64,000 nucleotides of DNA, from assembly GCF_028823635.1 (NCBI RefSeq), contig NZ_JAPEHU010000001.1:1-64000 (forward strand), written 5' to 3'. This document shows, one piece after another, positions 1-64,000 of this stretch. Position numbers and translations under genes: made by a program. Below the pieces are notes generated by a model, which worked only from the letters and a program-made list of their open reading frames with translations, was not told the origin of the DNA and made no database searches. Source of the stretch: Demequina sp. B12. GTDB lineage: Bacteria; Actinomycetota; Actinomycetes; Actinomycetales; Demequinaceae. Every line of letters starts with the position of its first letter. Position 1 is the first letter of the stretch.

Positions 1-620
1 TGCGCGTGCCCGAGGCCCCCGGGCCGAGGGAAGGACAACCCCTCACCCCCGAAGAGGTCCAGCAGATCCATGCACAGTGGCGCACCCGCGACCCCGAGAC
101 AGCCGACGCGGCACTGCTACTGATCCTCACCGGACTGCGATGGAGCGAACTACGCGCACTACGCGCCAGAAACATCCGCACCACACCCGGCATCACCTGG
201 CTCCACATCACCCACTCCCGAAAAGAGGGCCAAGATGACAAAGGCACCAAGAACACGAAGCCCCGTGACGTGCCACTGACCGATCAAGCCCTGACGATCG
301 CCCTCAATGCCGCCCAAGGCAAGGAAGCCGACGACCTCCTCTTTCCCCACCTCTGGGCCAGCGGATTCAAGAAGAAACTCGAATGGGACGAGACCGCAAC
401 CGGACACACCCTGCACGACCTACGACACACCGCGATCAGCACATGGCTCGCCCACGGCATCGACCCCGTCACCGCACGCGACTGGGCAGGCCACTCCAGC
501 ATCGACGTCACCAACCGGTACGCCCACCACCTCGGCGTCAACCGCGACATCGCCGCCCTCGCCGTGCTCAACCATGCAGGCACACCACAGGCACCCTCAC
601 CAGACGGGAGCACCCAATGA
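1..620 (+). CDS. Tyrosine recombinase, C-terminal part (cut by window edge)
   Basis: This is the catalytic half of a phage-type integrase; the reading frame is open to the left edge, so the N-terminal arm-binding and core-binding domains lie outside the window. It aligns by eye along its whole length with the complete integrase at 5481-6554, including the TGLRWSELR box (catalytic Arg), HDLRH (His and Arg), AGHSS (His) and NRYAHH (nucleophilic Tyr). It ends just before a hairpin and a copy of the tRNA-Thr 3' end, so it is the integrase of an element lying mostly upstream. An internal GTG at 6 could be misread as a start; homology says it is not. Confidence 0.9.
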   Translation, partial: RVPEAPGPREGQPLTPEEVQQIHAQWRTRDPETADAALLLILTGLRWSELRALRARNIRTTPGITWLHITHSRKEGQDDKGTKNTKPRDVPLTDQALTIALNAAQGKEADDLLFPHLWASGFKKKLEWDETATGHTLHDLRHTAISTWLAHGIDPVTARDWAGHSSIDVTNRYAHHLGVNRDIAALAVLNHAGTPQAPSPDGSTQ

Positions 621-637
621 CACCCCACGAAAACACA

Positions 638-662
638 AAAACCCCCGGAAAGCAGGGGTTTT
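638..662 (+). terminator. Hairpin terminator after integrase A
   Basis: AAAACCCC (638-645) pairs with GGGGTTTT (655-662) around a 9-nt loop, ending in a T run. It lies between the integrase stop codon and the att repeat. The same layout recurs after the other two att-adjacent integrases. Confidence 0.7.
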
Positions 663-665
663 GCT

Positions 666-711
666 TGGAGCCGCCTAGGAGAATCGAACTCCTGACCTAT
701 TCATTACGAGT
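666..711. repeat. Attachment site: 46-bp copy of the tRNA-Thr(CGT) 3' end
   Basis: These 46 bases are identical to 18554-18599, the CCA end, acceptor, T arm and anticodon-side part of the tRNA-Thr gene. The match stops inside the anticodon region, a usual crossover limit for tRNA-targeting integrases. It is read as the shared junction between an upstream element (integrase at 1-620) and the element at 712-6640. There is no 5' half, so it is not a tRNA gene. Confidence 0.85.
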
Positions 712-842
712 TGTTCGGACTGTAGCGCCACCGACCCTGCTGTCGCGAAATACTCAAAAAACTGGCTCCGGATCCGTGGTTCTCGGGCTTTCTTTCAACA
801 TCGCCGCGTCAGAGCACAGGCATTTCACAGGCACGGTGCGCC

Positions 843-1898
843 ATGGCTGAGACACTCCCGCGCGGTTGTGGACGTCCGGTCTTCGTGAGCCGCGATGGCG
901 GCAGGGTCAAGGTCAACTGTGGTTCCCGTGTCAACGCGCTGTGCCCCTATTGCGCGTCTATCTTCCGCAACGACTGGAAGGCTATTGGACGCGACGGAAT
1001 CATCAACGCGCCCGAGGGGTCGGTGCTGTACTTCGTCACGCTCACTGCACCGGCCTTCGGACGAGTACACAAGGTTCCTGACAAGGGAGCACCACCGCGC
1101 CGTTGCCCGTGCGGCCTCACCCACACCGCTATTGCAGACGTGCACCTTCGTGGCGTTGCGCTCAACCCAAGCCGCTACGACTACACCGGGCAAGTGGCTT
1201 GGAACTACCACTGCGGCCCTCTGTGGTCCAACACCATGCGAGCACTACGTCGCGGCATGCCCACCGCAGAGTACTTCGGCGGCTGGGAGTTTCAAGAACG
1301 AGGAGCGCGCCATCTTCACGTGATGCTCAGAGTGCACCACAGCGACGTGATCCCGGACAGCGACATCCTCGACACGGCCCGCCGCGTCACCACTCGAGAC
1401 AAGCACGGCAACATCTACCGATGGGGACACGATCTCGACATCAAACGCCTCACACGCCGCGACGGACTGCCCTCGGGAGCATTCGCCGACAACCGGCGCG
1501 CCCGGATCTTGGACTACCTCCTCAAAGCCGTCGGATACACAGTCAAAGACTCCGGCCACGATCCCACCTGGACCAGCCCCGCAAACGACGTCTCGATCCA
1601 CTTTCGACTCCTCGACGCTGCAGCTGAAGACTTCCCGTGCGGCGCCTGCCCGCCGAGCAAGAAATGCCGCAACCTCATCCATAGCCGCTGGGGAGCACGT
1701 TCACGCATCGTCGTCACCTCACGAGCCTCGGCCGCCACATCACGTCCAGGCTGGTCACCACGAGGCATCACCCGCACGTCACAAACCGAGCACCGACGCA
1801 ACTACCGCCGCCTCCAAGAGATGCGGAACATCAACCTCTACAAACCCCACTTCACTCTAGAGAGCCAAAGACGTCACATCCGTCCGTTACGATCCTGA
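843..1898 (+). CDS. RepSA-like rolling-circle replication initiator
   Basis: This 351-aa protein resembles the pSAM2 RepSA family that replicates excised actinomycete integrative elements. Visible features are an N-terminal Cys pair (CPYC, 34-37), a FVTLT strand (64-68), the HUH metal motif HLHVML (157-162) and a Tyr/Lys motif (YLLK at 225-228, Y232) supplying the probable nicking tyrosine. Further Cys pairs near 88-90 and in the CGACPPSKKC stretch suggest zinc binding. The first ATG is used although no strong ribosome site precedes it. It is the first gene inside the left att, as usual for these elements. Confidence 0.8.
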   Translation: MAETLPRGCGRPVFVSRDGGRVKVNCGSRVNALCPYCASIFRNDWKAIGRDGIINAPEGSVLYFVTLTAPAFGRVHKVPDKGAPPRRCPCGLTHTAIADVHLRGVALNPSRYDYTGQVAWNYHCGPLWSNTMRALRRGMPTAEYFGGWEFQERGARHLHVMLRVHHSDVIPDSDILDTARRVTTRDKHGNIYRWGHDLDIKRLTRRDGLPSGAFADNRRARILDYLLKAVGYTVKDSGHDPTWTSPANDVSIHFRLLDAAAEDFPCGACPPSKKCRNLIHSRWGARSRIVVTSRASAATSRPGWSPRGITRTSQTEHRRNYRRLQEMRNINLYKPHFTLESQRRHIRPLRS

Positions 1899-2023
1899 CC
1901 AACGCCGCTTGCGGTGCCACCAAGACCACTGTCCGCTCTGCCCCACTGCTGTCGGCTTCCCCGCCGAATCAGAAGGCAGACCCGAACTGCCCGATCCACG
2001 GCATCGAGCCCGAAGGAGAACTG

Positions 2024-2893
2024 ATGGACGCGAACGCTGCGCTGGGTTTCAACCGTCAGAAGGTTGCTGCCGGAGCCATCGCTGCCACTGCCATGCTTGG
2101 CCTGTGCTCCTGCACCACCAGCCCCACCCCAGACCCGACTGTCTCACCCACCACGAGCGTCGAGCAGACGGTGGAGCCGACTCCGGACGTGTCTCCGACT
2201 GGCGAGCCGTGGGAGGAGCCTTCGGCGGACCCGGACACGCCTGAGGCCTCCAAGTACCCGGCGCTCGACGCCGAGGGCTACGAGTTCTCGGACGAGCCGC
2301 AGAACGCCGCTGAGGAGAAGTTGCAGGCCGACTATCCGGAGATGTGGGACGCGGGTGTTCGAGCCTTGTCAGACAAGATGGTTGATGGCTACAACTGGGG
2401 CGACGAGTCCTACCCGGCCCCCACCGTCATCTACATCGACGGCAAGCGCTACGAGGGCACGGAAACGGTGCCGCTGGGCTTCCGTGGCAAGTATGACTCG
2501 CCCGACGCTTACCCGACTGATACGTATGACGGCATGGTTGCGGGAACCCATGACCCATCTACCACTGTCGACAAACTCGGAAATGTTGGCCAGGGCGGCT
2601 ACGTCATCAATATCATCGAGAACAACCCTGGTAAGGGCGGCGCGGTCATGACCATCGGTCTGGGTCGCTACTCGGGTATGCCGGAGACGGTGTCGGAGAT
2701 GGAGTTCTCCTCATGGAGCGAGGCATGGGACTACCTCCAGGACAACAACTTCCAAGCCGAGGGTATGGACAGGCCACTAAACAAGGGCGAGTTGGGCAAC
2801 ATCACCGCCGTGGACAAGGGCAAGGGTCAGAAAACCAAGTTCATGGTCTTCAACGGCGCGACCGGCGAGTGGGACATCATCCTCGAAAACTAA
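2024..2893 (+). CDS. Putative secreted lipoprotein, cargo of the integrative element
   Basis: The 289-aa product has a basic N-terminus, a hydrophobic segment and a lipobox-like LGLCSC ending near residue 30, followed by a Thr/Pro/Ser/Glu-rich linker typical of anchored actinobacterial lipoproteins. The remaining ~200 residues are acidic and rich in Tyr, Trp and Gly; I do not recognise the fold. GAAGGAGAACTG directly before the ATG is a good ribosome site and fixes the start. A perfect hairpin follows the stop codon. It lies between rep and the transfer genes with its own terminator, so it is probably cargo rather than part of the core machinery. Confidence 0.7.
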   Translation: MDANAALGFNRQKVAAGAIAATAMLGLCSCTTSPTPDPTVSPTTSVEQTVEPTPDVSPTGEPWEEPSADPDTPEASKYPALDAEGYEFSDEPQNAAEEKLQADYPEMWDAGVRALSDKMVDGYNWGDESYPAPTVIYIDGKRYEGTETVPLGFRGKYDSPDAYPTDTYDGMVAGTHDPSTTVDKLGNVGQGGYVINIIENNPGKGGAVMTIGLGRYSGMPETVSEMEFSSWSEAWDYLQDNNFQAEGMDRPLNKGELGNITAVDKGKGQKTKFMVFNGATGEWDIILEN

Positions 2894-2911
2894 CCGAAGT
2901 CGCCGCTCAAC

Positions 2912-2943
2912 CACAGCCCAGGTCTTCATCGGCCTGGGCTGTG
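2912..2943 (+). terminator. Perfect 11-bp hairpin after the lipoprotein gene
   Basis: CACAGCCCAGG (2912-2922) and CCTGGGCTGTG (2933-2943) form a perfect stem with a 10-nt loop. It is 18 bases after the stop codon. The T tract is poor, as is common in high-GC terminators. Confidence 0.7.
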
Positions 2944-3054
2944 GCGTCTCTAGGGTAATTCTTGGTCTAGTAACAGATTTCTCGGCGTAGCCGCCAAGGA
3001 TCCCCGCCCATGACGTGGGCTGGCGACATGCCACCCGCGTTGACTCCAGCTCTT

Positions 3055-3444
3055 CTAAGGGCCGACTTGGGGTACGTCGGGACCGAAGTCGTTGGCAAAC
3101 GCCTGGAGCGGCTCCTTCTTCCATCGCTGGACCGTTGTAAAAGAGACGCCTGCCAGTTCTGCGGTCGTGCGTTGGGGAATGAGGTTTCGGCCGTTGACTT
3201 CGTCGATCAGCACTCGGCGCAGCCATTCGGCGTCGTGGATGAGATGAGCGACCTGGCGTAGGGCTTCCTCGACGTACTTGCGGTCGCTGGAGTCGTTGCT
3301 CCGATAGTTCTCTGCAGGCAACGCCTTCAGGTACTTCAGCCGCTTCTCCATGTCTTCCGTCACCGCCTCCACAAGGTGTGGCGCTCCTTCAGCCTTGCTC
3401 CATTGGGCGTTCTCGGCGCTTTCGGTGCTGTCGCCCGTTGTCAT
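3055..3444 (-). CDS. Small protein with C-terminal helix-turn-helix
   Basis: The 129-aa product starts at the ATG that follows GGAGG with 6-base spacing; a longer reading to 3531 lacks this site. The N-terminal two thirds are charged and probably helical. The C-terminal part (RTTAELAGVSFTTVQRWKKE) reads as a helix-turn-helix of the kind that recognises DNA. It is transcribed away from the transfer genes beginning at 3613, so a regulatory role in the element is plausible. The exact family is not recognised. Confidence 0.6.
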   Translation of the reverse strand: MTTGDSTESAENAQWSKAEGAPHLVEAVTEDMEKRLKYLKALPAENYRSNDSSDRKYVEEALRQVAHLIHDAEWLRRVLIDEVNGRNLIPQRTTAELAGVSFTTVQRWKKEPLQAFANDFGPDVPQVGP

Positions 3445-3612
3445 GTGCTGCCTCCACTGCGGGTCGTTGTCCTCGTGACGCCTCAGGAGATTCCTGGCAT
3501 CAGAAAATAGACTAGCACACTCTGACTTCACGTAATGTCATCCCGCGCGCTTGACAATGACATCTTCTAGAGCGACATTGGTGTCGAACACTTGAGCGAA
3601 TGGAGGTCGATC

Positions 3613-3960
3613 ATGGCCGCTTTTGAAGTCCTGACAGAGTCTGTACCGATGTGCATGGGAATGGGGGCGGAGTTTCAGCCCCGTCTTAAGGATGGACAGG
3701 CGAAGTTGTCTCCTCACGGGAAGGCGACCTACACCACCGGGGTCGTGGTGGCACGGGCTGATGGGGGTGCAGATCGTGGGCTCACCATTGCGGTCACTGA
3801 GCCTGCAGCCAAGCCCTTCGACATGGGTCAGCGGCTGCGGGCGGATGGTCGGTGCTGGATGACGCCGTATGTCGACGGTGCTGGACGCCAGGCGATCTCC
3901 TTCACCGTTGAACGACTCGTACCGCTCGAGGCGGGTGCGAAGAAGAGCAGCGACCAGTGA
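3613..3960 (+). CDS. Conserved element protein upstream of the FtsK/Tra gene
   Basis: The 115-aa product has no membrane segment and no motif I can name; its pattern of strands suggests a small beta-rich protein. GGAGGTCGATC before the ATG fixes the start. Its stop codon overlaps the GTG of the FtsK-like gene by 4 bases, so the two are translationally coupled. A small gene in this position is common in actinomycete integrative-conjugative elements, so an accessory transfer role is inferred from place only. Confidence 0.65.
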   Translation: MAAFEVLTESVPMCMGMGAEFQPRLKDGQAKLSPHGKATYTTGVVVARADGGADRGLTIAVTEPAAKPFDMGQRLRADGRCWMTPYVDGAGRQAISFTVERLVPLEAGAKKSSDQ

Positions 3961-5375
3961 CGCGGCCCGCGCCTGAGCATGGCTCCCACGCTCGCGCTCG
4001 CGATGGCCGTGCGAGTGTTGTGGCGCATCTCCTTGTCGCCATGGCTGCACTGATTCTGGCCGCGATTGCGCTGCGCTCGGGCTGGGGTGGGTGGCTGGCA
4101 CTCGCGCCACTGGGCGTCGGTGTGGCACTGGTGGAGATCCATGTGGCCGCGATGATCCTGGGGTGGCGCTTCCCACTCGATTCATGGACTGCGTACCGGG
4201 CTTCATGGGCCACACCGGCTTCGGTGCGTCGAGTGGTGCGCCAGTGGGACCACGCCGTCGTATCTGCTGGCCTCCTCGGGCAAGGCCGTCGTGCCGTGCC
4301 GGTGTCGCTGGCCGTGCGAGTTCCCCGTGGAGTAGTGCTCCATGTGGTCACCCCTCAGCACTCCGCACTTGATCGACAACTCCATGATGCCGCACCGGAG
4401 TTGACCCGCGCCTTCGGATGCCCTGTCGAGGTTGGCAATGCTGAAGGCTCCACCACCGTCACGGTGGTGCACTTCGATCCCAACGCTGTGGCGCGCCGCC
4501 CTCACACACACTCCACCGAGCAGTCTCACGCCTCGGCCCCTGCACCCATGCCTTCGCGGATGATCCGGCTTGGACGTGATGGCACCGGAGCAGACCAGGA
4601 GTGGAACTTGACTGACCTTGTGCACATCGCGATTCAAGGCATCACTAGAGCGGGAAAGTCCTCAGCGCTGTACGTGATTCTCACCGCGCTGGCTAAGCGT
4701 CGCGACACCATCATCACCGGAGTTGACCCCACCGGAGTTCTCCTCGGACCGCTCTCACACACTCCAGGCAGCACCCACGACGCACTGCCTGGTGTGTTCC
4801 CTTCTCAGTTCCTCACTGGCACCGACGTCACAGGAGAGACCACCGCCAGATGGCTAGAAGCAGCATGCGCGGCAATGGACGCACGCATCTCGCAACTCAT
4901 GCGCACCCGGGCAGACAAGTTCACCCCGGACAACCCTGACGCTCCAGTGCTGCTGGTGGTCATCGATGAACTCCCCGCCGTGCTCGCTCGGTCTCAAGGG
5001 CAAGACCGCGTTGATGGCTCACGCTCACGCACCCACGCCCGCATCATCGCCGCCCTAGGCCGGCTCCTCCGTGAAGGAGCGAAAGCCAACATCCAAGTGA
5101 TGGTGACCGCTCAACGATTCGACGCCTCACTCCTCGGCGGCGACGTGCGCGCAAACTTCACGACCAGAATCTCTTTCCGAGTCGACAACGCCGACGCGGT
5201 ACGCATGCTCCACCCCGACGCCGACGAGACCGTCATACGCGCTGTCACGTCCCTCCCGCCAGGACGCGCATTCATAGAGACCTCGGGCCACCCGCGCACT
5301 TTTACGCAGATCGACTACATGACCTATGAGGAGTACCGCGATGCAATAGCCACCGCACCACACCCGACCACCTAG
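3957..5375 (+). CDS. FtsK/SpoIIIE-type DNA translocase (Tra) of the integrative element
   Basis: The 472-aa protein has two predicted membrane segments (about 23-40 and 43-70) and then an ATPase domain with Walker A GITRAGKSS (228-236) and Walker B VLLVVIDE (331-338). This is the plan of the single-protein TraSA/TraB-type pumps that move double-stranded DNA between mycelial or neighbouring cells. The GTG start overlaps the upstream stop codon. With the RepSA-like initiator and integrase it completes the core set of an actinomycete integrative-conjugative element. No relaxase is seen, as expected for this class. Confidence 0.85.
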   Translation: MTRPAPEHGSHARARDGRASVVAHLLVAMAALILAAIALRSGWGGWLALAPLGVGVALVEIHVAAMILGWRFPLDSWTAYRASWATPASVRRVVRQWDHAVVSAGLLGQGRRAVPVSLAVRVPRGVVLHVVTPQHSALDRQLHDAAPELTRAFGCPVEVGNAEGSTTVTVVHFDPNAVARRPHTHSTEQSHASAPAPMPSRMIRLGRDGTGADQEWNLTDLVHIAIQGITRAGKSSALYVILTALAKRRDTIITGVDPTGVLLGPLSHTPGSTHDALPGVFPSQFLTGTDVTGETTARWLEAACAAMDARISQLMRTRADKFTPDNPDAPVLLVVIDELPAVLARSQGQDRVDGSRSRTHARIIAALGRLLREGAKANIQVMVTAQRFDASLLGGDVRANFTTRISFRVDNADAVRMLHPDADETVIRAVTSLPPGRAFIETSGHPRTFTQIDYMTYEEYRDAIATAPHPTT

Positions 5376-5480
5376 CCGCTTCACCCACGGACCGCTCCAC
5401 GCCAATGAATCAGTCCGTGGCCTTCTGTCGAATCATCCACGTCCGCATCAAGTGGACCCGAGGCCCCTTCAAGGATACGC

Positions 5481-6554
5481 ATGGCCATCGAAAGCACCAG
5501 GGACGGCCGCTACCGCGCCAAGCCCTACTACCGCTCCGTCGCACTGCCCACGAAAATCTGCGTCACCCGCACTGAAGCCGAAGCCTGGTGCGCCACGCAG
5601 ATCGCACTGGTCAAGTCAGGCGTAGAAACAGCAGCGGGACGGCGTCCACTACGCGAATACATCGCACCCTGGCTCACACACGTGCGCGCATCAAAATCGC
5701 TATCAACCGTGCAGACGTGTGAATCCCACGCCAAGCGCTTCCCTCAATGGCTCCTGGCGCTCCACGCCGACGAAATCACACCAGCCCACCTGCAACGCGT
5801 CCTGAACGAATGGACTCGAACCGATGGCACACCATCCACACGATCCACGCTCACCCGGCTACGAGCCGACCTCTCCAGCCTCTTCACCTACATCGTCAGC
5901 ACACGCGCCATCAGCGCAAGCCCCGCCAAGGGCTTGCGCGTGCCCGAGGCCCGTGGGCCGAGGGTAGGAAACCCCCTCACACCTGAAGACGTCTCCGACC
6001 TCTATGCCCAATGGCACACCCGCAACCCGCAGGCTGCCAACGCCGCACTCCTGCTCATCCTCACCGGCCTGCGCTGGAGCGAACTGCGAGCACTGCGAGC
6101 CAAGAGCATCCGCACATCCCCAGACATCACGTGGCTACACATCACCCATTCCCATCAGGAATGCAAAGGCGAAAGGGAAACCAAAAACTCCAAGCCCCGC
6201 ACCGTGCCGCTGACCGCTCAAGCCCTCGAGATCGTCCAGGAAGCGGCGGCAGACAAGCAGCCAGAAGACCTACTCTTCCCCCGCCTATGGGCCAGCGCAT
6301 TCAAGAGAAAACTCGCGTGGGAGGACAACGCAGCAGGCCACACCCTGCACGACCTACGCCACACCGCAATCTCCACCTGGCTCGCGCGCGGCATCGACCC
6401 CGTCACAGTGCGGGACTGGGCAGGACACTCCAGCATCGACGTCACCAACCGCTACGCCCACCACCTGGGCGTCAATCGTGACATCGCCGCGCTCGCCGTG
6501 CTCAACTCCGCAGGCACACCACAGGCACCCACACCAGACAGGAGCACCCCGTGA
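5481..6554 (+). CDS. Tyrosine recombinase of the tRNA-Thr element (complete)
   Basis: This 357-aa integrase has an N-terminal arm-binding region, a SAM-like core-binding domain (about 55-145) and a catalytic domain with R198, H290/R293, H316 and nucleophile Y325. It catalyses site-specific integration and excision at the tRNA-Thr att site just downstream. It is a close relative of the truncated integrase at 1-620. No small excisionase gene is visible in the 105-base gap after the Tra gene. The gene is followed by a hairpin and then the att copy at 6600, the same order as in the other units. Confidence 0.92.
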   Translation: MAIESTRDGRYRAKPYYRSVALPTKICVTRTEAEAWCATQIALVKSGVETAAGRRPLREYIAPWLTHVRASKSLSTVQTCESHAKRFPQWLLALHADEITPAHLQRVLNEWTRTDGTPSTRSTLTRLRADLSSLFTYIVSTRAISASPAKGLRVPEARGPRVGNPLTPEDVSDLYAQWHTRNPQAANAALLLILTGLRWSELRALRAKSIRTSPDITWLHITHSHQECKGERETKNSKPRTVPLTAQALEIVQEAAADKQPEDLLFPRLWASAFKRKLAWEDNAAGHTLHDLRHTAISTWLARGIDPVTVRDWAGHSSIDVTNRYAHHLGVNRDIAALAVLNSAGTPQAPTPDRSTP

Positions 6555-6571
6555 CACCCCACCAAAACACA

Positions 6572-6596
6572 AAGACCCCTGAATACCAGGGGTCTT
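6572..6596 (+). terminator. Hairpin terminator after integrase B
   Basis: AAGACCCCTG (6572-6581) and CAGGGGTCTT (6587-6596) form a perfect 10-bp stem with a 5-nt loop. It sits between the integrase stop and the att copy. Confidence 0.75.
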
Positions 6597-6599
6597 GCG

Positions 6600-6640
6600 T
6601 GGAGCCGCCTAAGGGAATCGAACCCTTGACCTATTCATTA
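6600..6640. repeat. Attachment site: diverged copy of the tRNA-Thr 3' end
   Basis: This 41-base stretch matches the tRNA-Thr 3' end except in the T-arm stem. There, paired changes convert the stem AGGAG/CTCCT (tRNA sense) to AAGGG/CCCTT, so base pairing is kept. The match ends at the anticodon loop. It is read as the right end of the 712-6600 element and the left end of the next unit. The paired changes suggest it came from a tRNA-Thr gene of another host. Confidence 0.75.
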
Positions 6641-6795
6641 GGGGACGACGGCTTTCAGTGGTTTTCGATGGCTTCGCGCAACCCACGGAAACACGGATCT
6701 ACCGGGCCGTTAGCAGTCCGATGGCACTCGGCAGTACTCAACCTGTTGCACTGAATACGCGGAGTTTACGCGGGCTAGCTGCGCCGCGACTGTGC

Positions 6796-7671
6796 CTACG
6801 CGGGCCCATCGGACGGCCCTGGCCCAAACACCTGCGATGCAATGGCACTCTCGTACACAGACATTGGGCCAGCTGGCCACGCACCGAGCTGAAAGTACCT
6901 AGTCCACAGCGCCCAGATGAGCTGCCACTCAGCCGACGAAGTTTCGGCAACCGTGACCGGCAGCCCGAGATTCCGAGCGGCCTGTGGCCCGATGGTTGCC
7001 CCGTGATAGTGGGCCTCATCGATCAGTGGCCCGCGAAGCTTGCCGACCACGGCAGTTCGGTCGTCGGCTGACATCTCGGAGCACTCAAGCGCTTCCTCGA
7101 TGAGCGTGTAACTGCGTGCCATCGCGGAACGTGCTTGCTCGATCATCAACATGTTCACATCCGCGAGCAAGCCCGCATAGAGAGGGAACGTCTCGGGTGC
7201 GGCGGCAACACGCTTCTCAGCGTCCTCGAGAGCCTGCTCGATGTCCTTAGCGCCAACGAGCCGCCCCCCAATGGGAAACTGCGGATCGACGGGCCCAAGA
7301 TCGCTCGAGGGGCTCATCAGGATCTCGTTCGCCCCCAGGCACATGATCGTGGCAGCAGACTTCGCCATGTCAGGGATGATGATCGTGAGTTTGCTACAGC
7401 GCGATTGCATGGCGCGAACCAGACGCACTGCGACCTCGCCGTCGCCTCCCGGGCTGGACAACATGAGGTGGAGTTCCTGCTCTGGGTCACTGCCCACCAA
7501 CAGTTCCTCGAGAAGAGTCACGCCATGGTTGAAAACCTGGTCAATCATGACTATGAGTTGCGCGCCAGTGGCCTCCTGATAATCACGAATGATCTTCTGC
7601 CGGTCGTACCGCCCCGCGTGCTGAGCTGCGAATAGGTGCGTCTTGCTTGCGCCCCCTAGAACTTCACTCAT
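6796..7671 (-). CDS. Serine dehydrogenase proteinase (SDH/SppA-ClpP-like fold)
   Basis: The 291-aa protein carries the crotonase/ClpP-like signature of the SDH proteinase family: SPGGDG (73-78) forming the oxyanion region, MAKSAAT (102-108) with probable Lys104/Ser105 catalysis, and the family box DLGPVDPQ (124-131). No signal peptide or membrane segment is evident, so it probably acts in the cytoplasm or at the membrane face. Its ATG overlaps the stop of a 56-aa gene. Such proteases recur in mobile islands, but their role there is not established. It is the gene closest to the left end of this unit. Confidence 0.8.
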   Translation of the reverse strand: MSEVLGGASKTHLFAAQHAGRYDRQKIIRDYQEATGAQLIVMIDQVFNHGVTLLEELLVGSDPEQELHLMLSSPGGDGEVAVRLVRAMQSRCSKLTIIIPDMAKSAATIMCLGANEILMSPSSDLGPVDPQFPIGGRLVGAKDIEQALEDAEKRVAAAPETFPLYAGLLADVNMLMIEQARSAMARSYTLIEEALECSEMSADDRTAVVGKLRGPLIDEAHYHGATIGPQAARNLGLPVTVAETSSAEWQLIWALWTRYFQLGAWPAGPMSVYESAIASQVFGPGPSDGPA

Positions 7672-7838
7672 GCCCCGAACCGACTAACCTTGCCGCCAAA
7701 GCTCGAAGGCTTGCCCGCACGCTGCTGCGCGGAGTACCTACGTGCGTCCTTTGCCGCAGCGATCTTCTCGCGCCACCGAGGATCGGTCCCAACTGGCGGC
7801 CTTAGCGCAGCCCTGTTGCTTTTGCGCGTCGACCCCAT
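7668..7838 (-). CDS. Tiny basic protein coupled to the SDH protease gene
   Basis: The 56-aa product is rich in Arg, Lys, Ala and Ser with no hydrophobic stretch. The start is set by AAGGAGG a few bases upstream of the GTGATG; a longer reading to 7901 would run through this ribosome site. Its stop overlaps the protease start by 4 bases. It could be a substrate, adaptor or nucleic-acid-binding partner of the protease, but nothing in the sequence proves this. Confidence 0.6.
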   Translation of the reverse strand: MGSTRKSNRAALRPPVGTDPRWREKIAAAKDARRYSAQQRAGKPSSFGGKVSRFGA

Positions 7839-7994
7839 CACGCCACCTCCTTGTACTGGTGCGACACATCGCCGTCGGACCAGCCTAGTTCCTGGCACCA
7901 CTAATACTGCGAAGGTGTGACATCGGATCGCCGACGGCGCGGTCGCCAGTTACCCTCGACCACCAACACAGCGCGCTGGAGGAGACCCCCATGT

Positions 7995-9161
7995 TCAGCG
8001 GTTGCCCTTCGCACGGTTGTGAGTCTTGCAGAGCATCTCGCAGTTCTCGAGTGTCGTCTCGCCACCCGTAGACCAGGCCGCGACGTGGTCAGCTTCCATC
8101 TCGGCAAGCTTGTAGAGCTTGGTCCTGTTCGCATTCACCCCAACCGCGCACAAGGGACAGTTGGAGGTCCCTTGAGAAACCGCAGCGTCCGTTTGTCGAG
8201 CAAACGCCTTCTGCTTAATTGCCCTATCGAATAGTCGGATGTTCAGAAGCCTTGGCTCGGTTTTGCCGCCAAGGACAAACTCATAGACCCCCCTCTTGTC
8301 ACCAACCGATTCATCAGACAGCAGCGCTTGAACATCAGCGTCAACGTCCGAAGGACTGTACGAGACTCCGTGGTATCGCTCGTACAGTCGGCCCCAATCA
8401 AGTCCGCGCATCATCGGGTCAGGCGGCGCGGTGAAGACGGCGTCGACCCAATCGATGACCGTGCGGAAGTAGCGCTTCAGCTCAGCGATTTCTGGATCGG
8501 GGCGGTGTGCCGCCATGTAACCATCGATTGTCAGACCTTGCGCCTCTGCCACCCACGACAGTGCAACCTCAAGGACCTCCTGCCTTACCGGGGATCCCTT
8601 CACATACGCGGACCATTTCTGGTGCAGGGCGTTGCTTGAGTTTGAGAACTCGGCCTTTGCCGCTGACACGAATGGTCCCGAGTAGATTGCGTTGCGCAGC
8701 TCCTGGTCGTTTAGTGGGATACCAACAATGTTGATGGTCTTGAACCACTCCTTGATCTCAGTCTCGGTGCCACTACAGACATACACGAGCAGCTCGCTGT
8801 CAAGGAGGAGTTGGCGCTGGTCTACGGGAAGTGAAGAGAATGTCTGTTCCTTTCCATCACGCGAGATGGCAAACTTTCCCGTTACGAACCGCCCGATACT
8901 GGTTATTCGCTGCTGCCCATCCAACACCTCAAGCGCATTTCCCGTTTCCACGAAGTAGATCAGGCCAAGCGGGTACCCCTTGAGCAGCGACTCGACGACT
9001 GCGACATCCCGCTTTCCGTCGTTGTAGATGTAGTTTCTCTGGTACTCAGGCTGAATCACCAACTCGCCGTTCAGCCCATACAGACCTTTGCCTTCGAGCT
9101 CGCTGTAGAAGAACCCGTCGGTGATCTCAGCGACTGTGTAAGTTGTCCTGCGAGTCTTCAC
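7995..9161 (-). CDS. DUF262 protein with C-terminal HNH nuclease domain
   Basis: The 388-aa protein starts with a DUF262 (GmrS/SspE-like ParB-fold NTPase) domain: PEYQRNY (38-44) and the signature DGQQR (81-85). The C-terminal ~54 residues are an HNH nuclease with CPLC (335-338), EADH (356-359) and the C..LC..HNRAKG zinc/metal half (374-386). DUF262 plus HNH proteins act as nucleases in type IV and phosphorothioate-dependent restriction. Here the GTG start overlaps the stop of a methyltransferase gene, so the pair probably forms a modification-linked restriction system. Which modification it avoids or attacks cannot be told from sequence. Confidence 0.8.
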
Positions 9162-10333
9162 TGTGCGCGCCTCTGCTTAATGAACAGGCGCTTGTAGACC
9201 CCTCTAACGGGGTAACCCACGTCGAAGAACGTCCCGGGACCAAACGAGTCGACACGTATCGCGCCGCTGAGAGTCCCCGAGTTCGACTTCTTACGTACGC
9301 CATCCACGACCCGCTCCTTCTTGCCATACTTCTTCGTCCTCGGATAGTCACCTTCGCTACTACCGACGATCTCGAACTGCTCGGGGTTGTACTTGTCCAG
9401 GAAGGTAATCGGCACCCCCATCAACCCGTCATAGTCACCAGGAATGGCATCCGTGAAAGGAACCTCGATTGCGTCGAAGTTGTCGTACCGTTCGTAGCCT
9501 GCATCTCGGACCTCACGGTGCTTGCTGTACTTAAGGTTGTCGGCCATCGACATGAGCTGCAACGGCTCGTGGCGACGCCCGTGCTCGATGCTGGTGAACC
9601 ACCTGACACCCTTCACGCGGATGTATCGGCTTCCGTCTTCGCCAATGCGCGTCCCCGCCGCGTTAAGCGGATAGCTCTCTGGCACCCTGAACTCGCGGTC
9701 GCCGCTCGAGATAGTTGGACCGAGCCACATCCTGTTGTCCCGAATAAGGGGGAACACTTCCTTGTACGTGATGGCATTCATGTTCCCAATCACCGAGAAC
9801 TGAACATTACCTTCCGCAAGCCAAGAAACAAAGGCGCGGAAAAGCGAAAATGGCGGATTCGTGATGACGATGTCCGCTTCATCCCGAAGCGCAGTGACCT
9901 CCTCACTACGGAAGTCGCCATCGCCATCGAGATAATCCCATTCCAGATCATCGATGTCGACGCGACCGTCACCAGAGATGTCGTGCGGCAGGAGCGTGAA
10001 GACACGCCCTCGCTCCATCGACTTGTCGGGGTCATAGTCAGGGTCGTCGAGCTCGAACAGAGTAGGCGTGTAGAAAGATGCGCCAGCGTTGCTGTTGGGC
10101 GCATAGCTGGTCGAAATCAGTTTCTTGATGCCAAGGTCGGCGAAATGGAGCGCGAAGAACTTGGTGAAGTTTGACCACTCTGGGTCATCACATGGCAACA
10201 ATACGGTCTTGTCGCGGAACACGTCTGGGTCGTACTCAAGGTAGGCATTTACCTCCCTCTCGATGTCGACCCACTGGGTGTAGAACTCGTTCTTCTGGGC
10301 CACCCTCGCGGCAGAAAGGTCGGTGTTCGCCAT
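9158..10333 (-). CDS. EcoRI-type adenine-specific DNA methyltransferase
   Basis: The 391-aa protein shows the EcoRI methylase family pattern: KNEFYTQ near the N-terminus (14-20), [12 protein letters not shown] (45-56) as the AdoMet-binding strand region, and the catalytic NPPF (159-162) of N6-adenine methylases. It would methylate adenine in a specific site. It is the first gene of a two-gene operon with the DUF262-HNH nuclease, and the genes overlap by 4 bases. No EcoRI-like endonuclease is present, so the HNH protein is the only candidate cognate nuclease. Confidence 0.85.
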
Positions 10334-10717
10334 GTCGGGACTCTACCGAAGCGAGCCCTCGAGGTAACGGCACCACGCTCGCCGACAGCTACTCCCTGCA
10401 CCAATGAACGCAACGTCCCCGCACGCGACCCTCGCAAGTCAGACCCACACTCCCGTCGTTCGCTGTGGTCCACGCGTCTGGTCGCGGGCAACTGTCCACA
10501 TGGAACCACTAGACCTACCCAGACCAGTTCTGGGAGATCCGTCGATCCCGGTCGCGTTCGCCAAATCAACCTGGGCGTTTACTGATCCCACGGACCATTC
10601 TGGGCGCTAATTAGGCAAGAAAGGTAAAGGCGCTTTCGGTACAATAGAAGTGTCACTACGTAGGTGTGCCCGAAGCGCCGCCGTTGCCGTGAAGGCCGTA
10701 GGATGCCAATCGCATTC
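10334..10717. other. Intergenic region between the methyltransferase and the next module
   Basis: This stretch of about 380 bases holds no convincing gene. It must contain the promoter of the leftward methyltransferase-nuclease operon and that of the rightward small-gene module. A TACAAT hexamer at 10640-10645 is a candidate -10 box for rightward transcription; no well-spaced -35 box is obvious. Confidence 0.5.
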
Positions 10718-10751
10718 AAGCCCGGTTCGCCCTTTGGTGGCCGGGCTTTTT
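10718..10751 (+). terminator. Terminator-like hairpin 21 bases before a start codon
   Basis: AAGCCCGG (10718-10725) pairs with CCGGGCTT (10741-10748) and runs into five T residues. Its position between the promoter region and the ATG at 10773, with AAGGAG right after it, suggests an attenuator rather than the end of an upstream gene; no rightward gene precedes it. Confidence 0.65.
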
Positions 10752-10772
10752 GCATGCCTGAAGGAGCAACAC

Positions 10773-11072
10773 ATGTCTTTGTCATGGAACGACGTAGCCG
10801 CCGTAGTCGCTCGGTGGACAGTCACCATGAGGTCCGAGCTCGAGTCGCTGGCTATCGACGCAGGTCAAGTTGTCGCCGCCGTGCGCCGCCGGTGGGACAC
10901 CGACCCTGAGTTCAAAGCTGCGCTGATCCGTGAAGGCCTCAAGGGCCTGACGTTCGTGATTGTGCGTGGTCCGAGAGCCACGATCTTGTATGTGGCAAGC
11001 GCCGCCATCGGGTTGGTCGCGCTGCTGATTTCGACCCTGTCCGACGACGAGGGGTTCGTCCCCGCGTTCTAA
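10773..11072 (+). CDS. Small membrane protein of the hairpin-separated module
   Basis: The 99-aa product has an amphipathic, charged N-terminal two thirds and one C-terminal membrane segment (about 70-90, rich in Ala, Ile, Leu and Val). GAAGGAGCAACAC places the ribosome at the ATG. It is the first of three genes each preceded by a GC-rich hairpin. The function is unknown; the single C-terminal anchor could place it at the membrane. Confidence 0.6.
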   Translation: MSLSWNDVAAVVARWTVTMRSELESLAIDAGQVVAAVRRRWDTDPEFKAALIREGLKGLTFVIVRGPRATILYVASAAIGLVALLISTLSDDEGFVPAF

Positions 11073-11090
11073 CCCGCTCCCTGGAAATCT

Positions 11091-11122
11091 GCCCCGTCTT
11101 CCCTGGTTGGGGGCGGGGCTTT
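11091..11122 (+). terminator. Terminator-like hairpin before the DUF932 gene
   Basis: GCCCCG (11091-11096) pairs with CGGGGC (11114-11119); CCC and GGG inside extend the stem. A TTT follows, then GAAGGAGG and the next ATG. It may end or attenuate transcription between the two genes. Confidence 0.55.
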
Positions 11123-11144
11123 GTCATGTCCGAAGGAGGACAGC

Positions 11145-12209
11145 ATGTCCAATGAAACTCTTGCCGATCTGAACACCAACACGTTGATCGGTCACACCGA
11201 TACGCGGGGCACCGCGTGGCACTACCGCGCCGAACTTCAAGGCGAGACCTCGAACCACTACCCCAACGAGATCCCCGTCGACGACGTCGCACGTCGCCTG
11301 TTCGACTGGGATGCCCAATCGCGTCCTGTCGCAGTTGAGAGGCCCGCTGACGTCTCCACGATGACGCACTTAAACGAGGGCGGTCGTCCGGTGCGATGGG
11401 AGACCGTTCCCGACCGCCAAGCCATCGTCCGCTCCGACAGGTCCGATGGCAACGTCATGGGGATCTTCACCAACTCGTACACCCCACACCCCTACCGGGA
11501 GTGGCTGTTGGAGACGGTGGCGAACCTGCTCGACGATGACCTATCCATCAGCTCTGCAGGCCTGCTACGTGACGGGGCCATCGCATGGGTCGAGGTTTCC
11601 GTGCCACGCACGTTCACGACCCTCGAAGGCGTGCAGTTCAGACCCAACTTACTGGCGACGACGACCTTCGACGGATCGCTAGCGACCACATACAAGCGCA
11701 CGGTCACAGATGTCGTGTGCGACAACACCAGGGCAACTGCGCTGGGCGAGAAGAGCGAGCAGATCAAGGTGCGCCACTCCAAGCACTCCCGCCTGCGCCT
11801 GAGCACCGCGCGCGAGGCACTGAACTTAGTGTTCGCCACCGCAGAAGACTTCACCGCCGACATACGTGCCCTGTGCTCGACCCAGGTGTCTGACCGTCAG
11901 TGGGCGGACTTCCTCGACCTGTGGGCTCCCGTCTCCAACCCCGCAGGCGAGCGGATGAGTGGCAAGGCGCTCACGTTGGCTGAGCGCAAGCGCGACGCCA
12001 TGGCCACCATGTGGGCCACGGATCCTCGTGTGGCTCCGTGGCGTGGCACCGCCCACGGAGTCCTCCAAGCCGCCAACACCTACGAACACCACGCCAGGCC
12101 TGTACGGGGAGCTTCCCGTGCCGAGCGCAACATGCTGCGCACTGTCACCGGCGACTTCGCCGCCGCCGACCATCACGCACGCGAACTCCTCAACCGAGTC
12201 CTCGCGTAA
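11145..12209 (+). CDS. DUF932 phage/plasmid-like protein
   Basis: The 354-aa protein matches the DUF932 family (phage/plasmid-like protein TIGR03299), seen in the start region with a regulator-like WET/RQAIVRSD stretch, the central DGSLATTYKRTVTDVVCDNT block and the C-terminal helical tail with GTAHGVLQAANTYEHHA. Members are found on plasmids and phages; some sit near defence or replication genes, but no activity is firmly assigned. The ATG at 11145 follows GAAGGAGGACAGC; an in-frame TTG at 11121 is inside the hairpin and is not preferred. Confidence 0.75.
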   Translation: MSNETLADLNTNTLIGHTDTRGTAWHYRAELQGETSNHYPNEIPVDDVARRLFDWDAQSRPVAVERPADVSTMTHLNEGGRPVRWETVPDRQAIVRSDRSDGNVMGIFTNSYTPHPYREWLLETVANLLDDDLSISSAGLLRDGAIAWVEVSVPRTFTTLEGVQFRPNLLATTTFDGSLATTYKRTVTDVVCDNTRATALGEKSEQIKVRHSKHSRLRLSTAREALNLVFATAEDFTADIRALCSTQVSDRQWADFLDLWAPVSNPAGERMSGKALTLAERKRDAMATMWATDPRVAPWRGTAHGVLQAANTYEHHARPVRGASRAERNMLRTVTGDFAAADHHARELLNRVLA

Positions 12210-12226
12210 CCCCACCCCAACGCATC

Positions 12227-12267
12227 GCCCCGTCGCATCGGCCCTCCGCTGTTGCGGCGGGGCTTTT
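12227..12267 (+). terminator. Terminator-like hairpin before the DUF4192 gene
   Basis: GCCCCG (12227-12232) pairs with CGGGGC (12258-12263), with an inner CCGC/GCGG stem, followed by TTTT. It lies 17 bases after the DUF932 stop and 23 bases before the next ATG. The loop also contains the only GCATCGGCC word in the island (12235-12243). Confidence 0.55.
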
Positions 12268-12289
12268 CGTGCCGCTGAAAGGAACCATC

Positions 12290-12832
12290 ATGACCACCAC
12301 CCACACCTCGACCACGCATGCCCAGCAACGCGCATCGGCGGCATACGAGAACGCCCGCCCCGACCTCGCGGACTATCTACGCGCGTTGGAGCACGTCAAA
12401 CGTGACGGCGAACCGTGCTCCGACCTCATCGGCAAAGCCGCCAAAGCCCTCACCGACATCAAGATCCGCGACTGCGTGGTCATACTCATGGGCTACGCCC
12501 CCGCCACCATCAACCCCGACGACCTCTCCGACGGCCCCACCGAAACCCAAGCCGAAGCCGCAATGTCACGCATCGTGTCACCAGATGCGGGGGTGAGGCC
12601 CGGCACGTCCGTGGCTCGCCACCGGGCGCTCATTGAGCTCATCGCGTCGCACGTACCCGCACATGCTCCAGCGGCGACACTGCTGGCCTTGATCGCGTGG
12701 TGGGACGACGACCTTGCGTCAGCCATTCACCACCTAGAGAACGCGTTCGAGGCCGACCCCGTGTACAACCTGGCACACCTCATCGCCGCCACCATCACCA
12801 TCCAGCCCCGCCCGGGCTGGACCATGCGCTGA
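12290..12832 (+). CDS. DUF4192-like protein
   Basis: The 180-aa product has the actinobacterial DUF4192 signature: an internal LLALIAWWDDDLASA helix followed by a helix with EADPVYNLAHL near the C-terminus. It is shorter than chromosomal members (often 300 residues or more) and seems to keep mainly the C-terminal half. A strong ribosome site (GAAAGGAACC) follows the hairpin. Function is unknown. The next gene, an integrase, begins 13 bases after its stop, so the two are likely co-transcribed. Confidence 0.65.
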   Translation: MTTTHTSTTHAQQRASAAYENARPDLADYLRALEHVKRDGEPCSDLIGKAAKALTDIKIRDCVVILMGYAPATINPDDLSDGPTETQAEAAMSRIVSPDAGVRPGTSVARHRALIELIASHVPAHAPAATLLALIAWWDDDLASAIHHLENAFEADPVYNLAHLIAATITIQPRPGWTMR

Positions 12833-12844
12833 AAGGACTCGCCG

Positions 12845-13732
12845 ATGTTCAACCGACCAACACGCACCGGCTCACTGTCGTTCTGGGACTACTTCACCGC
12901 GTACGCCGACCGCCAAGTGTGGGCACCACACACCGCACGCGCCGTCCATCTCGCCGCCCGCACCTTCCCGCACAAGCAGGCACCCCTTAGGTCAATCACG
13001 CCAGCCAACATCGAGACATGGATCAAAACCATGCACGATGACGGTCTCGCAGGATCAACGATCCGTACGCGGGTCGCCAACGTTCGGCCAGTGTTCGCCG
13101 CCGCCGTCCGCGACGGCCACGTCACCGACAACCCCTGTAGTGGTGTGCGACTACCGCGAATCACCAGGCGCGCCACGCGCGTCGCGCTGCCCAGTGAAGA
13201 GGTCGTGCAACGGCTCGTGCGGGGTGCACCCCAGCCCTACGACCTGCTGTTCGCTCTCGCCGCATACGCGGGGCTGAGACTTGGCGAAGCACGTGCCCTG
13301 ACGTGGGGCGATGTCGACATCAACGCGCGCCAGGTTCACGTCCGCCACCAGCTCCAGCAAAAGCCCGGCGGCGGGTGGGAGACACTTCCACCCAAGTACG
13401 GCTCCTACCGCACCATCCCCCTCGCACCCGAACTCATCGGACCACTATTGGAGGCCGAACGGGAAGAAGCCAGGCTCGTCGTGGAAGGCCCCGCAGGAGG
13501 CCCAGTGCACCCGGGCAGCATCCAACGCGTCTGGAGCCGCCACAGGCGCTCAGGCGGCCTCCCAGAGGCCTTCCACATACATGACCTGCGCCACTGGTTC
13601 GCTTCACGCCTCATCGCCAAAGGCACCGATGTCCTCACCGTCCAGCGGCAGCTCGGTCACGCCAAGGCCTCCACCAGCCTCGACGTCTACGGGCACCTCT
13701 GGACCACCCCATTCACCACCACCAGGCAGTAA
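12845..13732 (+). CDS. Tyrosine recombinase, internal to the island
   Basis: The 295-aa protein has a short core-binding domain (about 10-100) and a complete catalytic domain: R145 in YAGLRLGEAR, H246/R249 in HDLRH, H272 in LGHAK and Y282 in DVYGH. It lacks the arm-binding domain found in the att-adjacent integrases and belongs to a different subfamily. It is followed by a strong terminator but no tRNA-like att repeat, so its target is unknown. It may mark an older or nested element, or act in dimer resolution. Confidence 0.85.
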   Translation: MFNRPTRTGSLSFWDYFTAYADRQVWAPHTARAVHLAARTFPHKQAPLRSITPANIETWIKTMHDDGLAGSTIRTRVANVRPVFAAAVRDGHVTDNPCSGVRLPRITRRATRVALPSEEVVQRLVRGAPQPYDLLFALAAYAGLRLGEARALTWGDVDINARQVHVRHQLQQKPGGGWETLPPKYGSYRTIPLAPELIGPLLEAEREEARLVVEGPAGGPVHPGSIQRVWSRHRRSGGLPEAFHIHDLRHWFASRLIAKGTDVLTVQRQLGHAKASTSLDVYGHLWTTPFTTTRQ

Positions 13733-13743
13733 CCCCACACCAC

Positions 13744-13779
13744 CCGGCCCCGAACCTGATCGCTCAGGTTCGGGGCCGG
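13744..13779. terminator. Perfect 15-bp hairpin after the internal integrase
   Basis: CCGGCCCCGAACCTG (13744-13758) and CAGGTTCGGGGCCGG (13765-13779) form a perfect stem with a 6-nt loop, 12 bases after the integrase stop. Confidence 0.75.
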
Positions 13780-13884
13780 TGCGATCTTTCGTGCGTTGAC
13801 CTACAGTCCGTCACCGCCGACTCGGGCAGGTTGCCCACCACGCCTTGTAAAGTTACGCGCAAAGACAATGCTGAGGGGACCCCA

Positions 13885-14445
13885 GTGAGCGACGGAGCCG
13901 CACCGAATCAGGAGACGCCAACATCCGAGGAACCGAGCCCGTGGGCTCCGATCCTCTACTTCGCCGTTGCTGGACTCGTCAGTCTGGGACTTTGGTTTGC
14001 GCTCGGCTGGATCGTTGACCGCTTCACCAACAGTGCGTTCCCTTGGCACTGGGGTATCGCGATTCCTATCGTCGCAGCAGCCGCTGGCGTCTTGTCGACG
14101 GCTATCAAACTATCGCGCAAGGACAAGGACGATGCGGTCATGGGCTTTCTCCTGACGCTGGCGGTCCCAGTCTTCGGGGTCGCCCTCTTCGCCACCGGAT
14201 TGCTCGACGCGATTCTCACTAACACAGATGTCGAGATCGGCCCCGTTGGGGTCTACTCCACGACTGACGCTGCACTTGATCTGGCACCGCCTATCTGCGA
14301 AGCCGTTGCGGAAGGCCGAAGTGACAGATTCATAGTTGAAACGCTTATTGAACTTGAAATCGATGGAGCCCCGGACTGGTTCATCGAGGAGGCAGCCACT
14401 AAAGCCATTGATTACCACTGTTGGTACCGCAATATTCTTCGCTAG
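13885..14445 (+). CDS. Hypothetical membrane protein
   Basis: The 186-aa product has an acidic, Pro-rich N-terminus, three predicted membrane segments (about residues 20-42, 54-72 and 87-110) and a C-terminal soluble part of about 70 residues. The GTG start follows GAGGGGAC; an in-frame TTG at 13831 lacks such a site. No family is recognised. It stands alone between the integrase terminator and the leftward primase gene. Confidence 0.55.
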   Translation: MSDGAAPNQETPTSEEPSPWAPILYFAVAGLVSLGLWFALGWIVDRFTNSAFPWHWGIAIPIVAAAAGVLSTAIKLSRKDKDDAVMGFLLTLAVPVFGVALFATGLLDAILTNTDVEIGPVGVYSTTDAALDLAPPICEAVAEGRSDRFIVETLIELEIDGAPDWFIEEAATKAIDYHCWYRNILR

Positions 14446-14468
14446 CGCCGCAGCAGAGCCCGATGCGG

Positions 14469-14492
14469 GTGTGCTGCGTTTACCCAGCACAC
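14469..14492. terminator. Possible terminator between convergent genes
   Basis: GTGTGCTG (14469-14476) pairs with CAGCACAC (14485-14492) across 8 bases. It lies 24 bases after the membrane protein stop, between convergent genes. There is no T tract, so termination is only inferred. Confidence 0.4.
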
Positions 14493-14653
14493 ATCGCAAC
14501 GTGGGCGACGTCGCGTAAAGGCAGGCACCGCACCTCCCGGCGGCGAGGAATCGTAAGTCGTACGCGTGCAAGAACAACACCCCCGCGTACCAATAGAGCC
14601 ATAGTGCGTATGTATGTGTACGAGTTTCGGCGCACCCCGCAATGGTTGAATCC

Positions 14654-16183
14654 TCATGAGCCCTGAGGTGTCCTCCGAAGCCGCACCGCTCTTGCATCGC
14701 GCACACCCTCGCGCAGGCGCTCCGCCGCCCCAGCCGCTGCCTGAATCTGACCTGCGTAGGGCACGGTCCTCGTGATGATAAGACCAGAACCCTGATCTCT
14801 CACCAAGGAGTGCTCGAAGAGGGTCGCGAGGTGCTTCTGGACCGTGGGCTCAGCAAGTCCGAGCGCACTCGAGATGTCAGCCCTGGACGTCGCGGGGTGG
14901 TCCGTCACGAACTGGTAGACAACTCCAGCCCAACGACCGAGGCCCCAACGGTTCATGAAGGTTTCATGCACATAGAACGGAGACGCCAACGCACTGCCCT
15001 CAAACTCACTCGGCACACGGTCGAGGGCCAGCTCGAACCGCCGTGCGAGTCGCATTGGCCCCCGGTCCAACCCCGGGATACCCGGCGGCGTCACATCCCG
15101 CACAAGGCCCATGTCTTGCAGGACGACGAGGGCCCTCGACACGGAGTCCAGGCTCCCGAGCAGACCTCCAATGAGCAGATCACGAACTGATGCGTTGACG
15201 ACAGATCGACCCGCCCGCTCCGCAGTCAGAATGAGTGCTTCCAGGACCGCCAGCAGCGTGGCCCGCCCCTTCGAACGTGACCTTTGCAACACCTCCGCCT
15301 GCGCCCACGCACGGAAGCGCCTGAGTTCCACCATGACAGGCCCGTCGGCTTGCTGGAACCGCTGGACGTACCCCCAAAGGTATTCCCAGAAGTAAGTGTG
15401 GTCGGACCAGGACCGGTCGCCCTGAGCGTCGAGGTAGACCCTTCCTATCCCAAAGGCCGGGCAGGTCAGTAGCGCGAGCACATCGTCGGCTGCCCAACCG
15501 GCTGCATGCGCAGCCGCAACTACGGTCACCAGACGGCTACTGCGAGTAGAGTCGCCGCGTACCTCTTGGCCTGACATCTCGCCTGTCTTCACGATGTGCC
15601 GTATTCGCCCACTGAGACCACGGCGCGGAAGGCCGTCCGTAGCAAGTCTGCCTTCGACTTCTTGGAGCGACGCGGGCCGCACGGGGGTCGAACGTGCCGA
15701 CCTCCTCCGGTGAAGGACGCCTGGAGGGCGAATCGATCTGCCCCCCGTGGTCCGAGGATCGCCGCCAAGGTGTCGCCCTCTTTCTTCCCAAGCCTTGCGG
15801 CGCGAGAGACCTGCCACCACACAGAACACGTGGCTCCGACGTTGTCCATCTGCGGATCGGCCTCCGCTATGACACAGGACCGGCGAGTAGCCCGCAACCA
15901 GCAGTTCGAGATACAGCACCATCGCAGAGGCTTCGCACTGATCGTTGTCAAAGTCCACGCCGAGGACATCAGACCTCATCCGCACGAAGAACGGTTCGTC
16001 CCGGTCCACAAGCGCACCGATGTCGTCCCACGGCCCCTGAGTGTTGTCGACGCCGTCATACGCGGGGGCTCTCGGCCCCGACGAGATGAGCCGAGCAATG
16101 CGGTAAACACACGATGCGCTTTCTTCGGCGAGGGTCAGTAGTTCTGATTCACGCGTCGCTTGCGCGTCGCCGAGCGAACTCAC
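14654..16183 (-). CDS. AEP-like primase/polymerase with C-terminal winged helix
   Basis: The 509-aa reading from the GTG at 16183 is preferred because that GTG overlaps the upstream stop by 4 bases; a longer reading to 16459 would run through two other genes. An archaeo-eukaryotic primase-like signature is visible: GVDFDND (D77, D79 as metal ligands), SGG followed by SH (H118) and IRPPG..H (151-158). A helix-turn-helix follows near 431-461. This fits the replication or primase protein of integrative elements in which such genes follow an excisionase. The primase assignment is by motif only. Confidence 0.55.
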   Translation of the reverse strand: MSSLGDAQATRESELLTLAEESASCVYRIARLISSGPRAPAYDGVDNTQGPWDDIGALVDRDEPFFVRMRSDVLGVDFDNDQCEASAMVLYLELLVAGYSPVLCHSGGRSADGQRRSHVFCVVAGLSRRKAWEERGRHLGGDPRTTGGRSIRPPGVLHRRRSARSTPVRPASLQEVEGRLATDGLPRRGLSGRIRHIVKTGEMSGQEVRGDSTRSSRLVTVVAAAHAAGWAADDVLALLTCPAFGIGRVYLDAQGDRSWSDHTYFWEYLWGYVQRFQQADGPVMVELRRFRAWAQAEVLQRSRSKGRATLLAVLEALILTAERAGRSVVNASVRDLLIGGLLGSLDSVSRALVVLQDMGLVRDVTPPGIPGLDRGPMRLARRFELALDRVPSEFEGSALASPFYVHETFMNRWGLGRWAGVVYQFVTDHPATSRADISSALGLAEPTVQKHLATLFEHSLVRDQGSGLIITRTVPYAGQIQAAAGAAERLREGVRDARAVRLRRTPQGS

Positions 16184-16410
16184 GCTGTTCCCGACGTGCG
16201 CTCCTCGTTCCCGGCGTCGTCGCCGAAGATGAGGTTTTTCCGGTACCGGGCGCGGCAGTCCGTGTGCCACCAATGGGACTTCTGACCGGCGAGCGAGATC
16301 TTGTGCACCGGGTCCCCTTCGTTCATGTAGAGACCGCATCCAGGGCACCGCGCGTTGTAGTTCCAGCGGGCGATACCCTGCGGGTCGCGCCACGCCGGTT
16401 GCGGGGTCAT
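16180..16410 (-). CDS. Small zinc-ribbon protein
   Basis: The 76-aa protein has CPGC (21-24) and a distant HTDC (49-52), a Cys3His zinc-binding pattern, in a basic and aromatic setting. It overlaps both neighbours by 4 bases, between the excisionase-like gene and the primase-like gene, so all three are translated together. It may bind DNA or serve as a primase accessory; no family name is certain. Confidence 0.65.
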   Translation of the reverse strand: MTPQPAWRDPQGIARWNYNARCPGCGLYMNEGDPVHKISLAGQKSHWWHTDCRARYRKNLIFGDDAGNEERTSGTA

Positions 16411-16631
16411 CGAACGCCCCCCTTGAGATCAGCGGCGCGCTGAAAATCGATCCAGGCATCCACGTCGCTTGGCCGATACCTGAGGTGACGCCCCAGCCTG
16501 AAACCTCGAGGCCCTTGCCCCCTCGTCCGCCACACGTAGAGCGTGGCTACTGGTACACCGAGAAGGTCGGCCACCTCGTGCACGTCGAGCAGTGGGCCGC
16601 GATCCGCCCGTGCATCCGTCATTGTCATCAT
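16407..16631 (-). CDS. Excisionase / AlpA-like helix-turn-helix protein
   Basis: The 74-aa protein is nearly all one MerR/Xis-type DNA-binding domain: LLDVHEVADLLGVPVATLYVWR followed by the wing GRHLRYRPSDVDAWI. Such proteins direct excision and often activate early genes. AAGGAG lies just upstream of ATGATGACAATG; any of the three ATGs may serve, and the second (16628) has the best spacing. It heads the leftward Xis/zinc-ribbon/primase operon and faces the XRE regulator. Confidence 0.8.
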   Translation of the reverse strand: MMTMTDARADRGPLLDVHEVADLLGVPVATLYVWRTRGQGPRGFRLGRHLRYRPSDVDAWIDFQRAADLKGGVR

Positions 16632-16650
16632 CTCTCCTTAACCTGCTTCA

Positions 16651-16670
16651 CAGTGCAACAAAATGCACTG
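16651..16670. promoter_or_regulatory. Palindromic operator between excisionase and XRE genes
   Basis: CAGTGCA (16651-16657) and TGCACTG (16664-16670) are a perfect inverted repeat with a 6-base AT-rich centre. It lies in the 108-base divergent region controlling both operons, where a phage-type repressor would bind. A second inverted pair is at 16710-16737. Confidence 0.55.
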
Positions 16671-16709
16671 ATTTTGTGTGGATCACGAGAGTAAGCATGA
16701 GTACCGCAA

Positions 16710-16737
16710 CTACACAAGTCTGCGTGCTACTGTGTAG
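16710..16737. promoter_or_regulatory. Inverted repeat abutting the XRE start codon
   Basis: CTACACA (16710-16716) and TGTGTAG (16731-16737) are perfect inverted halves separated by 14 bases; the right half ends two bases before the ATG. TACTGT at 16727-16732 could be a -10 box for a leaderless XRE transcript. The layout suggests autoregulation; this is inferred. Confidence 0.4.
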
Positions 16738-16739
16738 CC

Positions 16740-17339
16740 ATGAGCGAACACAGGCAATCACCCCAGCGAACGTCCTTCAGTGAGTGGCACAAGCGGACGG
16801 GCTCCTACCTGGTCGCACTTCGTAGCCAGCGCGGCCTCAGCGCCCAGCAGGTCGCCGACCGAACTTGCGAACTCGGAGTAGAAGTCACCAGGAGCTCGAT
16901 TGCGAACCTCGAATCTGGCAGGAAGACGTCGTTGTCCGTAGTCGAACTTGCAGTTCTCGCAGCGGCGCTCGAGGTCGCCCCCGTACGACTCCTCTTCGAC
17001 GTCGAGGACGAACCCGTCGAGGTGCTTCCAGGCAACTTGGTGGCTGGAGTAGAAGCCGCGGACTGGTTCTCCGGGTTGGCAACACGACCAGGCTCGACTC
17101 GCTCCGACAACCTCGCAGGACCGCTTGCCCTATACCGCCGCCACAAGGAGATCTCGAGCAAGTTCACCGACCTCATGAGCAACAAAGCGACGCCCCTCAA
17201 CAAGAAGTCGGACCTCGCGAAAGCTTGGGCAACCGCGCTACTCGCCACGCGAAGCGAGATGACCGCTTGCAAAGTAACGCCACCGCCACTTGATACGGAG
17301 ACTCAGCATTGGCTTGACTACGTGAAGGCTGATGCCTAG
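16740..17339 (+). CDS. XRE-family transcriptional regulator
   Basis: The 199-aa protein has an N-terminal lambda-repressor-like helix-turn-helix (about 20-75: LRSQRGLSAQQVADRT ... TRSSIANLESGRK), followed by an uncharacterised C-terminal half without a visible protease motif. It is the probable repressor that keeps the element silent, binding the palindromes upstream. Its stop overlaps the ATG of the integrase by 8 bases, so repressor and integrase are co-expressed. Confidence 0.8.
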   Translation: MSEHRQSPQRTSFSEWHKRTGSYLVALRSQRGLSAQQVADRTCELGVEVTRSSIANLESGRKTSLSVVELAVLAAALEVAPVRLLFDVEDEPVEVLPGNLVAGVEAADWFSGLATRPGSTRSDNLAGPLALYRRHKEISSKFTDLMSNKATPLNKKSDLAKAWATALLATRSEMTACKVTPPPLDTETQHWLDYVKADA

Positions 17340-18489
17340 GCCGCCGCTACCTGTCGGCTCATGGGGCGCGATCAATCTGCGCCACGTAGAAGGGCGGGGA
17401 TGGCGAGCCCGCACCCGTTATCGCGGCGACACGGGGTACACCCGACAGGTGGAAGCCTGGGGGCCGAGCCGCGCCGCTGCTGAACGCGCGATCAGGGATC
17501 GCCTCACGACACTCGTGGCGCTCACCGGCACAACGATCACGTCGGAAACGCGTCTAGCCGAATTGGCGACGTTTTGGCTGAGGACGGAAGTCGCGGACTC
17601 CGACCGTGCAGCCAACACCAAGAAGCGCTACGCAGACATCGTCGCAAAACGCATCGTCCCCGGCATCGGCGGTCTTGCAGTGCGTGAAGCAACCGTGGCC
17701 CGGATGGCGGCCTACATCGATGGCGTGGCACACGAGTCGGCTACGACTGCGAACCTATGCAGGTCGGTCCTCGTGGGAATGTTCAACGTGGCAGTACGCC
17801 ACGACGCCAAGCAGTCGAACCCCATACGAGAGATCGCCGCCATCCCGACGCCAGTCAAGGAAGTCCGAGCTCTCTCACAAGCAGATGTGACGGCGCTACG
17901 GAAAGACCTCGCGAGCGACAAGCAGGCACTTCGCGCTGACCTGCCCGCCGTCGTTGACGTCATGCTGGCCACCGGATGCCGAGTAGGTGAAGCGCTCGCC
18001 CTTCGCTGGCAAGACATCGACCTCGATGCCAAGACCGTGCGAATCACTGGCACCATCGTCCGCGACGAGAAACTCGGCCTCGTGCGCCAAGACAAGACGA
18101 AGGGGCGCAAGCCTCGCGCCCTGCGGCTCCCGTCGCCATTAGTGGCCCGGCTCATGGAGCGGTCGGTCGACGGACTTCCTGGCGGGCCGCTCGACCTGGT
18201 GTTTCCTACGGCGAATCTCACGCCACGCGAAGTCTCGACCGTGATGAAGCAGTGGCGAGACTTCCGCGCACGCCATCCTCGATGGGACTGGGTCACTACC
18301 CACGTGTTCCGCAAGTCTGTCGCGACGGCCATTGAGAACGCAGATGGGGTCGAAGCCGCCGCCAAGGTGTTGGGCCACTCGTCTCCCCGCACCACGGCGA
18401 AGCACTACGTCGAAGCCCCTGAGCTGAGCCACGACGCCGCCGAGACCCTGGCTGCGTTCGTGGCACCCCTAGACGAAAACGCGGGATAA
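17332..18489 (+). CDS. Tyrosine recombinase adjacent to tRNA-Thr
   Basis: The 385-aa integrase has an N-terminal arm-binding (AP2-like) domain with basic and aromatic residues (10-60), a core-binding domain (70-170) and a catalytic domain with R217, H324/R327, H349 and nucleophile Y359. It is clearly a different lineage from the integrases at 1-620 and 5481-6554, yet lies in the same position relative to the tRNA-Thr 3' end (65 bases away). It probably integrated the 6.6-18.5 kb unit or its right part. Confidence 0.9.
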   Translation: MPRPPLPVGSWGAINLRHVEGRGWRARTRYRGDTGYTRQVEAWGPSRAAAERAIRDRLTTLVALTGTTITSETRLAELATFWLRTEVADSDRAANTKKRYADIVAKRIVPGIGGLAVREATVARMAAYIDGVAHESATTANLCRSVLVGMFNVAVRHDAKQSNPIREIAAIPTPVKEVRALSQADVTALRKDLASDKQALRADLPAVVDVMLATGCRVGEALALRWQDIDLDAKTVRITGTIVRDEKLGLVRQDKTKGRKPRALRLPSPLVARLMERSVDGLPGGPLDLVFPTANLTPREVSTVMKQWRDFRARHPRWDWVTTHVFRKSVATAIENADGVEAAAKVLGHSSPRTTAKHYVEAPELSHDAAETLAAFVAPLDENAG

Positions 18490-18518
18490 GTGCGGGCTCG
18501 TGGACTAGTAACAGGAAA

Positions 18519-18540
18519 GCCCCGGTCCGAAGACCGGGGC
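18519..18540 (+). terminator. Hairpin terminator after integrase C
   Basis: GCCCCGGTC (18519-18527) and GACCGGGGC (18532-18540) form a 9-bp stem with a CGAA loop, just before the tRNA-Thr 3' end. This repeats the integrase-hairpin-att order seen twice upstream. Confidence 0.7.
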
Positions 18541-18553
18541 CTACCTGCACTGA

Positions 18554-18629
18554 TGGAGCCGCCTAGGAGAATCGAACTCCTGACCTATTCATTACGAGTG
18601 AATCGCTCTGCCGACTGAGCTAAGGCGGC
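18554..18629 (-). tRNA. tRNA-Thr (anticodon CGT), CCA encoded
   Basis: The 76-nt cloverleaf is complete: acceptor GCCGCCT/AGGCGGC, D stem GCTC/GAGC, anticodon stem ATTCA/TGAAT with loop CTCGTAA (anticodon CGT, reads ACG), T stem AGGAG/CTCCT with loop TTCGATT, discriminator T and encoded CCA. Its 3' 46 bases are repeated at 666-711 and, in altered form, at 6600-6640, so it is the integration target of the island. Confidence 0.95.
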
Positions 18630-18669
18630 GCGCGCCGCGCGAGGCGGTGCGAGTAGACATACTAGCGCG

Positions 18670-20211
18670 TCAGCACTGAGTTCCCGAATCGGGCATCTGA
18701 CCGTCCACGAGGAATCCGTCCACGTTGTCGATGATGCACTGGTTGGAACGGCCATATGCCGTGTGACCTTCACCGTCATACGTCAGCAGCGATGCTCCCA
18801 GACGCTCGGACAACGACTCTGCCCACGCGTAAGGCGTGGCAGGGTCATTGGTGGTGCCGATCACGAGCATTTGCGGCGCCGAGGCTGCGTTGTCGAGGGA
18901 GGTCACGATCGTGTCTGCTTCCCAGGGCCACCCGTCACAGCCGGCAGAGTTTGCGAACCACCAGCCGAACGTGGGCGAAGCCTCATTCATCAAGGCACGG
19001 AAGTCTTCAACGTCGTCAAACGTCCAGGCGTCGTCCTGACCGGCATCAAGGCAACCGATCGCGGTGAACACCCATGTCGAGTTGGCCGAGTACTCCCCGG
19101 TCGCACCGTCGCGGTCAAGGTAGAAGTTCGCCAGTTGGTACATGATGCCGGCGGTGCCGGCTTCAACGAGTTCGGCCAGCGCGGAGTTCAGGAGCGTCCA
19201 GGACGCTTCGTCGTATAGCGTCACGACGATGCCGTACACCATGAGGTTGCCGTTGAGATCCCAGGCCTCGCCCGTGTAGAACGGGTCTGCCAGGGCATCG
19301 GCCATCAGGTCCGAAATCTGTTGACGCTTCTGTTCCACGTCGCCTTCGAGCGCGCAGTCCTGCTGACCGTCGCACCACACCAGGAAGTTCGTGAGGGCCT
19401 GCTCGAATCCTTCGGCCTGACCGATCGACTGTTCGTCTCCAGGCAACAGGAAGTCGACAGCACCGTCGAGCACCAGGCGTCCCACGTTCTCCGGGAACAG
19501 TTCGGCATAGGTGGCACCCAGCTGCGTGCCATACGAGAAGCCGATGTACTGGAGCTTCTCATCTCCCACGAGAGCACGGATCAGGTCCATGTCGCGAGCG
19601 GCCGATGCTGTGTCCACGTTCTCCACGACCGGCCCAGACGCATCGAAGCACTCCTGCGCGAACACTTCGTTACGTGCCACGCCCGCGTCCAGGTCTTCCT
19701 GCGACTCCAAGGGGTAGTCCGGCAGGTAGTAGTCGTCGATGACGGAGTCGGATCCACACATCACTGGAGTCGACTGACCCACCCCGCGCGGGTCGAAGCC
19801 GATCACGTCATATGCGGACAGGAGGTCGTCTCCCGCGCTGGTCACGAAGTACTCAGTGAAATCTAATCCTGAACCGCCCGGTCCGCCCGGGTTGATCAGC
19901 AGTGAGCCGATGCGGTTCGTGGTGCTCGCAGCAACGAGACGATTGATCTCGAGGTCCATGGTGTCACCCTCGGGGTCTGCCCAGTCCACCGGCACCTGAA
20001 TGGTGGCGCACTCCAACCATCCGCAGGTTTCCCACTCGATCTGCTGGCTGTACACGTCCCCGTCAGCCTGGGGCGTTTCCGAGGTCGAGGCGGACGACGT
20101 GGGCGAGTCAGCCGGGTCCGGAGTGACTTGCTCCTTGTCGGGGGTGCACGCGGCAAGCACCAGGGCCGATGCTGCAATCACCGCAAGCACGGAACGCGAA
20201 GTTGAGACCAT
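18670..20211 (-). CDS. Secreted alpha/beta hydrolase, tripeptidyl aminopeptidase-like lipoprotein
   Basis: The 513-aa protein begins with a lipoprotein signal (hydrophobic stretch and LVLAAC, Cys22) and an acidic, Thr/Ser-rich linker. The alpha/beta hydrolase domain follows, with the nucleophile elbow IGFSYGTQ and the TAP-like C-terminal domain ending in the EGHTAYG histidine box. Relatives are the Streptomyces SlpD/SlpE and Tap exopeptidases that release tripeptides from extracellular proteins. The ATG at 20211 directly before the signal is chosen over an upstream in-frame codon. It is the first backbone gene beyond the tRNA. Confidence 0.85.
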   Translation of the reverse strand: MVSTSRSVLAVIAASALVLAACTPDKEQVTPDPADSPTSSASTSETPQADGDVYSQQIEWETCGWLECATIQVPVDWADPEGDTMDLEINRLVAASTTNRIGSLLINPGGPGGSGLDFTEYFVTSAGDDLLSAYDVIGFDPRGVGQSTPVMCGSDSVIDDYYLPDYPLESQEDLDAGVARNEVFAQECFDASGPVVENVDTASAARDMDLIRALVGDEKLQYIGFSYGTQLGATYAELFPENVGRLVLDGAVDFLLPGDEQSIGQAEGFEQALTNFLVWCDGQQDCALEGDVEQKRQQISDLMADALADPFYTGEAWDLNGNLMVYGIVVTLYDEASWTLLNSALAELVEAGTAGIMYQLANFYLDRDGATGEYSANSTWVFTAIGCLDAGQDDAWTFDDVEDFRALMNEASPTFGWWFANSAGCDGWPWEADTIVTSLDNAASAPQMLVIGTTNDPATPYAWAESLSERLGASLLTYDGEGHTAYGRSNQCIIDNVDGFLVDGQMPDSGTQC

Positions 20212-20221
20212 GGCGCTAACC

Positions 20222-21364
20222 CTACGCGGCAGTGCGGGGTCGGAGCGCGAGCGCCATCGCTTCAAGCGCGAGAAGAGGCGCCACGTTTCCCGCCAACCGT
20301 TCACGTGTCAGCGCTAAAGCGTCCAAGCACCGCATGGTGTCAGCGAGAGTGGTGCGCTCAGCGAGCTTCTCGATGTGACCGCGGTGTGACTCATTCACCA
20401 GCGGCACCTCCGCCCCCACCTGCACACAGGAGACATCCCTGTAGAGCGACAGCAAATCCACAATCGCGCGGTCAAAAACATCACGCTTGTGGCGCGTCGC
20501 ACGCCGCTTCTGGTCTTCCTCCAACTGCTTCACCTGAGAACGCAACGCAGGAGGGAGACGCCCACCGTCATCGGCCCCCAACATGCGCAGCAGCTCGTTG
20601 CGTTCTTCCACGTTGCGTTCCTCAGTGGCAGCCGCCGCGTCTTCTTCCGCGACCTTCACCAAATCAGCGGCCGCCAACACGGCATCCCCCACGCCACGAA
20701 TCTCCGTCGCGAGCGCCAACACTTGGGCACGGCGCGCCCGCGCATCAGCATCACGCGCCAAGCGACGTGCCACGCCTATGTGGCTTTGCGCCGCATACGC
20801 ACACTCCCGCGCCACCACCGGATCGACGCCGTCACGGTCCACCAGTAGTTGCGCGACATCCTCAGGGTCCGGAACTCGCAGGCTCACGTGACGTGCACGC
20901 GAACGGATCGTCACCATCACGTCTTCCGCGGAAGGCGCACACAGCACCCACACCGTCCGCGCTGGCGGCTCCTCGATGGACTTCAGCAGCAAGTTCGAGG
21001 TGCGCTCCGTCATGCGGTCCGCATCCTCGACAAGCATGACGCGCCAACGGCCCTCACTCGGTGAGGTCTGGGCGGTCGCGATCAGGTCGCGCACCTCATC
21101 AATGCCGATCGTCACCTTCTCCGTGGCCAACACCGTCACGTCAGCGTGCGCCCCTGACAACGCCGTCACACAGGCATGACAGTCACCGCAACCGCCCTGC
21201 ACGCACTGCAACGCAGCCGCAAAAGCCCGCCCCGCAACCGACCGCCCAGAACCGGGCGGGCCCGTCACCAACCACGCATGCGTCATCGCCTGCGACTGCT
21301 CGACCGCCTTACGTAACGGGGCCACGGCATCGGCCTGCCCCACCAGGTCGTCCCACACCGTCAT
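20222..21364 (-). CDS. holB: DNA polymerase III delta' subunit
   Basis: The 380-aa protein is the clamp-loader subunit delta'. It has the AAA+ start GPPGSGRS (P-loop-like with Arg in place of Lys, usual for a non-hydrolysing delta'), a zinc-binding CVQGGCGDCHAC cluster, and the sensor region with SIEEPPARTVWVL and SRARHVSLR. The ATG at 21364 overlaps the tmk stop by 4 bases; an in-frame GTG four codons upstream is less likely. The tmk-holB order is standard in actinobacteria. Confidence 0.9.
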   Translation of the reverse strand: MTVWDDLVGQADAVAPLRKAVEQSQAMTHAWLVTGPPGSGRSVAGRAFAAALQCVQGGCGDCHACVTALSGAHADVTVLATEKVTIGIDEVRDLIATAQTSPSEGRWRVMLVEDADRMTERTSNLLLKSIEEPPARTVWVLCAPSAEDVMVTIRSRARHVSLRVPDPEDVAQLLVDRDGVDPVVARECAYAAQSHIGVARRLARDADARARRAQVLALATEIRGVGDAVLAAADLVKVAEEDAAAATEERNVEERNELLRMLGADDGGRLPPALRSQVKQLEEDQKRRATRHKRDVFDRAIVDLLSLYRDVSCVQVGAEVPLVNESHRGHIEKLAERTTLADTMRCLDALALTRERLAGNVAPLLALEAMALALRPRTAA

Positions 21365-22020
21365 GGCGTCCCCCACGGCTCCACACCCAAGCCGTCAACG
21401 GGCAAGCCCGGCATGCCGGCAGCCTCCAGTGCCGCGCTCACCGCAGCCCGCACATCGGCGGCAACCTCATCAATCGTCTGTGCGGCATCCACCACTACGT
21501 ACCGCTCCGGCGCAAGCGACGCACGCGCCACGAAGGCCTCACGAATCAGCGACTTGTGCTCGCCCGTCTCCCGCTCCACACGGTCAAGCTCGCGATCCAT
21601 CCGCCCCGCCGCCGGCTCCATGTCCAACAACACCGTCAGATCAGGCAACAGACCCTCGGTAGCCCACAACGAGATGCGCTCCACCTCATCACCCAAACCC
21701 CGGGCGCCCCCCTGATACACAATCGACGAATCCATGTAGCGGTCCTGCACCACCACGGCACCGCGCTCCAACGCCGGACGCACCTTGGTCGCAATGTGAT
21801 GCGCACGGTCCGCGGCATACAACAACGCCTCCGCACGCGGCGCCACATGACCGCCATGCATGATCGCCTGGCGCAACTCCCTGCCAAGGTCCGTGCCGCC
21901 AGGTTCCCGCGTCACCACCACGTCGCTGCCCCCACCACGCAACGCGTCCGCAAGGCGGTCGATCTGCGTGGTCTTGCCCACACCATCGCCACCCTCAAAC
22001 ACCACAAAGAACCCAGCCAT
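21361..22020 (-). CDS. tmk: Thymidylate kinase
   Basis: The 219-aa protein phosphorylates dTMP to dTDP. It has the P-loop EGGDGVGKTTQ at the N-terminus, the DR(Y/F) motif DRYMDSSIVYQG and the nucleotide-specific TREPGGTDLG segment. Length and motifs are typical. It is translationally coupled to holB. Confidence 0.93.
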   Translation of the reverse strand: MAGFFVVFEGGDGVGKTTQIDRLADALRGGGSDVVVTREPGGTDLGRELRQAIMHGGHVAPRAEALLYAADRAHHIATKVRPALERGAVVVQDRYMDSSIVYQGGARGLGDEVERISLWATEGLLPDLTVLLDMEPAAGRMDRELDRVERETGEHKSLIREAFVARASLAPERYVVVDAAQTIDEVAADVRAAVSAALEAAGMPGLPVDGLGVEPWGTP

Positions 22021-22136
22021 GCGACCAACCTACCCGCGCGCACCGACACCAGCGCCCCCCTCCCCCACACACCACCCACAGGAGGCCGCACCGACGTATC
22101 CTGAAGACACAGCGCCCATCACGTTTGGGGGTCATC

Positions 22137-22796
22137 ATGAACGGCGAACCACGGCCCACCGCGGGGACCATCTTCCTTGGCCTCGCGGCAGCGCTCACCG
22201 CGGCCTACTGGGTTCTCACCACTCTCACCTTCCACCTGGTCCGCAGCGACCTCGACCCCTGCTGCACCACCCTTGAGACCTACACCACCGGCACGTGGGA
22301 CTGGTGGGCACAAAGCGCGTTCGTGGTGTTCGGGCTGGGATGGATCGCCGCGGCGATCAGCCTGCACCGCACCCTCCTCGCTATCCGCGGCGCCGGACTG
22401 GCAGGACTCAGCGCTGGACTGCTCGGCGTCAGCCTCATCGGACTGGGCATCTTCCCCACCAACGCGGCCGACACCCCCATCGCCGCCACACTCCACGACA
22501 TCTCCGGCTGGGCCCTGCCCGCAGCCGCATTCAGCCTCGCGCTCACCGGCGCATGGACGATGCGCGCCATCCCCAAGTGGCGCCCACTTGCCTGGACATC
22601 ACTCGCACTAGGGCTCCTCAGCAGCGCACTGATCGCGGCCCTCACCATCGCACCCAACACCTTCGTCGACACCGCCGGCTGGTGGCAGCGCACCGCACTC
22701 ATCGTGCTCCTGCCCACCTGGCTCACACTGCTCGGCCAACGGCTCGCACGCTCCCGCACCCCAGCCCCCACCCCACAGGCCCCAGCACATCTGTGA
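22137..22796 (+). CDS. DUF998-like integral membrane protein
   Basis: The 219-aa product has about six membrane helices with short loops, no signal peptide, and the helix/loop pattern of the DUF998 family (loop GLGIFPTN followed by H.....GWA). Function is unknown for the family. The ATG after the GGGGG run is chosen; an in-frame TTG 12 bases upstream has no ribosome site. It is divergent from tmk. Confidence 0.65.
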   Translation: MNGEPRPTAGTIFLGLAAALTAAYWVLTTLTFHLVRSDLDPCCTTLETYTTGTWDWWAQSAFVVFGLGWIAAAISLHRTLLAIRGAGLAGLSAGLLGVSLIGLGIFPTNAADTPIAATLHDISGWALPAAAFSLALTGAWTMRAIPKWRPLAWTSLALGLLSSALIAALTIAPNTFVDTAGWWQRTALIVLLPTWLTLLGQRLARSRTPAPTPQAPAHL

Positions 22797-22865
22797 AACA
22801 CGCCACACGCCTCTTCACCCCAGCACCACCACCAGCGCACAATAGTGACTGAGGGTAGGAAACGC

Positions 22866-23498
22866 ATGGTGGCGAACGCATGGAAGATCATGACCGCGGT
22901 GGCAAGCGCCGCGGTCATCGGAGCATGCTCAGGCCCACCAGAACCACCCACCGCCGTGTTCCTTGGCGACTCCTTCACCGAAGGATTCGCCCTCCCGGAA
23001 GCGGATGCCACCCAACGCTGGACCACCGTCGTGGCCCAAACCCACGGCTGGGAAGAAATCAACGCCGGGTGCGCCGGAGCCGGCTACACCCGTGCGGGCC
23101 TCGTCTGCACCACGACGTTCCGCGAAGAACTCCCCGTCTTCATCGAAAGTGAACCCGACATCATCGTGCTGTCCGGCGGACTCAACGACCTCGACTCCAG
23201 CGCAGAACAGATCACCGCAGCCGTACGCGCCACCTACCTCTCCGTGCGCGACACCTACCCCCACGCCACCATCTACGCTGTTTCCGGCGTAGGGCCAGAC
23301 GCCACCACAGCATCGGCCCTCACCACCGTCAACACGGCCGTCGCAGCCGCCGCAGACGAGATCGGCGCCACCTACATCGACCTAGGCGAACCACTCCACG
23401 ACCGGCCAGAACTCCTCGCCGCAGACGGATACCACCCCAACGCCCAAGGCCACCACGTCATCGCGGAACTGACCTCCAACGTCATCACCGGCGACTAA
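22866..23498 (+). CDS. SGNH/GDSL hydrolase, probable lipoprotein
   Basis: The 210-aa protein has a lipoprotein signal (AAVIGAC) and then SGNH blocks: FLGDSFTEG (nucleophile Ser), a Gly in the INAGCAGAGY region, SGGLND (Asn) and DGYHPNAQGH (Asp and His). Such enzymes are secreted esterases or acyl hydrolases acting on cell-surface lipids or sugars. GAGGGTAGGAAAC precedes the ATG. Its stop overlaps the convergent oxidoreductase stop by a few bases. Confidence 0.82.
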   Translation: MVANAWKIMTAVASAAVIGACSGPPEPPTAVFLGDSFTEGFALPEADATQRWTTVVAQTHGWEEINAGCAGAGYTRAGLVCTTTFREELPVFIESEPDIIVLSGGLNDLDSSAEQITAAVRATYLSVRDTYPHATIYAVSGVGPDATTASALTTVNTAVAAAADEIGATYIDLGEPLHDRPELLAADGYHPNAQGHHVIAELTSNVITGD

Positions 23499-24520
23499 CG
23501 CTCGTTCGGATACACCAAGCCAATCTGCGCACGCACCTCATCCATCAGGCGCATGATCTCCAACGACCGCTCCCAATCATGCAGCGGCGACTCCACGTTC
23601 CCCGCAGCAATCTGACGAGCAACCTCAGCGACCTCAAACTGGAAACCGTTGTCCACACGCCCATCAAACGTGAACGTCGCACCATCAAGGCGCTGCACCG
23701 TAAACGTCGTAGGGCTATAGAACATGCCGTCCAGGCGGATCACACCCTCCGTACCCGCAATGTGCGCAGTATTCGCCGTCTGCGCCTCCATCGTGGTCGT
23801 CAAAATCGCCTGCGCACTCGGATACTCAAAGATCATCGACACCTGACCATCAACACCCGACTCACGCAACCGGCCCCGCGCCGTCACCTTCTGAGGCGAA
23901 CCCAACATGTGGTGCGCAAACGACAACGGATACACACCCAAATCCAGCAGCGCCCCACCTGCCAACTCCGGACGCACCATCCGCTCCACATGCGTCAACG
24001 CCTGACCATGATCCGCCTGAACCGACACCAGCTCGCCGATAGCCCCGCGCGCAATCAAGTCCCGAATCGCATACATGTGCGGCAAATGCGGAGCCCACAT
24101 GGCCTCCATCACAAACACACCCTTGGCCCGCGCCGCATCAAGAATCAGATGAGCCTGCGCCTCGTTCTGCGTAAACGCCTTCTCCACCAACACATGCTTG
24201 CCCGCATTGATCGCCAAGATGGCGGGCTCGTGATGGTTGTTGTGAGTGGTGGCCACATAGACCACCTCAATCTCAGGGTTCGCGAGCAGCTCCGCATAGG
24301 AGCCGTAAGCGTGCGCAATGCCCTTCTCGTCCGCGAACGCTTGCGCGCTCGCAAGGCTCGACGCGGACGCCACGGCCACCACCTCCGACCGCGTGTACTG
24401 CGTCACCGCATCCGCGAGCTTGCGCGCAATACCGCCCGCGCCCAAGATTCCCCACTTCAACGCGGGAGCCTCCATGGGGTCCGGTGCGGTCTGAATGTTG
24501 TCGAAGGCATCATTGCTCAT
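23495..24520 (-). CDS. Gfo/Idh/MocA family oxidoreductase
   Basis: The 341-aa protein has an N-terminal Rossmann fold (WGILGAGGIARK binding NAD(P)), the EKAFTQNEAQA motif with catalytic-type Lys, and the C-terminal alpha/beta domain with GGALLDLGVYPLSF. Enzymes of this family oxidise or reduce sugars and cyclitols. The substrate is not predictable. The ATG at 24520 is chosen by homology; the upstream extension is Arg/Pro-rich and not conserved in character. Confidence 0.85.
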   Translation of the reverse strand: MSNDAFDNIQTAPDPMEAPALKWGILGAGGIARKLADAVTQYTRSEVVAVASASSLASAQAFADEKGIAHAYGSYAELLANPEIEVVYVATTHNNHHEPAILAINAGKHVLVEKAFTQNEAQAHLILDAARAKGVFVMEAMWAPHLPHMYAIRDLIARGAIGELVSVQADHGQALTHVERMVRPELAGGALLDLGVYPLSFAHHMLGSPQKVTARGRLRESGVDGQVSMIFEYPSAQAILTTTMEAQTANTAHIAGTEGVIRLDGMFYSPTTFTVQRLDGATFTFDGRVDNGFQFEVAEVARQIAAGNVESPLHDWERSLEIMRLMDEVRAQIGLVYPNER

Positions 24521-24546
24521 GGAGCCAGCGTAACTGGGGCCGCGGC

Positions 24547-26064
24547 CTACTCGATGGTGACGTCGCCTAGCACCATTCGCATGCCCAAGGACCATGCGAG
24601 ATCCCGGGGGAGGTTGGCACGCAGTTCGCTGGGGACTCCACTGTCGCTTTGCAGCCACGTGTCACCGATCACGGTGTACGTCTCGCCGGCGACGAGCCCA
24701 TCGAGCTCGCGGCAGCTTCCGTAGTCCTGCATGTCCCAGTGGGCGCCACTGCTGCTGTGGGAGTAGTAGGCCTGGTGTCCGGCGACGACCACCCCGGTGG
24801 AGTCCACGTATTGGAGGTAGAGATCTTCGTAGCGGTCGACGGTCTCGTCGAAGTATGAGGACTCGACTGTGCCGGAGCCTGAAGTGCGGGCTGTGAGCGT
24901 GCTGTGCGCGATGGTCGAGGGAAACTCGGGGATGCCGTCGGTGTGGAAGGTGGTGTCGGCGGTCTCGAAGGGAAGGAGTGGCTGCTCGAAGGGACGGCTG
25001 CCCAGGTCCGCGCATTGCCGGTTTTCCGTGGTGATTCCCACCGTTCCGGGTTCGAGCGGGATTCCATACGCCTCGACGGCGTCGCGCAAGACGGCGGCGG
25101 TAGAGGCTTGTGGCCGGAGGCCGGACCGCGCTCGTTGCAGGAGTTCGAGTTCCATGTCCTCGACGGGTGTGAGTTCCACGGGAGTGGCGTTGTCGTCGGG
25201 AACTTCGGTGACGGTGGTTCCGTCGAAGCCGTTGGCGTCAACGAACGTTGCGAGGGGCACGCCGTCTTCGTCTTTGATTTGGACCAGGGTGTGGAGTTGA
25301 GCGGGACCGTCGACGTACTGGTGGCTGTCGCTGTTCCAGTCCGTGAGGCAGGTCTCCATGCTGGAGTGGCTGGTGCGGACGTGACGCGTGGTGTTGGTGG
25401 CGGCGTCGTACTCGAATGCGGGGGAGCCGGACAGGGAGAAGGCTCCGTCGTGGACGGCTGATCCGGCCCAACTGGAGGGGGCAGAGATTTCGCGTCCTTG
25501 GGCGACCATGATCGCGGCGGCGTCGACGGCGTAGAGCGCGTCGCCGGACCAGCGCACGTCGAATTCGACCAGCAGGACTTCCTCCCGCAGACCATGCTCC
25601 GCGATGCTTCCGTCGACGCTGACGTGTCCACGATCGACGGGGGTGACCTCAGGCTCTTCGCTGTACAGGCCGGAGATGAGGTAGGCCGTGGCGTCGACTT
25701 CGATGCCGAGGTCTTTGACGTCTTCGGAACTGAGGGTGACGCCTGGTTCTGCCCACGGCACGTACGGGTTGAGCGCGCCAAAGTCGCAGCCCATGCCCTC
25801 GAGCTCCGGCGGGAGGGGCGGGACCGCTGCGACGACACCATCAGCGACGGCCATCGCTCCGAGCGGCGGTTCTGGGGCGAGCATCCATCCTGCCGCTGCG
25901 AGGACCGCGACGGAAGCAACGGCACCGACCCCGGTCTGTATTGCGCGGCGTGTCCGTGCCGTTCGGGTCCGCGCAATCACGGTCGCGGTCTCGTCACGCT
26001 GGGCAGCAACTCGCGTTCCGGGTTCTTGTGCGACGCGCTCGAGGGCATCTCCAAGGTCGCTCAT
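24547..26064 (-). CDS. Membrane-anchored extracytoplasmic protein of sigma-factor module 1
   Basis: The 505-aa protein has a ~42-residue cytoplasmic N-terminus starting SDLGDALERVAQEPG, one membrane helix (about 44-62) and a large outside domain. It shares clear blocks with the protein at 26737-28236, for example PYVPW.EPGVT..SEDV..LG.EVDAT and LVQ.KDE.GVPLAT.VDANG.DG, and a similar end (LGDV.I). Its start overlaps the stop of a sigma-like gene. The topology fits an anti-sigma or signal-sensing partner, but no known anti-sigma domain is visible. Confidence 0.65.
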   Translation of the reverse strand: MSDLGDALERVAQEPGTRVAAQRDETATVIARTRTARTRRAIQTGVGAVASVAVLAAAGWMLAPEPPLGAMAVADGVVAAVPPLPPELEGMGCDFGALNPYVPWAEPGVTLSSEDVKDLGIEVDATAYLISGLYSEEPEVTPVDRGHVSVDGSIAEHGLREEVLLVEFDVRWSGDALYAVDAAAIMVAQGREISAPSSWAGSAVHDGAFSLSGSPAFEYDAATNTTRHVRTSHSSMETCLTDWNSDSHQYVDGPAQLHTLVQIKDEDGVPLATFVDANGFDGTTVTEVPDDNATPVELTPVEDMELELLQRARSGLRPQASTAAVLRDAVEAYGIPLEPGTVGITTENRQCADLGSRPFEQPLLPFETADTTFHTDGIPEFPSTIAHSTLTARTSGSGTVESSYFDETVDRYEDLYLQYVDSTGVVVAGHQAYYSHSSSGAHWDMQDYGSCRELDGLVAGETYTVIGDTWLQSDSGVPSELRANLPRDLAWSLGMRMVLGDVTIE

Positions 26065-26678
26065 GTGTGACCCCCGATGCTGACGTACTCCACCGTGTCG
26101 ACAGGAACACCCATGGCTTCAGCGATGGCGGCGCGGCCGTCTTCGAGGCTGGCTTCGACACGGTTGACGGTGGTGCGCAGGACGCGTGCGATCGCCCGGG
26201 CGCTCCGCTGGTCTGCGTGGTGGAGGACAAGCGCAACGCGAGTCATAGGCGGCAGCGTGCGGAGGGCCGATGCTTGCTCGGGAGGTTCTGGCGCTGACTC
26301 TTGGGAGGCAGGTGCGTTGGCAGGGGGAGCGTCGAGCGGAGCGGCTGGCGGCGGCGCGGTCTCGTGGGGTGGGAGCCAGGCGGCGAGGTCCGGTTCGTAA
26401 ATGGGGGTGCTGGGCACACGCGCGGGTGCGGGGCTGGGGTGCGCTTCCCGCTGACGTCTGGCGTCGGTGGCGGCTTTCATCGCCATGGCGTGACGGGCGA
26501 TGGCTTCTGCGCGGGCCACGGACCGGGGAACTCGCACACGGGTGGCGACACCGTCGAGGCCTGCGTTGAAGAGCTGGGCCGCGTGTTCGTCATCGTGGGC
26601 GAGTAGCCATGCGAAGGCTCCCAGCCGTGCGCCTGCATCGTTGGCAAGTGCGTCCAGCATGCGTGTGCGTCTGTCCAT
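26061..26678 (-). CDS. Divergent sigma-70-like protein of module 1
   Basis: The 205-aa protein keeps a recognisable sigma region 4 (LPPMTRVALVLHHADQRSARAIARVL... VEASLEDGRAAIAEAMG) near the C-terminus, but its region 2 is hardly detectable and the linker is a ~50-residue Pro/Ala stretch. It occupies the same place as the two clear SigE-family genes in the other modules. The ATG at 26678 follows AAGGGGG with better spacing than the GTG at 26684. It may be a degenerate or specialised sigma factor. Confidence 0.6.
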   Translation of the reverse strand: MDRRTRMLDALANDAGARLGAFAWLLAHDDEHAAQLFNAGLDGVATRVRVPRSVARAEAIARHAMAMKAATDARRQREAHPSPAPARVPSTPIYEPDLAAWLPPHETAPPPAAPLDAPPANAPASQESAPEPPEQASALRTLPPMTRVALVLHHADQRSARAIARVLRTTVNRVEASLEDGRAAIAEAMGVPVDTVEYVSIGGHT

Positions 26679-26736
26679 GGTCACCCCCTTGTGGTCCGCA
26701 CCCTACCTGCCGTGTGAGGCAAAGACCAGGATGCCG

Positions 26737-28236
26737 CTAGTCGATTCGTACGTCGCCTAGGTCCATCCATACGGCAGGGTTGGCATGCGAGACGTCCCAG
26801 TAGGTGGTCCAGTCAGATTGTTCGATGAGCGCAGCAGGGTCGGTGGAGGCGGCGATGGCGCGGTAGGTGCCGGGCTCGAGTGTGTCCGTCTGTGTGCATC
26901 CAAACCAGTCGCGGAGTTCCCAGGTGGTCGATCCGCTGTCGTTGACGTAGGTGCCATAGGCCCAGCCCGCCGCGTCTCCGTCGGAGTCGACAAAGTACAG
27001 GGTGGCCTCCGTGGGCACCGGTTGGTTGCCGTCCGCGAGTACGTCTTGCGCGAGTCCATCGTCGGTCAAAACCGGCTGGAAGTCGTCGCGGCTGAACGAT
27101 GCCGGAAGGTCGGGGATGTCGACGGCGACAGGGATGACGGGCTGGTCGAGCGGTTTGGCCATCTCGACTCCGCATAGCGGAACGCCGGACAGCCCGGACC
27201 CCACGCTGCTGAGTGGCTGGCCGGACGTGTCGAGTGCCGTGACCAGATCCAGGGTTGCCGAGGGGACGGGGGCGATGCGCTCACGCTCGGCACGAATGGC
27301 GGTCACCTCATCGTCGGTGACGAGGTCGATGCTGGCACCGTGTCCTGCGGCGACGGCTTGGGGGTAGGTGACGGTGAGTCCGTCGAGTCCGTTGGCGTCC
27401 ACGTAGGTGGCGAGGGGAACGCCGTGTTCGTCTTTCACTTGGACCAGAGTGTGCATCACGGCGTCTGCTGGTGGAACGAGCGCCTGGGGGTTGGTCTCGT
27501 CGGTGGTGCGCAGGCAGTTCGCGGTGTTGATGGTGACCGTCTGGTACCGAGTGGTGGTGTGCGTGTCCGCGTTGTAGCCGCGCCCATCGGTGGCGGGCAC
27601 GTCGCCCACGATCGGGGTCTGGAACCCATAGAAGTCGCTGACGACTCGGCCGTCTGCCACGAGGAACGCGACTGCGTCGACGGTGTAGTGAGCGTCGCCT
27701 GCCCAGGACACTGCAAACTGTGCTCCAAACGCGCCCTCGGCGGAGTCTCCACCGGTTCCAAAGGTCCAGTCGGCGTTCAGACTTTTACCGGGATCGAAGG
27801 CCTCCGCATCCCCTTCGGTACCCGGCATTCCCCACTGGTAGTAGGTCGCATCGACTTCGAGCCCCAGGTTGAGGACGTCTTCGGACGCGATAGTCACGCC
27901 GGGTTCGGTCCAGGGGACATAGGCCGGCGCGCCCGTACCCACACCCCAACACCCCATGCCTTCGAACCCGTCAGGAACGATGTCCGTCTGGCCGATGCGT
28001 GCGGACTTCAGTTCCGCAGCGGGTTCGGGGTGATGGGGCTGGGACAGCCAGGTGCCAGCACCTACCAGGCCGAGCGCAGCAACGACGGCGAGGGCTTGGA
28101 GTTGCACGCGGTGGCGCCGTCCGCGGGCGATGCGGCCATGCGCGGCGCGTGCCGCTGCTTGTGGGTCGAGCCGGGCACTCATGGCGGTGCCATGTTCCTG
28201 GGCTCGGCTGTGGAGCGAGTCAAAGAGGTCGTTCAT
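26737..28236 (-). CDS. Membrane-anchored extracytoplasmic protein of sigma-factor module 2
   Basis: The 499-aa protein has a cytoplasmic N-terminus (about 40 residues, Arg-rich near its end), one membrane helix and an extracytoplasmic domain of about 430 residues paralogous to the product of 24547-26064. Cys residues occur in CWGVG, NCLRT, LCGVE and GCTQT, possibly forming disulfides. Its ATG overlaps the stop of the SigE-family gene by 4 bases, so stoichiometric production with the sigma factor is expected. Confidence 0.65.
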   Translation of the reverse strand: MNDLFDSLHSRAQEHGTAMSARLDPQAAARAAHGRIARGRRHRVQLQALAVVAALGLVGAGTWLSQPHHPEPAAELKSARIGQTDIVPDGFEGMGCWGVGTGAPAYVPWTEPGVTIASEDVLNLGLEVDATYYQWGMPGTEGDAEAFDPGKSLNADWTFGTGGDSAEGAFGAQFAVSWAGDAHYTVDAVAFLVADGRVVSDFYGFQTPIVGDVPATDGRGYNADTHTTTRYQTVTINTANCLRTTDETNPQALVPPADAVMHTLVQVKDEHGVPLATYVDANGLDGLTVTYPQAVAAGHGASIDLVTDDEVTAIRAERERIAPVPSATLDLVTALDTSGQPLSSVGSGLSGVPLCGVEMAKPLDQPVIPVAVDIPDLPASFSRDDFQPVLTDDGLAQDVLADGNQPVPTEATLYFVDSDGDAAGWAYGTYVNDSGSTTWELRDWFGCTQTDTLEPGTYRAIAASTDPAALIEQSDWTTYWDVSHANPAVWMDLGDVRID

Positions 28237-28793
28237 CGTGCCTGCCCTCCCTTCACCGGAATGGATTCGGGTTCATCGATGGGGACCCCCAGGAGTGGCG
28301 CCAAGGCGGCGCGACCGTCTGCAAGGTACTTCTTGACGGTGCCGGGCGAGAGCTTCATGGCGGCCGCAACGTCATCGACGGTGAGGTCGTCGTAGTACCG
28401 CAACGCAACAGCGGTGCGGACTCGGGGTGCGAGCGTGGCCAATGCCCGCGAGACCTCGTCGCGAGCCTCGATCTCAGCCGTGGCATCGGCCATCACCGGG
28501 TTGCCAACCACGCGGGTCTTGAGCCTGCCCCAGGTGGTGTCCCGGCGCAGACCATCAATATGCATAGTGCGCATCGTGGCCCGCACATAGCCTTCGGCGG
28601 CACCAACATCGGTGAGCCTGCGGCGGCGCACAAACGTCTTGACGAGCGCCGCCTGCACCAGTTCCTCGCCTGCATGTTCGGACCCAGTCAGCGTCCATCC
28701 GTAGGACGCGAGGCGCACTCCGGCCACGCGCAACACTTCTGCCACCAGGTCCGCCGATGCCCGGTGCGGATCCGCGTCTATCCCCCTGCTCAT
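28233..28793 (-). CDS. SigE-family ECF RNA polymerase sigma factor, module 2
   Basis: The 186-aa protein has region 2 (GEELVQAALVKTFVR ... AEGYVRATMRTMHIDGLRR) and region 4 (LATLAPRVRTAVALRYYDDLTVDDVAAAMKLSPGTVKKYLADG). It would direct RNA polymerase to a small stress or envelope regulon. It is co-translated with the anchored protein downstream. The ribosome site is weak. Confidence 0.82.
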   Translation of the reverse strand: MSRGIDADPHRASADLVAEVLRVAGVRLASYGWTLTGSEHAGEELVQAALVKTFVRRRRLTDVGAAEGYVRATMRTMHIDGLRRDTTWGRLKTRVVGNPVMADATAEIEARDEVSRALATLAPRVRTAVALRYYDDLTVDDVAAAMKLSPGTVKKYLADGRAALAPLLGVPIDEPESIPVKGGQAR

Positions 28794-28835
28794 ACTTCTA
28801 GAACGGATAGCAGGACGTCTGGGGTGGGGGTGGTC

Positions 28836-31502
28836 TTACGACTTCTTCTTGGGCGCAGCCTTGCGAGTCGTGGTCTTCTTTGCCGCGGGCTTGCGGGTGG
28901 TGCGCTTCTTGGCGGGCCCCTTGGCGCGCTTGTCCGCGATGAGTTCGAATGCACGCTCCTCAGTCAAAGCATCGACGGCTTCCGACTTGGGGATGGTGGC
29001 GTTGACTTCACCGTCAGTGACGTACGGACCAAAGCGGCCGTCCTTCACCACCACGGGCTTGCCGGACACGGGATCGTTGCCGAACTCCTTCAGCGGTGCG
29101 GCAGCCTGACGGCCGCGCCCGCGCTTGGGCTGGGCATAGATCGCGAGCGCTTCCTCAAGCGTGATGGTGAGCAGCTGCTCTTCCGACTCGATGGTGCGGG
29201 AGTCGGTGCCCTTCTTGAGGTACGGACCGTAGCGACCGTTCTGCGCGGTGATGGGTTCGCCGGACTCAGGGTCCTCCCCCACCACGCGCGGCAGGCTCAT
29301 GAGTCGCACCGCGTCCTCGAGGGTGACGGTGTCGAGTGACATGGTCTTGAACAGCGACGCGGTCGTGGGCTTGCCCTTGGCGTCTTCCGGCAACTGTTCG
29401 GTGACGTAGGGGCCAAAACGGCCAGCCTTCGCCACGATCGTGAAGCCGGACACGGGGTGCTCTCCCAGGATGCGTTCGTCGCCACCTTGGGTGGAGAACA
29501 GTTCCTCAGCCTTCGCGGCGGTCAGGTCGCCTGGCGGCAGGTCTTCGGGGATGGAGGCGGTCTGCTTTTCGTCCTCAACCACACGCTCGATGTACGGGCC
29601 GTACTTGCCGTTGTGGGCGGTGATGCCTTCACCAATGTTGAATGTGTTGACGGCGCGGGCATCGATCTCGCCCAGGTTGTCGAGCAGTTCTCGCAGGCCC
29701 TCCTGCGGCGCGTCTGCGCCACCAAAGTAGAACTCCTGCAGCCAGTCCTTCATGGACCGCTCGCCGGCGGCAATGCGGTCCAGGCCCGCTTCCATCTCGG
29801 CAGTGAACCCGTAGTCCACGAGCGTGGGGAAGTGCTGCTCCAGCAGCGCGATGATGTTGAACGCCAACCAGGTGGGCACCAGGACGCGCTTGTCGACCCG
29901 CACGTAGCCGCGGTCGATGATCACGTCCACCGTTGACGCATAGGTCGACGGACGGCCCAGCTTGCGGTCTTCCAGTTCCTTGATCATGGCGCCCTGAGTG
30001 AAGCGGGGCGGCGGGTTGGTGGTGTGGATCAGAGCGTCGAGGTCTGCCGCGTCCACCGCGTCGCCGGCTGCGACCTGCGGCAAACGCTCGTCGCCGTCGG
30101 CGGGCTGCTTGCCTTCTTCATCTTCGTAACGAGCCTTCTCCGTGGACTCAATGTAAAGCGCACGGAAGCCCGGGGAAGTCAGGATGGTGCCGGACTTGGT
30201 GAACTCGACCGCATGCCCGCCCGCGGAGGTTGCACCCACAGTGATGGTGGAGGTGGTACCCACGGCATCAGCCATCTGGGAGGCAAGGGTGCGCTTCCAG
30301 ATCATCTCGTACATACGGAACTCGTCGCCGCCCAACTGGGAGCGCAACGACTGAGGCGTGCGGAAACGGTCACCGGCGGGGCGGATGGCCTCGTGCGCTT
30401 CCTGCGCATTCGTGTCACCGGAGGCGTAGACACGCGGCGAGGTAGGCACCGCGTCGGAGCCGAACAACTCGATGGCCTGCGAACGGGCCGCCTTGGTCGC
30501 TTCTGCGGACAGAGACGGGGAGTCGGAACGCATATAGGTGATGTAACCCTGCTGGTACAGGGCCTGCGCCACGCCCATCGCCTGCCGGGCACCCAGGCCC
30601 AGTTTGCGCGACGCCTCCTGGATCAGGGAGGACGTAATGAACGGCGCTGCAGGACGCTTCTTGTACGGCTTCGAGGTCACGTCGACGACGGAGAAGTCCG
30701 CATTCGCGAGGCCCGAGGCAAGCGCACCGGCCTCAGCGGCGGTCACGTGGTGAGCCTTGTCAGTGGTCAACACGCCACGGTCGTCAAAGTCCTTACCCGA
30801 GGCCACTCGCTTGCCGTCCACCTTGGCGAGGCGGCCCACAAACGACACCCCAGCATCGGCCCCTGCTGTCGCAGTAAAGCGCGCGGTGAGGTCCCAGTAC
30901 TCAGCGGACTGGAAGGCCATCCGTTCGCGTTCACGGTCCACCACCAGTCGCAACGCCACCGACTGCACACGGCCAGCGGACGAACCCTGACCCACCTTGC
31001 GACGCATCACGTCAGACATATCCCAGCCGTACAACCGGTCCAGGATGCGACGGGTTTCCTGGGCTTCGACCATTTCCATGTCGACTTCCCGGGGCGCTGC
31101 CAGCGCGCGTTCGATGCCTTCGCGAGTGATTTCGTGGAACGCGAGGCGCTTCACCGGAACCTTGGGCTTGAGCACTTCCAGCAGGTGCCAGGCGATTGCC
31201 TCTCCCTCGCGGTCTTCATCGGTTGCGAGGTAGAGCTCGTCGGCTTCCTTGAGTTTGCGCTTGATATCCGCGACCGTCTTCTTGGCGCGGGGCGACACCT
31301 GGTAGTACGGGTCAAAGCCACTGTCGATGTCGACGCCGTACTTGCCGTACGGCCCCTTCTTCACCTCTGCGGACATGTCGCGAGGTTCAGGGATGTCACG
31401 GATGTGACCCACCGAGGACACGACCTCATAGTCGCTGCCAAGGTAGCCGCCGATCGTGCCCGCCTTGGTGGGCGACTCGACGATCACAAGCTTGCGGGTC
31501 AT
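28836..31502 (-). CDS. topA: DNA topoisomerase I
   Basis: The 888-aa type IA topoisomerase relaxes negative supercoils. It has the Toprim domain (LVIVESPTKA at 5-14, acidic DEDREGE at 95-101), active-site Tyr323 in ITYMRSD, and C-terminal topoisomerase repeats with GPY motifs. It ends in a Lys/Arg/Ala-rich tail (about 850-888), and no zinc fingers are present, as in actinobacteria. The tail helps processivity in mycobacterial relatives. It is monocistronic and divergent from the monophosphatase gene. Confidence 0.95.
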   Translation of the reverse strand: MTRKLVIVESPTKAGTIGGYLGSDYEVVSSVGHIRDIPEPRDMSAEVKKGPYGKYGVDIDSGFDPYYQVSPRAKKTVADIKRKLKEADELYLATDEDREGEAIAWHLLEVLKPKVPVKRLAFHEITREGIERALAAPREVDMEMVEAQETRRILDRLYGWDMSDVMRRKVGQGSSAGRVQSVALRLVVDRERERMAFQSAEYWDLTARFTATAGADAGVSFVGRLAKVDGKRVASGKDFDDRGVLTTDKAHHVTAAEAGALASGLANADFSVVDVTSKPYKKRPAAPFITSSLIQEASRKLGLGARQAMGVAQALYQQGYITYMRSDSPSLSAEATKAARSQAIELFGSDAVPTSPRVYASGDTNAQEAHEAIRPAGDRFRTPQSLRSQLGGDEFRMYEMIWKRTLASQMADAVGTTSTITVGATSAGGHAVEFTKSGTILTSPGFRALYIESTEKARYEDEEGKQPADGDERLPQVAAGDAVDAADLDALIHTTNPPPRFTQGAMIKELEDRKLGRPSTYASTVDVIIDRGYVRVDKRVLVPTWLAFNIIALLEQHFPTLVDYGFTAEMEAGLDRIAAGERSMKDWLQEFYFGGADAPQEGLRELLDNLGEIDARAVNTFNIGEGITAHNGKYGPYIERVVEDEKQTASIPEDLPPGDLTAAKAEELFSTQGGDERILGEHPVSGFTIVAKAGRFGPYVTEQLPEDAKGKPTTASLFKTMSLDTVTLEDAVRLMSLPRVVGEDPESGEPITAQNGRYGPYLKKGTDSRTIESEEQLLTITLEEALAIYAQPKRGRGRQAAAPLKEFGNDPVSGKPVVVKDGRFGPYVTDGEVNATIPKSEAVDALTEERAFELIADKRAKGPAKKRTTRKPAAKKTTTRKAAPKKKS

Positions 31503-31661
31503 AGGGGAATCCTGCTTTCAGTGGCGGAGACTGGGTGCGGCCTGCCGTCGGGCCGGAACGCTCACAGAATACATAGGTACGGCTCCTTGTCTATTGGGAC
31601 TTCGGGGCCGTGAGCATGTGAGGCCGGTTTGCGGCGACGGCTTCCATGACACGATGGAGCC

Positions 31662-32474
31662 ATGACTGCTGATGCCGTTTCCGATGTCATGCGCCGGGTC
31701 GCGGACGAGTTGATCCGTCCTCGTTTCCGCACCTTGGCGGAGTCTCAGATCTCCACCAAGGAAGGCCCGAATGACTTGGTGACCATCGCAGATGTCGAAG
31801 CGGAACGCGCACTGACGCCATTGCTGCAAGAGATTGAAGACATCCCTGTGGTCGGCGAAGAAGCCACTGCGGACAACCCTGCGCTTCCGGAAGTCCTGGG
31901 GACAGCCGATGCTGCCTGGACAGTGGATCCCGTCGACGGCACCTGGAACTTTGCCCACGGCCGCGAAGACTACGCCGTCATGGTGAGTCACGTGGTAGGC
32001 GGCGACCTTCACGCGGGATGGATTTTGCACCCGGAGACCGGCAACCTGGTGGACGCCGTGGTGGGGGCCGATGCACGCCTCACCGGAGCGGACGGCGTGA
32101 CACGAACGCTCGTGGCGCCCAGCGGTGGCGTCCGCAAACTCAGCCAGCTCCGCGGAATGGCCGTGACGCGCTTCATGCCTGACGACTTGCGGGCCAAGGT
32201 TGACGTACTCGTGCCGCAGTTGGGGACGCACACGGAGCCGCGCATGTGCGCCGGCTGGGACTACTGGGACCTGCTTCACGGGGACGTGGACTTCCTGCTG
32301 TGGTCGCGCGCCAAGCCGTGGGACCACGCGCCCGGCTCCGCGATCTGCACCGCCGCGGGGTTCGAAGCCCGCTACCTCGACACCGGCGAGCCATACCGCC
32401 CCGCACTGCCCGGACGTCCCTTCATGGTCGCCAGGCCCGGGGAATGGGACGTGATCGCTGCCGAGCTGCGCTGA
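31662..32474 (+). CDS. hisN: Inositol monophosphatase family enzyme, HisN-like
   Basis: The 270-aa protein has the metal sites of the family: GEEA (from residue 66), DPVDGTWNF (the DPxDGTxNF box) and WDYWDLLHGDVDF (the WDxxA-type site, here with Tyr-Trp). Actinobacterial members of this subgroup act as histidinol-phosphate phosphatases; inositol phosphate or other sugar phosphates are possible. A GGAG lies close before the ATG. The histidinol assignment is by subfamily resemblance. Confidence 0.75.
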   Translation: MTADAVSDVMRRVADELIRPRFRTLAESQISTKEGPNDLVTIADVEAERALTPLLQEIEDIPVVGEEATADNPALPEVLGTADAAWTVDPVDGTWNFAHGREDYAVMVSHVVGGDLHAGWILHPETGNLVDAVVGADARLTGADGVTRTLVAPSGGVRKLSQLRGMAVTRFMPDDLRAKVDVLVPQLGTHTEPRMCAGWDYWDLLHGDVDFLLWSRAKPWDHAPGSAICTAAGFEARYLDTGEPYRPALPGRPFMVARPGEWDVIAAELR

Positions 32475-32505
32475 TCCGCGCTGAGGCCCGCTGTGCCGCT
32501 TGTGG

Positions 32506-33294
32506 CTAGCGGACGTGAAGGCGGTGAAGATCGCCGTGCGTCAACACATCCGTGATGCCACGTTCACCCAGCGCCTCCGCATACTCGGGGTTCGCCAACG
32601 CCGCACGAGCCTCCTGCAAGACCACCCGCGTCACCCCCTGTGACGTGAGAGTGTCCACGAGTCCAAGGATCCCGTCGCGGGTGTGAACCGTGGGGTCAAC
32701 GGTGATGCGCACCTCATAGTCCGTGCCGGAGTCCTTCAAGATGTCGAGCGAACGCCACGCGTGCTCCCCCGCCATTGGCACACCAGTGATCGCGGCGTAG
32801 TCGTTAGGCGTGCCCTTGATATCGATCGCCACCCAGTCCACGAGCGGAAGCACCCGCTGCAGGCGGGCCGGGTACGGGCCGGCCGTGTGAAGTCCCGTCT
32901 TGTAGCCCATCTCCTTGGTGTGGGCCAGAGCGGACATCAGCATCGACTGACGGGTGGGCTCCCCACCGGAAAACACCACCCCATGGAGAAGTCCCTTGCG
33001 GTCCGCCATCCATGCCACGACATCGGCCCACTGCCATGCGGAATCCGATTGAGACGACTGCCAACTGGGGTTAAAGCAGTACGTGCAGCGCCACGAGCAC
33101 CCCTGGAGGTACACCGTCGCCACCACGTGGCCGGGCCAGTCTGCCGTAGAGAACGGCACGAACTCCGCGACCTCAAGATCATGAGCATTCGCGCCCGCGG
33201 GAGGCTCCACCGCCGGGTAGAACGTTGAACCCGTAGACGCGGCAGACACGGGCATGGCGAGAGCGCGCAGGGCGCGGGCGCTGGGCGTAGGCAT
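32506..33294 (-). CDS. Radical SAM activating protein, NrdG-like
   Basis: The 262-aa protein has the radical SAM cluster CSWRCTYC (CxxxCxxC) after the glycyl-radical-activase-type lead PFSTADWPGH, and the GGEPT motif for AdoMet. It resembles anaerobic ribonucleotide reductase activating proteins, which install a glycyl radical on NrdD. No nrdD is adjacent. The ATG at 33294 follows GGAGGTTCGCC. The leader upstream is long and structured (33295-33541). Confidence 0.82.
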   Translation of the reverse strand: MPTPSARALRALAMPVSAASTGSTFYPAVEPPAGANAHDLEVAEFVPFSTADWPGHVVATVYLQGCSWRCTYCFNPSWQSSQSDSAWQWADVVAWMADRKGLLHGVVFSGGEPTRQSMLMSALAHTKEMGYKTGLHTAGPYPARLQRVLPLVDWVAIDIKGTPNDYAAITGVPMAGEHAWRSLDILKDSGTDYEVRITVDPTVHTRDGILGLVDTLTSQGVTRVVLQEARAALANPEYAEALGERGITDVLTHGDLHRLHVR

Positions 33295-33403
33295 GGCGAA
33301 CCTCCGGGAGTGCGGTTCAACCGCGGGGGTTTGTTGGGGACACCCACATGAAACTCCCTGGAAGGCCCGCCATCGCGGGACCCGGGTCCCGAAGACCATG
33401 AGA

Positions 33404-33431
33404 CAAAAAACACGTGAGACGTTGCTCACGT
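33404..33431 (-). terminator. Rho-independent terminator on the minus strand
   Basis: ACGTGAG (33412-33418) pairs with CTCACGT (33425-33431); on the minus strand the hairpin is followed by GTTTTTTG. It would end transcription from the interrupted gene at 33542-34219 before the radical SAM gene, or act as an attenuator for the latter. Confidence 0.7.
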
Positions 33432-33452
33432 CCGGGAACCCGGAATGCACGA

Positions 33453-33492
33453 AGGCCCGGAGCCACCCCCACGTGGGGGCCGCTCCGGGCCT
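33453..33492. terminator. Large GC-rich hairpin
   Basis: AGGCCCGGAGC (33453-33463) and GCTCCGGGCCT (33482-33492) form an 11-bp perfect outer stem, enclosing an inner CCCCC-ACGT-GGGGG hairpin. It lies about 50 bases after the stop of the upstream minus-strand gene. Confidence 0.6.
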
Positions 33493-33541
33493 GTGCGTCA
33501 CTACAGATCGCGCCGCGCCATCGCCGGCGCCATCTGAAGTG

Positions 33542-34219
33542 TTAGGCGGTAGCAGTCTCCGCGGGAGCTGCCTTCTTCTTGTCACCTGCGATGACCCACA
33601 GGAGGCCAAGGCCGGTACCCACGAGGGTCACACCCAGGCCAGCGGCGATCGCTGCGGTGCCCAGACCCAGGTCCAGCACGTTCGCGGTGACCGAGCCGAC
33701 GCCCAGTTCAGCAATCAGAGCGTGAGCGGTGGGGCTCCACACCTGTGCACGGGCAGGGCCCTCAAGGGGGTGCATGCGGTCAAAGTCGGCCCAGTACTTG
33801 CCGTCGGTCTCAACCTCGTACTCGCCGGCGGCGAAGGTCTCGCCGTTGTACTCGACGTCCTCTTCCAGGACGACCGTGGTGGTGCCGAAGAGCGTGTGGT
33901 AGGACACCAGGCCCATCTGGTACATGTACTCGGAACCAGTGTTCACGAGCGGGTCATTGGGGTCCATCTCCGAAGACTTGAGCTGGTAGTTCCAGTCGTT
34001 CTCCACGAGGTCCACGATGGCCTGAGCACCTTCAACGGTGCCGCGGTCCACGAGCTCGCCATCCTCGTTGTAGCTGAGGGTCACGTTCTGTTCCGACGAG
34101 AACGCCTGAAGCGAGTCTGCGCCAGCCTTGACCTGGAGCGCCGCGAAGGCACCCACACCAATGAATCAGACACCGACAACGGCAAGAACAACGGCCAAGA
34201 GACGCAGCCGAGCAATCAT
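33542..34219 (-). pseudogene. Membrane-anchored protein gene interrupted by an in-frame TGA
   Basis: Reading from the ATG at 34219, which has a GGAG six bases upstream, gives MIARLRLLAVVLAVVGV, then TGA (34168-34166), then FIGVGAFAALQVKAG in the same frame. Together these form a normal N-terminal membrane helix. The remainder (about 204 aa) is intact: a soluble domain with YNEDGELVDRG and EDVEYNGETFAAGEYEV, then a second membrane helix and a Lys-rich tail. A GTG at 34156 could restart translation without a ribosome site, giving a shortened anchor. Nonsense mutation, readthrough or sequence error are all possible. Confidence 0.7.
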
Positions 34220-34471
34220 TGTTTTCTCCATTCCGGGGGTTGTGTATCCGGTTGTATGAAGGTTCACAGCGACTGAGTCGAAACGGTCGGGACCATGTGC
34301 CCACAGCATCGTTCACACAGCCATTTAGCAGGCACTTTAATAGATGCGTGCGCATGTAACAATCAGGTAAAGGTGGCCCATGTGGCGCTATTTGCACACC
34401 ACTCACACAGGCGCGGGTGAATATTTCGCCAATACCGGACACGGCGCCCAGGGCCTCCCGCCCCGCGCCAG

Positions 34472-36007
34472 TCAGGCCCGGGTCAGGAACCCGTCACGCA
34501 CCAGGTCTCGCACCGCCGGCACCAGCCCCGCCACCATCTCCCCAACCGGAACGTCCAACAAGGCAGCCAGCGCATGCGCAATCTGCCCAGCAGTGAGCTC
34601 ACCGTCACACGCCCCCACCAGCCCCGCGAGCGCGGTGTCCGCCTTGATGGAACGCCCCAATCCCCCGCCCTGGCGGATCAGAATGTGCTCCGGCTCATGC
34701 TGCAGCGGACGGCCGTACGTCTCCTTGGTGACATCGCCCGCCACCACATATGCGGCGCTCAGCACTTCGTCGTCCGTGGCACTCGCCAACCAGTCGTGCG
34801 CCACGAGCACATCACGGAGATGCGGGCCCAACGGCGACTGCAAAGCCCCCTCGTGCTCCTCCAAGCGGCGCAGGGTGGGCTTGCCCTGCATCGGCCTGCG
34901 AAGCATCACCGCCCCAAAGCCGATGCCGCTCACCCCGGCCGCGTCAAACCCCGCCAGATATGCCTCATAGGCGGCATAGAACCGCGACTCGCCACGCTCC
35001 CGAGTCACCCCAGCATCACGCAGCCACGTCTCCGCATACTCTGCCGGGTCCAGGACATCGCGCTGAATCACCCACGCATCAAGCTCAACCTCGGACGCCT
35101 CCAGCCACTGCTCCCACCGCTCAGTCCAGTCATCCCGGATCAACCAGTTACCCAAGAACTGCGCCACCCCGCCAGGGTTCAGGTGCCTGCCCACCCCGGT
35201 CGCGAGCGCCGCCACCACGCCATCCCATTCCAAGCCGCCGTCGCGGTACTCGAACTGCGGCGTCCCAGGCGGACTAATCACGAACGGCGGGTTCGACACC
35301 ACAAGGTCGAACTGCTCACCCGCGACGGGCTCGAGCAGGCTCCCCTCACGCACGTCCCACTCCCGCTGCCCAGGGCGGTTCAGCGCGTCATTGAACCGAG
35401 CAAACGCGAGCGCGCGCGTAGAGATGTCAGTGGCGACCACCTGATCTGCATGCATGGACGCATGCAAGGATTGGATGCCGCACCCCGTACCCAAATCCAA
35501 CGCGCGAGCAACCGGAGCACGCATCGTGATCGAGGCGAGCGTGCTCGACGCTCCGCCCACACCCAGCACATGATCCTCGTTCACAGCCCGGCCGGTGACG
35601 GCCTCACCCTGGTCGTGAGCGACCCACCAGTTCACCTCACCCGCGTCCGTTGCGGCCGCTGTGGGGCGCACCTCGACGAGCGCGCGCACCTGATCGTCGT
35701 CCGCGGCACCTTGTGCGGTGAGCAGCCCCGCTTCAACCGCCGCATCCACTCCGAATGCCGGCAGCGCCGCCTGCGCCTGAGCGCGCGTCAGCGTGTCACC
35801 AAAGAGGAAGAGCCGGCTGAGCAAAGCATGCCGGTCATTACCAGCGTCCCGCGCCGCAACCCGGCCAGGCAACACCTGCTCGCGTCCGTAGGCACGCATG
35901 GCACGCTCACCCACCACGTCCTGCACGGCATCAACCGTCCAGGATTCAAGGTCGGCGCGGAGGGCAGCAACGTCGGAGGTTCTCAAGGTGGGAGGGCGGT
36001 GACTCAC
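34472..36007 (-). CDS. Class I SAM-dependent methyltransferase (modification methylase-like)
   Basis: The 511-aa protein has an N-terminal ~140-residue helical region, then a Rossmann methyltransferase domain with ALDLGTGCGIQSLHA (AdoMet loop), VVATDIS and the NPPF motif (VVSNPPFVISP), and a ~200-residue C-terminal domain. NPPF marks N- or Gln-methyltransferases acting on rRNA, protein or DNA; actinobacterial proteins of this plan are usually annotated only as methyltransferases. The GTG at 36007 is a reasonable start; anything longer runs into the repeated 95-bp sequence. Confidence 0.8.
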   Translation of the reverse strand: MSHRPPTLRTSDVAALRADLESWTVDAVQDVVGERAMRAYGREQVLPGRVAARDAGNDRHALLSRLFLFGDTLTRAQAQAALPAFGVDAAVEAGLLTAQGAADDDQVRALVEVRPTAAATDAGEVNWWVAHDQGEAVTGRAVNEDHVLGVGGASSTLASITMRAPVARALDLGTGCGIQSLHASMHADQVVATDISTRALAFARFNDALNRPGQREWDVREGSLLEPVAGEQFDLVVSNPPFVISPPGTPQFEYRDGGLEWDGVVAALATGVGRHLNPGGVAQFLGNWLIRDDWTERWEQWLEASEVELDAWVIQRDVLDPAEYAETWLRDAGVTRERGESRFYAAYEAYLAGFDAAGVSGIGFGAVMLRRPMQGKPTLRRLEEHEGALQSPLGPHLRDVLVAHDWLASATDDEVLSAAYVVAGDVTKETYGRPLQHEPEHILIRQGGGLGRSIKADTALAGLVGACDGELTAGQIAHALAALLDVPVGEMVAGLVPAVRDLVRDGFLTRA

Positions 36008-36063
36008 AGCGTTCAAGGGTAGTCGGCGGCCTGGCGTCACGCCCCGCGAGCCGCGCTGGCGCT

Positions 36064-36158
36064 TCTGCGTACCGTGCCTGACACACCACGCGCGCCGCAC
36101 CCGGCGTGTTGCCGCGACTCGCCGGGCCGCACGCCGGGGCTATGTCAGGGACGGCTCG
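36064..36158. repeat. 95-bp dispersed repeat, copy 1
   Basis: This 95-bp sequence is identical to 39111-39205 except at two bases. It spans the 3' end of the M20 peptidase gene and the intergenic space before the methyltransferase gene. It is rich in GC inverted segments (CGCCGGGCCG, CGCCGGGGC). In both copies the repeat supplies the stop codon of the upstream minus-strand gene, but in different reading frames. Confidence 0.9.
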
Positions 36159-37582
36159 CTTGCGCCCCCGGCAGCGGTCAGTCCTCCAAGAGCGGCGCCG
36201 GTCAGCAGCGCGCGGTAGAAGTCCACACCAGGCTCAAGCGCCTCGATCTGGACGTTCTCGTTGGGCCCGTGGATGGCCTCACGCTGGCGCTTGTCCATCG
36301 CCAGCGGAGAGAACCGGTACACAGCAGGCGCAATGCGGGCCACGTGGCGTGCATCAGAAGCGGCCATCATCACGTACGGGACGGTCACCGCATCGGGATA
36401 CGCCTCCCCGACGGCGTCCACGAGCGCTTCCCAACGGGGGTCCCCGATCGTGGGCGACACCGGCGACGGCTCTGAGCCTTCCACCACACTCACCGCGACG
36501 CGCTCATCACCGATGACAGACTCCAGGTGAGCCACGGTCGCGGCGACTGTGGAGCCCACCGCAATCCGGCAGTTCAGCACCGCGGTCGCACGCGTGGCCA
36601 ACACGTTCTGGGCAGGCGATCCGTTCACCATGGTGATCGCCACCGTGGTGCGGACCATCGCTGCGAGCTCGGCACCCAGACGCGGCATCACGCGTGCGAG
36701 CGGGCCACGTAGTTTCCGCGCTCGGCCCAGGAGAGCCCGCTTGGGTCCGCGCAGGTGGGGCGCAACTCCTTCGAACATCTCCACGGAGAGGTCATGGAGC
36801 CCCACGGGGAACGGATTGCTTTCGACCGCGACGAGCGCCTTCGCCAGAATCCCCGGAGCGGACTGCCGCGGCGGCATGGACGCATGCCCGCCCTGCGACT
36901 CGACGCTCAGTTCTGCCGTGAGGACGCCCTTCTCGGATGCGCCGATCACGGCCATCGGGGCGGCCACACCGGGGAAGGCTTCGCTCGCCACAGCACCACC
37001 TTCGTCCAGCACCAGCCATGGCTCCACCCCTCGCTCTTCCAGGAGTGCCGTGGCGGCGACCGCAGACGCGCCGTGCTGCTCTTCGTCACCGCCAAAGAGC
37101 AACCACACGTCGCGTGCGGGCTCCCACCCTGCGGCGAGTAGTTCCTCAAGAGCCTCCATCAGCACCACGAGCGCGCCTTTGTCGTCCAAGGTGCCACGAC
37201 CGTGCACGCGGCCGTCGGCGATCACGCCATCGAACGGCGGGTGCTCCCACCCTTCTGCCTTCCAGTCCTGGGGAACGGGCACCACGTCTTGATGTGCCAT
37301 CAGCACCACAGGCCGCTCCGTCGCCGCACCAGGCAGTCGCATCAACAACCCTGCCCGGCCCACCATCTCGGTTTCAGCAGCGGCGAAGACCGCGGGATAG
37401 AACTCGCGCAACAGTGCGCGATGGCGCGCGAACGCTTCCTCTTCCGCCTCCGTCAGCGGCCGCGACGAGTCCGGCGCCACCGTGGGCACCCGGACAAGTG
37501 CAGCCAGGTGTTCCGCGACCCGCTGGGCCCGTTCGCTCACCTCGGTGGCGGCATCGGCCTGACGCTTCTTCCGAATGCTCAT
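36140..37582 (-). CDS. M20-family metallopeptidase/deacylase
   Basis: The 480-aa protein has the M20 zinc motifs: MAHQDVVPVP (His, first ligand), GRGTLDDKGA (bridging Asp) and GGDEEQHG (catalytic Glu and ligand Glu), plus a dimerisation domain in the middle. Family members cleave dipeptides or acyl groups from amino acids. Its ATG overlaps the stop of an MFS transporter gene by 4 bases, so the pair may import and hydrolyse the same compound. The last codons lie in the 95-bp repeat. Confidence 0.85.
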   Translation of the reverse strand: MSIRKKRQADAATEVSERAQRVAEHLAALVRVPTVAPDSSRPLTEAEEEAFARHRALLREFYPAVFAAAETEMVGRAGLLMRLPGAATERPVVLMAHQDVVPVPQDWKAEGWEHPPFDGVIADGRVHGRGTLDDKGALVVLMEALEELLAAGWEPARDVWLLFGGDEEQHGASAVAATALLEERGVEPWLVLDEGGAVASEAFPGVAAPMAVIGASEKGVLTAELSVESQGGHASMPPRQSAPGILAKALVAVESNPFPVGLHDLSVEMFEGVAPHLRGPKRALLGRARKLRGPLARVMPRLGAELAAMVRTTVAITMVNGSPAQNVLATRATAVLNCRIAVGSTVAATVAHLESVIGDERVAVSVVEGSEPSPVSPTIGDPRWEALVDAVGEAYPDAVTVPYVMMAASDARHVARIAPAVYRFSPLAMDKRQREAIHGPNENVQIEALEPGVDFYRALLTGAALGGLTAAGGASEPSLT

Positions 37583-39051
37583 GACTTCCCTTCCAGTTCC
37601 ACGCCCGCCTCCGCCACGAGCGCATCACCGCTCGAGGTAAACGCCACCTTAGGCACCACAAACAGGAACAGCGTGGCCACAATCGCGGTACCGCCACAGA
37701 TGGCCCACACGGTGATGTAGCCGCTGAGCGAACCTGCGTCACTCTCGGAGCCGTCCAGGGCTGTGGTGGCGCCAGTCACCAGCGCGATCGCAAACGCTGA
37801 CGACGCGAACGCACCGCCAATGGTCTTGGTGGTGTTCGTCAGCCCTGTCGCCACACCTGTGTGCTGAGGCGGGGCTGCCGCCGCCGCGGCAGCGGGCAGT
37901 GCAGCCACCAACGCACCCGACCCAAGCCCGGCAATCACCATGCACGTCACCACCGCAGCGACGCCGCCATGGAACGGGATCAGTGCCAGGTACCCCACGG
38001 CAACCAGGGCCGATGCGCCTATCAGGACCAGACGGGGCGTCAACTTGGCAGACACCCGCGCGAACAGCCCAGCTCCCACAAGCAACGAGAACACGTAGGC
38101 ACCGATCACATACGACGCAGTCGCGCTGGTGAGACCGAGGCCGTATCCCACCTCGGTGGGGTCGGTACGGGCGAAGGTCGACAGTGGACCCTGCGCGCCC
38201 AACACGCTGACTCCGAACAACGCCGAGGTCACCACCACCGGCCACAACGAGGGGCTGCGCATCATGCTCATGTCGACCAAGGGGTGTTCTGCGCGCTGCT
38301 CGACTTTGACGAACACCCACAGCAACAGCACCCCGATCGCCACCATGCCCACGACCCACGTGGTGATGCCGTCCACACGCACCAACGACAGTCCGCCCAT
38401 CATGGCCAGCAGCGCAATGGTCAGCACCGACGTGCCGAGCGTGTCGATGCTGCCGCCACCGCGCACACCGGTGTCAGGAACCTTGAACAGCACCACCACC
38501 AACGCGACCGTGACCATGACGGCGGGGATGAGCAGCGCACCCCACAGCGGCAGGAGCGCACCGGCTTGTCCTCCCAGGAGCGCACCACCGATGGCGCCCG
38601 CTTGAAGGGCCACCACGATGACGCCCGCGCCTTTGCGGGTGAGCGCCGCAGAGTTCGGTTGTTGACGCGCCCTGGAGAAGATGATCGCCACGTTGAGCGG
38701 CAGCCACACCACGTAGAACCCTTGCAGCGCCCACGCAGCAACGAACAGCGGGAAGGTGGGGGCAAACGCGATGAGGTAGCAGGCGATCATCGTGACGATC
38801 AGGGATCCGATGAGCACCTTTCGGTGTCCAATCATGTCTCCCAGCCGTGCCAGCACCGGCACCACAATGGCGCTGAGGAGCAGTTGCGCCGCCTCAAACC
38901 AGTTGATGTCGGCATCGTGGATGCCAAGGTTGCGGGCAATATCAGTGAACAGTGGCGTGTAGTAGCCCTGCAGCACTCCAGAGGTTGCTTCGACCACCAC
39001 AAGAGCACCAACCACGCCTCCCGCGATGGCGGCGCGTGACGTCGTCATCAT
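37579..39051 (-). CDS. MFS transporter, DHA2-like
   Basis: The 490-aa protein has about 14 hydrophobic helices, the cytoplasmic loop motif GDMIGHRKVLI (motif A, after helix 2) and the general plan of drug:proton antiporters of the DHA2 type. The direction and substrate are unknown. Tandem ATGs at 39051 and 39048 are the best starts, although no strong ribosome site is present. An upstream in-frame extension would be encoded by the 95-bp repeat and is rejected. It is coupled to the M20 peptidase. Confidence 0.82.
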   Translation of the reverse strand: MMTTSRAAIAGGVVGALVVVEATSGVLQGYYTPLFTDIARNLGIHDADINWFEAAQLLLSAIVVPVLARLGDMIGHRKVLIGSLIVTMIACYLIAFAPTFPLFVAAWALQGFYVVWLPLNVAIIFSRARQQPNSAALTRKGAGVIVVALQAGAIGGALLGGQAGALLPLWGALLIPAVMVTVALVVVLFKVPDTGVRGGGSIDTLGTSVLTIALLAMMGGLSLVRVDGITTWVVGMVAIGVLLLWVFVKVEQRAEHPLVDMSMMRSPSLWPVVVTSALFGVSVLGAQGPLSTFARTDPTEVGYGLGLTSATASYVIGAYVFSLLVGAGLFARVSAKLTPRLVLIGASALVAVGYLALIPFHGGVAAVVTCMVIAGLGSGALVAALPAAAAAAAPPQHTGVATGLTNTTKTIGGAFASSAFAIALVTGATTALDGSESDAGSLSGYITVWAICGGTAIVATLFLFVVPKVAFTSSGDALVAEAGVELEGKS

Positions 39052-39110
39052 GGACAGGATTGTGACACTCGCGTGTATCCGCAACGTTTCGAACGCGCGG
39101 GCTGGGCGCG

Positions 39111-39205
39111 TCTGCGTACCGTGCCTGACACGCCACGCGCGCCGCACCCGGAGTGTTGCCGCGACTCGCCGGGCCGCACGCCGGGGCTATGTCAGGGACG
39201 GCTCG
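39111..39205. repeat. 95-bp dispersed repeat, copy 2
   Basis: This is the second copy of the sequence at 36064-36158, in the same orientation. It covers the last codons and stop of aroD and the space before the MFS gene. The two copies lie about 3.05 kb apart and flank the MFS-M20 gene pair, so homologous recombination between them would delete that pair. Confidence 0.9.
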
Positions 39206-39944
39206 TGTGCGCTCCCGGCAGGACGGTGCCCATCGCAGCACGCAACGCATTGATCTCCACCTGACCAGGCGCAGAGGCCTGACCCACCATCGCGAAGGTC
39301 GCCACAGAGCCGAACACCCCTCCAGCAACGCGAGACACGACGCCCAACTCACCCATGGACATCGTGATGACAGGACCGCCGATGCTGCGGCTGGCACGCT
39401 CGGTGGCGTCCAGCAGAGTCACCGCATCCGCAGGGGTGTGGGGCATGACGGCGATCTTGGGGACGTCGGCGCCACGCTCAGCCATGTCTTCCAGCGTGGC
39501 AACAATCTCCTCGCGGGCGGGCGTACCGTCAAAGTGGTGACGGGACCCCACGACGTCGACGCCAGAGGCGTGAGCCGCCGCGACCACCGCGTCCGCCGTG
39601 GCCCGCGCCATTTCCACGTCGATGAGTGCGGGTCGCATCATCTCCACAACGGTGACAAGAACATCCTGGTAGTAGTCGTTGTCGACGTCCGCGAGGCCAC
39701 CCTCGGCGGCGGTGCGTAGCGTCACCAGCACCGGAATGTCCCCCGCTGCCTCAGCCACGTCCTGGGCCACCGCCAGGCACCCTTCAAGCGGCACCCCGGC
39801 AGCGATCAGCGGATCGATCCGCCACTCGATCACATCCGGGCGCGCGGCCACGACCAGCGCGCAATGCTCGGCCACTTCCCCGGCAGAAGCACCCAGGACG
39901 GGAACGATCACCGCCGGGGACTCAGCGCTCCACGCGAGCGTCAT
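39192..39944 (-). CDS. aroD: Type I 3-dehydroquinate dehydratase
   Basis: The 250-aa protein carries the class I signature: EWRID (40-44), LVTLRTAAEGG (73-83), SRHHFDGTP (134-142, with catalytic His) and VPKIAV with Schiff-base Lys163, plus the closing SMGELGVVSRV and GQ motifs. It dehydrates 3-dehydroquinate in the shikimate pathway or in quinate breakdown. Actinobacteria more often use type II AroQ, so a catabolic role is possible. The start overlaps the stop of the next upstream gene. Confidence 0.88.
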   Translation of the reverse strand: MTLAWSAESPAVIVPVLGASAGEVAEHCALVVAARPDVIEWRIDPLIAAGVPLEGCLAVAQDVAEAAGDIPVLVTLRTAAEGGLADVDNDYYQDVLVTVVEMMRPALIDVEMARATADAVVAAAHASGVDVVGSRHHFDGTPAREEIVATLEDMAERGADVPKIAVMPHTPADAVTLLDATERASRSIGGPVITMSMGELGVVSRVAGGVFGSVATFAMVGQASAPGQVEINALRAAMGTVLPGAHTSRP

Positions 39945-40414
39945 GCCGCACTCTCCACGGCAATCTCCACGGAGTCCTGCATGGCACGGATCTGCGGCGC
40001 ACGGTCGCTTTCGACCGCGGCGGGGCAGGTGCCCATGAGTTGCACCAAGTCCCGCGTCTCACCTTGTTCCACCAGGATGTACCGCACCACTTGGCAGTAG
40101 CCCTTGCGAGTGACGGGGTGCTTGACCTGGGCCTCCAGGTCGAAGGTTGCCCGGCCGCCAATCTGTGTCTGTTCCCGGCGGGTTTCCTTGAATCCGGGGA
40201 GCTTCGCGAAGGTCGCGGCGATCTGCTTGGCGGCGTCGTCGAGCGACTCGGTGGGCCGCAGCCGGGTCACCAGGACTTCCAGCTTGCCGCCGTCGGCGTG
40301 TTCGAACGTCATCGCAGGACCCAAGCCAGGCTTGGCCTCCCAGCCGTCGGGCACGTCGAGTGCCACGCTTGGAGGTCCAGCGAATACGGGGCCGGGGTAG
40401 GTGAACTGCGTCAT
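39941..40414 (-). CDS. Hypothetical protein, LpqN/DcrB-like
   Basis: The 157-aa protein has no signal peptide or membrane helix. A PDGWE...GPAMTFEHADGGKLEVLVTRLRPTESLDDAAKQI pattern resembles the small alpha/beta domain of LpqN/PsbP-like actinobacterial proteins. The function is not known. Its stop overlaps the aroD start by 4 bases. Confidence 0.55.
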   Translation of the reverse strand: MTQFTYPGPVFAGPPSVALDVPDGWEAKPGLGPAMTFEHADGGKLEVLVTRLRPTESLDDAAKQIAATFAKLPGFKETRREQTQIGGRATFDLEAQVKHPVTRKGYCQVVRYILVEQGETRDLVQLMGTCPAAVESDRAPQIRAMQDSVEIAVESAA

Positions 40415-40456
40415 GCGCCCATGATGCCGTACCGGTCCTTCACCACGGGTCAATGC

Positions 40457-42754
40457 TCACGGGCGTTCCGCTGCCACGGGCTCCGTTTCCGTCTCGTCCT
40501 CGATGCCGGCAGCGTGTGCTCGGTGGGAGGACATCGCTACGGTCACGATGGCAACCGCTGCGGCAATGCCCGCTACCGTCCACCGGATCACGGGGTTGGC
40601 GTCGTTGCCGTACGTCACGAGCACGACGGCCGGGGCGATGAGCAGGGCCACCAGGTTCATGACCTTGATCAGCGGGTTGATGGCGGGACCGGCGGTGTCT
40701 TTGAAGGGGTCACCGATGGTGTCGCCGATGACTGTCGCTTCGTGGGCCGGTGAGTTCTTGCCGCCGTGGTGGCCGTCTTCGACGATCTTCTTGGCGTTGT
40801 CCCAGGATCCGCCAGAGTTGGCCAGGAACACGGCCATCAGTACACCTGTGCCAATGGCTCCGGCCAGGAATCCGGCGAGCGCGCCCGGCCCCAAAGCGAA
40901 TCCCACGAACACTGGAGCCATTGCGGCGAGCAGTCCCGGGGTGGCGAGTTCTCGCAGCGAGTCGCGGGTGCAGATGTCGACCACGCGGCCGTACTCGGGC
41001 CGGGTTTCGCCGGTCATGATGCCGGGAAGTTCGCGGAACTGGCGGCGAACCTCGAGGACGATGGCGCCGGCGGCTCGCGTGACGGCGTCAATGGCTAGTC
41101 CGGAGAACAAGAACACCGTGGCGCCGCCGATGATGATGCCCACGAGCGTGAGCGGGTTGATGACCTCGTAGGAGAAGTCCGCCATGGTCTCGCCGGCATC
41201 GGCCAGCGCCTGGGTGACGGCATCCGAGTACGAGCCGAACAGCGCGGTCGCTGCCAACACCGCGGTCGCAATCGCAATGCCTTTGGTGATGGCTTTGGTG
41301 GTGTTTCCTACGGCGTCCAGGTCGGTGAGGATTTGCGCGGCCTCCTCATCGACTTCCCCGCTCATCTCGGCAATGCCTTGGGCGTTGTCTGACACCGGCC
41401 CGAACGTGTCCATCGCCACGATCACGCCCACCGTGGTCAGCAGACCACACCCCGCGAGCGCGACCAGGAACAGCGCCATCGCGACCGAACCACCGGCCAC
41501 GAAGAACAGCACCACCACGGCACCAGCAATCACAGTTGCGGTGTAGACCGCGGACTCCAGACCCACGCCGATGCCGGACAGCACCACCGTGGCCGCTCCA
41601 GTGCGGGAGGTGGCCGCCACGCGGCGGGTGGGTTTCTTGGCAGTGTCGGTGAAGAAACCGGTGAGCCACAGGATCAGCCCTGCCAGGCCGATGCCGACGA
41701 ACACCGCCACCGTTGCCATGATGCGCGGGTCGCCGGACTCGTCGGCGATCGTGGACCCCGTGAACTCAGAGAACGAGGAGGGCAGGTACGCGAAGGCGGC
41801 GATGGCGGAGAGCACCGCGCCGATGGCGGCCGCGGTGTAGAAGCCACGGTTGATCGCTTTCAGCCCGGGCTCTCCCTTGCGCACCTTGGTAATGAACACC
41901 CCAACTGCAGCGACGAACGCTCCGACCGCGGTCACGATCAGGGGGAACACTAAGCCCTGCTCGCCCATGGCGGCCTTGCCCAGAATCAGTGCGGCCACCA
42001 GGGTCACGGCGTAGGACTCGAACAGGTCGGCAGCCATGCCGGCGCAGTCGCCCACGTTGTCGCCTACGTTGTCGGCGATTGTTGCCGCATTGCGGGGATC
42101 GTCTTCAGGAATGTGTTGCTCGACTTTGCCTACCAAGTCAGCCCCTACATCGGCCGCTTTGGTGAAGATGCCGCCGCCTACACGCATAAACATCGCAAGC
42201 AGTGCGGCCCCGAAGCCGAATCCCTCCAACACGGCGGCCGCGTCGCCACGGAAAATCAGCACCACCGATGCGGCACCCACAAGGCCCATTCCCACCACTG
42301 ACATGCCCACGGCACCTCCGGTCCGGAACGCGATCCGGGCGCCTTCGGCACGGCCGTCAGGCTTGGTGGCGGCTGCCGCCACACGGACATTGGCGCGCAC
42401 CGCGAGCCACATTCCCATGTAGCCAATGGCGGCGGAGAACCCGGCCCCTAACAGGAAGAACAGGGATCGCCCCACTCGCACGCCGGCATCACCGGGCAGG
42501 AGGAACAGCAGGCAGAACACCACCGCAGCGAACAACACCAGGGTGCGGAACTGTCTGCTCAGGTACGCGGACGCGCCCTCTTGAACAGCACCCGCGATGT
42601 CTCTCATGCGTTCAGTGCCATCGGCGGCTTTCAGCACTTGCTGTCGCAACACGTATGAGAAAACTAAGGCCGCCACGGCGATCGCGGCGATCACGCCCAC
42701 GATGACCAGGTTGCTCTGGCCAACCTCAACGTCAGTACCCACTAATGTGCGCAT
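40457..42754 (-). CDS. hppA: K+-insensitive proton-translocating pyrophosphatase
   Basis: The 765-aa protein has about 16 membrane helices and the pyrophosphate-binding motifs DVGADLVGKVE and the DNVGDNVGDCAGMAADLFESY block. The GNTTKA sequence (Lys instead of Ala) marks the K+-independent proton-pumping class. It couples hydrolysis of pyrophosphate to proton export and so saves energy. GGAGGACGA sets the ATG at 42754. It is probably monocistronic. Confidence 0.93.
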   Translation of the reverse strand: MRTLVGTDVEVGQSNLVIVGVIAAIAVAALVFSYVLRQQVLKAADGTERMRDIAGAVQEGASAYLSRQFRTLVLFAAVVFCLLFLLPGDAGVRVGRSLFFLLGAGFSAAIGYMGMWLAVRANVRVAAAATKPDGRAEGARIAFRTGGAVGMSVVGMGLVGAASVVLIFRGDAAAVLEGFGFGAALLAMFMRVGGGIFTKAADVGADLVGKVEQHIPEDDPRNAATIADNVGDNVGDCAGMAADLFESYAVTLVAALILGKAAMGEQGLVFPLIVTAVGAFVAAVGVFITKVRKGEPGLKAINRGFYTAAAIGAVLSAIAAFAYLPSSFSEFTGSTIADESGDPRIMATVAVFVGIGLAGLILWLTGFFTDTAKKPTRRVAATSRTGAATVVLSGIGVGLESAVYTATVIAGAVVVLFFVAGGSVAMALFLVALAGCGLLTTVGVIVAMDTFGPVSDNAQGIAEMSGEVDEEAAQILTDLDAVGNTTKAITKGIAIATAVLAATALFGSYSDAVTQALADAGETMADFSYEVINPLTLVGIIIGGATVFLFSGLAIDAVTRAAGAIVLEVRRQFRELPGIMTGETRPEYGRVVDICTRDSLRELATPGLLAAMAPVFVGFALGPGALAGFLAGAIGTGVLMAVFLANSGGSWDNAKKIVEDGHHGGKNSPAHEATVIGDTIGDPFKDTAGPAINPLIKVMNLVALLIAPAVVLVTYGNDANPVIRWTVAGIAAAVAIVTVAMSSHRAHAAGIEDETETEPVAAERP

Positions 42755-42930
42755 TCGTCCTCCCTGACGAAGCTCACGGGCTTGCACCACGCTGTGCAAC
42801 CCTCCTGGTTATGCCGTCACTCTAGGGGACGATGGGGAACGCGGCGAGGTATGACCCAACGTTTTCCCCACCTCGTGCGTCGACATTGCGAATCAACCAG
42901 TAGTGCTGATCATCGTGGCGGAGGAACCTG

Positions 42931-43491
42931 ATGGCTCGTGGGAGAGACGCTCAGTGGCGAGACACCATGGAGCAGTTGGTGCGGGATCGAGAACGCGCCC
43001 TGCTGTCATATGCCTACCTGGTGTGCGGCAACCCTGTGCAAGCGCAGGACCTTGTTCAGGATGCGTTAGTGCGGACGTTTAGCCGCGAACGCCCTGGACT
43101 GACGGTCACCAAGGCTGAGGGCTATGTCCGGCGGGCCATTACTTCCACCTACATCGATGGCTACCGCCGCACCCAGCGTTGGCAGCGTGTCCAGCACCTG
43201 TTCCGTCCTGAGGAGACCACGCCTGACCGGTTTGGGGAAGTGGAAGCGGGGTCCGATGTGGCGACGGCGCTCGCGACGTTGCCGCCCCGGGTCCGCGCGT
43301 GTGTGGTGTTGAGGTTTTTTGATGACCTCACCGTCCCGCAGATCGCCCGCCAACTGGGGCTGGCCGACGGATCAGTGAAGCGCTACTTGAGTGATGGCCT
43401 AAGTCAGCTGGAGCTGGCATTGGGTCCCTTGGAAGACGCTCACGCAGACCAGGACGACTGGGCTGACGTGGTGGGAAGGAGTCAGTCATGA
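42931..43491 (+). CDS. SigE-family ECF RNA polymerase sigma factor, module 3
   Basis: The 186-aa protein has region 2 (LLSYAYLVCGNPVQAQDLVQDALVRTF ... AEGYVRRAITSTYIDGYRR) and region 4 (LATLPPRVRACVVLRFFDDLTVPQIARQLGLADGSVKRYLSDG). It is closely similar in plan to the factor at 28233-28793. GGCGGAGGAACCTG precedes the ATG. The stop overlaps the next gene's start. Confidence 0.87.
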   Translation: MARGRDAQWRDTMEQLVRDRERALLSYAYLVCGNPVQAQDLVQDALVRTFSRERPGLTVTKAEGYVRRAITSTYIDGYRRTQRWQRVQHLFRPEETTPDRFGEVEAGSDVATALATLPPRVRACVVLRFFDDLTVPQIARQLGLADGSVKRYLSDGLSQLELALGPLEDAHADQDDWADVVGRSQS

Positions 43492-45308
43492 GGCTGTCAG
43501 ATGCTTTGCGGTCCACCGCTGACCGTGCGCCTATTGATGGGGTGCAGGTCAATACGGCCGATGCCGCGGCCAGGGCGGTGCGTAGCCGCAGGCTTCATGC
43601 TGCGGCCAATGGCACGGTGGGCGTGGGCGCGGTCGCGGTCTTGGGTTTGGGCTTGTGGGGCGTGGCTCCCACGTCGTCGTCCATGTCTGATGAAGCGATG
43701 GCGACGGCGGACTCCGCACTGGACACGGCGGCGGAGGAAAGCTGGGATGCGACTGCGGGTGAGGAGTCCATGGACTTGTACTCCGCAGACGGTGACACCA
43801 GGTTGGCTGAGCAGTGGGTGTGCGGCAGCGACTTTGATCCTGCGGACGGCGCCTGGACGTATGGCGATACCTCCGGGGTGACGTTTGAGGCAGGGGCGAT
43901 TGAGACTGACGGTGGCGAGTACACCGTGCCTGTCACCATCACCGCGTCCCAGCCGGTGGACCTGATCGCTGGCGCCGACTACATCATTACGTGGGACGGC
44001 CTGGTGGTGGGCAGCATGGTGCAGCCCTCGCCGTTGGCTTTCGGACCGGCCGATGAGCCGTACCTCCCAGACGGCAGCGTCTTTGAGCGTTTGGACCCTG
44101 CCACCGAGTTTTCGTCACTGGAGTCGTGGCAGCTCATCACCCCGGTGAACTGCTGGGATGGGGCTGCACTACCCGCCGGCACATATGAGGTTCACGTGGC
44201 TCAAACGCTGGCGTACCCCGACGATCAGGCCAACACGCTTGAGCCCAGTGTGGATGAGCCGTCGCCTGCAGAGACCATTGAGCCGATGGGCGAGGCCGCG
44301 GGCGAGGGAACGGATGCTGCGCTTCCGGCACCAAGTCTGGGCTGGGAGGTCTTCCGTGTGGCGGCAGACCCGGTGGAGCTCACCATTGAGGGTGAAAAAG
44401 TTGACGATCCCTTTGGCGAGTATCTGACCCCGGTTGAGCCGCTCCCCGGCCCCACGGAGGAGCCGGGCGTAGACCCGAGCGTGGATCCGGTCCCCTTGCC
44501 TGAACCTACGCACACCGCGTTGCCTGAGGGTGCTCTCACCCCGGAGATTGTGCGCGAGATGTATGCGGCGTCGGAGGCTGGCGCGTGGGATATGGCGTCT
44601 GGAACGTCCCGGTGGGTCATCAACAATCCTTCTGAGAACCAGTACGTCTCGTATGGCTGTGCGTGGGGCGATGACAGGTTTGCGACGTTCCCTGCGACCA
44701 GTTCCACCATGGAGTTGCTGGAGATCGACGTCAACGCGCCATCCACTGTTGCGGTGAGTTACGGGTTCATGGTGGACGGCAACCCGAGCGTGACGGCATC
44801 CGTCACCAATGTTTCGCCGTACGACCTGTATGACTTCTGGGGTGCGCAACCCACGCTGCATTTGGTGCGTAACGGTGTCGTGGTGGCCGAAGGCTGGTTG
44901 ACCGATGTGGGCGGCCGTGGTTCAGGTGGAACGGCCGCGGGCATGCCGGAGATCACCATCTGGCCCGGCCCCGAAGGTTCGGTACTTGACGCCGGCGGCA
45001 CTGTGAAGGGTCAGTATGTGTGGCGTGACGTGAGCCGGTGCGACTCCGCGGACTCGGGCGATGTGGAGCCAGGGTTCTACACCCTGCTGGCGTCCACTGC
45101 AGTGAGCGTGTCGAACACTCCGCCGATGGTGGCGTATGACATGCCCATGGAGGACGGCTTGGTCAGCCCCCTGGAGGACCTTGCCCGAACGTCGGAGGCG
45201 GTTAAGCCGCTACCGATCGACGGAGACGACGTTGCGTCACCCGAGGTGTACGACTGGGTAGAGCTGCAGATGTGGACATCATTGGGAACCATCACTGTCA
45301 GCCAGTAG
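43488..45308 (+). CDS. Membrane-anchored extracytoplasmic protein of sigma-factor module 3
   Basis: The 606-aa protein begins with a short cytoplasmic segment (MRLSDALRSTADRAPIDG ...), one membrane helix near 45-65 and then a large acidic outside domain. A Pro/Glu-rich linker around 310-345 splits it in two. It shares the arrangement, the N-terminal SDAL pattern and the terminal VELQMWTSLGTI.V pattern with the proteins at 24547 and 26737. It is coupled to its sigma gene by an ATGA overlap. Its 3' end overlaps the convergent TadE-like gene by 11 bases. Confidence 0.62.
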   Translation: MRLSDALRSTADRAPIDGVQVNTADAAARAVRSRRLHAAANGTVGVGAVAVLGLGLWGVAPTSSSMSDEAMATADSALDTAAEESWDATAGEESMDLYSADGDTRLAEQWVCGSDFDPADGAWTYGDTSGVTFEAGAIETDGGEYTVPVTITASQPVDLIAGADYIITWDGLVVGSMVQPSPLAFGPADEPYLPDGSVFERLDPATEFSSLESWQLITPVNCWDGAALPAGTYEVHVAQTLAYPDDQANTLEPSVDEPSPAETIEPMGEAAGEGTDAALPAPSLGWEVFRVAADPVELTIEGEKVDDPFGEYLTPVEPLPGPTEEPGVDPSVDPVPLPEPTHTALPEGALTPEIVREMYAASEAGAWDMASGTSRWVINNPSENQYVSYGCAWGDDRFATFPATSSTMELLEIDVNAPSTVAVSYGFMVDGNPSVTASVTNVSPYDLYDFWGAQPTLHLVRNGVVVAEGWLTDVGGRGSGGTAAGMPEITIWPGPEGSVLDAGGTVKGQYVWRDVSRCDSADSGDVEPGFYTLLASTAVSVSNTPPMVAYDMPMEDGLVSPLEDLARTSEAVKPLPIDGDDVASPEVYDWVELQMWTSLGTITVSQ

Positions 45309-45687
45309 GTCCTCGTGACGTGCCCGACCATTGGGGGCCGGCCTTCGCTTGCGCACTAGCGGAGGTGAGGCCGGCCCCCGCGGTCACGCTCACAGTCGCG
45401 ACCGCACCCTCCACCACACAGCCCGTCACGACCACCCCATTCAGGCGTGCCGCCTCATGAGCCGCAGCGCACGCCACCCCCTGTGCGGGCTGCGCTAGTG
45501 CCCAGGCATCACGCGCCACCAACGCCGCTGCGAGCGCAGCATGATCGGCACCGGCCCGTGCGAGCGAGCGTGACGACAACCCCTGAGCGGCACCCACGAT
45601 CACTGCCACAAGCGCCATCACCGCGACCAGCACCCCCACCATCGCGACCGCGGCAGCACCACGGTCATCAGCGCGCGGCCCGCTCAT
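45298..45687 (-). CDS. TadE-like/Rv3654c-family pilus locus protein
   Basis: The 129-aa protein has a short N-terminus (DDRGAAAVAMVG) leading into one membrane helix, like the pseudopilin-type proteins at the end of actinobacterial Tad clusters (helicase/secretion neighbourhood TadE-like). It probably serves as a minor pseudopilin. The ATG at 45687 is chosen because it directly precedes the conserved DDRGAA box. It is the last gene of the Tad cluster. Confidence 0.78.
   Translation of the reverse strand: MSGPRADDRGAAAVAMVGVLVAVMALVAVIVGAAQGLSSRSLARAGADHAALAAALVARDAWALAQPAQGVACAAAHEAARLNGVVVTGCVVEGAVATVSVTAGAGLTSASAQAKAGPQWSGTSRGPTG
45333..45379. terminator. Long inverted repeat at a convergent gene junction
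   Basis: GGGGGCCGGCCT (45333-45344) and AGGCCGGCCCCC (45368-45379) form a perfect 12-bp stem with a 23-nt loop. It lies 24 bases after the stop of the plus-strand gene, inside the last codons of the minus-strand TadE-like gene. It may terminate the plus-strand transcript. Confidence 0.45.
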
Positions 45688-45697
45688 CGCACCGGCT

Positions 45698-46018
45698 TCA
45701 TTGTTCAGTCCTTGCCGTGACCACAGCCGTGGCAGCGGGCAACCATGGCGCACCATCGAGCGTCACGGTTGCCCGCACCCACGGAGCGGTATGGGAAAAG
45801 GTCACCGAGGCATCGGCCCGTGCCTGTGCCACGGCGGCTTCAGCCGCACCTGTGCCCTCCACAGCCGCAGTCCTAGCCGCGAGCGCAGCAAGATCCTGCG
45901 CCGCCAGGCGATGACCGGCCCATCCCAACGCCGCGAACACCAGCCCCACCACCAACACCACGGCAGGAAGCACCAAGGCAAACTCGGCGGTCACGGACCC
46001 GCGCTCGCGGTCACTCAT
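45698..46018 (-). CDS. TadE-family minor pilin
   Basis: The 106-aa protein opens with RERGSVTAEFALVLPAVVLVV, the TadE signature with Glu five residues into the hydrophobic segment, like a prepilin cleavage site. TadE proteins are pseudopilins of Flp/Tad pili. Its ATG overlaps the stop of the 57-aa pilin gene by 4 bases, and the next gene starts 11 bases after its stop. Confidence 0.85.
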   Translation of the reverse strand: MSDRERGSVTAEFALVLPAVVLVVGLVFAALGWAGHRLAAQDLAALAARTAAVEGTGAAEAAVAQARADASVTFSHTAPWVRATVTLDGAPWLPAATAVVTARTEQ

Positions 46019-46188
46019 CCGAAGGCCGACTGGATGATGCCCAGCAAGAGACCGCGGACCTCGTCTGACTTGATGATGGCGATCAGCAAACCCGCGAAGG
46101 CAGCTGCTGCGACGGTGACGAGCGCGTACTCCGTGGTGGCCATGCCGTCGTCTTCGCGCATGGCAATGGCCCGGCGCACTTTGTTCAT
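46015..46188 (-). CDS. DUF4244 Flp-type pilin (57 aa)
   Basis: This 57-aa protein reads MNKVRRAIAMREDDGMATTEYALV and continues with a hydrophobic helix. The G-MATTEYALV step is a classic type IV prepilin cleavage and assembly site (Gly, then +5 Glu and +6 Tyr). It is the major Tad/Flp pilin candidate of the DUF4244 family. AGGAG precedes the ATG. It is now the first gene of the downstream half of the split Tad cluster, so it may lack its original promoter. Confidence 0.85.
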   Translation of the reverse strand: MNKVRRAIAMREDDGMATTEYALVTVAAAAFAGLLIAIIKSDEVRGLLLGIIQSAFG

Positions 46189-46360
46189 GGACAACTCCTG
46201 TTCATGGTGACTCCCTGGTGATGCTGATTCCTTGGTTGACGGGCGGACTTTCCGGCCGTGTCACCACTGTCGCCGCGGGTCTCAGCGTGGCGCTGGCCCC
46301 GCGGAGAATCTGTGGACATACTGGACATTCCGCTCGGCTTGGGGATGGGTGGAAACGGGT

Positions 46361-46433
46361 TTGGCTCATCGGCCCTCCGCGGGATACTGTTGCAGCGTGC
46401 GATGGACGCACAGGCTGTGCATATGTTGCAACA
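46361..46433 (+). promoter_or_regulatory. Promoter and IclR-type operator for the D-amino acid operon
   Basis: TTGGCT (46361-46366) and GATACT (46383-46388) are spaced by 16 bases and could be -35 and -10 boxes. Right after them lie TGTTGCAGCG (46388) and the perfect palindrome TGTTGCAACA (46424-46433), with a GTGCG/CGCAC inverted repeat between. The IclR-family product of the operon is the obvious binding protein. AGGAGG and the ATG follow immediately. Confidence 0.45.
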
Positions 46434-46442
46434 GGAGGCGTG

Positions 46443-48041
46443 ATGGCTCACCGACGCATCGTTCTACGAGGCGGAACAGTCATCGACGGACTACGCCAAG
46501 GCACCCGCTCAGCAGACGTCGCCATCGAAGGCGAACGCATCACCAGCGTCGGCAACGTCGACGAACACTCCCGCGACACCGTCATCGACTGCACCGGCCG
46601 GCTCATCATGCCGGGCTTCATCGACGCCCACGCCCACCTCGAAGGCGCCATCTTCGACCCCCAGGTCCAACACGCCATGCTCCGCCAAGGCGTCACCTCC
46701 GTCATCACCGGGCAAGACGGCGTCTCCTACGCCCCCGGCAACACCGCCTGGGCCTCGCGCTACTTCGCCGCCATCAACGGCGACCACCCCACCCTCGCCA
46801 CACCAGAAGAAGACGCCCCCGGCCTCCGCGTCCGCGACGTCCTCGCCAGCTACGACGGCACCACCGCAGTCAACGTGGGCTACCTCGTCCCCGTAGGAAA
46901 CGTCCGCCACGCCGTCATGGGCATGGACACCGGCCGCGCCTCCGCCAAACAACTCAGCACCATGAAACGCATGGTCAAAGAAGGCCTCAGCGACGGCGCA
47001 CTCGGCATGTCCACTGGACTGGACTACGTCCCCGGCCTCTACGCCGACGCAGAAGAAATCGCCCGCCTATGCGAACCCGTCGCCGCAGCAGGAGCCGTCT
47101 ACGTCACCCACATGCGCGGCGGCTACGAAGCCAACTCGGAGTTCGGCGTCCGCGAAATCGCGCGCATCCTGGAACGCACCGGCGTCCGCGGACACATCTC
47201 CCACTTCCACGTCGAAGCCGCAGAAGGCCGCCGCCTCCTCAACACCCTCGCCACCGCAGGACACGACGTCACCTTCGACATGTACCCCTACACCCGGGGC
47301 TGCACCCTCCTAGCCATGGCACTGCTGCCACCCGAATACAGCGCCCTCGACGTCAACGAAGCCGTCGAACGCCTCAAGCGCCTACCCGAACGCCAACGAC
47401 TCCAAAGCGAATGGTTCCCCCAAGTCGCCCAAAAAGCGAGCCTCGGCCCCGCCTGGCCGTCCATGATCACCATCGCCCACGCCCCCCACCTGGACTGGAT
47501 GTGGACCGAAGGCCTCACCCTCGAAGAAGTCGCACGCCGCATCGGATCCACCGTCGTCGACACCGTGCTCGATCTCCTCATCGAACTCCGCCTCGAAGTC
47601 AGCGCAGTCATGGCCGTCCGCGACCAACGCCCCGACTCCGACCTCGCCAAGCTCTTCTCCCACGACGCGTTCATGGGTGGCTCCGACGGTATCGTCCTGG
47701 GCGGCTCACCCCACCCCCGCGCCTTCGGAGCCTTCGCCCGCTTCCTGTCCACCTTCGTGGGCCGCTCCTTCACGTGGGCCGGGGCCGCCATGCACCTCTC
47801 CGGACGCCCGGCACAACGCTTTGGACTCGGAGACCGCGGCGCCATCCGGCCCGGCTGGATCGCGGACATCGCCGTCGTCGACCCGTCCGCAGTCAGGGAC
47901 GAAGCCACCTACGACAACCCCCGACGCACCGCCTGCGGCATCAACGATGTTCTGGTCGCAGGCGACCCCGTCCTCGCCGACGGCGAACTCACCGGCAGCC
48001 TCTCCGGACGCGGCCTGCGCAGAACAGGAGCAGCGCGATGA
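46443..48041 (+). CDS. D-aminoacylase-like amidohydrolase
   Basis: The 532-aa protein is an amidohydrolase with a small N-terminal beta domain (IVLRGGTVIDG), the metal motif DAHAHLEG, later metal ligands in THMRGGYEA and SHFHVEAA, GGSDGIVLG with the catalytic Asp, and the closing GDRGAIRPGWIADIAVVDP. It fits the N-acyl-D-amino-acid deacylase family that removes acyl groups from D-amino acids. AGGAGG fixes the ATG. The stop overlaps the IclR start. Confidence 0.83.
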   Translation: MAHRRIVLRGGTVIDGLRQGTRSADVAIEGERITSVGNVDEHSRDTVIDCTGRLIMPGFIDAHAHLEGAIFDPQVQHAMLRQGVTSVITGQDGVSYAPGNTAWASRYFAAINGDHPTLATPEEDAPGLRVRDVLASYDGTTAVNVGYLVPVGNVRHAVMGMDTGRASAKQLSTMKRMVKEGLSDGALGMSTGLDYVPGLYADAEEIARLCEPVAAAGAVYVTHMRGGYEANSEFGVREIARILERTGVRGHISHFHVEAAEGRRLLNTLATAGHDVTFDMYPYTRGCTLLAMALLPPEYSALDVNEAVERLKRLPERQRLQSEWFPQVAQKASLGPAWPSMITIAHAPHLDWMWTEGLTLEEVARRIGSTVVDTVLDLLIELRLEVSAVMAVRDQRPDSDLAKLFSHDAFMGGSDGIVLGGSPHPRAFGAFARFLSTFVGRSFTWAGAAMHLSGRPAQRFGLGDRGAIRPGWIADIAVVDPSAVRDEATYDNPRRTACGINDVLVAGDPVLADGELTGSLSGRGLRRTGAAR

Positions 48042-48769
48042 CTCAAAGCGTCACCCGGGGCGCAGAGATCCTCACCCGCCTCGCAGACGGACCCCAGCCC
48101 ATCACCACGCTCGCCGAGGACTTTGGAGTCCACCGCACCACCATGTACCGCGAACTCCGTTCCCTCGAAGAAGCGGGACTCCTACGCCGCGACGCCCGCG
48201 GCGACTACCGGCTCGGCGTGCGCCTCATATCCCTGGCCCAAGCAGCGCTCGACCAAATCGACCTGCGCGACACCGCCCGCCCCATCATCGACGCCCTGCA
48301 CCACAAAGTAGGCGGCACCGTCCACCTCGCGGCACTCATCGACAACGCCATTGTGTACGTCGACAAACGCGAAGACCCCCGCGGCATCCGCCTCTACTCC
48401 CAAGTAGGACGCGCCGTCATCCCCTACTGCACCGCATCGGGCAAAGCAGTCCTATCCCGACTGGACCCCTTGTCACGCGACAAAATCCTCGAAGACGTCA
48501 CGTGGAAGACCTACACCCCCACCACCATCACGTCACGCCGCAAACTCGACGAACAACTCACCACCATCGCCCAGCAGGGCTACGCCATCGACGACGGCGA
48601 GTTCGAGTCCTTTGTCCGCTGCCAAGCCGTCCCCATCATCGCGTCCCACGGCGTCGTCGGCGCGGTCTCCATGACCTCGCTACGCGACGTCGACGGAGCC
48701 GATGCCCTTGCCCGCCACCGTCCATCCCTCACCGCCGCTGCCACCCGCATCGCGCAAGCCCTGGGATAA
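48038..48769 (+). CDS. IclR-family transcriptional regulator
   Basis: The 243-aa protein has an N-terminal winged helix (RGAEILTRLADGPQPITTLAEDFGVHRTTMYRELRSLEEAGLL) and a C-terminal effector domain (HHKVGGTVHLAALIDNAIVYVDK ... CTASGKAVLSRL). It is translated with the D-aminoacylase and probably controls this operon in response to an N-acyl-D-amino acid or product. Confidence 0.87.
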   Translation: MTQSVTRGAEILTRLADGPQPITTLAEDFGVHRTTMYRELRSLEEAGLLRRDARGDYRLGVRLISLAQAALDQIDLRDTARPIIDALHHKVGGTVHLAALIDNAIVYVDKREDPRGIRLYSQVGRAVIPYCTASGKAVLSRLDPLSRDKILEDVTWKTYTPTTITSRRKLDEQLTTIAQQGYAIDDGEFESFVRCQAVPIIASHGVVGAVSMTSLRDVDGADALARHRPSLTAAATRIAQALG

Positions 48770-48806
48770 CCACTCACCCCTCGCACACACATCTAGGAGG
48801 AAACAC

Positions 48807-49193
48807 ATGGCTAAGAAAGCCGTCCTGATCGAAAACGCCCCCAAGCCTGCAGGCCCCTACAGCCACGGCGTCGTTGCTGGAGGATTCCTGTACACCGCAG
48901 GCTTTGGCCCGCAGGACCCCGCCACCGGCGAAGTCGTTCCCGGCGGTGTCTACGAGCAGACCCACCAGGTCCTCACCAACGTCGAAGCAGTGCTGGCCGC
49001 CCACGGCGCCACCCTCGACGACGTCGTGAAGGTCACCACCCACCTGGAGCGTCTGGACCGTGACTTCGCGGAGTACAACCGCGCCTACGGCGAGCGCTTC
49101 AACGAGCCCTACCCGGTGCGCACCACCGTGGGCTCCGATCTGGCCAACATCCTGGTCGAGATCGACGTGGTCGCCTACATCGGCGACAAGTAA
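48807..49193 (+). CDS. RidA-family protein
   Basis: The 128-aa protein is a RidA/YjgF-type enamine/imine deaminase: APKPAGPYSHGVVAGGFLYTAGFGPQDPATGEV at the start and the Arg-containing RTTVGSDLAN.LVEIDVVAY end. RidA clears reactive 2-aminoacrylate released by PLP enzymes, which suits an operon with a PLP-dependent D-amino acid enzyme. TAGGAGGAAACAC is an excellent ribosome site. Confidence 0.87.
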   Translation: MAKKAVLIENAPKPAGPYSHGVVAGGFLYTAGFGPQDPATGEVVPGGVYEQTHQVLTNVEAVLAAHGATLDDVVKVTTHLERLDRDFAEYNRAYGERFNEPYPVRTTVGSDLANILVEIDVVAYIGDK

Positions 49194-49209
49194 GACGAGC
49201 AGCGGCACC

Positions 49210-50469
49210 ATGACACTCGCTGACAGGGCACGCGTGCTAGGCGACGACAAGTCGCTACCCGCGTGGGCCGTGGGTCTCAACGTCGAGGACGTGCTCACAC
49301 GGCTCCCCCGCGTCAACGAGTTCTGGACGCCGTTGCTGCTGGTCGACCGCCAGCGACTGACACACAACATCGGCTTCCTGGCCACCTGGGCGATCGAGCG
49401 GGGCTTGGAGCACATGCCTCACGGCAAGACGTCCATGTCGCCCGAGTTGTGGCGCGAGCAGATCGATGCCGGGGCGAGCGGGATCACGGTAGCTACGCCG
49501 TGGCAGGCCCGCATCGCCGTGGAGTCCGGCATCAGCACGGTCATGCTTGCCAATCAGGTTGCCGATCCGCACACCGCTCAGTGGCTGGCAGGTCACCAGG
49601 GCGAGTCGACCCAGGTGATGTCCTGGGTCGACTCGCCAACCAGCGTCGAGTTGCTTGGCGCGGCAGGGGTTGCCGCGTCCGGTGAGGTTCCCGTGCTGGT
49701 GGAGTTGGGACGTCCCGGCGGCCGCACCGGAACACGAACCATGGCCGATGCGCGCTCCCTGATACGCCTGGTGCATGACACCCCGGGCGTGAAACTCGCA
49801 GGGATTGCGGGCTACGAAGGTGCCATCACTCACGGGCGTGGGGCCGATGCCCTGGCAACCGTCCGTACCTATGTGACGGACCTAGTGGACTTGGCGATTG
49901 AGGCGCGCGTAGGCAACGAGGCGCTGATCGTCACCGCAGGAGGTTCTGCCTACCCCGACGCGGTGGCCGATGCGCTAGAACCGGCCGTCGCTGCGGGCAT
50001 GCGGGGTGTGGTGCGCTGCGGCGCTTACGTTCTTCATGACGAAGGCCACTACCTCGACGTTTCTCCCTTTGACCACACCCGGTGGCAAGGCGGGCTGGTG
50101 CCTGCGGCACGCGCACTTGCCCGCGTGGTCTCGGCTCCTGAGCCGGGCCTGGTGCTCCTGGATGCAGGCAAACGCGATCTTCCCTACGACGAGGGCCTTC
50201 CCGTTCCCGTGGCGGCGTTCTCGACTCAGGGCGCTCGCGGTGACGGTGGTGGCGAGCTTCCGCTGCCGGACGCCCACGTGGATGCCATGAACGATCAACA
50301 CACATTCGTACGGACGGGCAGTGCGGATCTCACCGTGGGCGATGTGGTCGTGTTGGGCCTTTCCCACCCGTGCACCATGGCCGACAAGTGGCGCCTCATC
50401 CCCGTCGTGGACTCCTTCGACGCTGGGCTTGAGGCCACCGTGGTGGACTTCATCGAGACCCGGTTCTGA
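49210..50469 (+). CDS. D-threonine aldolase / D-serine dehydratase-like PLP enzyme
   Basis: The 419-aa protein has the alanine-racemase-type barrel start (PLLLVDRQRLTHNI ... PHGKTSMSPEL, with PLP Lys in HGKT) and a C-terminal beta domain ending with the metal-binding LSHPCTMADKW motif. This is typical of DSD1-like D-serine dehydratases and D-threonine aldolases. It would cleave or deaminate a beta-hydroxy D-amino acid freed by the D-aminoacylase. It starts 17 bases after ridA. Confidence 0.83.
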   Translation: MTLADRARVLGDDKSLPAWAVGLNVEDVLTRLPRVNEFWTPLLLVDRQRLTHNIGFLATWAIERGLEHMPHGKTSMSPELWREQIDAGASGITVATPWQARIAVESGISTVMLANQVADPHTAQWLAGHQGESTQVMSWVDSPTSVELLGAAGVAASGEVPVLVELGRPGGRTGTRTMADARSLIRLVHDTPGVKLAGIAGYEGAITHGRGADALATVRTYVTDLVDLAIEARVGNEALIVTAGGSAYPDAVADALEPAVAAGMRGVVRCGAYVLHDEGHYLDVSPFDHTRWQGGLVPAARALARVVSAPEPGLVLLDAGKRDLPYDEGLPVPVAAFSTQGARGDGGGELPLPDAHVDAMNDQHTFVRTGSADLTVGDVVVLGLSHPCTMADKWRLIPVVDSFDAGLEATVVDFIETRF

Positions 50470-50494
50470 CTGACGTTCCGAACCACGTTCTGAC

Positions 50495-51466
50495 CTACGG
50501 CACCTGGGAGAGGTCGGGCAGCTCAACGGACCCCACCACTGCCACGACCATGGGGACGATGCCCACCACCACAAACGCGGGCAACAAACACAAGGTCAAC
50601 GGCAAGGACAGCGTCACCCCCAGTTGCGCCGCACGCGTCTGAGCATCCCGCCGCGCCGCCCGCACCGAGTCCTCCACCGCGGCACGCAACGCAGGCATCG
50701 CCGACGCACCGCAACGGTGAGGGGCCCGCAACGCTCGCTCCACCGCACGCGCCCCACCACCCTCATCTGCGTCGGCGGCACTTCCCGTCACCACCGGTTC
50801 CCAGGCCACCACCCAAGGAACGCCTCGTGACAGAGCCGCACCAGCATCGGCCAGTGCCACCTCCCCCACGACCTCCCCCACGCGGCGCAACGCACCGCCC
50901 GTGTCCAGACCAGCCGCAAGCGTCGCCTCCACCAAAGCCAGCACCAGCGGCTCCGACACCTCACCCCGGGCAGGCGTCGCAGCATCGAGCAACCGCCGAA
51001 TCCACTTCCTGCCCATCCACGTCAGACCGCCACCGAGGGCCAACAACACCCACCCCATCGCCGTCGTGAACAGCAAGGTGAACGCCCGCGGATCCAGCAA
51101 CGTCGCGAGCCCCACCCCAGCAAGCGGAAGCCACGCCAAAACACGAGCACTCATCCGCGGGCCCGCGAGCGCCACCTCGCACGCATCAATCGCGTCCTGA
51201 CGGTCACGCTCCACCTCCATCACCCGCCGCAACACCCCCGCAAGCGGCACGCCGCCATCGCGCGCCAACCTTGCTGCCGCAGCAATCCCGCCCTCCACGA
51301 CCGGCATTCCTGCGTCGTCAACCGCGATCCCTGACTCAGGCCACACCCGCTCCGGCGGCAAACCGGACTCCAACAACGCCACGGCATCGGCCAACTGGGC
51401 GGACTGCAAGGAAGCAGCCCCCGTCCGCACCCCACGCGCAGGCTTACGTTTACGCAGCATCGGCAT
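50495..51466 (-). CDS. Fused TadB/TadC-like type II secretion F protein
   Basis: The 323-aa protein holds two GspF-like halves: residues about 15-155 (ALLESGLPPERVW ... ARDGGVPLAGVLRRV, then two membrane helices) and about 165-323 (ALVEATLAAGLDTGGALRRVGEVVG ... final helix LCLLPAFVVVGIVPMVV). In mycobacteria these are two genes (Rv3658c and Rv3657c types). They form the inner-membrane platform of the Tad pilus. The ATG at 51466, after GAGGGGTGCAGG, overlaps tadA. Confidence 0.78.
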   Translation of the reverse strand: MPMLRKRKPARGVRTGAASLQSAQLADAVALLESGLPPERVWPESGIAVDDAGMPVVEGGIAAAARLARDGGVPLAGVLRRVMEVERDRQDAIDACEVALAGPRMSARVLAWLPLAGVGLATLLDPRAFTLLFTTAMGWVLLALGGGLTWMGRKWIRRLLDAATPARGEVSEPLVLALVEATLAAGLDTGGALRRVGEVVGEVALADAGAALSRGVPWVVAWEPVVTGSAADADEGGGARAVERALRAPHRCGASAMPALRAAVEDSVRAARRDAQTRAAQLGVTLSLPLTLCLLPAFVVVGIVPMVVAVVGSVELPDLSQVP

Positions 51467-52469
51467 CCTGCACCCCTCCAATCGCGGTCGACAACGCCGC
51501 CCAACCGTCCCCCTGACGCCACCCGCGCGGCGTCCACCCCAACGCCTCCACACAGCGCAGCCCCTCAGACCCCTGCTCGAACACCGCGATGCTCGCCAGC
51601 CGCCTCACGCCCGCAGCCCGTTCCACATGCAGCACTACGTCAAACGCGATCCGCGCCTGCAACTCCACGGTGCGCTGATCCATGCCCGCGAGCGCCCCCA
51701 AGGCGGTGAGCCGGGCGGGCACGTCCTCAGGAGAGTTCGCATGGAGCGTCGCGAAGCCACCGCGGTGGCCGGTGTTGAACACCGACAACACGTCCCGCAC
51801 CTCGGGCCCACGACATTCGCCCAACACCACACGGTCAGGCCGCATCCGCATCGCTTCACGCACCAGCAGCGGCAAGCCAATCGCACCAGAACCTTCGATG
51901 TTGGCGCGACGTTCCACCAGCCGCACCACATGAGGATGGGTGGGCTGCAGTTCCCCCGCCTCCTCGATGATGAGGATTCGCTCCGCAGGGTCAACCTCCG
52001 ACAGCAACGACGCCAGCAACGTGGTCTTCCCCGAACCCGTGGCACCTGTAACAAGCGCCGAACAGCGCCGCCGCACCAGCTCCCGCAGCAACGGCACCGA
52101 CGCCCCACTGACCATGCCACCCGCCGCAAGATCGTCCAGACTCAACGCCCGGGTACGCACACGGCGTAAGGAGATCGCCGCACACTTCGGTGAGACCGGG
52201 GGAAGCGCGGCATGAAGCCGTGTTCCATCAGGCAGGCGCGCGTCCACCAGCGGGGAGGCGTCATCGAGCCGCCGCCCACCCGCACCCGCCATCGTCACCG
52301 CGAGCGCACGTACCTCCTGCTCACTGGGCAGGTTCACAGGCCACCGCTCCAAACCACGCCCACGATCCACCCATGCCACGCCAGGTTCCTGCACCAACAC
52401 ATCGGTCACTCCCGGAAGGCCCAGGACCTCCGCCAACGGGCCTGCCCACGCCGGTCTGTTGTCACTCAT
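51450..52469 (-). CDS. tadA: TadA-type secretion ATPase
   Basis: The 339-aa protein is a type II/IV secretion ATPase of the CpaF/TadA group, with Walker A GATGSGKTTLLA, the Asp box LIIEEAGE, Walker B-like VVLGECRGPEV, and the His box FATLHANSPED. It powers assembly of Flp pili. It is shorter than many TadA proteins, lacking the long N-terminal domain, as in the Rv3659c type. It is the first gene of the cluster; upstream is a divergent HAD phosphatase. Confidence 0.9.
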   Translation of the reverse strand: MSDNRPAWAGPLAEVLGLPGVTDVLVQEPGVAWVDRGRGLERWPVNLPSEQEVRALAVTMAGAGGRRLDDASPLVDARLPDGTRLHAALPPVSPKCAAISLRRVRTRALSLDDLAAGGMVSGASVPLLRELVRRRCSALVTGATGSGKTTLLASLLSEVDPAERILIIEEAGELQPTHPHVVRLVERRANIEGSGAIGLPLLVREAMRMRPDRVVLGECRGPEVRDVLSVFNTGHRGGFATLHANSPEDVPARLTALGALAGMDQRTVELQARIAFDVVLHVERAAGVRRLASIAVFEQGSEGLRCVEALGWTPRGWRQGDGWAALSTAIGGVQDADAA

Positions 52470-52641
52470 GAGGTGAGCCTGACGGGTTCCGGACGTCAGC
52501 ATCGGGCCGGCGTACCGATCCCTGGAAAGCGCCCCCTGACCCGCAAGCCTGGGGACAACACGCCGCGACACGCCACCGCCAGGACCCCGGCCCTGGCCAC
52601 TGTCAGAGTCCGCAGATAGGCTGTGCGGACTAGGAGGTGCC

Positions 52642-53445
52642 ATGGCGCGCAAGAAGACCCACTACAGGTCTGCGGCATTCTTTGATCTCGACAAGACGAT
52701 CATCGCGACAAGCTCATCGATGGCGTTCTCACGCCCGTTCTACGACGGTGGTCTCATCACCCGTAGCGACGCCGTGCGGACCGCCTATTCGCAGTTCTTG
52801 TTCCTGGTCGGTTCGGCGGACGAACGCCAAACCACCCGCCTGCGCGACGCACTGTCCGACCTCATCAAAGGATGGGAAGTCGCCAAGGTCAAGCGCATCG
52901 TCTCTGAAACCGTCCACGAACACATCGACCCCGTCGTGTACGCCGAGGCTCTCGACCTGATCCAACGCCACCAGGCCAACGGCCGCGACGTCGTCATCGT
53001 GTCGGCCTCTGTCCGCGACATCGTGGAACCCATCGCAGCACTCCTGGGCGCCGATGCCGTGATTGCCTCAGAACTCGAGGTCAAGAAGGGCTTCTACACA
53101 GGAGAAGTGACCTTCTACAACTACGGCGAAGCCAAAGCAGAAGCGATCCGCGAACTCGCCGAACAGCGCGGCTACGACCTCCACCGGTCCTACGCGTACT
53201 CCGACTCCATCACCGACGCCCCCATGCTCAACGTCGTCGGCCACGGTTTCACCGTCAACGCAGACCGCAACCTCCGCCGCGCCGCAATCGAGTACGGCTG
53301 GGGCAACCTTCGCTTCAAGAAACCCGTCGGCCTCCACTCCGGACCACCCACCAAGTCCATCCTCGTGGGCGTCCTCGCCGTCGCAGCAATCGTGGTCGGC
53401 GTCGCCATGCTCACCCGCCCGGCCCCCGACCGCGAAGACGAGTGA
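52642..53445 (+). CDS. HAD-IB family phosphatase (SerB-like) with C-terminal anchor
   Basis: The 267-aa protein has the HAD motifs AAFFDLDKTII (nucleophile Asp), IVSASVRD (motif II Ser) and YSDSITDAPML (motif IV Asps), with the IB cap between the first two. A C-terminal membrane helix (about 235-255) is present, as in actinobacterial homologues found beside Tad genes. It hydrolyses a phosphate ester, perhaps phosphoserine or a lysophospholipid. GGAGGTGCC precedes the ATG. Confidence 0.83.
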   Translation: MARKKTHYRSAAFFDLDKTIIATSSSMAFSRPFYDGGLITRSDAVRTAYSQFLFLVGSADERQTTRLRDALSDLIKGWEVAKVKRIVSETVHEHIDPVVYAEALDLIQRHQANGRDVVIVSASVRDIVEPIAALLGADAVIASELEVKKGFYTGEVTFYNYGEAKAEAIRELAEQRGYDLHRSYAYSDSITDAPMLNVVGHGFTVNADRNLRRAAIEYGWGNLRFKKPVGLHSGPPTKSILVGVLAVAAIVVGVAMLTRPAPDREDE

Positions 53446-53652
53446 CAAGACCCACACAACGTTTCCGCGTGGCGCATCGTCCCTATCTATAGAGGTAGAG
53501 GCGTGGCTCTGACACGGATCCGCGTCGGGGACACCCCTGTATCCACATCCTTCGCAAAGCGGATACACGATTGACACATAGTCCCCGTATCCTTGTGCCT
53601 CACACCACAGAAGTACGCGGGGCGCACGCATGCGCCGGGAAGTTGGGAAGCC

Positions 53653-54591
53653 ATGCACAAGGGGCTCATGGTGGTTGGCGCAGTAGCGATCGCCGGAGCA
53701 TCAGCCGCAGTGGGCTGGTTCGGAGTGAAATGGCTGTTCGCACCCGAGGACACCGCCGCATCAGGCGACCCGACCACCGCACCCGCAGGCCCCACCGTGC
53801 CACTCACCTTTGACCTCGCGCAGGTCGTCGCGGACGGACAGGAACTCTTCACTCCGCCCGCCTGTGGCGAAGAGTGGACTGCCCAGGTCACCCCAGGCAA
53901 CCAGATCACCCCCATCGTCGAAGTCGAAAACAGTGCTTCCGGCGCCAGCGCACGCGTCGCCTTCACGTCCGAATCCGACGGCATCAGCGCATTCCTCGCC
54001 CAGTCCGGCGGCATCATCGTGACCCGCGACGACGTGGTGGTCACCCCCAACTGGGGCACCGAGTTTGTCCCCCAACTGTTCATCACCGCAGGAACCAGCC
54101 CCTCCACACCAGGGCCCGACCTCGACATGACCGGCGCCTCGCTGTGCGACATCGCCGACGAACTCAACTCCATCCTCAGCGAGTTCAACTGGGAAGACGC
54201 CACCCAGGAAGAGATCGACGCCCAGTACGCGATCGCGGCCGAGTTCGAAGCCGAGCACCAAGACCTGCCCGCAGGAAACTACAAGGTCTACGCGTGGAGC
54301 CCCATCATCATGGGCGAGCCCGCAGCATCGGCCCGCGTGCTCGCAGAAGAAGGCATCACCGACCTTGCGCTCCTGCAATACACAGCCGGCTACTCGCCGC
54401 TGGCCAGCGACGAACGCATCGCGCCGTACTGCGACGAAAACGACACCCCCGACGGCGGCACCGAACTCCTGTGCGACGTCCCGCAGGACGTGCTCATGGA
54501 AGTACTGGAACGCGACGTTCCCGAGTCCTACATCGTTGACGCAGAACCCACGATCGCGATCTCTGAGGCATACGAGTTCACCGTCGAATAA
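53653..54591 (+). CDS. Membrane-anchored extracytoplasmic protein
   Basis: The 312-aa protein has one N-terminal membrane helix (about 5-27) and an acidic outside domain with Cys residues at PACGEEW, LCDIAD, YCDEND and LCDVPQ that may pair. The general character (TM, Thr/Pro linker, Trp/Tyr-rich domain) recalls the anchored proteins of the sigma modules, but it lacks a sigma partner and a clear alignment. Function unknown. Confidence 0.6.
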   Translation: MHKGLMVVGAVAIAGASAAVGWFGVKWLFAPEDTAASGDPTTAPAGPTVPLTFDLAQVVADGQELFTPPACGEEWTAQVTPGNQITPIVEVENSASGASARVAFTSESDGISAFLAQSGGIIVTRDDVVVTPNWGTEFVPQLFITAGTSPSTPGPDLDMTGASLCDIADELNSILSEFNWEDATQEEIDAQYAIAAEFEAEHQDLPAGNYKVYAWSPIIMGEPAASARVLAEEGITDLALLQYTAGYSPLASDERIAPYCDENDTPDGGTELLCDVPQDVLMEVLERDVPESYIVDAEPTIAISEAYEFTVE

Positions 54592-54612
54592 GCCGCACCG
54601 CTCGGCGTCACC

Positions 54613-54891
54613 TCAGCCCGTCTTGCGACGGAAGTCCTGATGGCCGTGCGCCTCTCCATTGCCGTGCAACGCATCGGCCGCAGGGTGCTTCCCCGTTGAA
54701 CCGGGCCGCTCAGCCTGCCCGTCAAAGCCCACGAACCGCGCCATCACTTCCTGCGCGTCGCCATCCTTGACGGCGCCCAAGAACTCCTGCGCCTCCTGCT
54801 CCCGCATCAGCTTGGCGAGTTTGCCGTGGTGGAAGATCGCCACCTCACCATTGGTGCGGGTCCGGTAGTCATATCCTTCTGCTCCACTCAT
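54613..54891 (-). CDS. Small hypothetical protein
   Basis: The 92-aa product begins MSGAEGYDYRTRTNGEVAIFHHGKLAKLMREQEAQ-type sequence with alternating charged residues, then a Gly/His-rich tail. It has no membrane segment or known motif. The ATG before GAEGYDYR is chosen; the upstream extension is low in plausibility. Confidence 0.5.
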   Translation of the reverse strand: MSGAEGYDYRTRTNGEVAIFHHGKLAKLMREQEAQEFLGAVKDGDAQEVMARFVGFDGQAERPGSTGKHPAADALHGNGEAHGHQDFRRKTG

Positions 54892-55310
54892 CCAGCCATC
54901 GTCACACGGTCCGGGCCTTCGCGCGCGGGGAAGCCAGACCTTGTGCCGCGACCGGTGGCTGACTGGGGCGCGCTGTGGCTGGCTATGGCGTTCCAAAGCG
55001 ACTGAGATGCTCGCGCGACGATCCCGACACGCCGGCACCAACCACGGTGACCAGCAGAACTTCAGTCAGTTTGGGACACAGACGGGCCGATGCGGTGGCG
55101 GAGCGGCAGCGGCGGCGGAGCGGCAGCGGCGGCGGAGCGGCAGCGGCGGCGGCGCGGTGCCGATGCGGGGCCGCCCGACCCGCCTCATCCCGGCATCTCG
55201 ATTTTCGCAACGCGTTTACTCACAGGACCACAGTCCTAAAACTGACCATCTACCAGGGAACCTAACAAACCCCTGGTCGACATTTTACGAAAGGTTCCTT
55301 ACAAACTAGA
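54892..55310. other. Intergenic region upstream of acsA
   Basis: This stretch of about 420 bases holds no convincing gene. It contains one GGCCGATGC word (55085), a 17-bp tandem repeat (55097-55150), and an AT-richer segment from 55200 to 55310 (TTTTACGAAAGG, CCTTACAAACT) that probably contains the acsA promoter. No operator palindrome is evident. Confidence 0.5.
55097..55150. repeat. GC-rich tandem repeat, 17-bp period, about 3 copies
   Basis: The unit GGCGGCGGAGCGGCAGC is repeated three times with a partial end. It is non-coding and lies about 160 bases upstream of acsA. Such repeats vary in copy number by slippage. Confidence 0.8.
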
Positions 55311-57317
55311 GTGACCGGCATGGTCAACGATGCCCAGACTCTAGAGAACCTGTACACCGAGACGCGCTCTTTCCCGCCGTCTCCTGAGTTCGCTGCGCAA
55401 GCTAACGCTCGTGCAGAGATGTACACCCAAGCCGCGGCCGACCGCCTGGGCTTTTGGCGTGAACAAGCCGAACACCTCCACTGGGACACCCCCTTCACTG
55501 AGGTTCTTGACTGGTCCGATGCTCCCGTTGCGCGTTGGTTCGCGGACGGCACCATTAACGCGTGTGACAACGCGGTGGACCGCCATGTACGTGAGGGCCG
55601 CGGTGATCGCGTGGCCTTCTACTTTGAGGGAGAGCCGGGCGACACCCGCACCCTCACCTATGCAGACATGCAGCGCGAGGTTTCCAAGGCAGCGAATGCG
55701 CTGGAAGAACTCGGGCTGACCAAGGGCGACCGCGTCGCCATTTATCTTCCTCAGATCCCTGAGGCTGTTATCTCGATGCTGGCGTGTGCCCGCATCGGCG
55801 CTATCCACTCGGTGGTGTTTGGCGGTTTCTCCGCTGACAGCCTGCGTCAGCGCATCGACGATGCGCAGGCCAAGCTGGTCATCACTGCGGACGGCGGAAA
55901 CCGTCGTGGCTCCCATCTGGCTCTCAAGCCGCTGGTGGATGCTGCGTTGGCCCCGTCGGAAGCTCACCCCACTGAGGCGGCCTCCGTGGAGCATGTGTTG
56001 ACGGTGCAGCGCACCGGTCAGGACACTGCCTGGACTGACGGCCGTGACGTGTGGTGGCACGATGTCGTGGAACCGGCATCGGACCAGCACTCCCCCGTGA
56101 TGGTGGAGGCTGAGCACCCGCTGTTCATTCTGTACACCTCGGGCACGACGGGCAGCCCCAAGGGCCTGTTCCACACCACCGGCGGTTACCTGACGGGCGC
56201 GAGCTACACGCACCGGGTTGTCTTCGACTTGAAGCCGGAGACGGACGTGTACTGGTGTTCGGCGGACGTGGGCTGGATCACGGGCCACTCGTACATCGTG
56301 TACGGCCCCATGATCAACGGCGCCACTCAGGTCCTTTATGAAGGTGTGCCGAACGCACCTCACGAGGGCCGCTGGTGGGAAATCATCGAGAAGTACAAGG
56401 TGTCGATCTTCTACACCGCTCCCACCGCTATCCGCACCTTCATGAAGTGGGGCGAGGCGATCCCAAACAAGTTCGACTTGTCGTCGCTGCGTCTGCTGGG
56501 GTCCGTGGGTGAGCCCATCAACCCTGAAGCGTGGATGTGGTACCGCCGCGTCATCGGTGGTGACCGTTGCCCCATCGTGGATACCTGGTGGCAGACGGAG
56601 ACGGGCTCGATCATGATCGCTCCGCTGCCTGGGGTGACAGCGACCAAGCCGGGTTCGGCTCAGGTTCCGTTGCCGGGCGTGTCTGCCGCTGTGGTGGATG
56701 ACGATGCCAACGAGGTGGGTCCTGGTCGTGGCGGCTATCTGGTGTTGGATCAGCCGTGGCCGTCAATGCTGCGTGGCGTGTGGGGTGACCGCGAACGCTA
56801 CGAGGAGACGTACTGGAGCCGCTTCAAGGGCCTGTACTTCGCTGGTGACGGGGCCAAGCGTGACGCCGATGGCGACATTTGGCTCATGGGCCGTGTGGAC
56901 GACGTCATGAACGTGTCAGGCCACCGTCTGTCCACCACGGAGATCGAGTCCGCGCTGGTGTCTCACCCGTGGGTGGCGGAGGCTGCCGTGGTGGGCGCCA
57001 AGGACGAAACCACCGGCCAAGCTGTGGTGGCGTTCGTGGTGCTGCGCGACGACTCCGAAGGCGCCGGTGCTGACGGCCACGACATTGCGGTGGCGCTGCG
57101 TGAGCAGGTCCGCAAGGAGATTGGCGCGTTGGCGAAGCCGCGCACCATCTTGGTGGTGAAGGAAGTGCCCAAGACGCGTTCGGGCAAGATCATGCGACGC
57201 CTGTTGCGTGACGTGGCCGAGCACCGCGAGGTGGGTGACGTCACCACACTGGCCGATGCTGGCGTGATGGCAGCAATCCGTGACGGCATGGAGTCGGGCA
57301 AAGCTGACGACGACTAG
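55311..57317 (+). CDS. acsA: Acetyl-CoA synthetase
   Basis: The 668-aa AMP-forming enzyme activates acetate through acetyl-AMP. Visible motifs are the P-loop YTSGTTGSPKG, the adenine site WWQTETG, GRVDDVMNVSGHR and the C-terminal TRSGKIMRR, whose Lys is catalytic and a usual acetylation site. A GTG at 55311 or an ATG three codons later may start translation; neither has a good ribosome site. It is monocistronic and ends at a strong terminator. Confidence 0.93.
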   Translation: MTGMVNDAQTLENLYTETRSFPPSPEFAAQANARAEMYTQAAADRLGFWREQAEHLHWDTPFTEVLDWSDAPVARWFADGTINACDNAVDRHVREGRGDRVAFYFEGEPGDTRTLTYADMQREVSKAANALEELGLTKGDRVAIYLPQIPEAVISMLACARIGAIHSVVFGGFSADSLRQRIDDAQAKLVITADGGNRRGSHLALKPLVDAALAPSEAHPTEAASVEHVLTVQRTGQDTAWTDGRDVWWHDVVEPASDQHSPVMVEAEHPLFILYTSGTTGSPKGLFHTTGGYLTGASYTHRVVFDLKPETDVYWCSADVGWITGHSYIVYGPMINGATQVLYEGVPNAPHEGRWWEIIEKYKVSIFYTAPTAIRTFMKWGEAIPNKFDLSSLRLLGSVGEPINPEAWMWYRRVIGGDRCPIVDTWWQTETGSIMIAPLPGVTATKPGSAQVPLPGVSAAVVDDDANEVGPGRGGYLVLDQPWPSMLRGVWGDRERYEETYWSRFKGLYFAGDGAKRDADGDIWLMGRVDDVMNVSGHRLSTTEIESALVSHPWVAEAAVVGAKDETTGQAVVAFVVLRDDSEGAGADGHDIAVALREQVRKEIGALAKPRTILVVKEVPKTRSGKIMRRLLRDVAEHREVGDVTTLADAGVMAAIRDGMESGKADDD

Positions 57318-57381
57318 GCCGTTCATTCACGCGCCTTTGGCAGACTTCACGTTCGCGTGGAGGTAAGGCGCACAGCACACG

Positions 57382-57424
57382 AGAGCGCCGGTGCCTTCCA
57401 GGGAGGGAGGGGCACCGGCGCTCT
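57382..57424. terminator. Bidirectional terminator between acsA and the ABC operon
   Basis: AGAGCGCCGGTGCC (57382-57395) and GGCACCGGCGCTCT (57411-57424) form a perfect 14-bp stem between two convergent genes. Confidence 0.8.
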
Positions 57425-57441
57425 TGTGTTGTGACGAGTGG

Positions 57442-58299
57442 CTAGCGCCGTTCGCGCACCACCATCGCTTCTTCGAGGGTGGCGTGCGCCACGCTGGTGG
57501 TGCCGGTGAGGCCCGCGTCCGCGAGTGCGGCAGCCACGGCATCGGCTTCCGTGTCCACGACCCGTACGCGGGTGCCGGCGAGAGACACGAGCAGGCCTGC
57601 CGCGGAGAGTGCGGCGAAGGCGGCTCGCCAGTCATCGGTTTCCACTTCGAGGGCGGTGGCGTCACCAATGATGTCTGTCTCTTGGCCTGCCGCGACTTGT
57701 GCACCTTGGGACATGAGGACCAGCCGGTCGCATTGTTGTGCTTCTTGCATGTAGTGCGTGGTGACCAGGACGCCAACGCCGGATTCGGCCTTCTCGTGGA
57801 CGGTGTCCCACAGGCGTGCCCGCGATAGTGGGTCCACACCGGAGGTCGGTTCGTCGAGCACGAGCAGTTCGGGTGTGTGGCCCAATGCTGCGGCGAAGGC
57901 GAGTTGGCGTTGGTATCCCAGGCCGATCTGCCCGACGGTGCGGTCTGCTTGGTCGGTGAGCGCCTCCGGCATGGGGGTGCCGTCAACACCGAAGGCCTGG
58001 TCCACAAAGTCCAGGTTCTCGCGTGCGGTGAGGGAGTCCCACAGTCCCAAGCCTTGGGGCACGTAGCCCAGGCGTGCGCGGGTTTGCCGTGAGGGTTCGT
58101 GGCCGAAGAGCCGCAGGTCACCTTCGGTTGCGGGCAGGAGTCCCAGGATCATGCGGATCAGGGTGGTTTTGCCGGCACCGTTGGCTCCGAGCAGTCCCAC
58201 GATCTCCCCGGGCTCCACGGTGAGGGAGACGTTGTCGACAGCGGTGAAATCACCGAACTTTCGGGTGACCTGGGTGGCGGACAGTAGTGGCTCAGACAT
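57442..58299 (-). CDS. ABC transporter ATP-binding protein (second subunit)
   Basis: The 285-aa protein has Walker A GANGAGKTT, Walker B LLVLDEPTSG and the His switch TTHY. The signature motif is poorly kept (GLGYQRQLAFAAAL instead of LSGGQ). A ~70-residue C-terminal extension follows. It works with the ATPase and permease upstream as an ABC-2 exporter, like the YbhF/YhiH group. The ATG at 58299 overlaps the preceding gene's stop region by 8 bases. Confidence 0.85.
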   Translation of the reverse strand: MSEPLLSATQVTRKFGDFTAVDNVSLTVEPGEIVGLLGANGAGKTTLIRMILGLLPATEGDLRLFGHEPSRQTRARLGYVPQGLGLWDSLTARENLDFVDQAFGVDGTPMPEALTDQADRTVGQIGLGYQRQLAFAAALGHTPELLVLDEPTSGVDPLSRARLWDTVHEKAESGVGVLVTTHYMQEAQQCDRLVLMSQGAQVAAGQETDIIGDATALEVETDDWRAAFAALSAAGLLVSLAGTRVRVVDTEADAVAAALADAGLTGTTSVAHATLEEAMVVRERR

Positions 58300-59134
58300 G
58301 TGCGGTCTCCTTTGCCATTCCTGCGGCGACCATGGCGTCTTCGAGGTCGGCCACGGGTGCGGTGCCGGCGGGCGGGGGTGTGGGCGACCATTGCCGCCAA
58401 CTGCGTCCGCGCCGCCAGGCCAGGGCGCGTTCGGTGGGGGTGTCGACCACGGTGACGTGTCCGGGGACGCGTTCCAGCACCTGCGCGGGGGTGCCTTCGA
58501 TGAGGGTTTCCCCGTTGTCGAGCGCGAGCACGCGGGAGGCTCGCTCGGCTTCGTCGAGGTAGGTGGTGGCCATGACCACGGCGGCTCCATCTGCGGCGGC
58601 ACCGGAGATCATGCGCCACAAGTCGATGCGGCTGACGGGGTCCACACCGGTCGAGGGCTCGTCGAGGATGAGGAGTTCGGGACGGTGCAGCATGGCCAGG
58701 GAGAACGCGAGCTTTTGGCGCATGCCACCCGAGAGCTGCTTAGCCAGACGTGTGGTGGCGTGGGTAAGCCCAGCACCTTCGAGCAGTGCTTCCCGGCGTT
58801 GTCCCAGGACGGTTCCGCTGATCTTGTGCGCGGCGGCGACGAACTCGATGTTCTGGTCCACGCTGAGGTCCGCCCACACTCCTGCAGCGGTGGGCATGAA
58901 GCCGATGCGTTCCAGCGAGGGCGCGTCGACGCGTCCCTTGGTGGGGGCAACCGCGCCGGCGAGGCAACGCAACGCAGTGGTCTTACCTGCGCCGTCACCG
59001 CCGACGACGGCATGGACTTCCCCGGGCACCGCGCGCAGGGTGACGCCGCTCAATGCTGCGCGGTCGCCGTAACTCACGCTGGCATCGGCCAGTCCCCAGC
59101 CGGAACCGGAGGGTGCGCCTGTCGCGGACGTCAC
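58292..59134 (-). CDS. ABC transporter ATP-binding protein (first subunit)
   Basis: The 280-aa protein has a degenerate-looking Walker A (GGDGAGKTT), the signature QLSGGMRQKL, Walker B LLILDEPSTGVDP and a switch with Thr in place of His (ATTYLDEAE). The GTG start overlaps the permease stop. Together with the protein below it forms an asymmetric ATPase pair: one subunit has a good signature motif, the other a good His switch. Confidence 0.87.
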   Translation of the reverse strand: MTSATGAPSGSGWGLADASVSYGDRAALSGVTLRAVPGEVHAVVGGDGAGKTTALRCLAGAVAPTKGRVDAPSLERIGFMPTAAGVWADLSVDQNIEFVAAAHKISGTVLGQRREALLEGAGLTHATTRLAKQLSGGMRQKLAFSLAMLHRPELLILDEPSTGVDPVSRIDLWRMISGAAADGAAVVMATTYLDEAERASRVLALDNGETLIEGTPAQVLERVPGHVTVVDTPTERALAWRRGRSWRQWSPTPPPAGTAPVADLEDAMVAAGMAKETAHV

Positions 59135-60168
59135 TTGGCACCGTCCTTGGTGGCGCGCTTGTGGGCGCTGGGTGCCAGGTCGCGGCGGAAGCGTGCGACC
59201 GCTGCACCAAAGATGACGACGGCCATCAGGGTGAGGACTCCGAAGTTCACCATGAGGGAGTCGAATCCTGCTCCGCGCAGCATGATGCCTTGCGAGATCT
59301 CCACAAAGTACGTCAGCGGCAGCAGGTGGCCGATCCAGGCGATCACGGTGGGCATGGCGTCCAGCGGGAAGATGAAGCCGGACAGCAGGATCTGTGGCAA
59401 CAGCATCATGATCGCCATCTGGATGGCTTGCGCTTGGGTTTGGGAGGCCGTCGAGATCAGTACGCCAAGGCCAAGCACGACGAACAAGAAGATGGCGGCA
59501 CCCAGAGCGAAGAGGGCGACGTTGCCGTTGAAGGGGACGTCGAACAGCCAGACGCCCACGACGGTCACGACGACCATGTCGACGCACGCGAGGATGAAGT
59601 AGGGGACGATCTTACCCAGGATCACGTCGGACGCCTTGAGCGGCATGACGGCGAGTTGTTCGATGGTGCCGGACTGGCGTTCTTTCACGAGCCCGATGGA
59701 CGTGATGATGGTGCCGATGAAGGTCAGGATCAGGCCGATGAGGGCAGGCACCATGACCCAGGCGGTGGTGAGGTCCGGGTTGTAGAGGATCTCCACGGAG
59801 ACGGCGCCGTCAGGGAACTGTGCGAACGCGGCCTGGGCGCTTTGGGCGGCGAACAGGCTGGACCCGTCGATGTAGACGGCAGCGGGCTGGGTGGAGGTGT
59901 CGATGGCGACGTCGACCACGTTGTCGCGGATGAGTTCTTGGGCGGTGGCGTCCGCGTCGACGTCGGACTCGACGGGGAACATGTCGGGGAGCTGCTGCTC
60001 GATGGGGGCGGCGTTATCGCCCACGACCGCGGTGGGGATCTCGTCAACGTTGAAGTTCGCTGCGTATCCGAAGATCGTCAGTAGGACGATCGGCAATGCG
60101 ATGAGCATGGCCATGGTGCGCTTGTCCCGCCGTAGTTCGCGGAACTCCTTGAGAATCATTGCCTTCAC
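59131..60168 (-). CDS. ABC-2 type permease
   Basis: The 345-aa protein has an N-terminal helix, a ~110-residue external loop and five more membrane helices, the YhhJ/YbhR plan with LKEFRELRRDKRT at the start and KERQSGTIEQLAVMPL in the core. It exports a drug or lipid. AGGAGGCACTC fixes the GTG start at 60168; an ATG three codons later is less well spaced. It is the first gene of the operon, read from the TetR-controlled region. Confidence 0.87.
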   Translation of the reverse strand: MKAMILKEFRELRRDKRTMAMLIALPIVLLTIFGYAANFNVDEIPTAVVGDNAAPIEQQLPDMFPVESDVDADATAQELIRDNVVDVAIDTSTQPAAVYIDGSSLFAAQSAQAAFAQFPDGAVSVEILYNPDLTTAWVMVPALIGLILTFIGTIITSIGLVKERQSGTIEQLAVMPLKASDVILGKIVPYFILACVDMVVVTVVGVWLFDVPFNGNVALFALGAAIFLFVVLGLGVLISTASQTQAQAIQMAIMMLLPQILLSGFIFPLDAMPTVIAWIGHLLPLTYFVEISQGIMLRGAGFDSLMVNFGVLTLMAVVIFGAAVARFRRDLAPSAHKRATKDGAK

Positions 60169-60233
60169 GAGTGCCTCCTGGGCTTCATATGGCCGATGCC
60201 GGGTAGGGGTGGCATTGCCGCTCCACCTAGCGT

Positions 60234-60249
60234 GAACGAACGTTCATTC
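60234..60249. promoter_or_regulatory. TetR operator 1
   Basis: GAACGAACGTTCATTC is a 16-bp near-perfect palindrome (GAAnGAACGTTCnTTC) located about 65 bases before the ABC permease start. It matches the site at 60290-60305 in 15 of 16 positions. Confidence 0.8.
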
Positions 60250-60289
60250 GCTAAGGCCCATCGTGGCTGACGCGCCCAACTCTTGTCAA

Positions 60290-60305
60290 GAACGAATGTT
60301 CATTC
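60290..60305. promoter_or_regulatory. TetR operator 2
   Basis: GAACGAATGTTCATTC lies 14 bases before the TetR ATG. With operator 1, 56 bases away, it places both divergent promoters under the TetR protein. The sequence GAACGAAyGTTCATTC is the likely recognition site. Confidence 0.8.
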
Positions 60306-60319
60306 ACTATGATGGCCCT

Positions 60320-60916
60320 ATGCCCCAACGTTCGCCACAGCACCACGAAGAACGGCGCGACCACATCCTCGCCGCCGCGCTACGCGTGTTCTCGCGCGAC
60401 GGATTCCAAGCCGCCTCGATGGCAGACATCATCGCGGAGGCGCAGGTATCAGCAGGCTCGATCTACCGCTACTTCCCCTCCAAAGCAGACCTCGCCGCCG
60501 CGGCAGGCAAATCCGTGTTCCTGCCCGCGAGCGCCCCACTGAGACAGATCATCGAATCCGGAGAAGTGGTACGTCCCACGGAAGCCATGGGACGCCTCTT
60601 CGCAGGGCTCATCGAACGCGCCACCGCAGGCGACACCGACTACACCGCACTCACCGTGGACGCCTGGGCCTACGCCCAACGCGACGAAGGCCTGCGCACC
60701 GAACTCGCAGAGGTCTACAACGGGATCCGCAACAACCTGCACATCCTCGTGACCCGTTGGCGCGACGCCGGCCACCTACCCGCGGATGCAGACACCTGGG
60801 GATTGACCATTGCGCTCGCCGCAGTCATGCCAGGACTCCTGTTGCAACGCCAAATGCTCGGCACAGTCGACGCTCCTGCCGCGCTCACGGCGTTCGCGGT
60901 ACACGCGGGGATCTAA
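60320..60916 (+). CDS. TetR-family transcriptional repressor
   Basis: The 198-aa protein has an N-terminal TetR helix-turn-helix (RDHILAAALRVFSRDGFQAASMADIIAEAQVSAGSIYRYFPSKADL) and a ligand-binding C-terminal half. It is divergent from the ABC export operon, and two palindromes lie between them, so it very probably represses both. The ATG at 60320 directly follows the second operator. Confidence 0.9.
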   Translation: MPQRSPQHHEERRDHILAAALRVFSRDGFQAASMADIIAEAQVSAGSIYRYFPSKADLAAAAGKSVFLPASAPLRQIIESGEVVRPTEAMGRLFAGLIERATAGDTDYTALTVDAWAYAQRDEGLRTELAEVYNGIRNNLHILVTRWRDAGHLPADADTWGLTIALAAVMPGLLLQRQMLGTVDAPAALTAFAVHAGI

Positions 60917-60938
60917 CGCCTCTCGCTGACGCGACTAC

Positions 60939-63116
60939 CTACCGCCCAGCGCCGGAAATCTTGAGCGCCTCCGGGATCTCCTGCACCTCACCCAGGACGT
61001 GCTGCGCGAGGAAGTGGAACACCGCCTCGTACCAGACCACCGCGTGCTGGGGGGTAAGGATCCAGTGGTTCTCATTCGGGAAGTACAGGAACCGGTGCGG
61101 CATCGAGCCGTCCGGAGCAGCGAAGTGCTCTGCCAGCTCTGCCCACAATCGCAGGCCCTCACCCACGGGAACGCGGTAATCCTTGTCACCGTGAATGACC
61201 AGCATGGGGCTCGTGATGTCCGCGACGGCGCGGTGCGGAGAATGCTCCACCATCGACTCCGGCGTGAAGATCGACTGCCAGTAGTCGGCGTGATCGGTGG
61301 TGGGACCGAACTGATCCAGCGCCCACAAACTGGCATGAGTCACAACCGCATTGAAACGGTCGGTGTGGCCGGCCACCCAGTTCGCCATGTAGCCACCAAA
61401 GGAGCCGCCCATGGCGGCGGTGCGCGTCTCGTCAATCTCCGGCCGGGCTTCCACCGCATCGGTGATGGTCATGAGATCCGTGAAGGGTTTGTGGCCCCAA
61501 CTGTTCCAGCCGCGCGCAATGAACTCCATGCCGTAGCCGGTGGACAGCGCGGGGTCGGGCAACAGCACCGCATAGCCGCGAGCCACAGCGAGCGCCGGGG
61601 ACCACCGCCACGACCATGCGTTCCACGACCCCAGCGGGCCTCCGTGGATCCACAACAGCAGTGGTGCCGGGCTCGCCTCGCTGGCGTCAGGCGGGGTGAG
61701 GAGCCAACCGCGCACGCGGGTACCGTCCTCCGCCTCGCATTCGACATCGGTCATGGTGACGTTCGCCGCCACCGCGGGTGCGGGGGTGCTGAGCTCCGTG
61801 ACGGTGGCGCCGTCTGAGTCGACGTCGATCCGCACGGGATGGGCGGGGCGCAGCCAGTTGGACCGCAGCGCGACCAGCGCTCCGGAGTGACGGTCCACCT
61901 GAACTGCCATGTACGCGTAGTCATCGGTGGTGAGGGCGGTCACGGAATCATCTGCGAGGTCCACCCGGAAGATGGGGGCACGGCCATTGTCATCCGCGGT
62001 CACGATGAGCGAGGCGCCATCCGCTGAGAACTGCAGCGATGACGGCCAACGGTCCCATGCGGACGCCACCTGCCGGGCGTCCGAGCCGTCAAGCGCGCTG
62101 ACCCACATCTCCACGTGGGTGGGACCGTCTGGGGTTGCCTTGACATTGCGGGTGTACGCAATGAGAGAGGCGTCCGGGCTCACCGCTGGCGCCTCGAAGT
62201 CCACGGCGACCTCGTCACGCAGCACCGTGAGTTCGCCGGTAGCCACCTCTACTGTCACCAGCGTCGCGTAAGAACTGCGTCCGTTCGCGACCGGATAGCT
62301 GACTACCGCAACAGTGCCGTCTGGGGTGAGCGCAGCAGCGGGCGCCGTCACCCACCGCATCGCCGCGGGCGTGAGGTCCGTGGGGCGCGGGAGATGTGCC
62401 GGGTACGGGCGTGGTTCCGCATCCTCGGTTGGGGCCGATGCCTGGGCTGGCTTGGCATGGCCGGGAACCTCGGGCGCGAGGCCAGCAAGGTCGATGGCGC
62501 AGATGTGCGTGTGGTCGGGGCCTAGGTCGTGATCCCAGTGGCGAATCGGATACGAGTCGTGCAGGATCGCCGCGACCGAGCGCTTGTCGCGCGTGGCACG
62601 CAACGCTGCATCGTTCTCCCAGGTATCTGCTGCGGGCATCACTCCTGCGGAGAACAACGCCACCGGAGCATCGGCCGCAACCGCGCTTAAGCCCCCGGCA
62701 CCTCCGGCCAAGGCGGAGACCGGGCGAGCCTCACCGCCCGCTGTGGGCAGGATCCATAGTTGTGGCTTCTCATCGTCACCGGCGCCGGGACGGGACGAGG
62801 AGAACAGCAGGTCCCCGTTGCTCAGGAACTGTGCACCGCCCTCACCCTTCGCCGAGCGCGTCAAGCGCACCGGAACGCCCTCGCCAGTGGCGGGCACCTC
62901 CCACAGCGAACGCTCATACGTGGTGCCGTCCTGGGACAACGATGCCACCGTCAACACCACGCGCGTGCCGTCCGGCGACAAGGCGGCGCCCTCGAGGCGC
63001 GGGATCGCGATGTAGTCGGTCAGGGCCGAGTACGCGGGAGCGTCGACGGCAGAAGCGTTCGTGGTGGAGGCGTTCGTGGTGGAAGCGTCGGTGGCAGAGG
63101 CGTCGGTGGCAGTCAC
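60939..63116 (-). CDS. S9 family peptidase (acylaminoacyl/prolyl oligopeptidase type)
   Basis: The 725-aa protein has an N-terminal beta-propeller of about 420 residues and a C-terminal alpha/beta hydrolase with the nucleophile elbow GGSFGGYMANW, then Asp in HGDKDYRVP and His in NENHW. It cleaves peptides from the N-terminus in the cytoplasm. The N-terminal 25 residues consist of TDAS/TTNAS repeats and may be an artefact of a start too far upstream; the conserved start is near YSALTDYIAIPRLEG. No signal peptide is seen. Confidence 0.88.
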   Translation of the reverse strand: MTATDASATDASTTNASTTNASAVDAPAYSALTDYIAIPRLEGAALSPDGTRVVLTVASLSQDGTTYERSLWEVPATGEGVPVRLTRSAKGEGGAQFLSNGDLLFSSSRPGAGDDEKPQLWILPTAGGEARPVSALAGGAGGLSAVAADAPVALFSAGVMPAADTWENDAALRATRDKRSVAAILHDSYPIRHWDHDLGPDHTHICAIDLAGLAPEVPGHAKPAQASAPTEDAEPRPYPAHLPRPTDLTPAAMRWVTAPAAALTPDGTVAVVSYPVANGRSSYATLVTVEVATGELTVLRDEVAVDFEAPAVSPDASLIAYTRNVKATPDGPTHVEMWVSALDGSDARQVASAWDRWPSSLQFSADGASLIVTADDNGRAPIFRVDLADDSVTALTTDDYAYMAVQVDRHSGALVALRSNWLRPAHPVRIDVDSDGATVTELSTPAPAVAANVTMTDVECEAEDGTRVRGWLLTPPDASEASPAPLLLWIHGGPLGSWNAWSWRWSPALAVARGYAVLLPDPALSTGYGMEFIARGWNSWGHKPFTDLMTITDAVEARPEIDETRTAAMGGSFGGYMANWVAGHTDRFNAVVTHASLWALDQFGPTTDHADYWQSIFTPESMVEHSPHRAVADITSPMLVIHGDKDYRVPVGEGLRLWAELAEHFAAPDGSMPHRFLYFPNENHWILTPQHAVVWYEAVFHFLAQHVLGEVQEIPEALKISGAGR

Positions 63117-63178
63117 CGCTCCACCGTAACCCGCCCGCCGCCCCCGACCTTTCCGCCGGCCACCACCCCATCCGCGTC

Positions 63179-63232
63179 AAATGGAGCCATCTTCCTGTTT
63201 CAGTTAGCTGAAACAACCAAATGGCTCCATTT
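63179..63232. repeat. Nested perfect inverted repeat
   Basis: The outer arms AAATGGAGCCAT (63179-63190) and ATGGCTCCATTT (63221-63232) enclose inner arms TGTTTCAG (63196-63203) and CTGAAACA (63208-63215) with a TTAG loop. The 5-nt internal spacers (CTTCC, ACCAA) are unpaired. It is AT-richer than the surroundings and lies between two minus-strand genes. It may be a terminator for the small membrane protein or a protein-binding cruciform. Confidence 0.75.
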
Positions 63233-63252
63233 GGCGGGTAGAGGTTGCGGGT

Positions 63253-63525
63253 TCAACTGGACAGGAGCAGCACCAGCAAGCCCGCAAACGCCACGGAGCC
63301 CACGAGTAGACCAAACATCCACGCTGTTGCACGCGCCCATTCATCGCCGCGGAGCAGGCCGCGCGCAATAGCGATTCCGCCGAGCGCCACGAGTAGGCCC
63401 ACGACAATGCCCAGGAGCCCGGCCCACATGGCTTCCCATTCGGCGGCGTTGGCCAACATCAGCAGGACGAGCGCACCACCTGCCACCACTCCGAGGGCAC
63501 CGATGCCCCATGCCACGACCTTCAT
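63253..63525 (-). CDS. Small membrane protein
   Basis: The 90-aa product has three membrane helices (about 5-25, 33-53, 68-88) with a short charged loop GLLRGDEWARA. No family is certain. It starts at the ATG with VVAWGIG. It lies between the nested inverted repeat and the PAP2 gene. Confidence 0.6.
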   Translation of the reverse strand: MKVVAWGIGALGVVAGGALVLLMLANAAEWEAMWAGLLGIVVGLLVALGGIAIARGLLRGDEWARATAWMFGLLVGSVAFAGLLVLLLSS

Positions 63526-63569
63526 ACCGGCACCCTAAACAGCGTGACGCGGGGAGACTGCCATGCGTG

Positions 63570-64000
63570 TCACTTTGCGTCCGAAATGTGACCCTTATCC
63601 GCTGTGGGACGGCTATCGAGCCAACGATCTGCACAGATCACGAGCCCCAACGTGAAGAGCCCCACGAACGCTCCCGCCAGGACGTCGGTGAGGAAGTGGT
63701 AGCCCAAGTACATCCGGGTAAACCCCACGGTGGTGATGATGAGGGCCGATGCGAGGGCCCAGCCCGCGAGTAGCCGCCGGGTTCTGCGGCGGCGCCACAG
63801 CAGGTAGCCCGTGACGAGGACGAGCGTGGCGGCACCAGTGGTGTGGCCGGATGGGAAGGAGAAGGACGTTTCGAGTCCGGGAACTGCTTGGACGTCTGCC
63901 GCGGGGCGCGCTCGCCCCACTGCCACTTTGGCGAGCAACGCCAATCCTGACGCGACGCCCATGGCGCCTATGAGCAGCAGCGGTTCGCGCCAACGCCGGG
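63570..64000 (-). CDS. PAP2-family phosphatase (5' end outside window)
   Basis: The visible part of at least 143 residues has the three PAP2 motifs: KVAVGRARP, PSGHTTGA and TRMYLGYHFLTDVLAG (with His nucleophile partner and Asp). The frame stays open from the ATG at 63962 to the window edge, so the true start is beyond it. It dephosphorylates membrane lipid phosphates or undecaprenyl pyrophosphate. Several membrane helices are present. Confidence 0.85.
   Translation of the reverse strand, partial: RRWREPLLLIGAMGVASGLALLAKVAVGRARPAADVQAVPGLETSFSFPSGHTTGAATLVLVTGYLLWRRRRTRRLLAGWALASALIITTVGFTRMYLGYHFLTDVLAGAFVGLFTLGLVICADRWLDSRPTADKGHISDAK

Follow-up and report, generated by a model that had tools for sequence, protein, structure and literature searches.

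Sequence comparison across a family of two-gene units, in which an EcoRI-type adenine-N6 DNA methyltransferase (MTase) is linked to a DUF262-HNH nuclease, indicates that two segments of the MTase, T1 and T2, are exchanged independently and that the nuclease has no variable segment following them. The MTase therefore probably sets the specificity of the pair. The pair described here lies in a 64,000-nucleotide stretch of Demequina sp. B12 DNA (the window). The first-pass annotation had singled out the coupling of these genes; the pairing itself is already known, as PADLOC-DB models both families, with full-length matches to the entries REase_II (PDLC03418) and MTase_II (PDLC03297), and labels 75/75 members of the nuclease family REase_II and 73/73 members of the MTase family MTase_II. 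What appears to be new is the organisation of specificity, which lies in two MTase segments that can be exchanged without the nuclease following. No description of the pair or of its inversion was found in an open-access library, and an earlier description in other work on gene-altering inversions or in REBASE is possible.

Results

Gene content and predicted folds of the window pair

The two genes, their minus-strand orientation and their 4-base overlap were confirmed from the open reading frames. The features of the pair are as follows.

9158..10333, minus strand: EcoRI-type adenine-N6 DNA methyltransferase gene, 391 aa, ATG start (ORF list, Pfam, AlphaFold2 model)
9848..9859, minus strand: NPPF (aa 159-162), which we take to be catalytic motif IV of the MTase; invariant or near-invariant in alignment A5
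9614..9721, minus strand: T1, first variable recognition segment (predicted from alignment variability), aa 205-240
9194..9364, minus strand: T2, second, hypervariable recognition segment (predicted), aa 324-380; its counterpart is swapped by inversion in Phocaeicola relatives
9158..9161, minus strand: 4-bp stop/start overlap from MTase to nuclease, with the MTase leading; no other junction is as frequent in the family
7995..9161, minus strand: DUF262-HNH nuclease gene, 388 aa, GTG start (ORF list, Pfam, AlphaFold2 model)
9036..9050, minus strand: PxYQR motif of DUF262, aa 38-42; P38, Q41 and R42 invariant in A6, the nuclease alignment of 75 rows
7998..8105, minus strand: HNH nuclease domain, aa 353-388 (Pfam); D358, H359, N373 and N382 invariant in A6
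8907..8921, minus strand: DGQQR, putative NTP-hydrolysis motif, aa 81-85, invariant throughout A6; role from PMC8565348 and PMC11662687

The MTase matches EcoRI_methylase (PF13651, 409 bits) and the nuclease matches GmrSD_N (70.7 bits, aa 35-160) and HNH (PF01844, 31 bits, aa 353-388), with no Pfam match to DUF1524. The neighbour of the MTase is thus a GmrSD_N-HNH gene, in agreement with the first reading that no EcoRI-like nuclease lies beside the pair. The EcoRI-type nuclease family, PF02963, has no match in the window's own genome, a weak negative as 14 control genomes are equally silent; the R.EcoRI genes in control loci L252 and L253 reach 461 and 432 bits with this model. NCBIfam has no model for either protein, and a PDB sequence search with both detected no near relative, the best E values of 0.13 and 0.0022 being chance-like. 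Among 44 genomes of the genus, a full-length homologue was found in none besides that of the window, the next matches spanning only part of a domain. A ClpP-like, SDH-type serine protease gene (6796-7671, minus strand), matching phrog_11747, a family of unknown function, lies on the same strand 323 bp downstream of the nuclease.

The AlphaFold2 model of the nuclease, built from a 75-sequence alignment, has a pLDDT of 90.6. Its top fold match is BrxU, with Z 8.3 over residues 3-149 and an rmsd of 3.9 for 128 positions. SspE (Z 6.2-6.4) and ParB (5.9) also match in the N-terminal part, McrA (6ghc, Z 5.9) and Gme HNH (5.8) match at the C-terminus, and DndI (9jfl, Z 4.7) is a further fold neighbour; these Z values are modest and aa 150-310 are barely covered by the matches listed. 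From this model we infer a ParB/Srx-fold NTPase-HNH protein. BrxU and SspE are described as restriction enzymes responding to DNA modification (in part in PMC8565348 and PMC11662687), and the fold match bears out the earlier assignment of DUF262 to the modification-responding type. Compared by eye, the PxYQR motif resembles the P23/Y25/Q26 patch of DndI, which senses phosphorothioate (PMC11662687, in part). The MTase model (pLDDT 84.5) matches adenine methylases, namely METTL5 (Z 10.0), M.TaqI (9.0), CamA (8.4) and MmeI (8.3). Because pLDDT is below 50 over most of T2, it is variation only that points to a recognition role for this segment.

Linkage of the two genes in other genomes

With the nuclease alignment as query, loci were fetched as the best 80 of 502 in genome contigs and the best 80 of 180 in viral contigs, and therefore represent near relatives. 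Of these 160 loci, 154 have MTase sequence next to the nuclease, 151 by profile search and the others (L101, L108, L120) as contig-edge fragments detected by tblastn. Upstream sequence is too short to judge in L092, L131 and L175, and the MTase is not in view in the upstream 5 kb of L040, 0.6 kb of L035 and 0.4 kb of L146. Complete pairs number 146 (170 loci, L015-L184, plus the window, minus 25 without a complete pair), of which 113 belong to clade A, or 106 after dereplication. The MTase is upstream of the nuclease in 145 of the 146 and downstream in L161. Of 145 junctions, 70 overlap (by exactly 4 bases in 52), 52 are separated by 0-30 bp, 10 by 31-200 bp and 13 by more than 200 bp.

As an unselected check, 347 sampled genomes of the order were searched. 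The nuclease is present in 13 and an MTase adjoins it in 13/13, including G162, where the MTase is in two overlapping reading pieces, and G201, where the start of the contig truncates it. The MTase is present in 19 of the 347, six times without the nuclease, two of these six being at contig ends. Among 80 viral MTase loci, 52 contain the nuclease; when restricted to the 70 that are complete enough, 51 contain it and 19 lack it within at least 1.5 kb downstream. Solitary MTases are thus common, and solitary nucleases very rare. The proposal that the pair is one conserved unit is upheld by the 154/160 loci and 13/13 genomes, and pairing by chance or confined to the window genome is ruled out by the same counts.

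An intact nuclease beside a disrupted MTase occurs in L017, L027, L128 (which retains just the C-terminal part of the MTase) and G162, sequencing or assembly error being possible in each; these loci agree with a nuclease that would be harmless alone. No natural MTase-nuclease fusion occurs in the 160 loci, which we count against the mechanism proposed below.

Other arrangements of the MTase were also observed. Two tandem EcoRI-type MTases precede a single nuclease in L023, L119, L130, L156 and G270 (contig 17), which would fit one effector serving two specificities. In a phage contig (L155, 3800-4840), an MTase with three in-frame TGA codons adjoins an intact nuclease, probably reflecting TGA recoding in the phage instead of a broken gene. 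In G335 (contig 17, 50318-51598), the MTase carries an extra same-frame C-terminal-like stretch and one in-frame TAG, with no nuclease match. A Lactiplantibacillus plantarum plasmid (L254, 2180-4282) encodes a 700-aa fusion of an EcoRI-type MTase with a C5-cytosine methylase.

Variation of the MTase segments relative to the nuclease

Both hypervariable blocks of the MTase lie behind motif IV, in clade A and clade B alike. Across the 113 clade A loci, mean column identity falls to 0.16 at MTase positions 221-240 and 0.07 at 341-380 (alignment numbering, the protein position plus two residues), the cores being mostly at 0.5-0.78; the lowest 20-residue block of the nuclease is at 0.43. Clade B is similar, the MTase blocks being at 0.21 and 0.04-0.16 and the nuclease minimum at 0.41. 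By analogy with M.EcoRI, we infer that T1 and T2 are target recognition parts.

At 60% identity, the clade A loci comprise 29 T1 classes and 59 T2 classes in 93 combinations. Among 5,565 dereplicated pairs of loci, T1 is common to 454, T2 to 136 and both to 24, where 11 would be expected if the two were independent; T1 and T2 are mildly linked and independence is incomplete. Exchange of each segment alone is seen in L042, which has T2 but not T1 in common with L095 and T1 but not T2 in common with L103. T1 classes also pass between clade A and clade B nucleases of 37-40% identity (T1 0.83), and the window's own T1 class occurs beside the clade B nucleases of L182 and L184.

The nuclease does not reflect these changes. 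With overall identity allowed for, none of its 15-aa blocks tracks T1 or T2, the best partial r being 0.057 for T1 and 0.051 for T2 against permutation 95% levels of 0.072 and 0.062. In 29 dereplicated pairs of loci with nucleases at least 85% identical, T1 is changed in 21, T2 in 21, either in 26 and both in 16. Grouped at the same threshold, 9 of 14 nuclease clusters contain a T1 or T2 change, and at least three of the five unchanged clusters are pairs of identical or near-identical loci. On the MTase side, no column separates nuclease-linked from solitary MTases, so that a nuclease-docking signature was not found, a second point counted against the proposed mechanism; two columns differ from the three R.EcoRI-linked MTases, one of which is conserved in the solitary group as well.

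Inversion of T2 and spare MTase ends

Exchange of T2 beside an unchanged nuclease is seen most directly in Phocaeicola massiliensis. The plasmid record OY725995 (L021) and strain DSM 17679 (L029) differ by inversion of a ∼0.4-kb segment, with 99.6% identity outside it. The segment is flanked by 19-bp exact inverted repeats (L021, 2705-2723 and 3070-3088) lying within the codons that immediately precede T2. The two MTases are the same to aa 329 and then end in 68 or 48 differing residues, and the nucleases are identical over 390/390 residues. The locus order is HTH, MTase, Bro-N protein, nuclease, tyrosine recombinase. The T2 classes of state 1 and of the spare end occur elsewhere as intact MTase ends, at identities up to 0.69 and 0.81, respectively; for state 2, identity reaches only 0.53. 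An identical nuclease in both T2 states points to the MTase as the seat of specificity, and if the nuclease read a site of its own, host sites would lose protection when T2 flips.

Related arrangements include a spare MTase end on the opposite strand in L107, an opposite-strand fragment at the contig edge in L108, a 16-bp inverted repeat in L106, and spare ends in direct orientation in L031 and L105. In the viral contig L161 (clade B), two facing MTase ends lie between perfect 21-bp inverted repeats, one orientation being seen. The invertible segment present in L021 and L029 is absent from the window, where the MTase reading frame ends within the start of the nuclease gene.

Comparison with R.EcoRI-linked methyltransferases

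Three systems with a real R.EcoRI, from E. coli (L252), Leuconostoc (L253) and Raoultella (L256), served as controls, a small number. Among the three, only E. coli EcoRI is known to read GAATTC. Identities are 0.64-0.91 for R, 0.64-0.83 for the whole of M, 0.75-0.94 for T1 and 0.79-0.89 for T2. Judged by these values, R.EcoRI-linked MTases keep T1 and T2, opposite to the DUF262-HNH-linked MTases. The window T1 and T2 belong to sequence classes other than those of M.EcoRI. M.EcoRI-like segments do occur apart in nuclease-linked MTases, T1 in L111, L080 and L077 and T2 in L100, where it is combined with the window's T1 class, as expected if T1 and T2 were separable half-recognition parts.

EcoRI and the window pair have in common the MTase family PF13651 and the T1/T2 layout. 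They differ in the nuclease, PF02963 being unrelated to the GmrSD_N-HNH protein, in gene order, R preceding M in EcoRI, and in the conservation of T1 and T2.

A mobile element at tRNA-Thr

The pair lies within a 17,933-bp element that has the last 45 bp of tRNA-Thr repeated at its two borders, in keeping with the mobile island proposed at first reading.

666..710, minus strand: outer element border, an att-like repeat of the 3' end of tRNA-Thr; exact over 45 bp
18554..18598, minus strand: att within tRNA-Thr (18554-18629), other element border; exact 45-bp repeat
17332-18489, beside tRNA-Thr: tyrosine-integrase-like ORF, from reading the sequence

A 32-bp core of the att repeat was found again in a repeat search, in which shuffles expect 0. 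Integrase-like ORFs are present in the window at 6-620, 5481-6554, 12845-13732 and 17332-18489, together with a RepSA-type replication gene at 843-1898, and may represent nested or tandem elements at tRNA-Thr. Across phyla, the pair is found on plasmids, on phages and in an integrated element. In L022, L255 and L258, a plasmid MTase, with or without the nuclease, lies close to resistance genes annotated as erm(A), optrA or mef(F).

Discussion

Specificity set by the MTase can be extended to a full mechanism, in which the two genes form a restriction-modification system and the MTase mediates the action of the nuclease. The MTase would methylate host sites with two-part T1/T2 specificity. Where such a site is unmethylated, the DUF262-HNH protein would be recruited or licensed by the MTase or by the site that the MTase marks out. 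Binding or hydrolysis of NTP through DGQQR would then activate the HNH domain, which would nick or cut DNA. The logic would be that of Mod/Res (type III) or PglX (BREX), the effector here being a small ParB/Srx-fold NTPase-HNH protein. As a docking signature was not found, we place this full mechanism slightly below an even chance. A more general statement seems to us evenly balanced between true and false. In it, one single-chain EcoRI-type MTase, whose two recognition parts recombine freely, would determine the self mark and also what an invariant NTP-dependent ParB/Srx-HNH nuclease acts on, so that specificity could be shuffled without suicide.

In both type III Mod/Res and BREX PglX, the methylase alone sets specificity. 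An exchangeable MTase recognition part with a conserved nuclease is common to type III and the window family; the helicase-type Res is absent from the two-gene unit, its partner being DUF262-HNH. BREX (PMC8565348, in part) is alike in methylase-set specificity and a conserved effector, and differs in that the two-gene unit contains no other BREX gene. Phase-variable type I hsdS loci, in which invertons are described (PMC11892184, in part), resemble the Phocaeicola relatives in that inversion swaps recognition parts beside a tyrosine recombinase; they switch a separate specificity subunit, whereas relatives of the window pair switch the C-terminus of a single-chain EcoRI-type MTase.

The absence of a docking signature would be understandable if the nuclease had no sequence preference and its DUF262 domain sensed m6A, the MTase protein itself never being needed. 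As in SspE or DndI, the mark would either restrain the nuclease on self DNA or activate it against unmarked DNA, any T1/T2 combination would work, and indifference of the nuclease to T1 and T2 is explained equally well. SspABCD-SspE and DndBCDE-DndI likewise combine a DUF262-HNH effector with a self-marking module, and the shared DUF262 NTPase plus HNH architecture is matched by the predicted fold; SspE is activated and DndI released by the mark (PMC11662687, in part). Their mark is a phosphorothioate and their nuclease domain DUF1524, compared with a predicted m6A from an EcoRI-type MTase and an HNH of PF01844 in the window. SspE and DndI each read one motif, according to part of the same source, whereas a reader in this family would have to recognise m6A whatever its surrounding sequence, across dozens of contexts or more, and self and non-self would be blurred by any other m6A methylase of the cell. 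We consider methyl reading somewhat less likely than action through the MTase, and the most serious of the alternatives. The first-pass annotation had proposed that the nuclease reads or avoids the methyl mark; this survives as one of two mechanisms that fit, action through the MTase fitting as well, and the earlier interpretation as a whole is partly supported.

The PADLOC assignment implies a classical type II system, with a nuclease that recognises the MTase's site by itself. Linked MTase and nuclease genes are indeed present, and the linkage is obligate in the sense that MTases are solitary at times and nucleases hardly ever. The comparison presented here argues against nuclease specificity, as T1 or T2 is changed in 26 of 29 pairs with near-identical nucleases with no block tracking the change, one identical nuclease occurs with two MTase ends in L021 and L029, and MTases linked to R.EcoRI behave oppositely. 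A nuclease cutting alone would also be lethal in L017, L027, L128 and G162, unless these reflect assembly errors. Own recognition by the nuclease matching that of the MTase is thus not apparent, and we regard the classical reading as improbable.

Two further possibilities are less probable still. GmrSD and BrxU, which like the window nuclease are NTP-dependent, HNH-type nucleases with a DGQQR-containing DUF262 domain, attack modified (e.g. hydroxymethylated) phage DNA (PMC12707154 and PMC8565348, in part), and BrxU is the top fold match; a type IV-like nuclease beside an MTase of other purpose is nevertheless very unlikely, since BrxU works without a neighbouring methylase (PMC8565348, in part) and the window-family nuclease is almost never without one. 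GmrSD and BrxU differ further in carrying DUF1524 and acting on modified cytosine. The portions examined of PMC4619093, on GmrSD neighbourhoods, do not mention MTase pairing; further background is provided in part by PMC8713573 and PMC10333322. Lowest of all we rank a mainly epigenetic switch or element-stabilising addiction module with defence secondary. T2 inversion, the tyrosine recombinase gene in that locus and the presence of the pair in an integrated element, in phages and on plasmids would suit such a role. It leaves nuclease retention beside the MTase in 13/13 nuclease-bearing genomes unexplained, and addiction is at odds with a broken MTase beside an intact nuclease in L017 and L027.

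In the usual view, the specificity of a type II system is locked, since the site is read separately by R and by M. With two small genes, the family described here seems to escape the lock, and the label 'type II restriction enzyme' may mislead for these DUF262-HNH nucleases. If the effector does follow any MTase, specificity would be programmable by swapping segments of ∼36 and ∼57 residues, and bacteria, phages and plasmids could shuffle it by recombination, which would account for how widely the pair is distributed among phyla, plasmids and phages. Some gut Bacteroidota would then shuffle specificity by programmed inversion, avoiding the suicide that accompanies a change of specificity in classical type II systems. 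The pair would offer a simple setting for studying how DUF262 NTPase-nucleases tell self from non-self.
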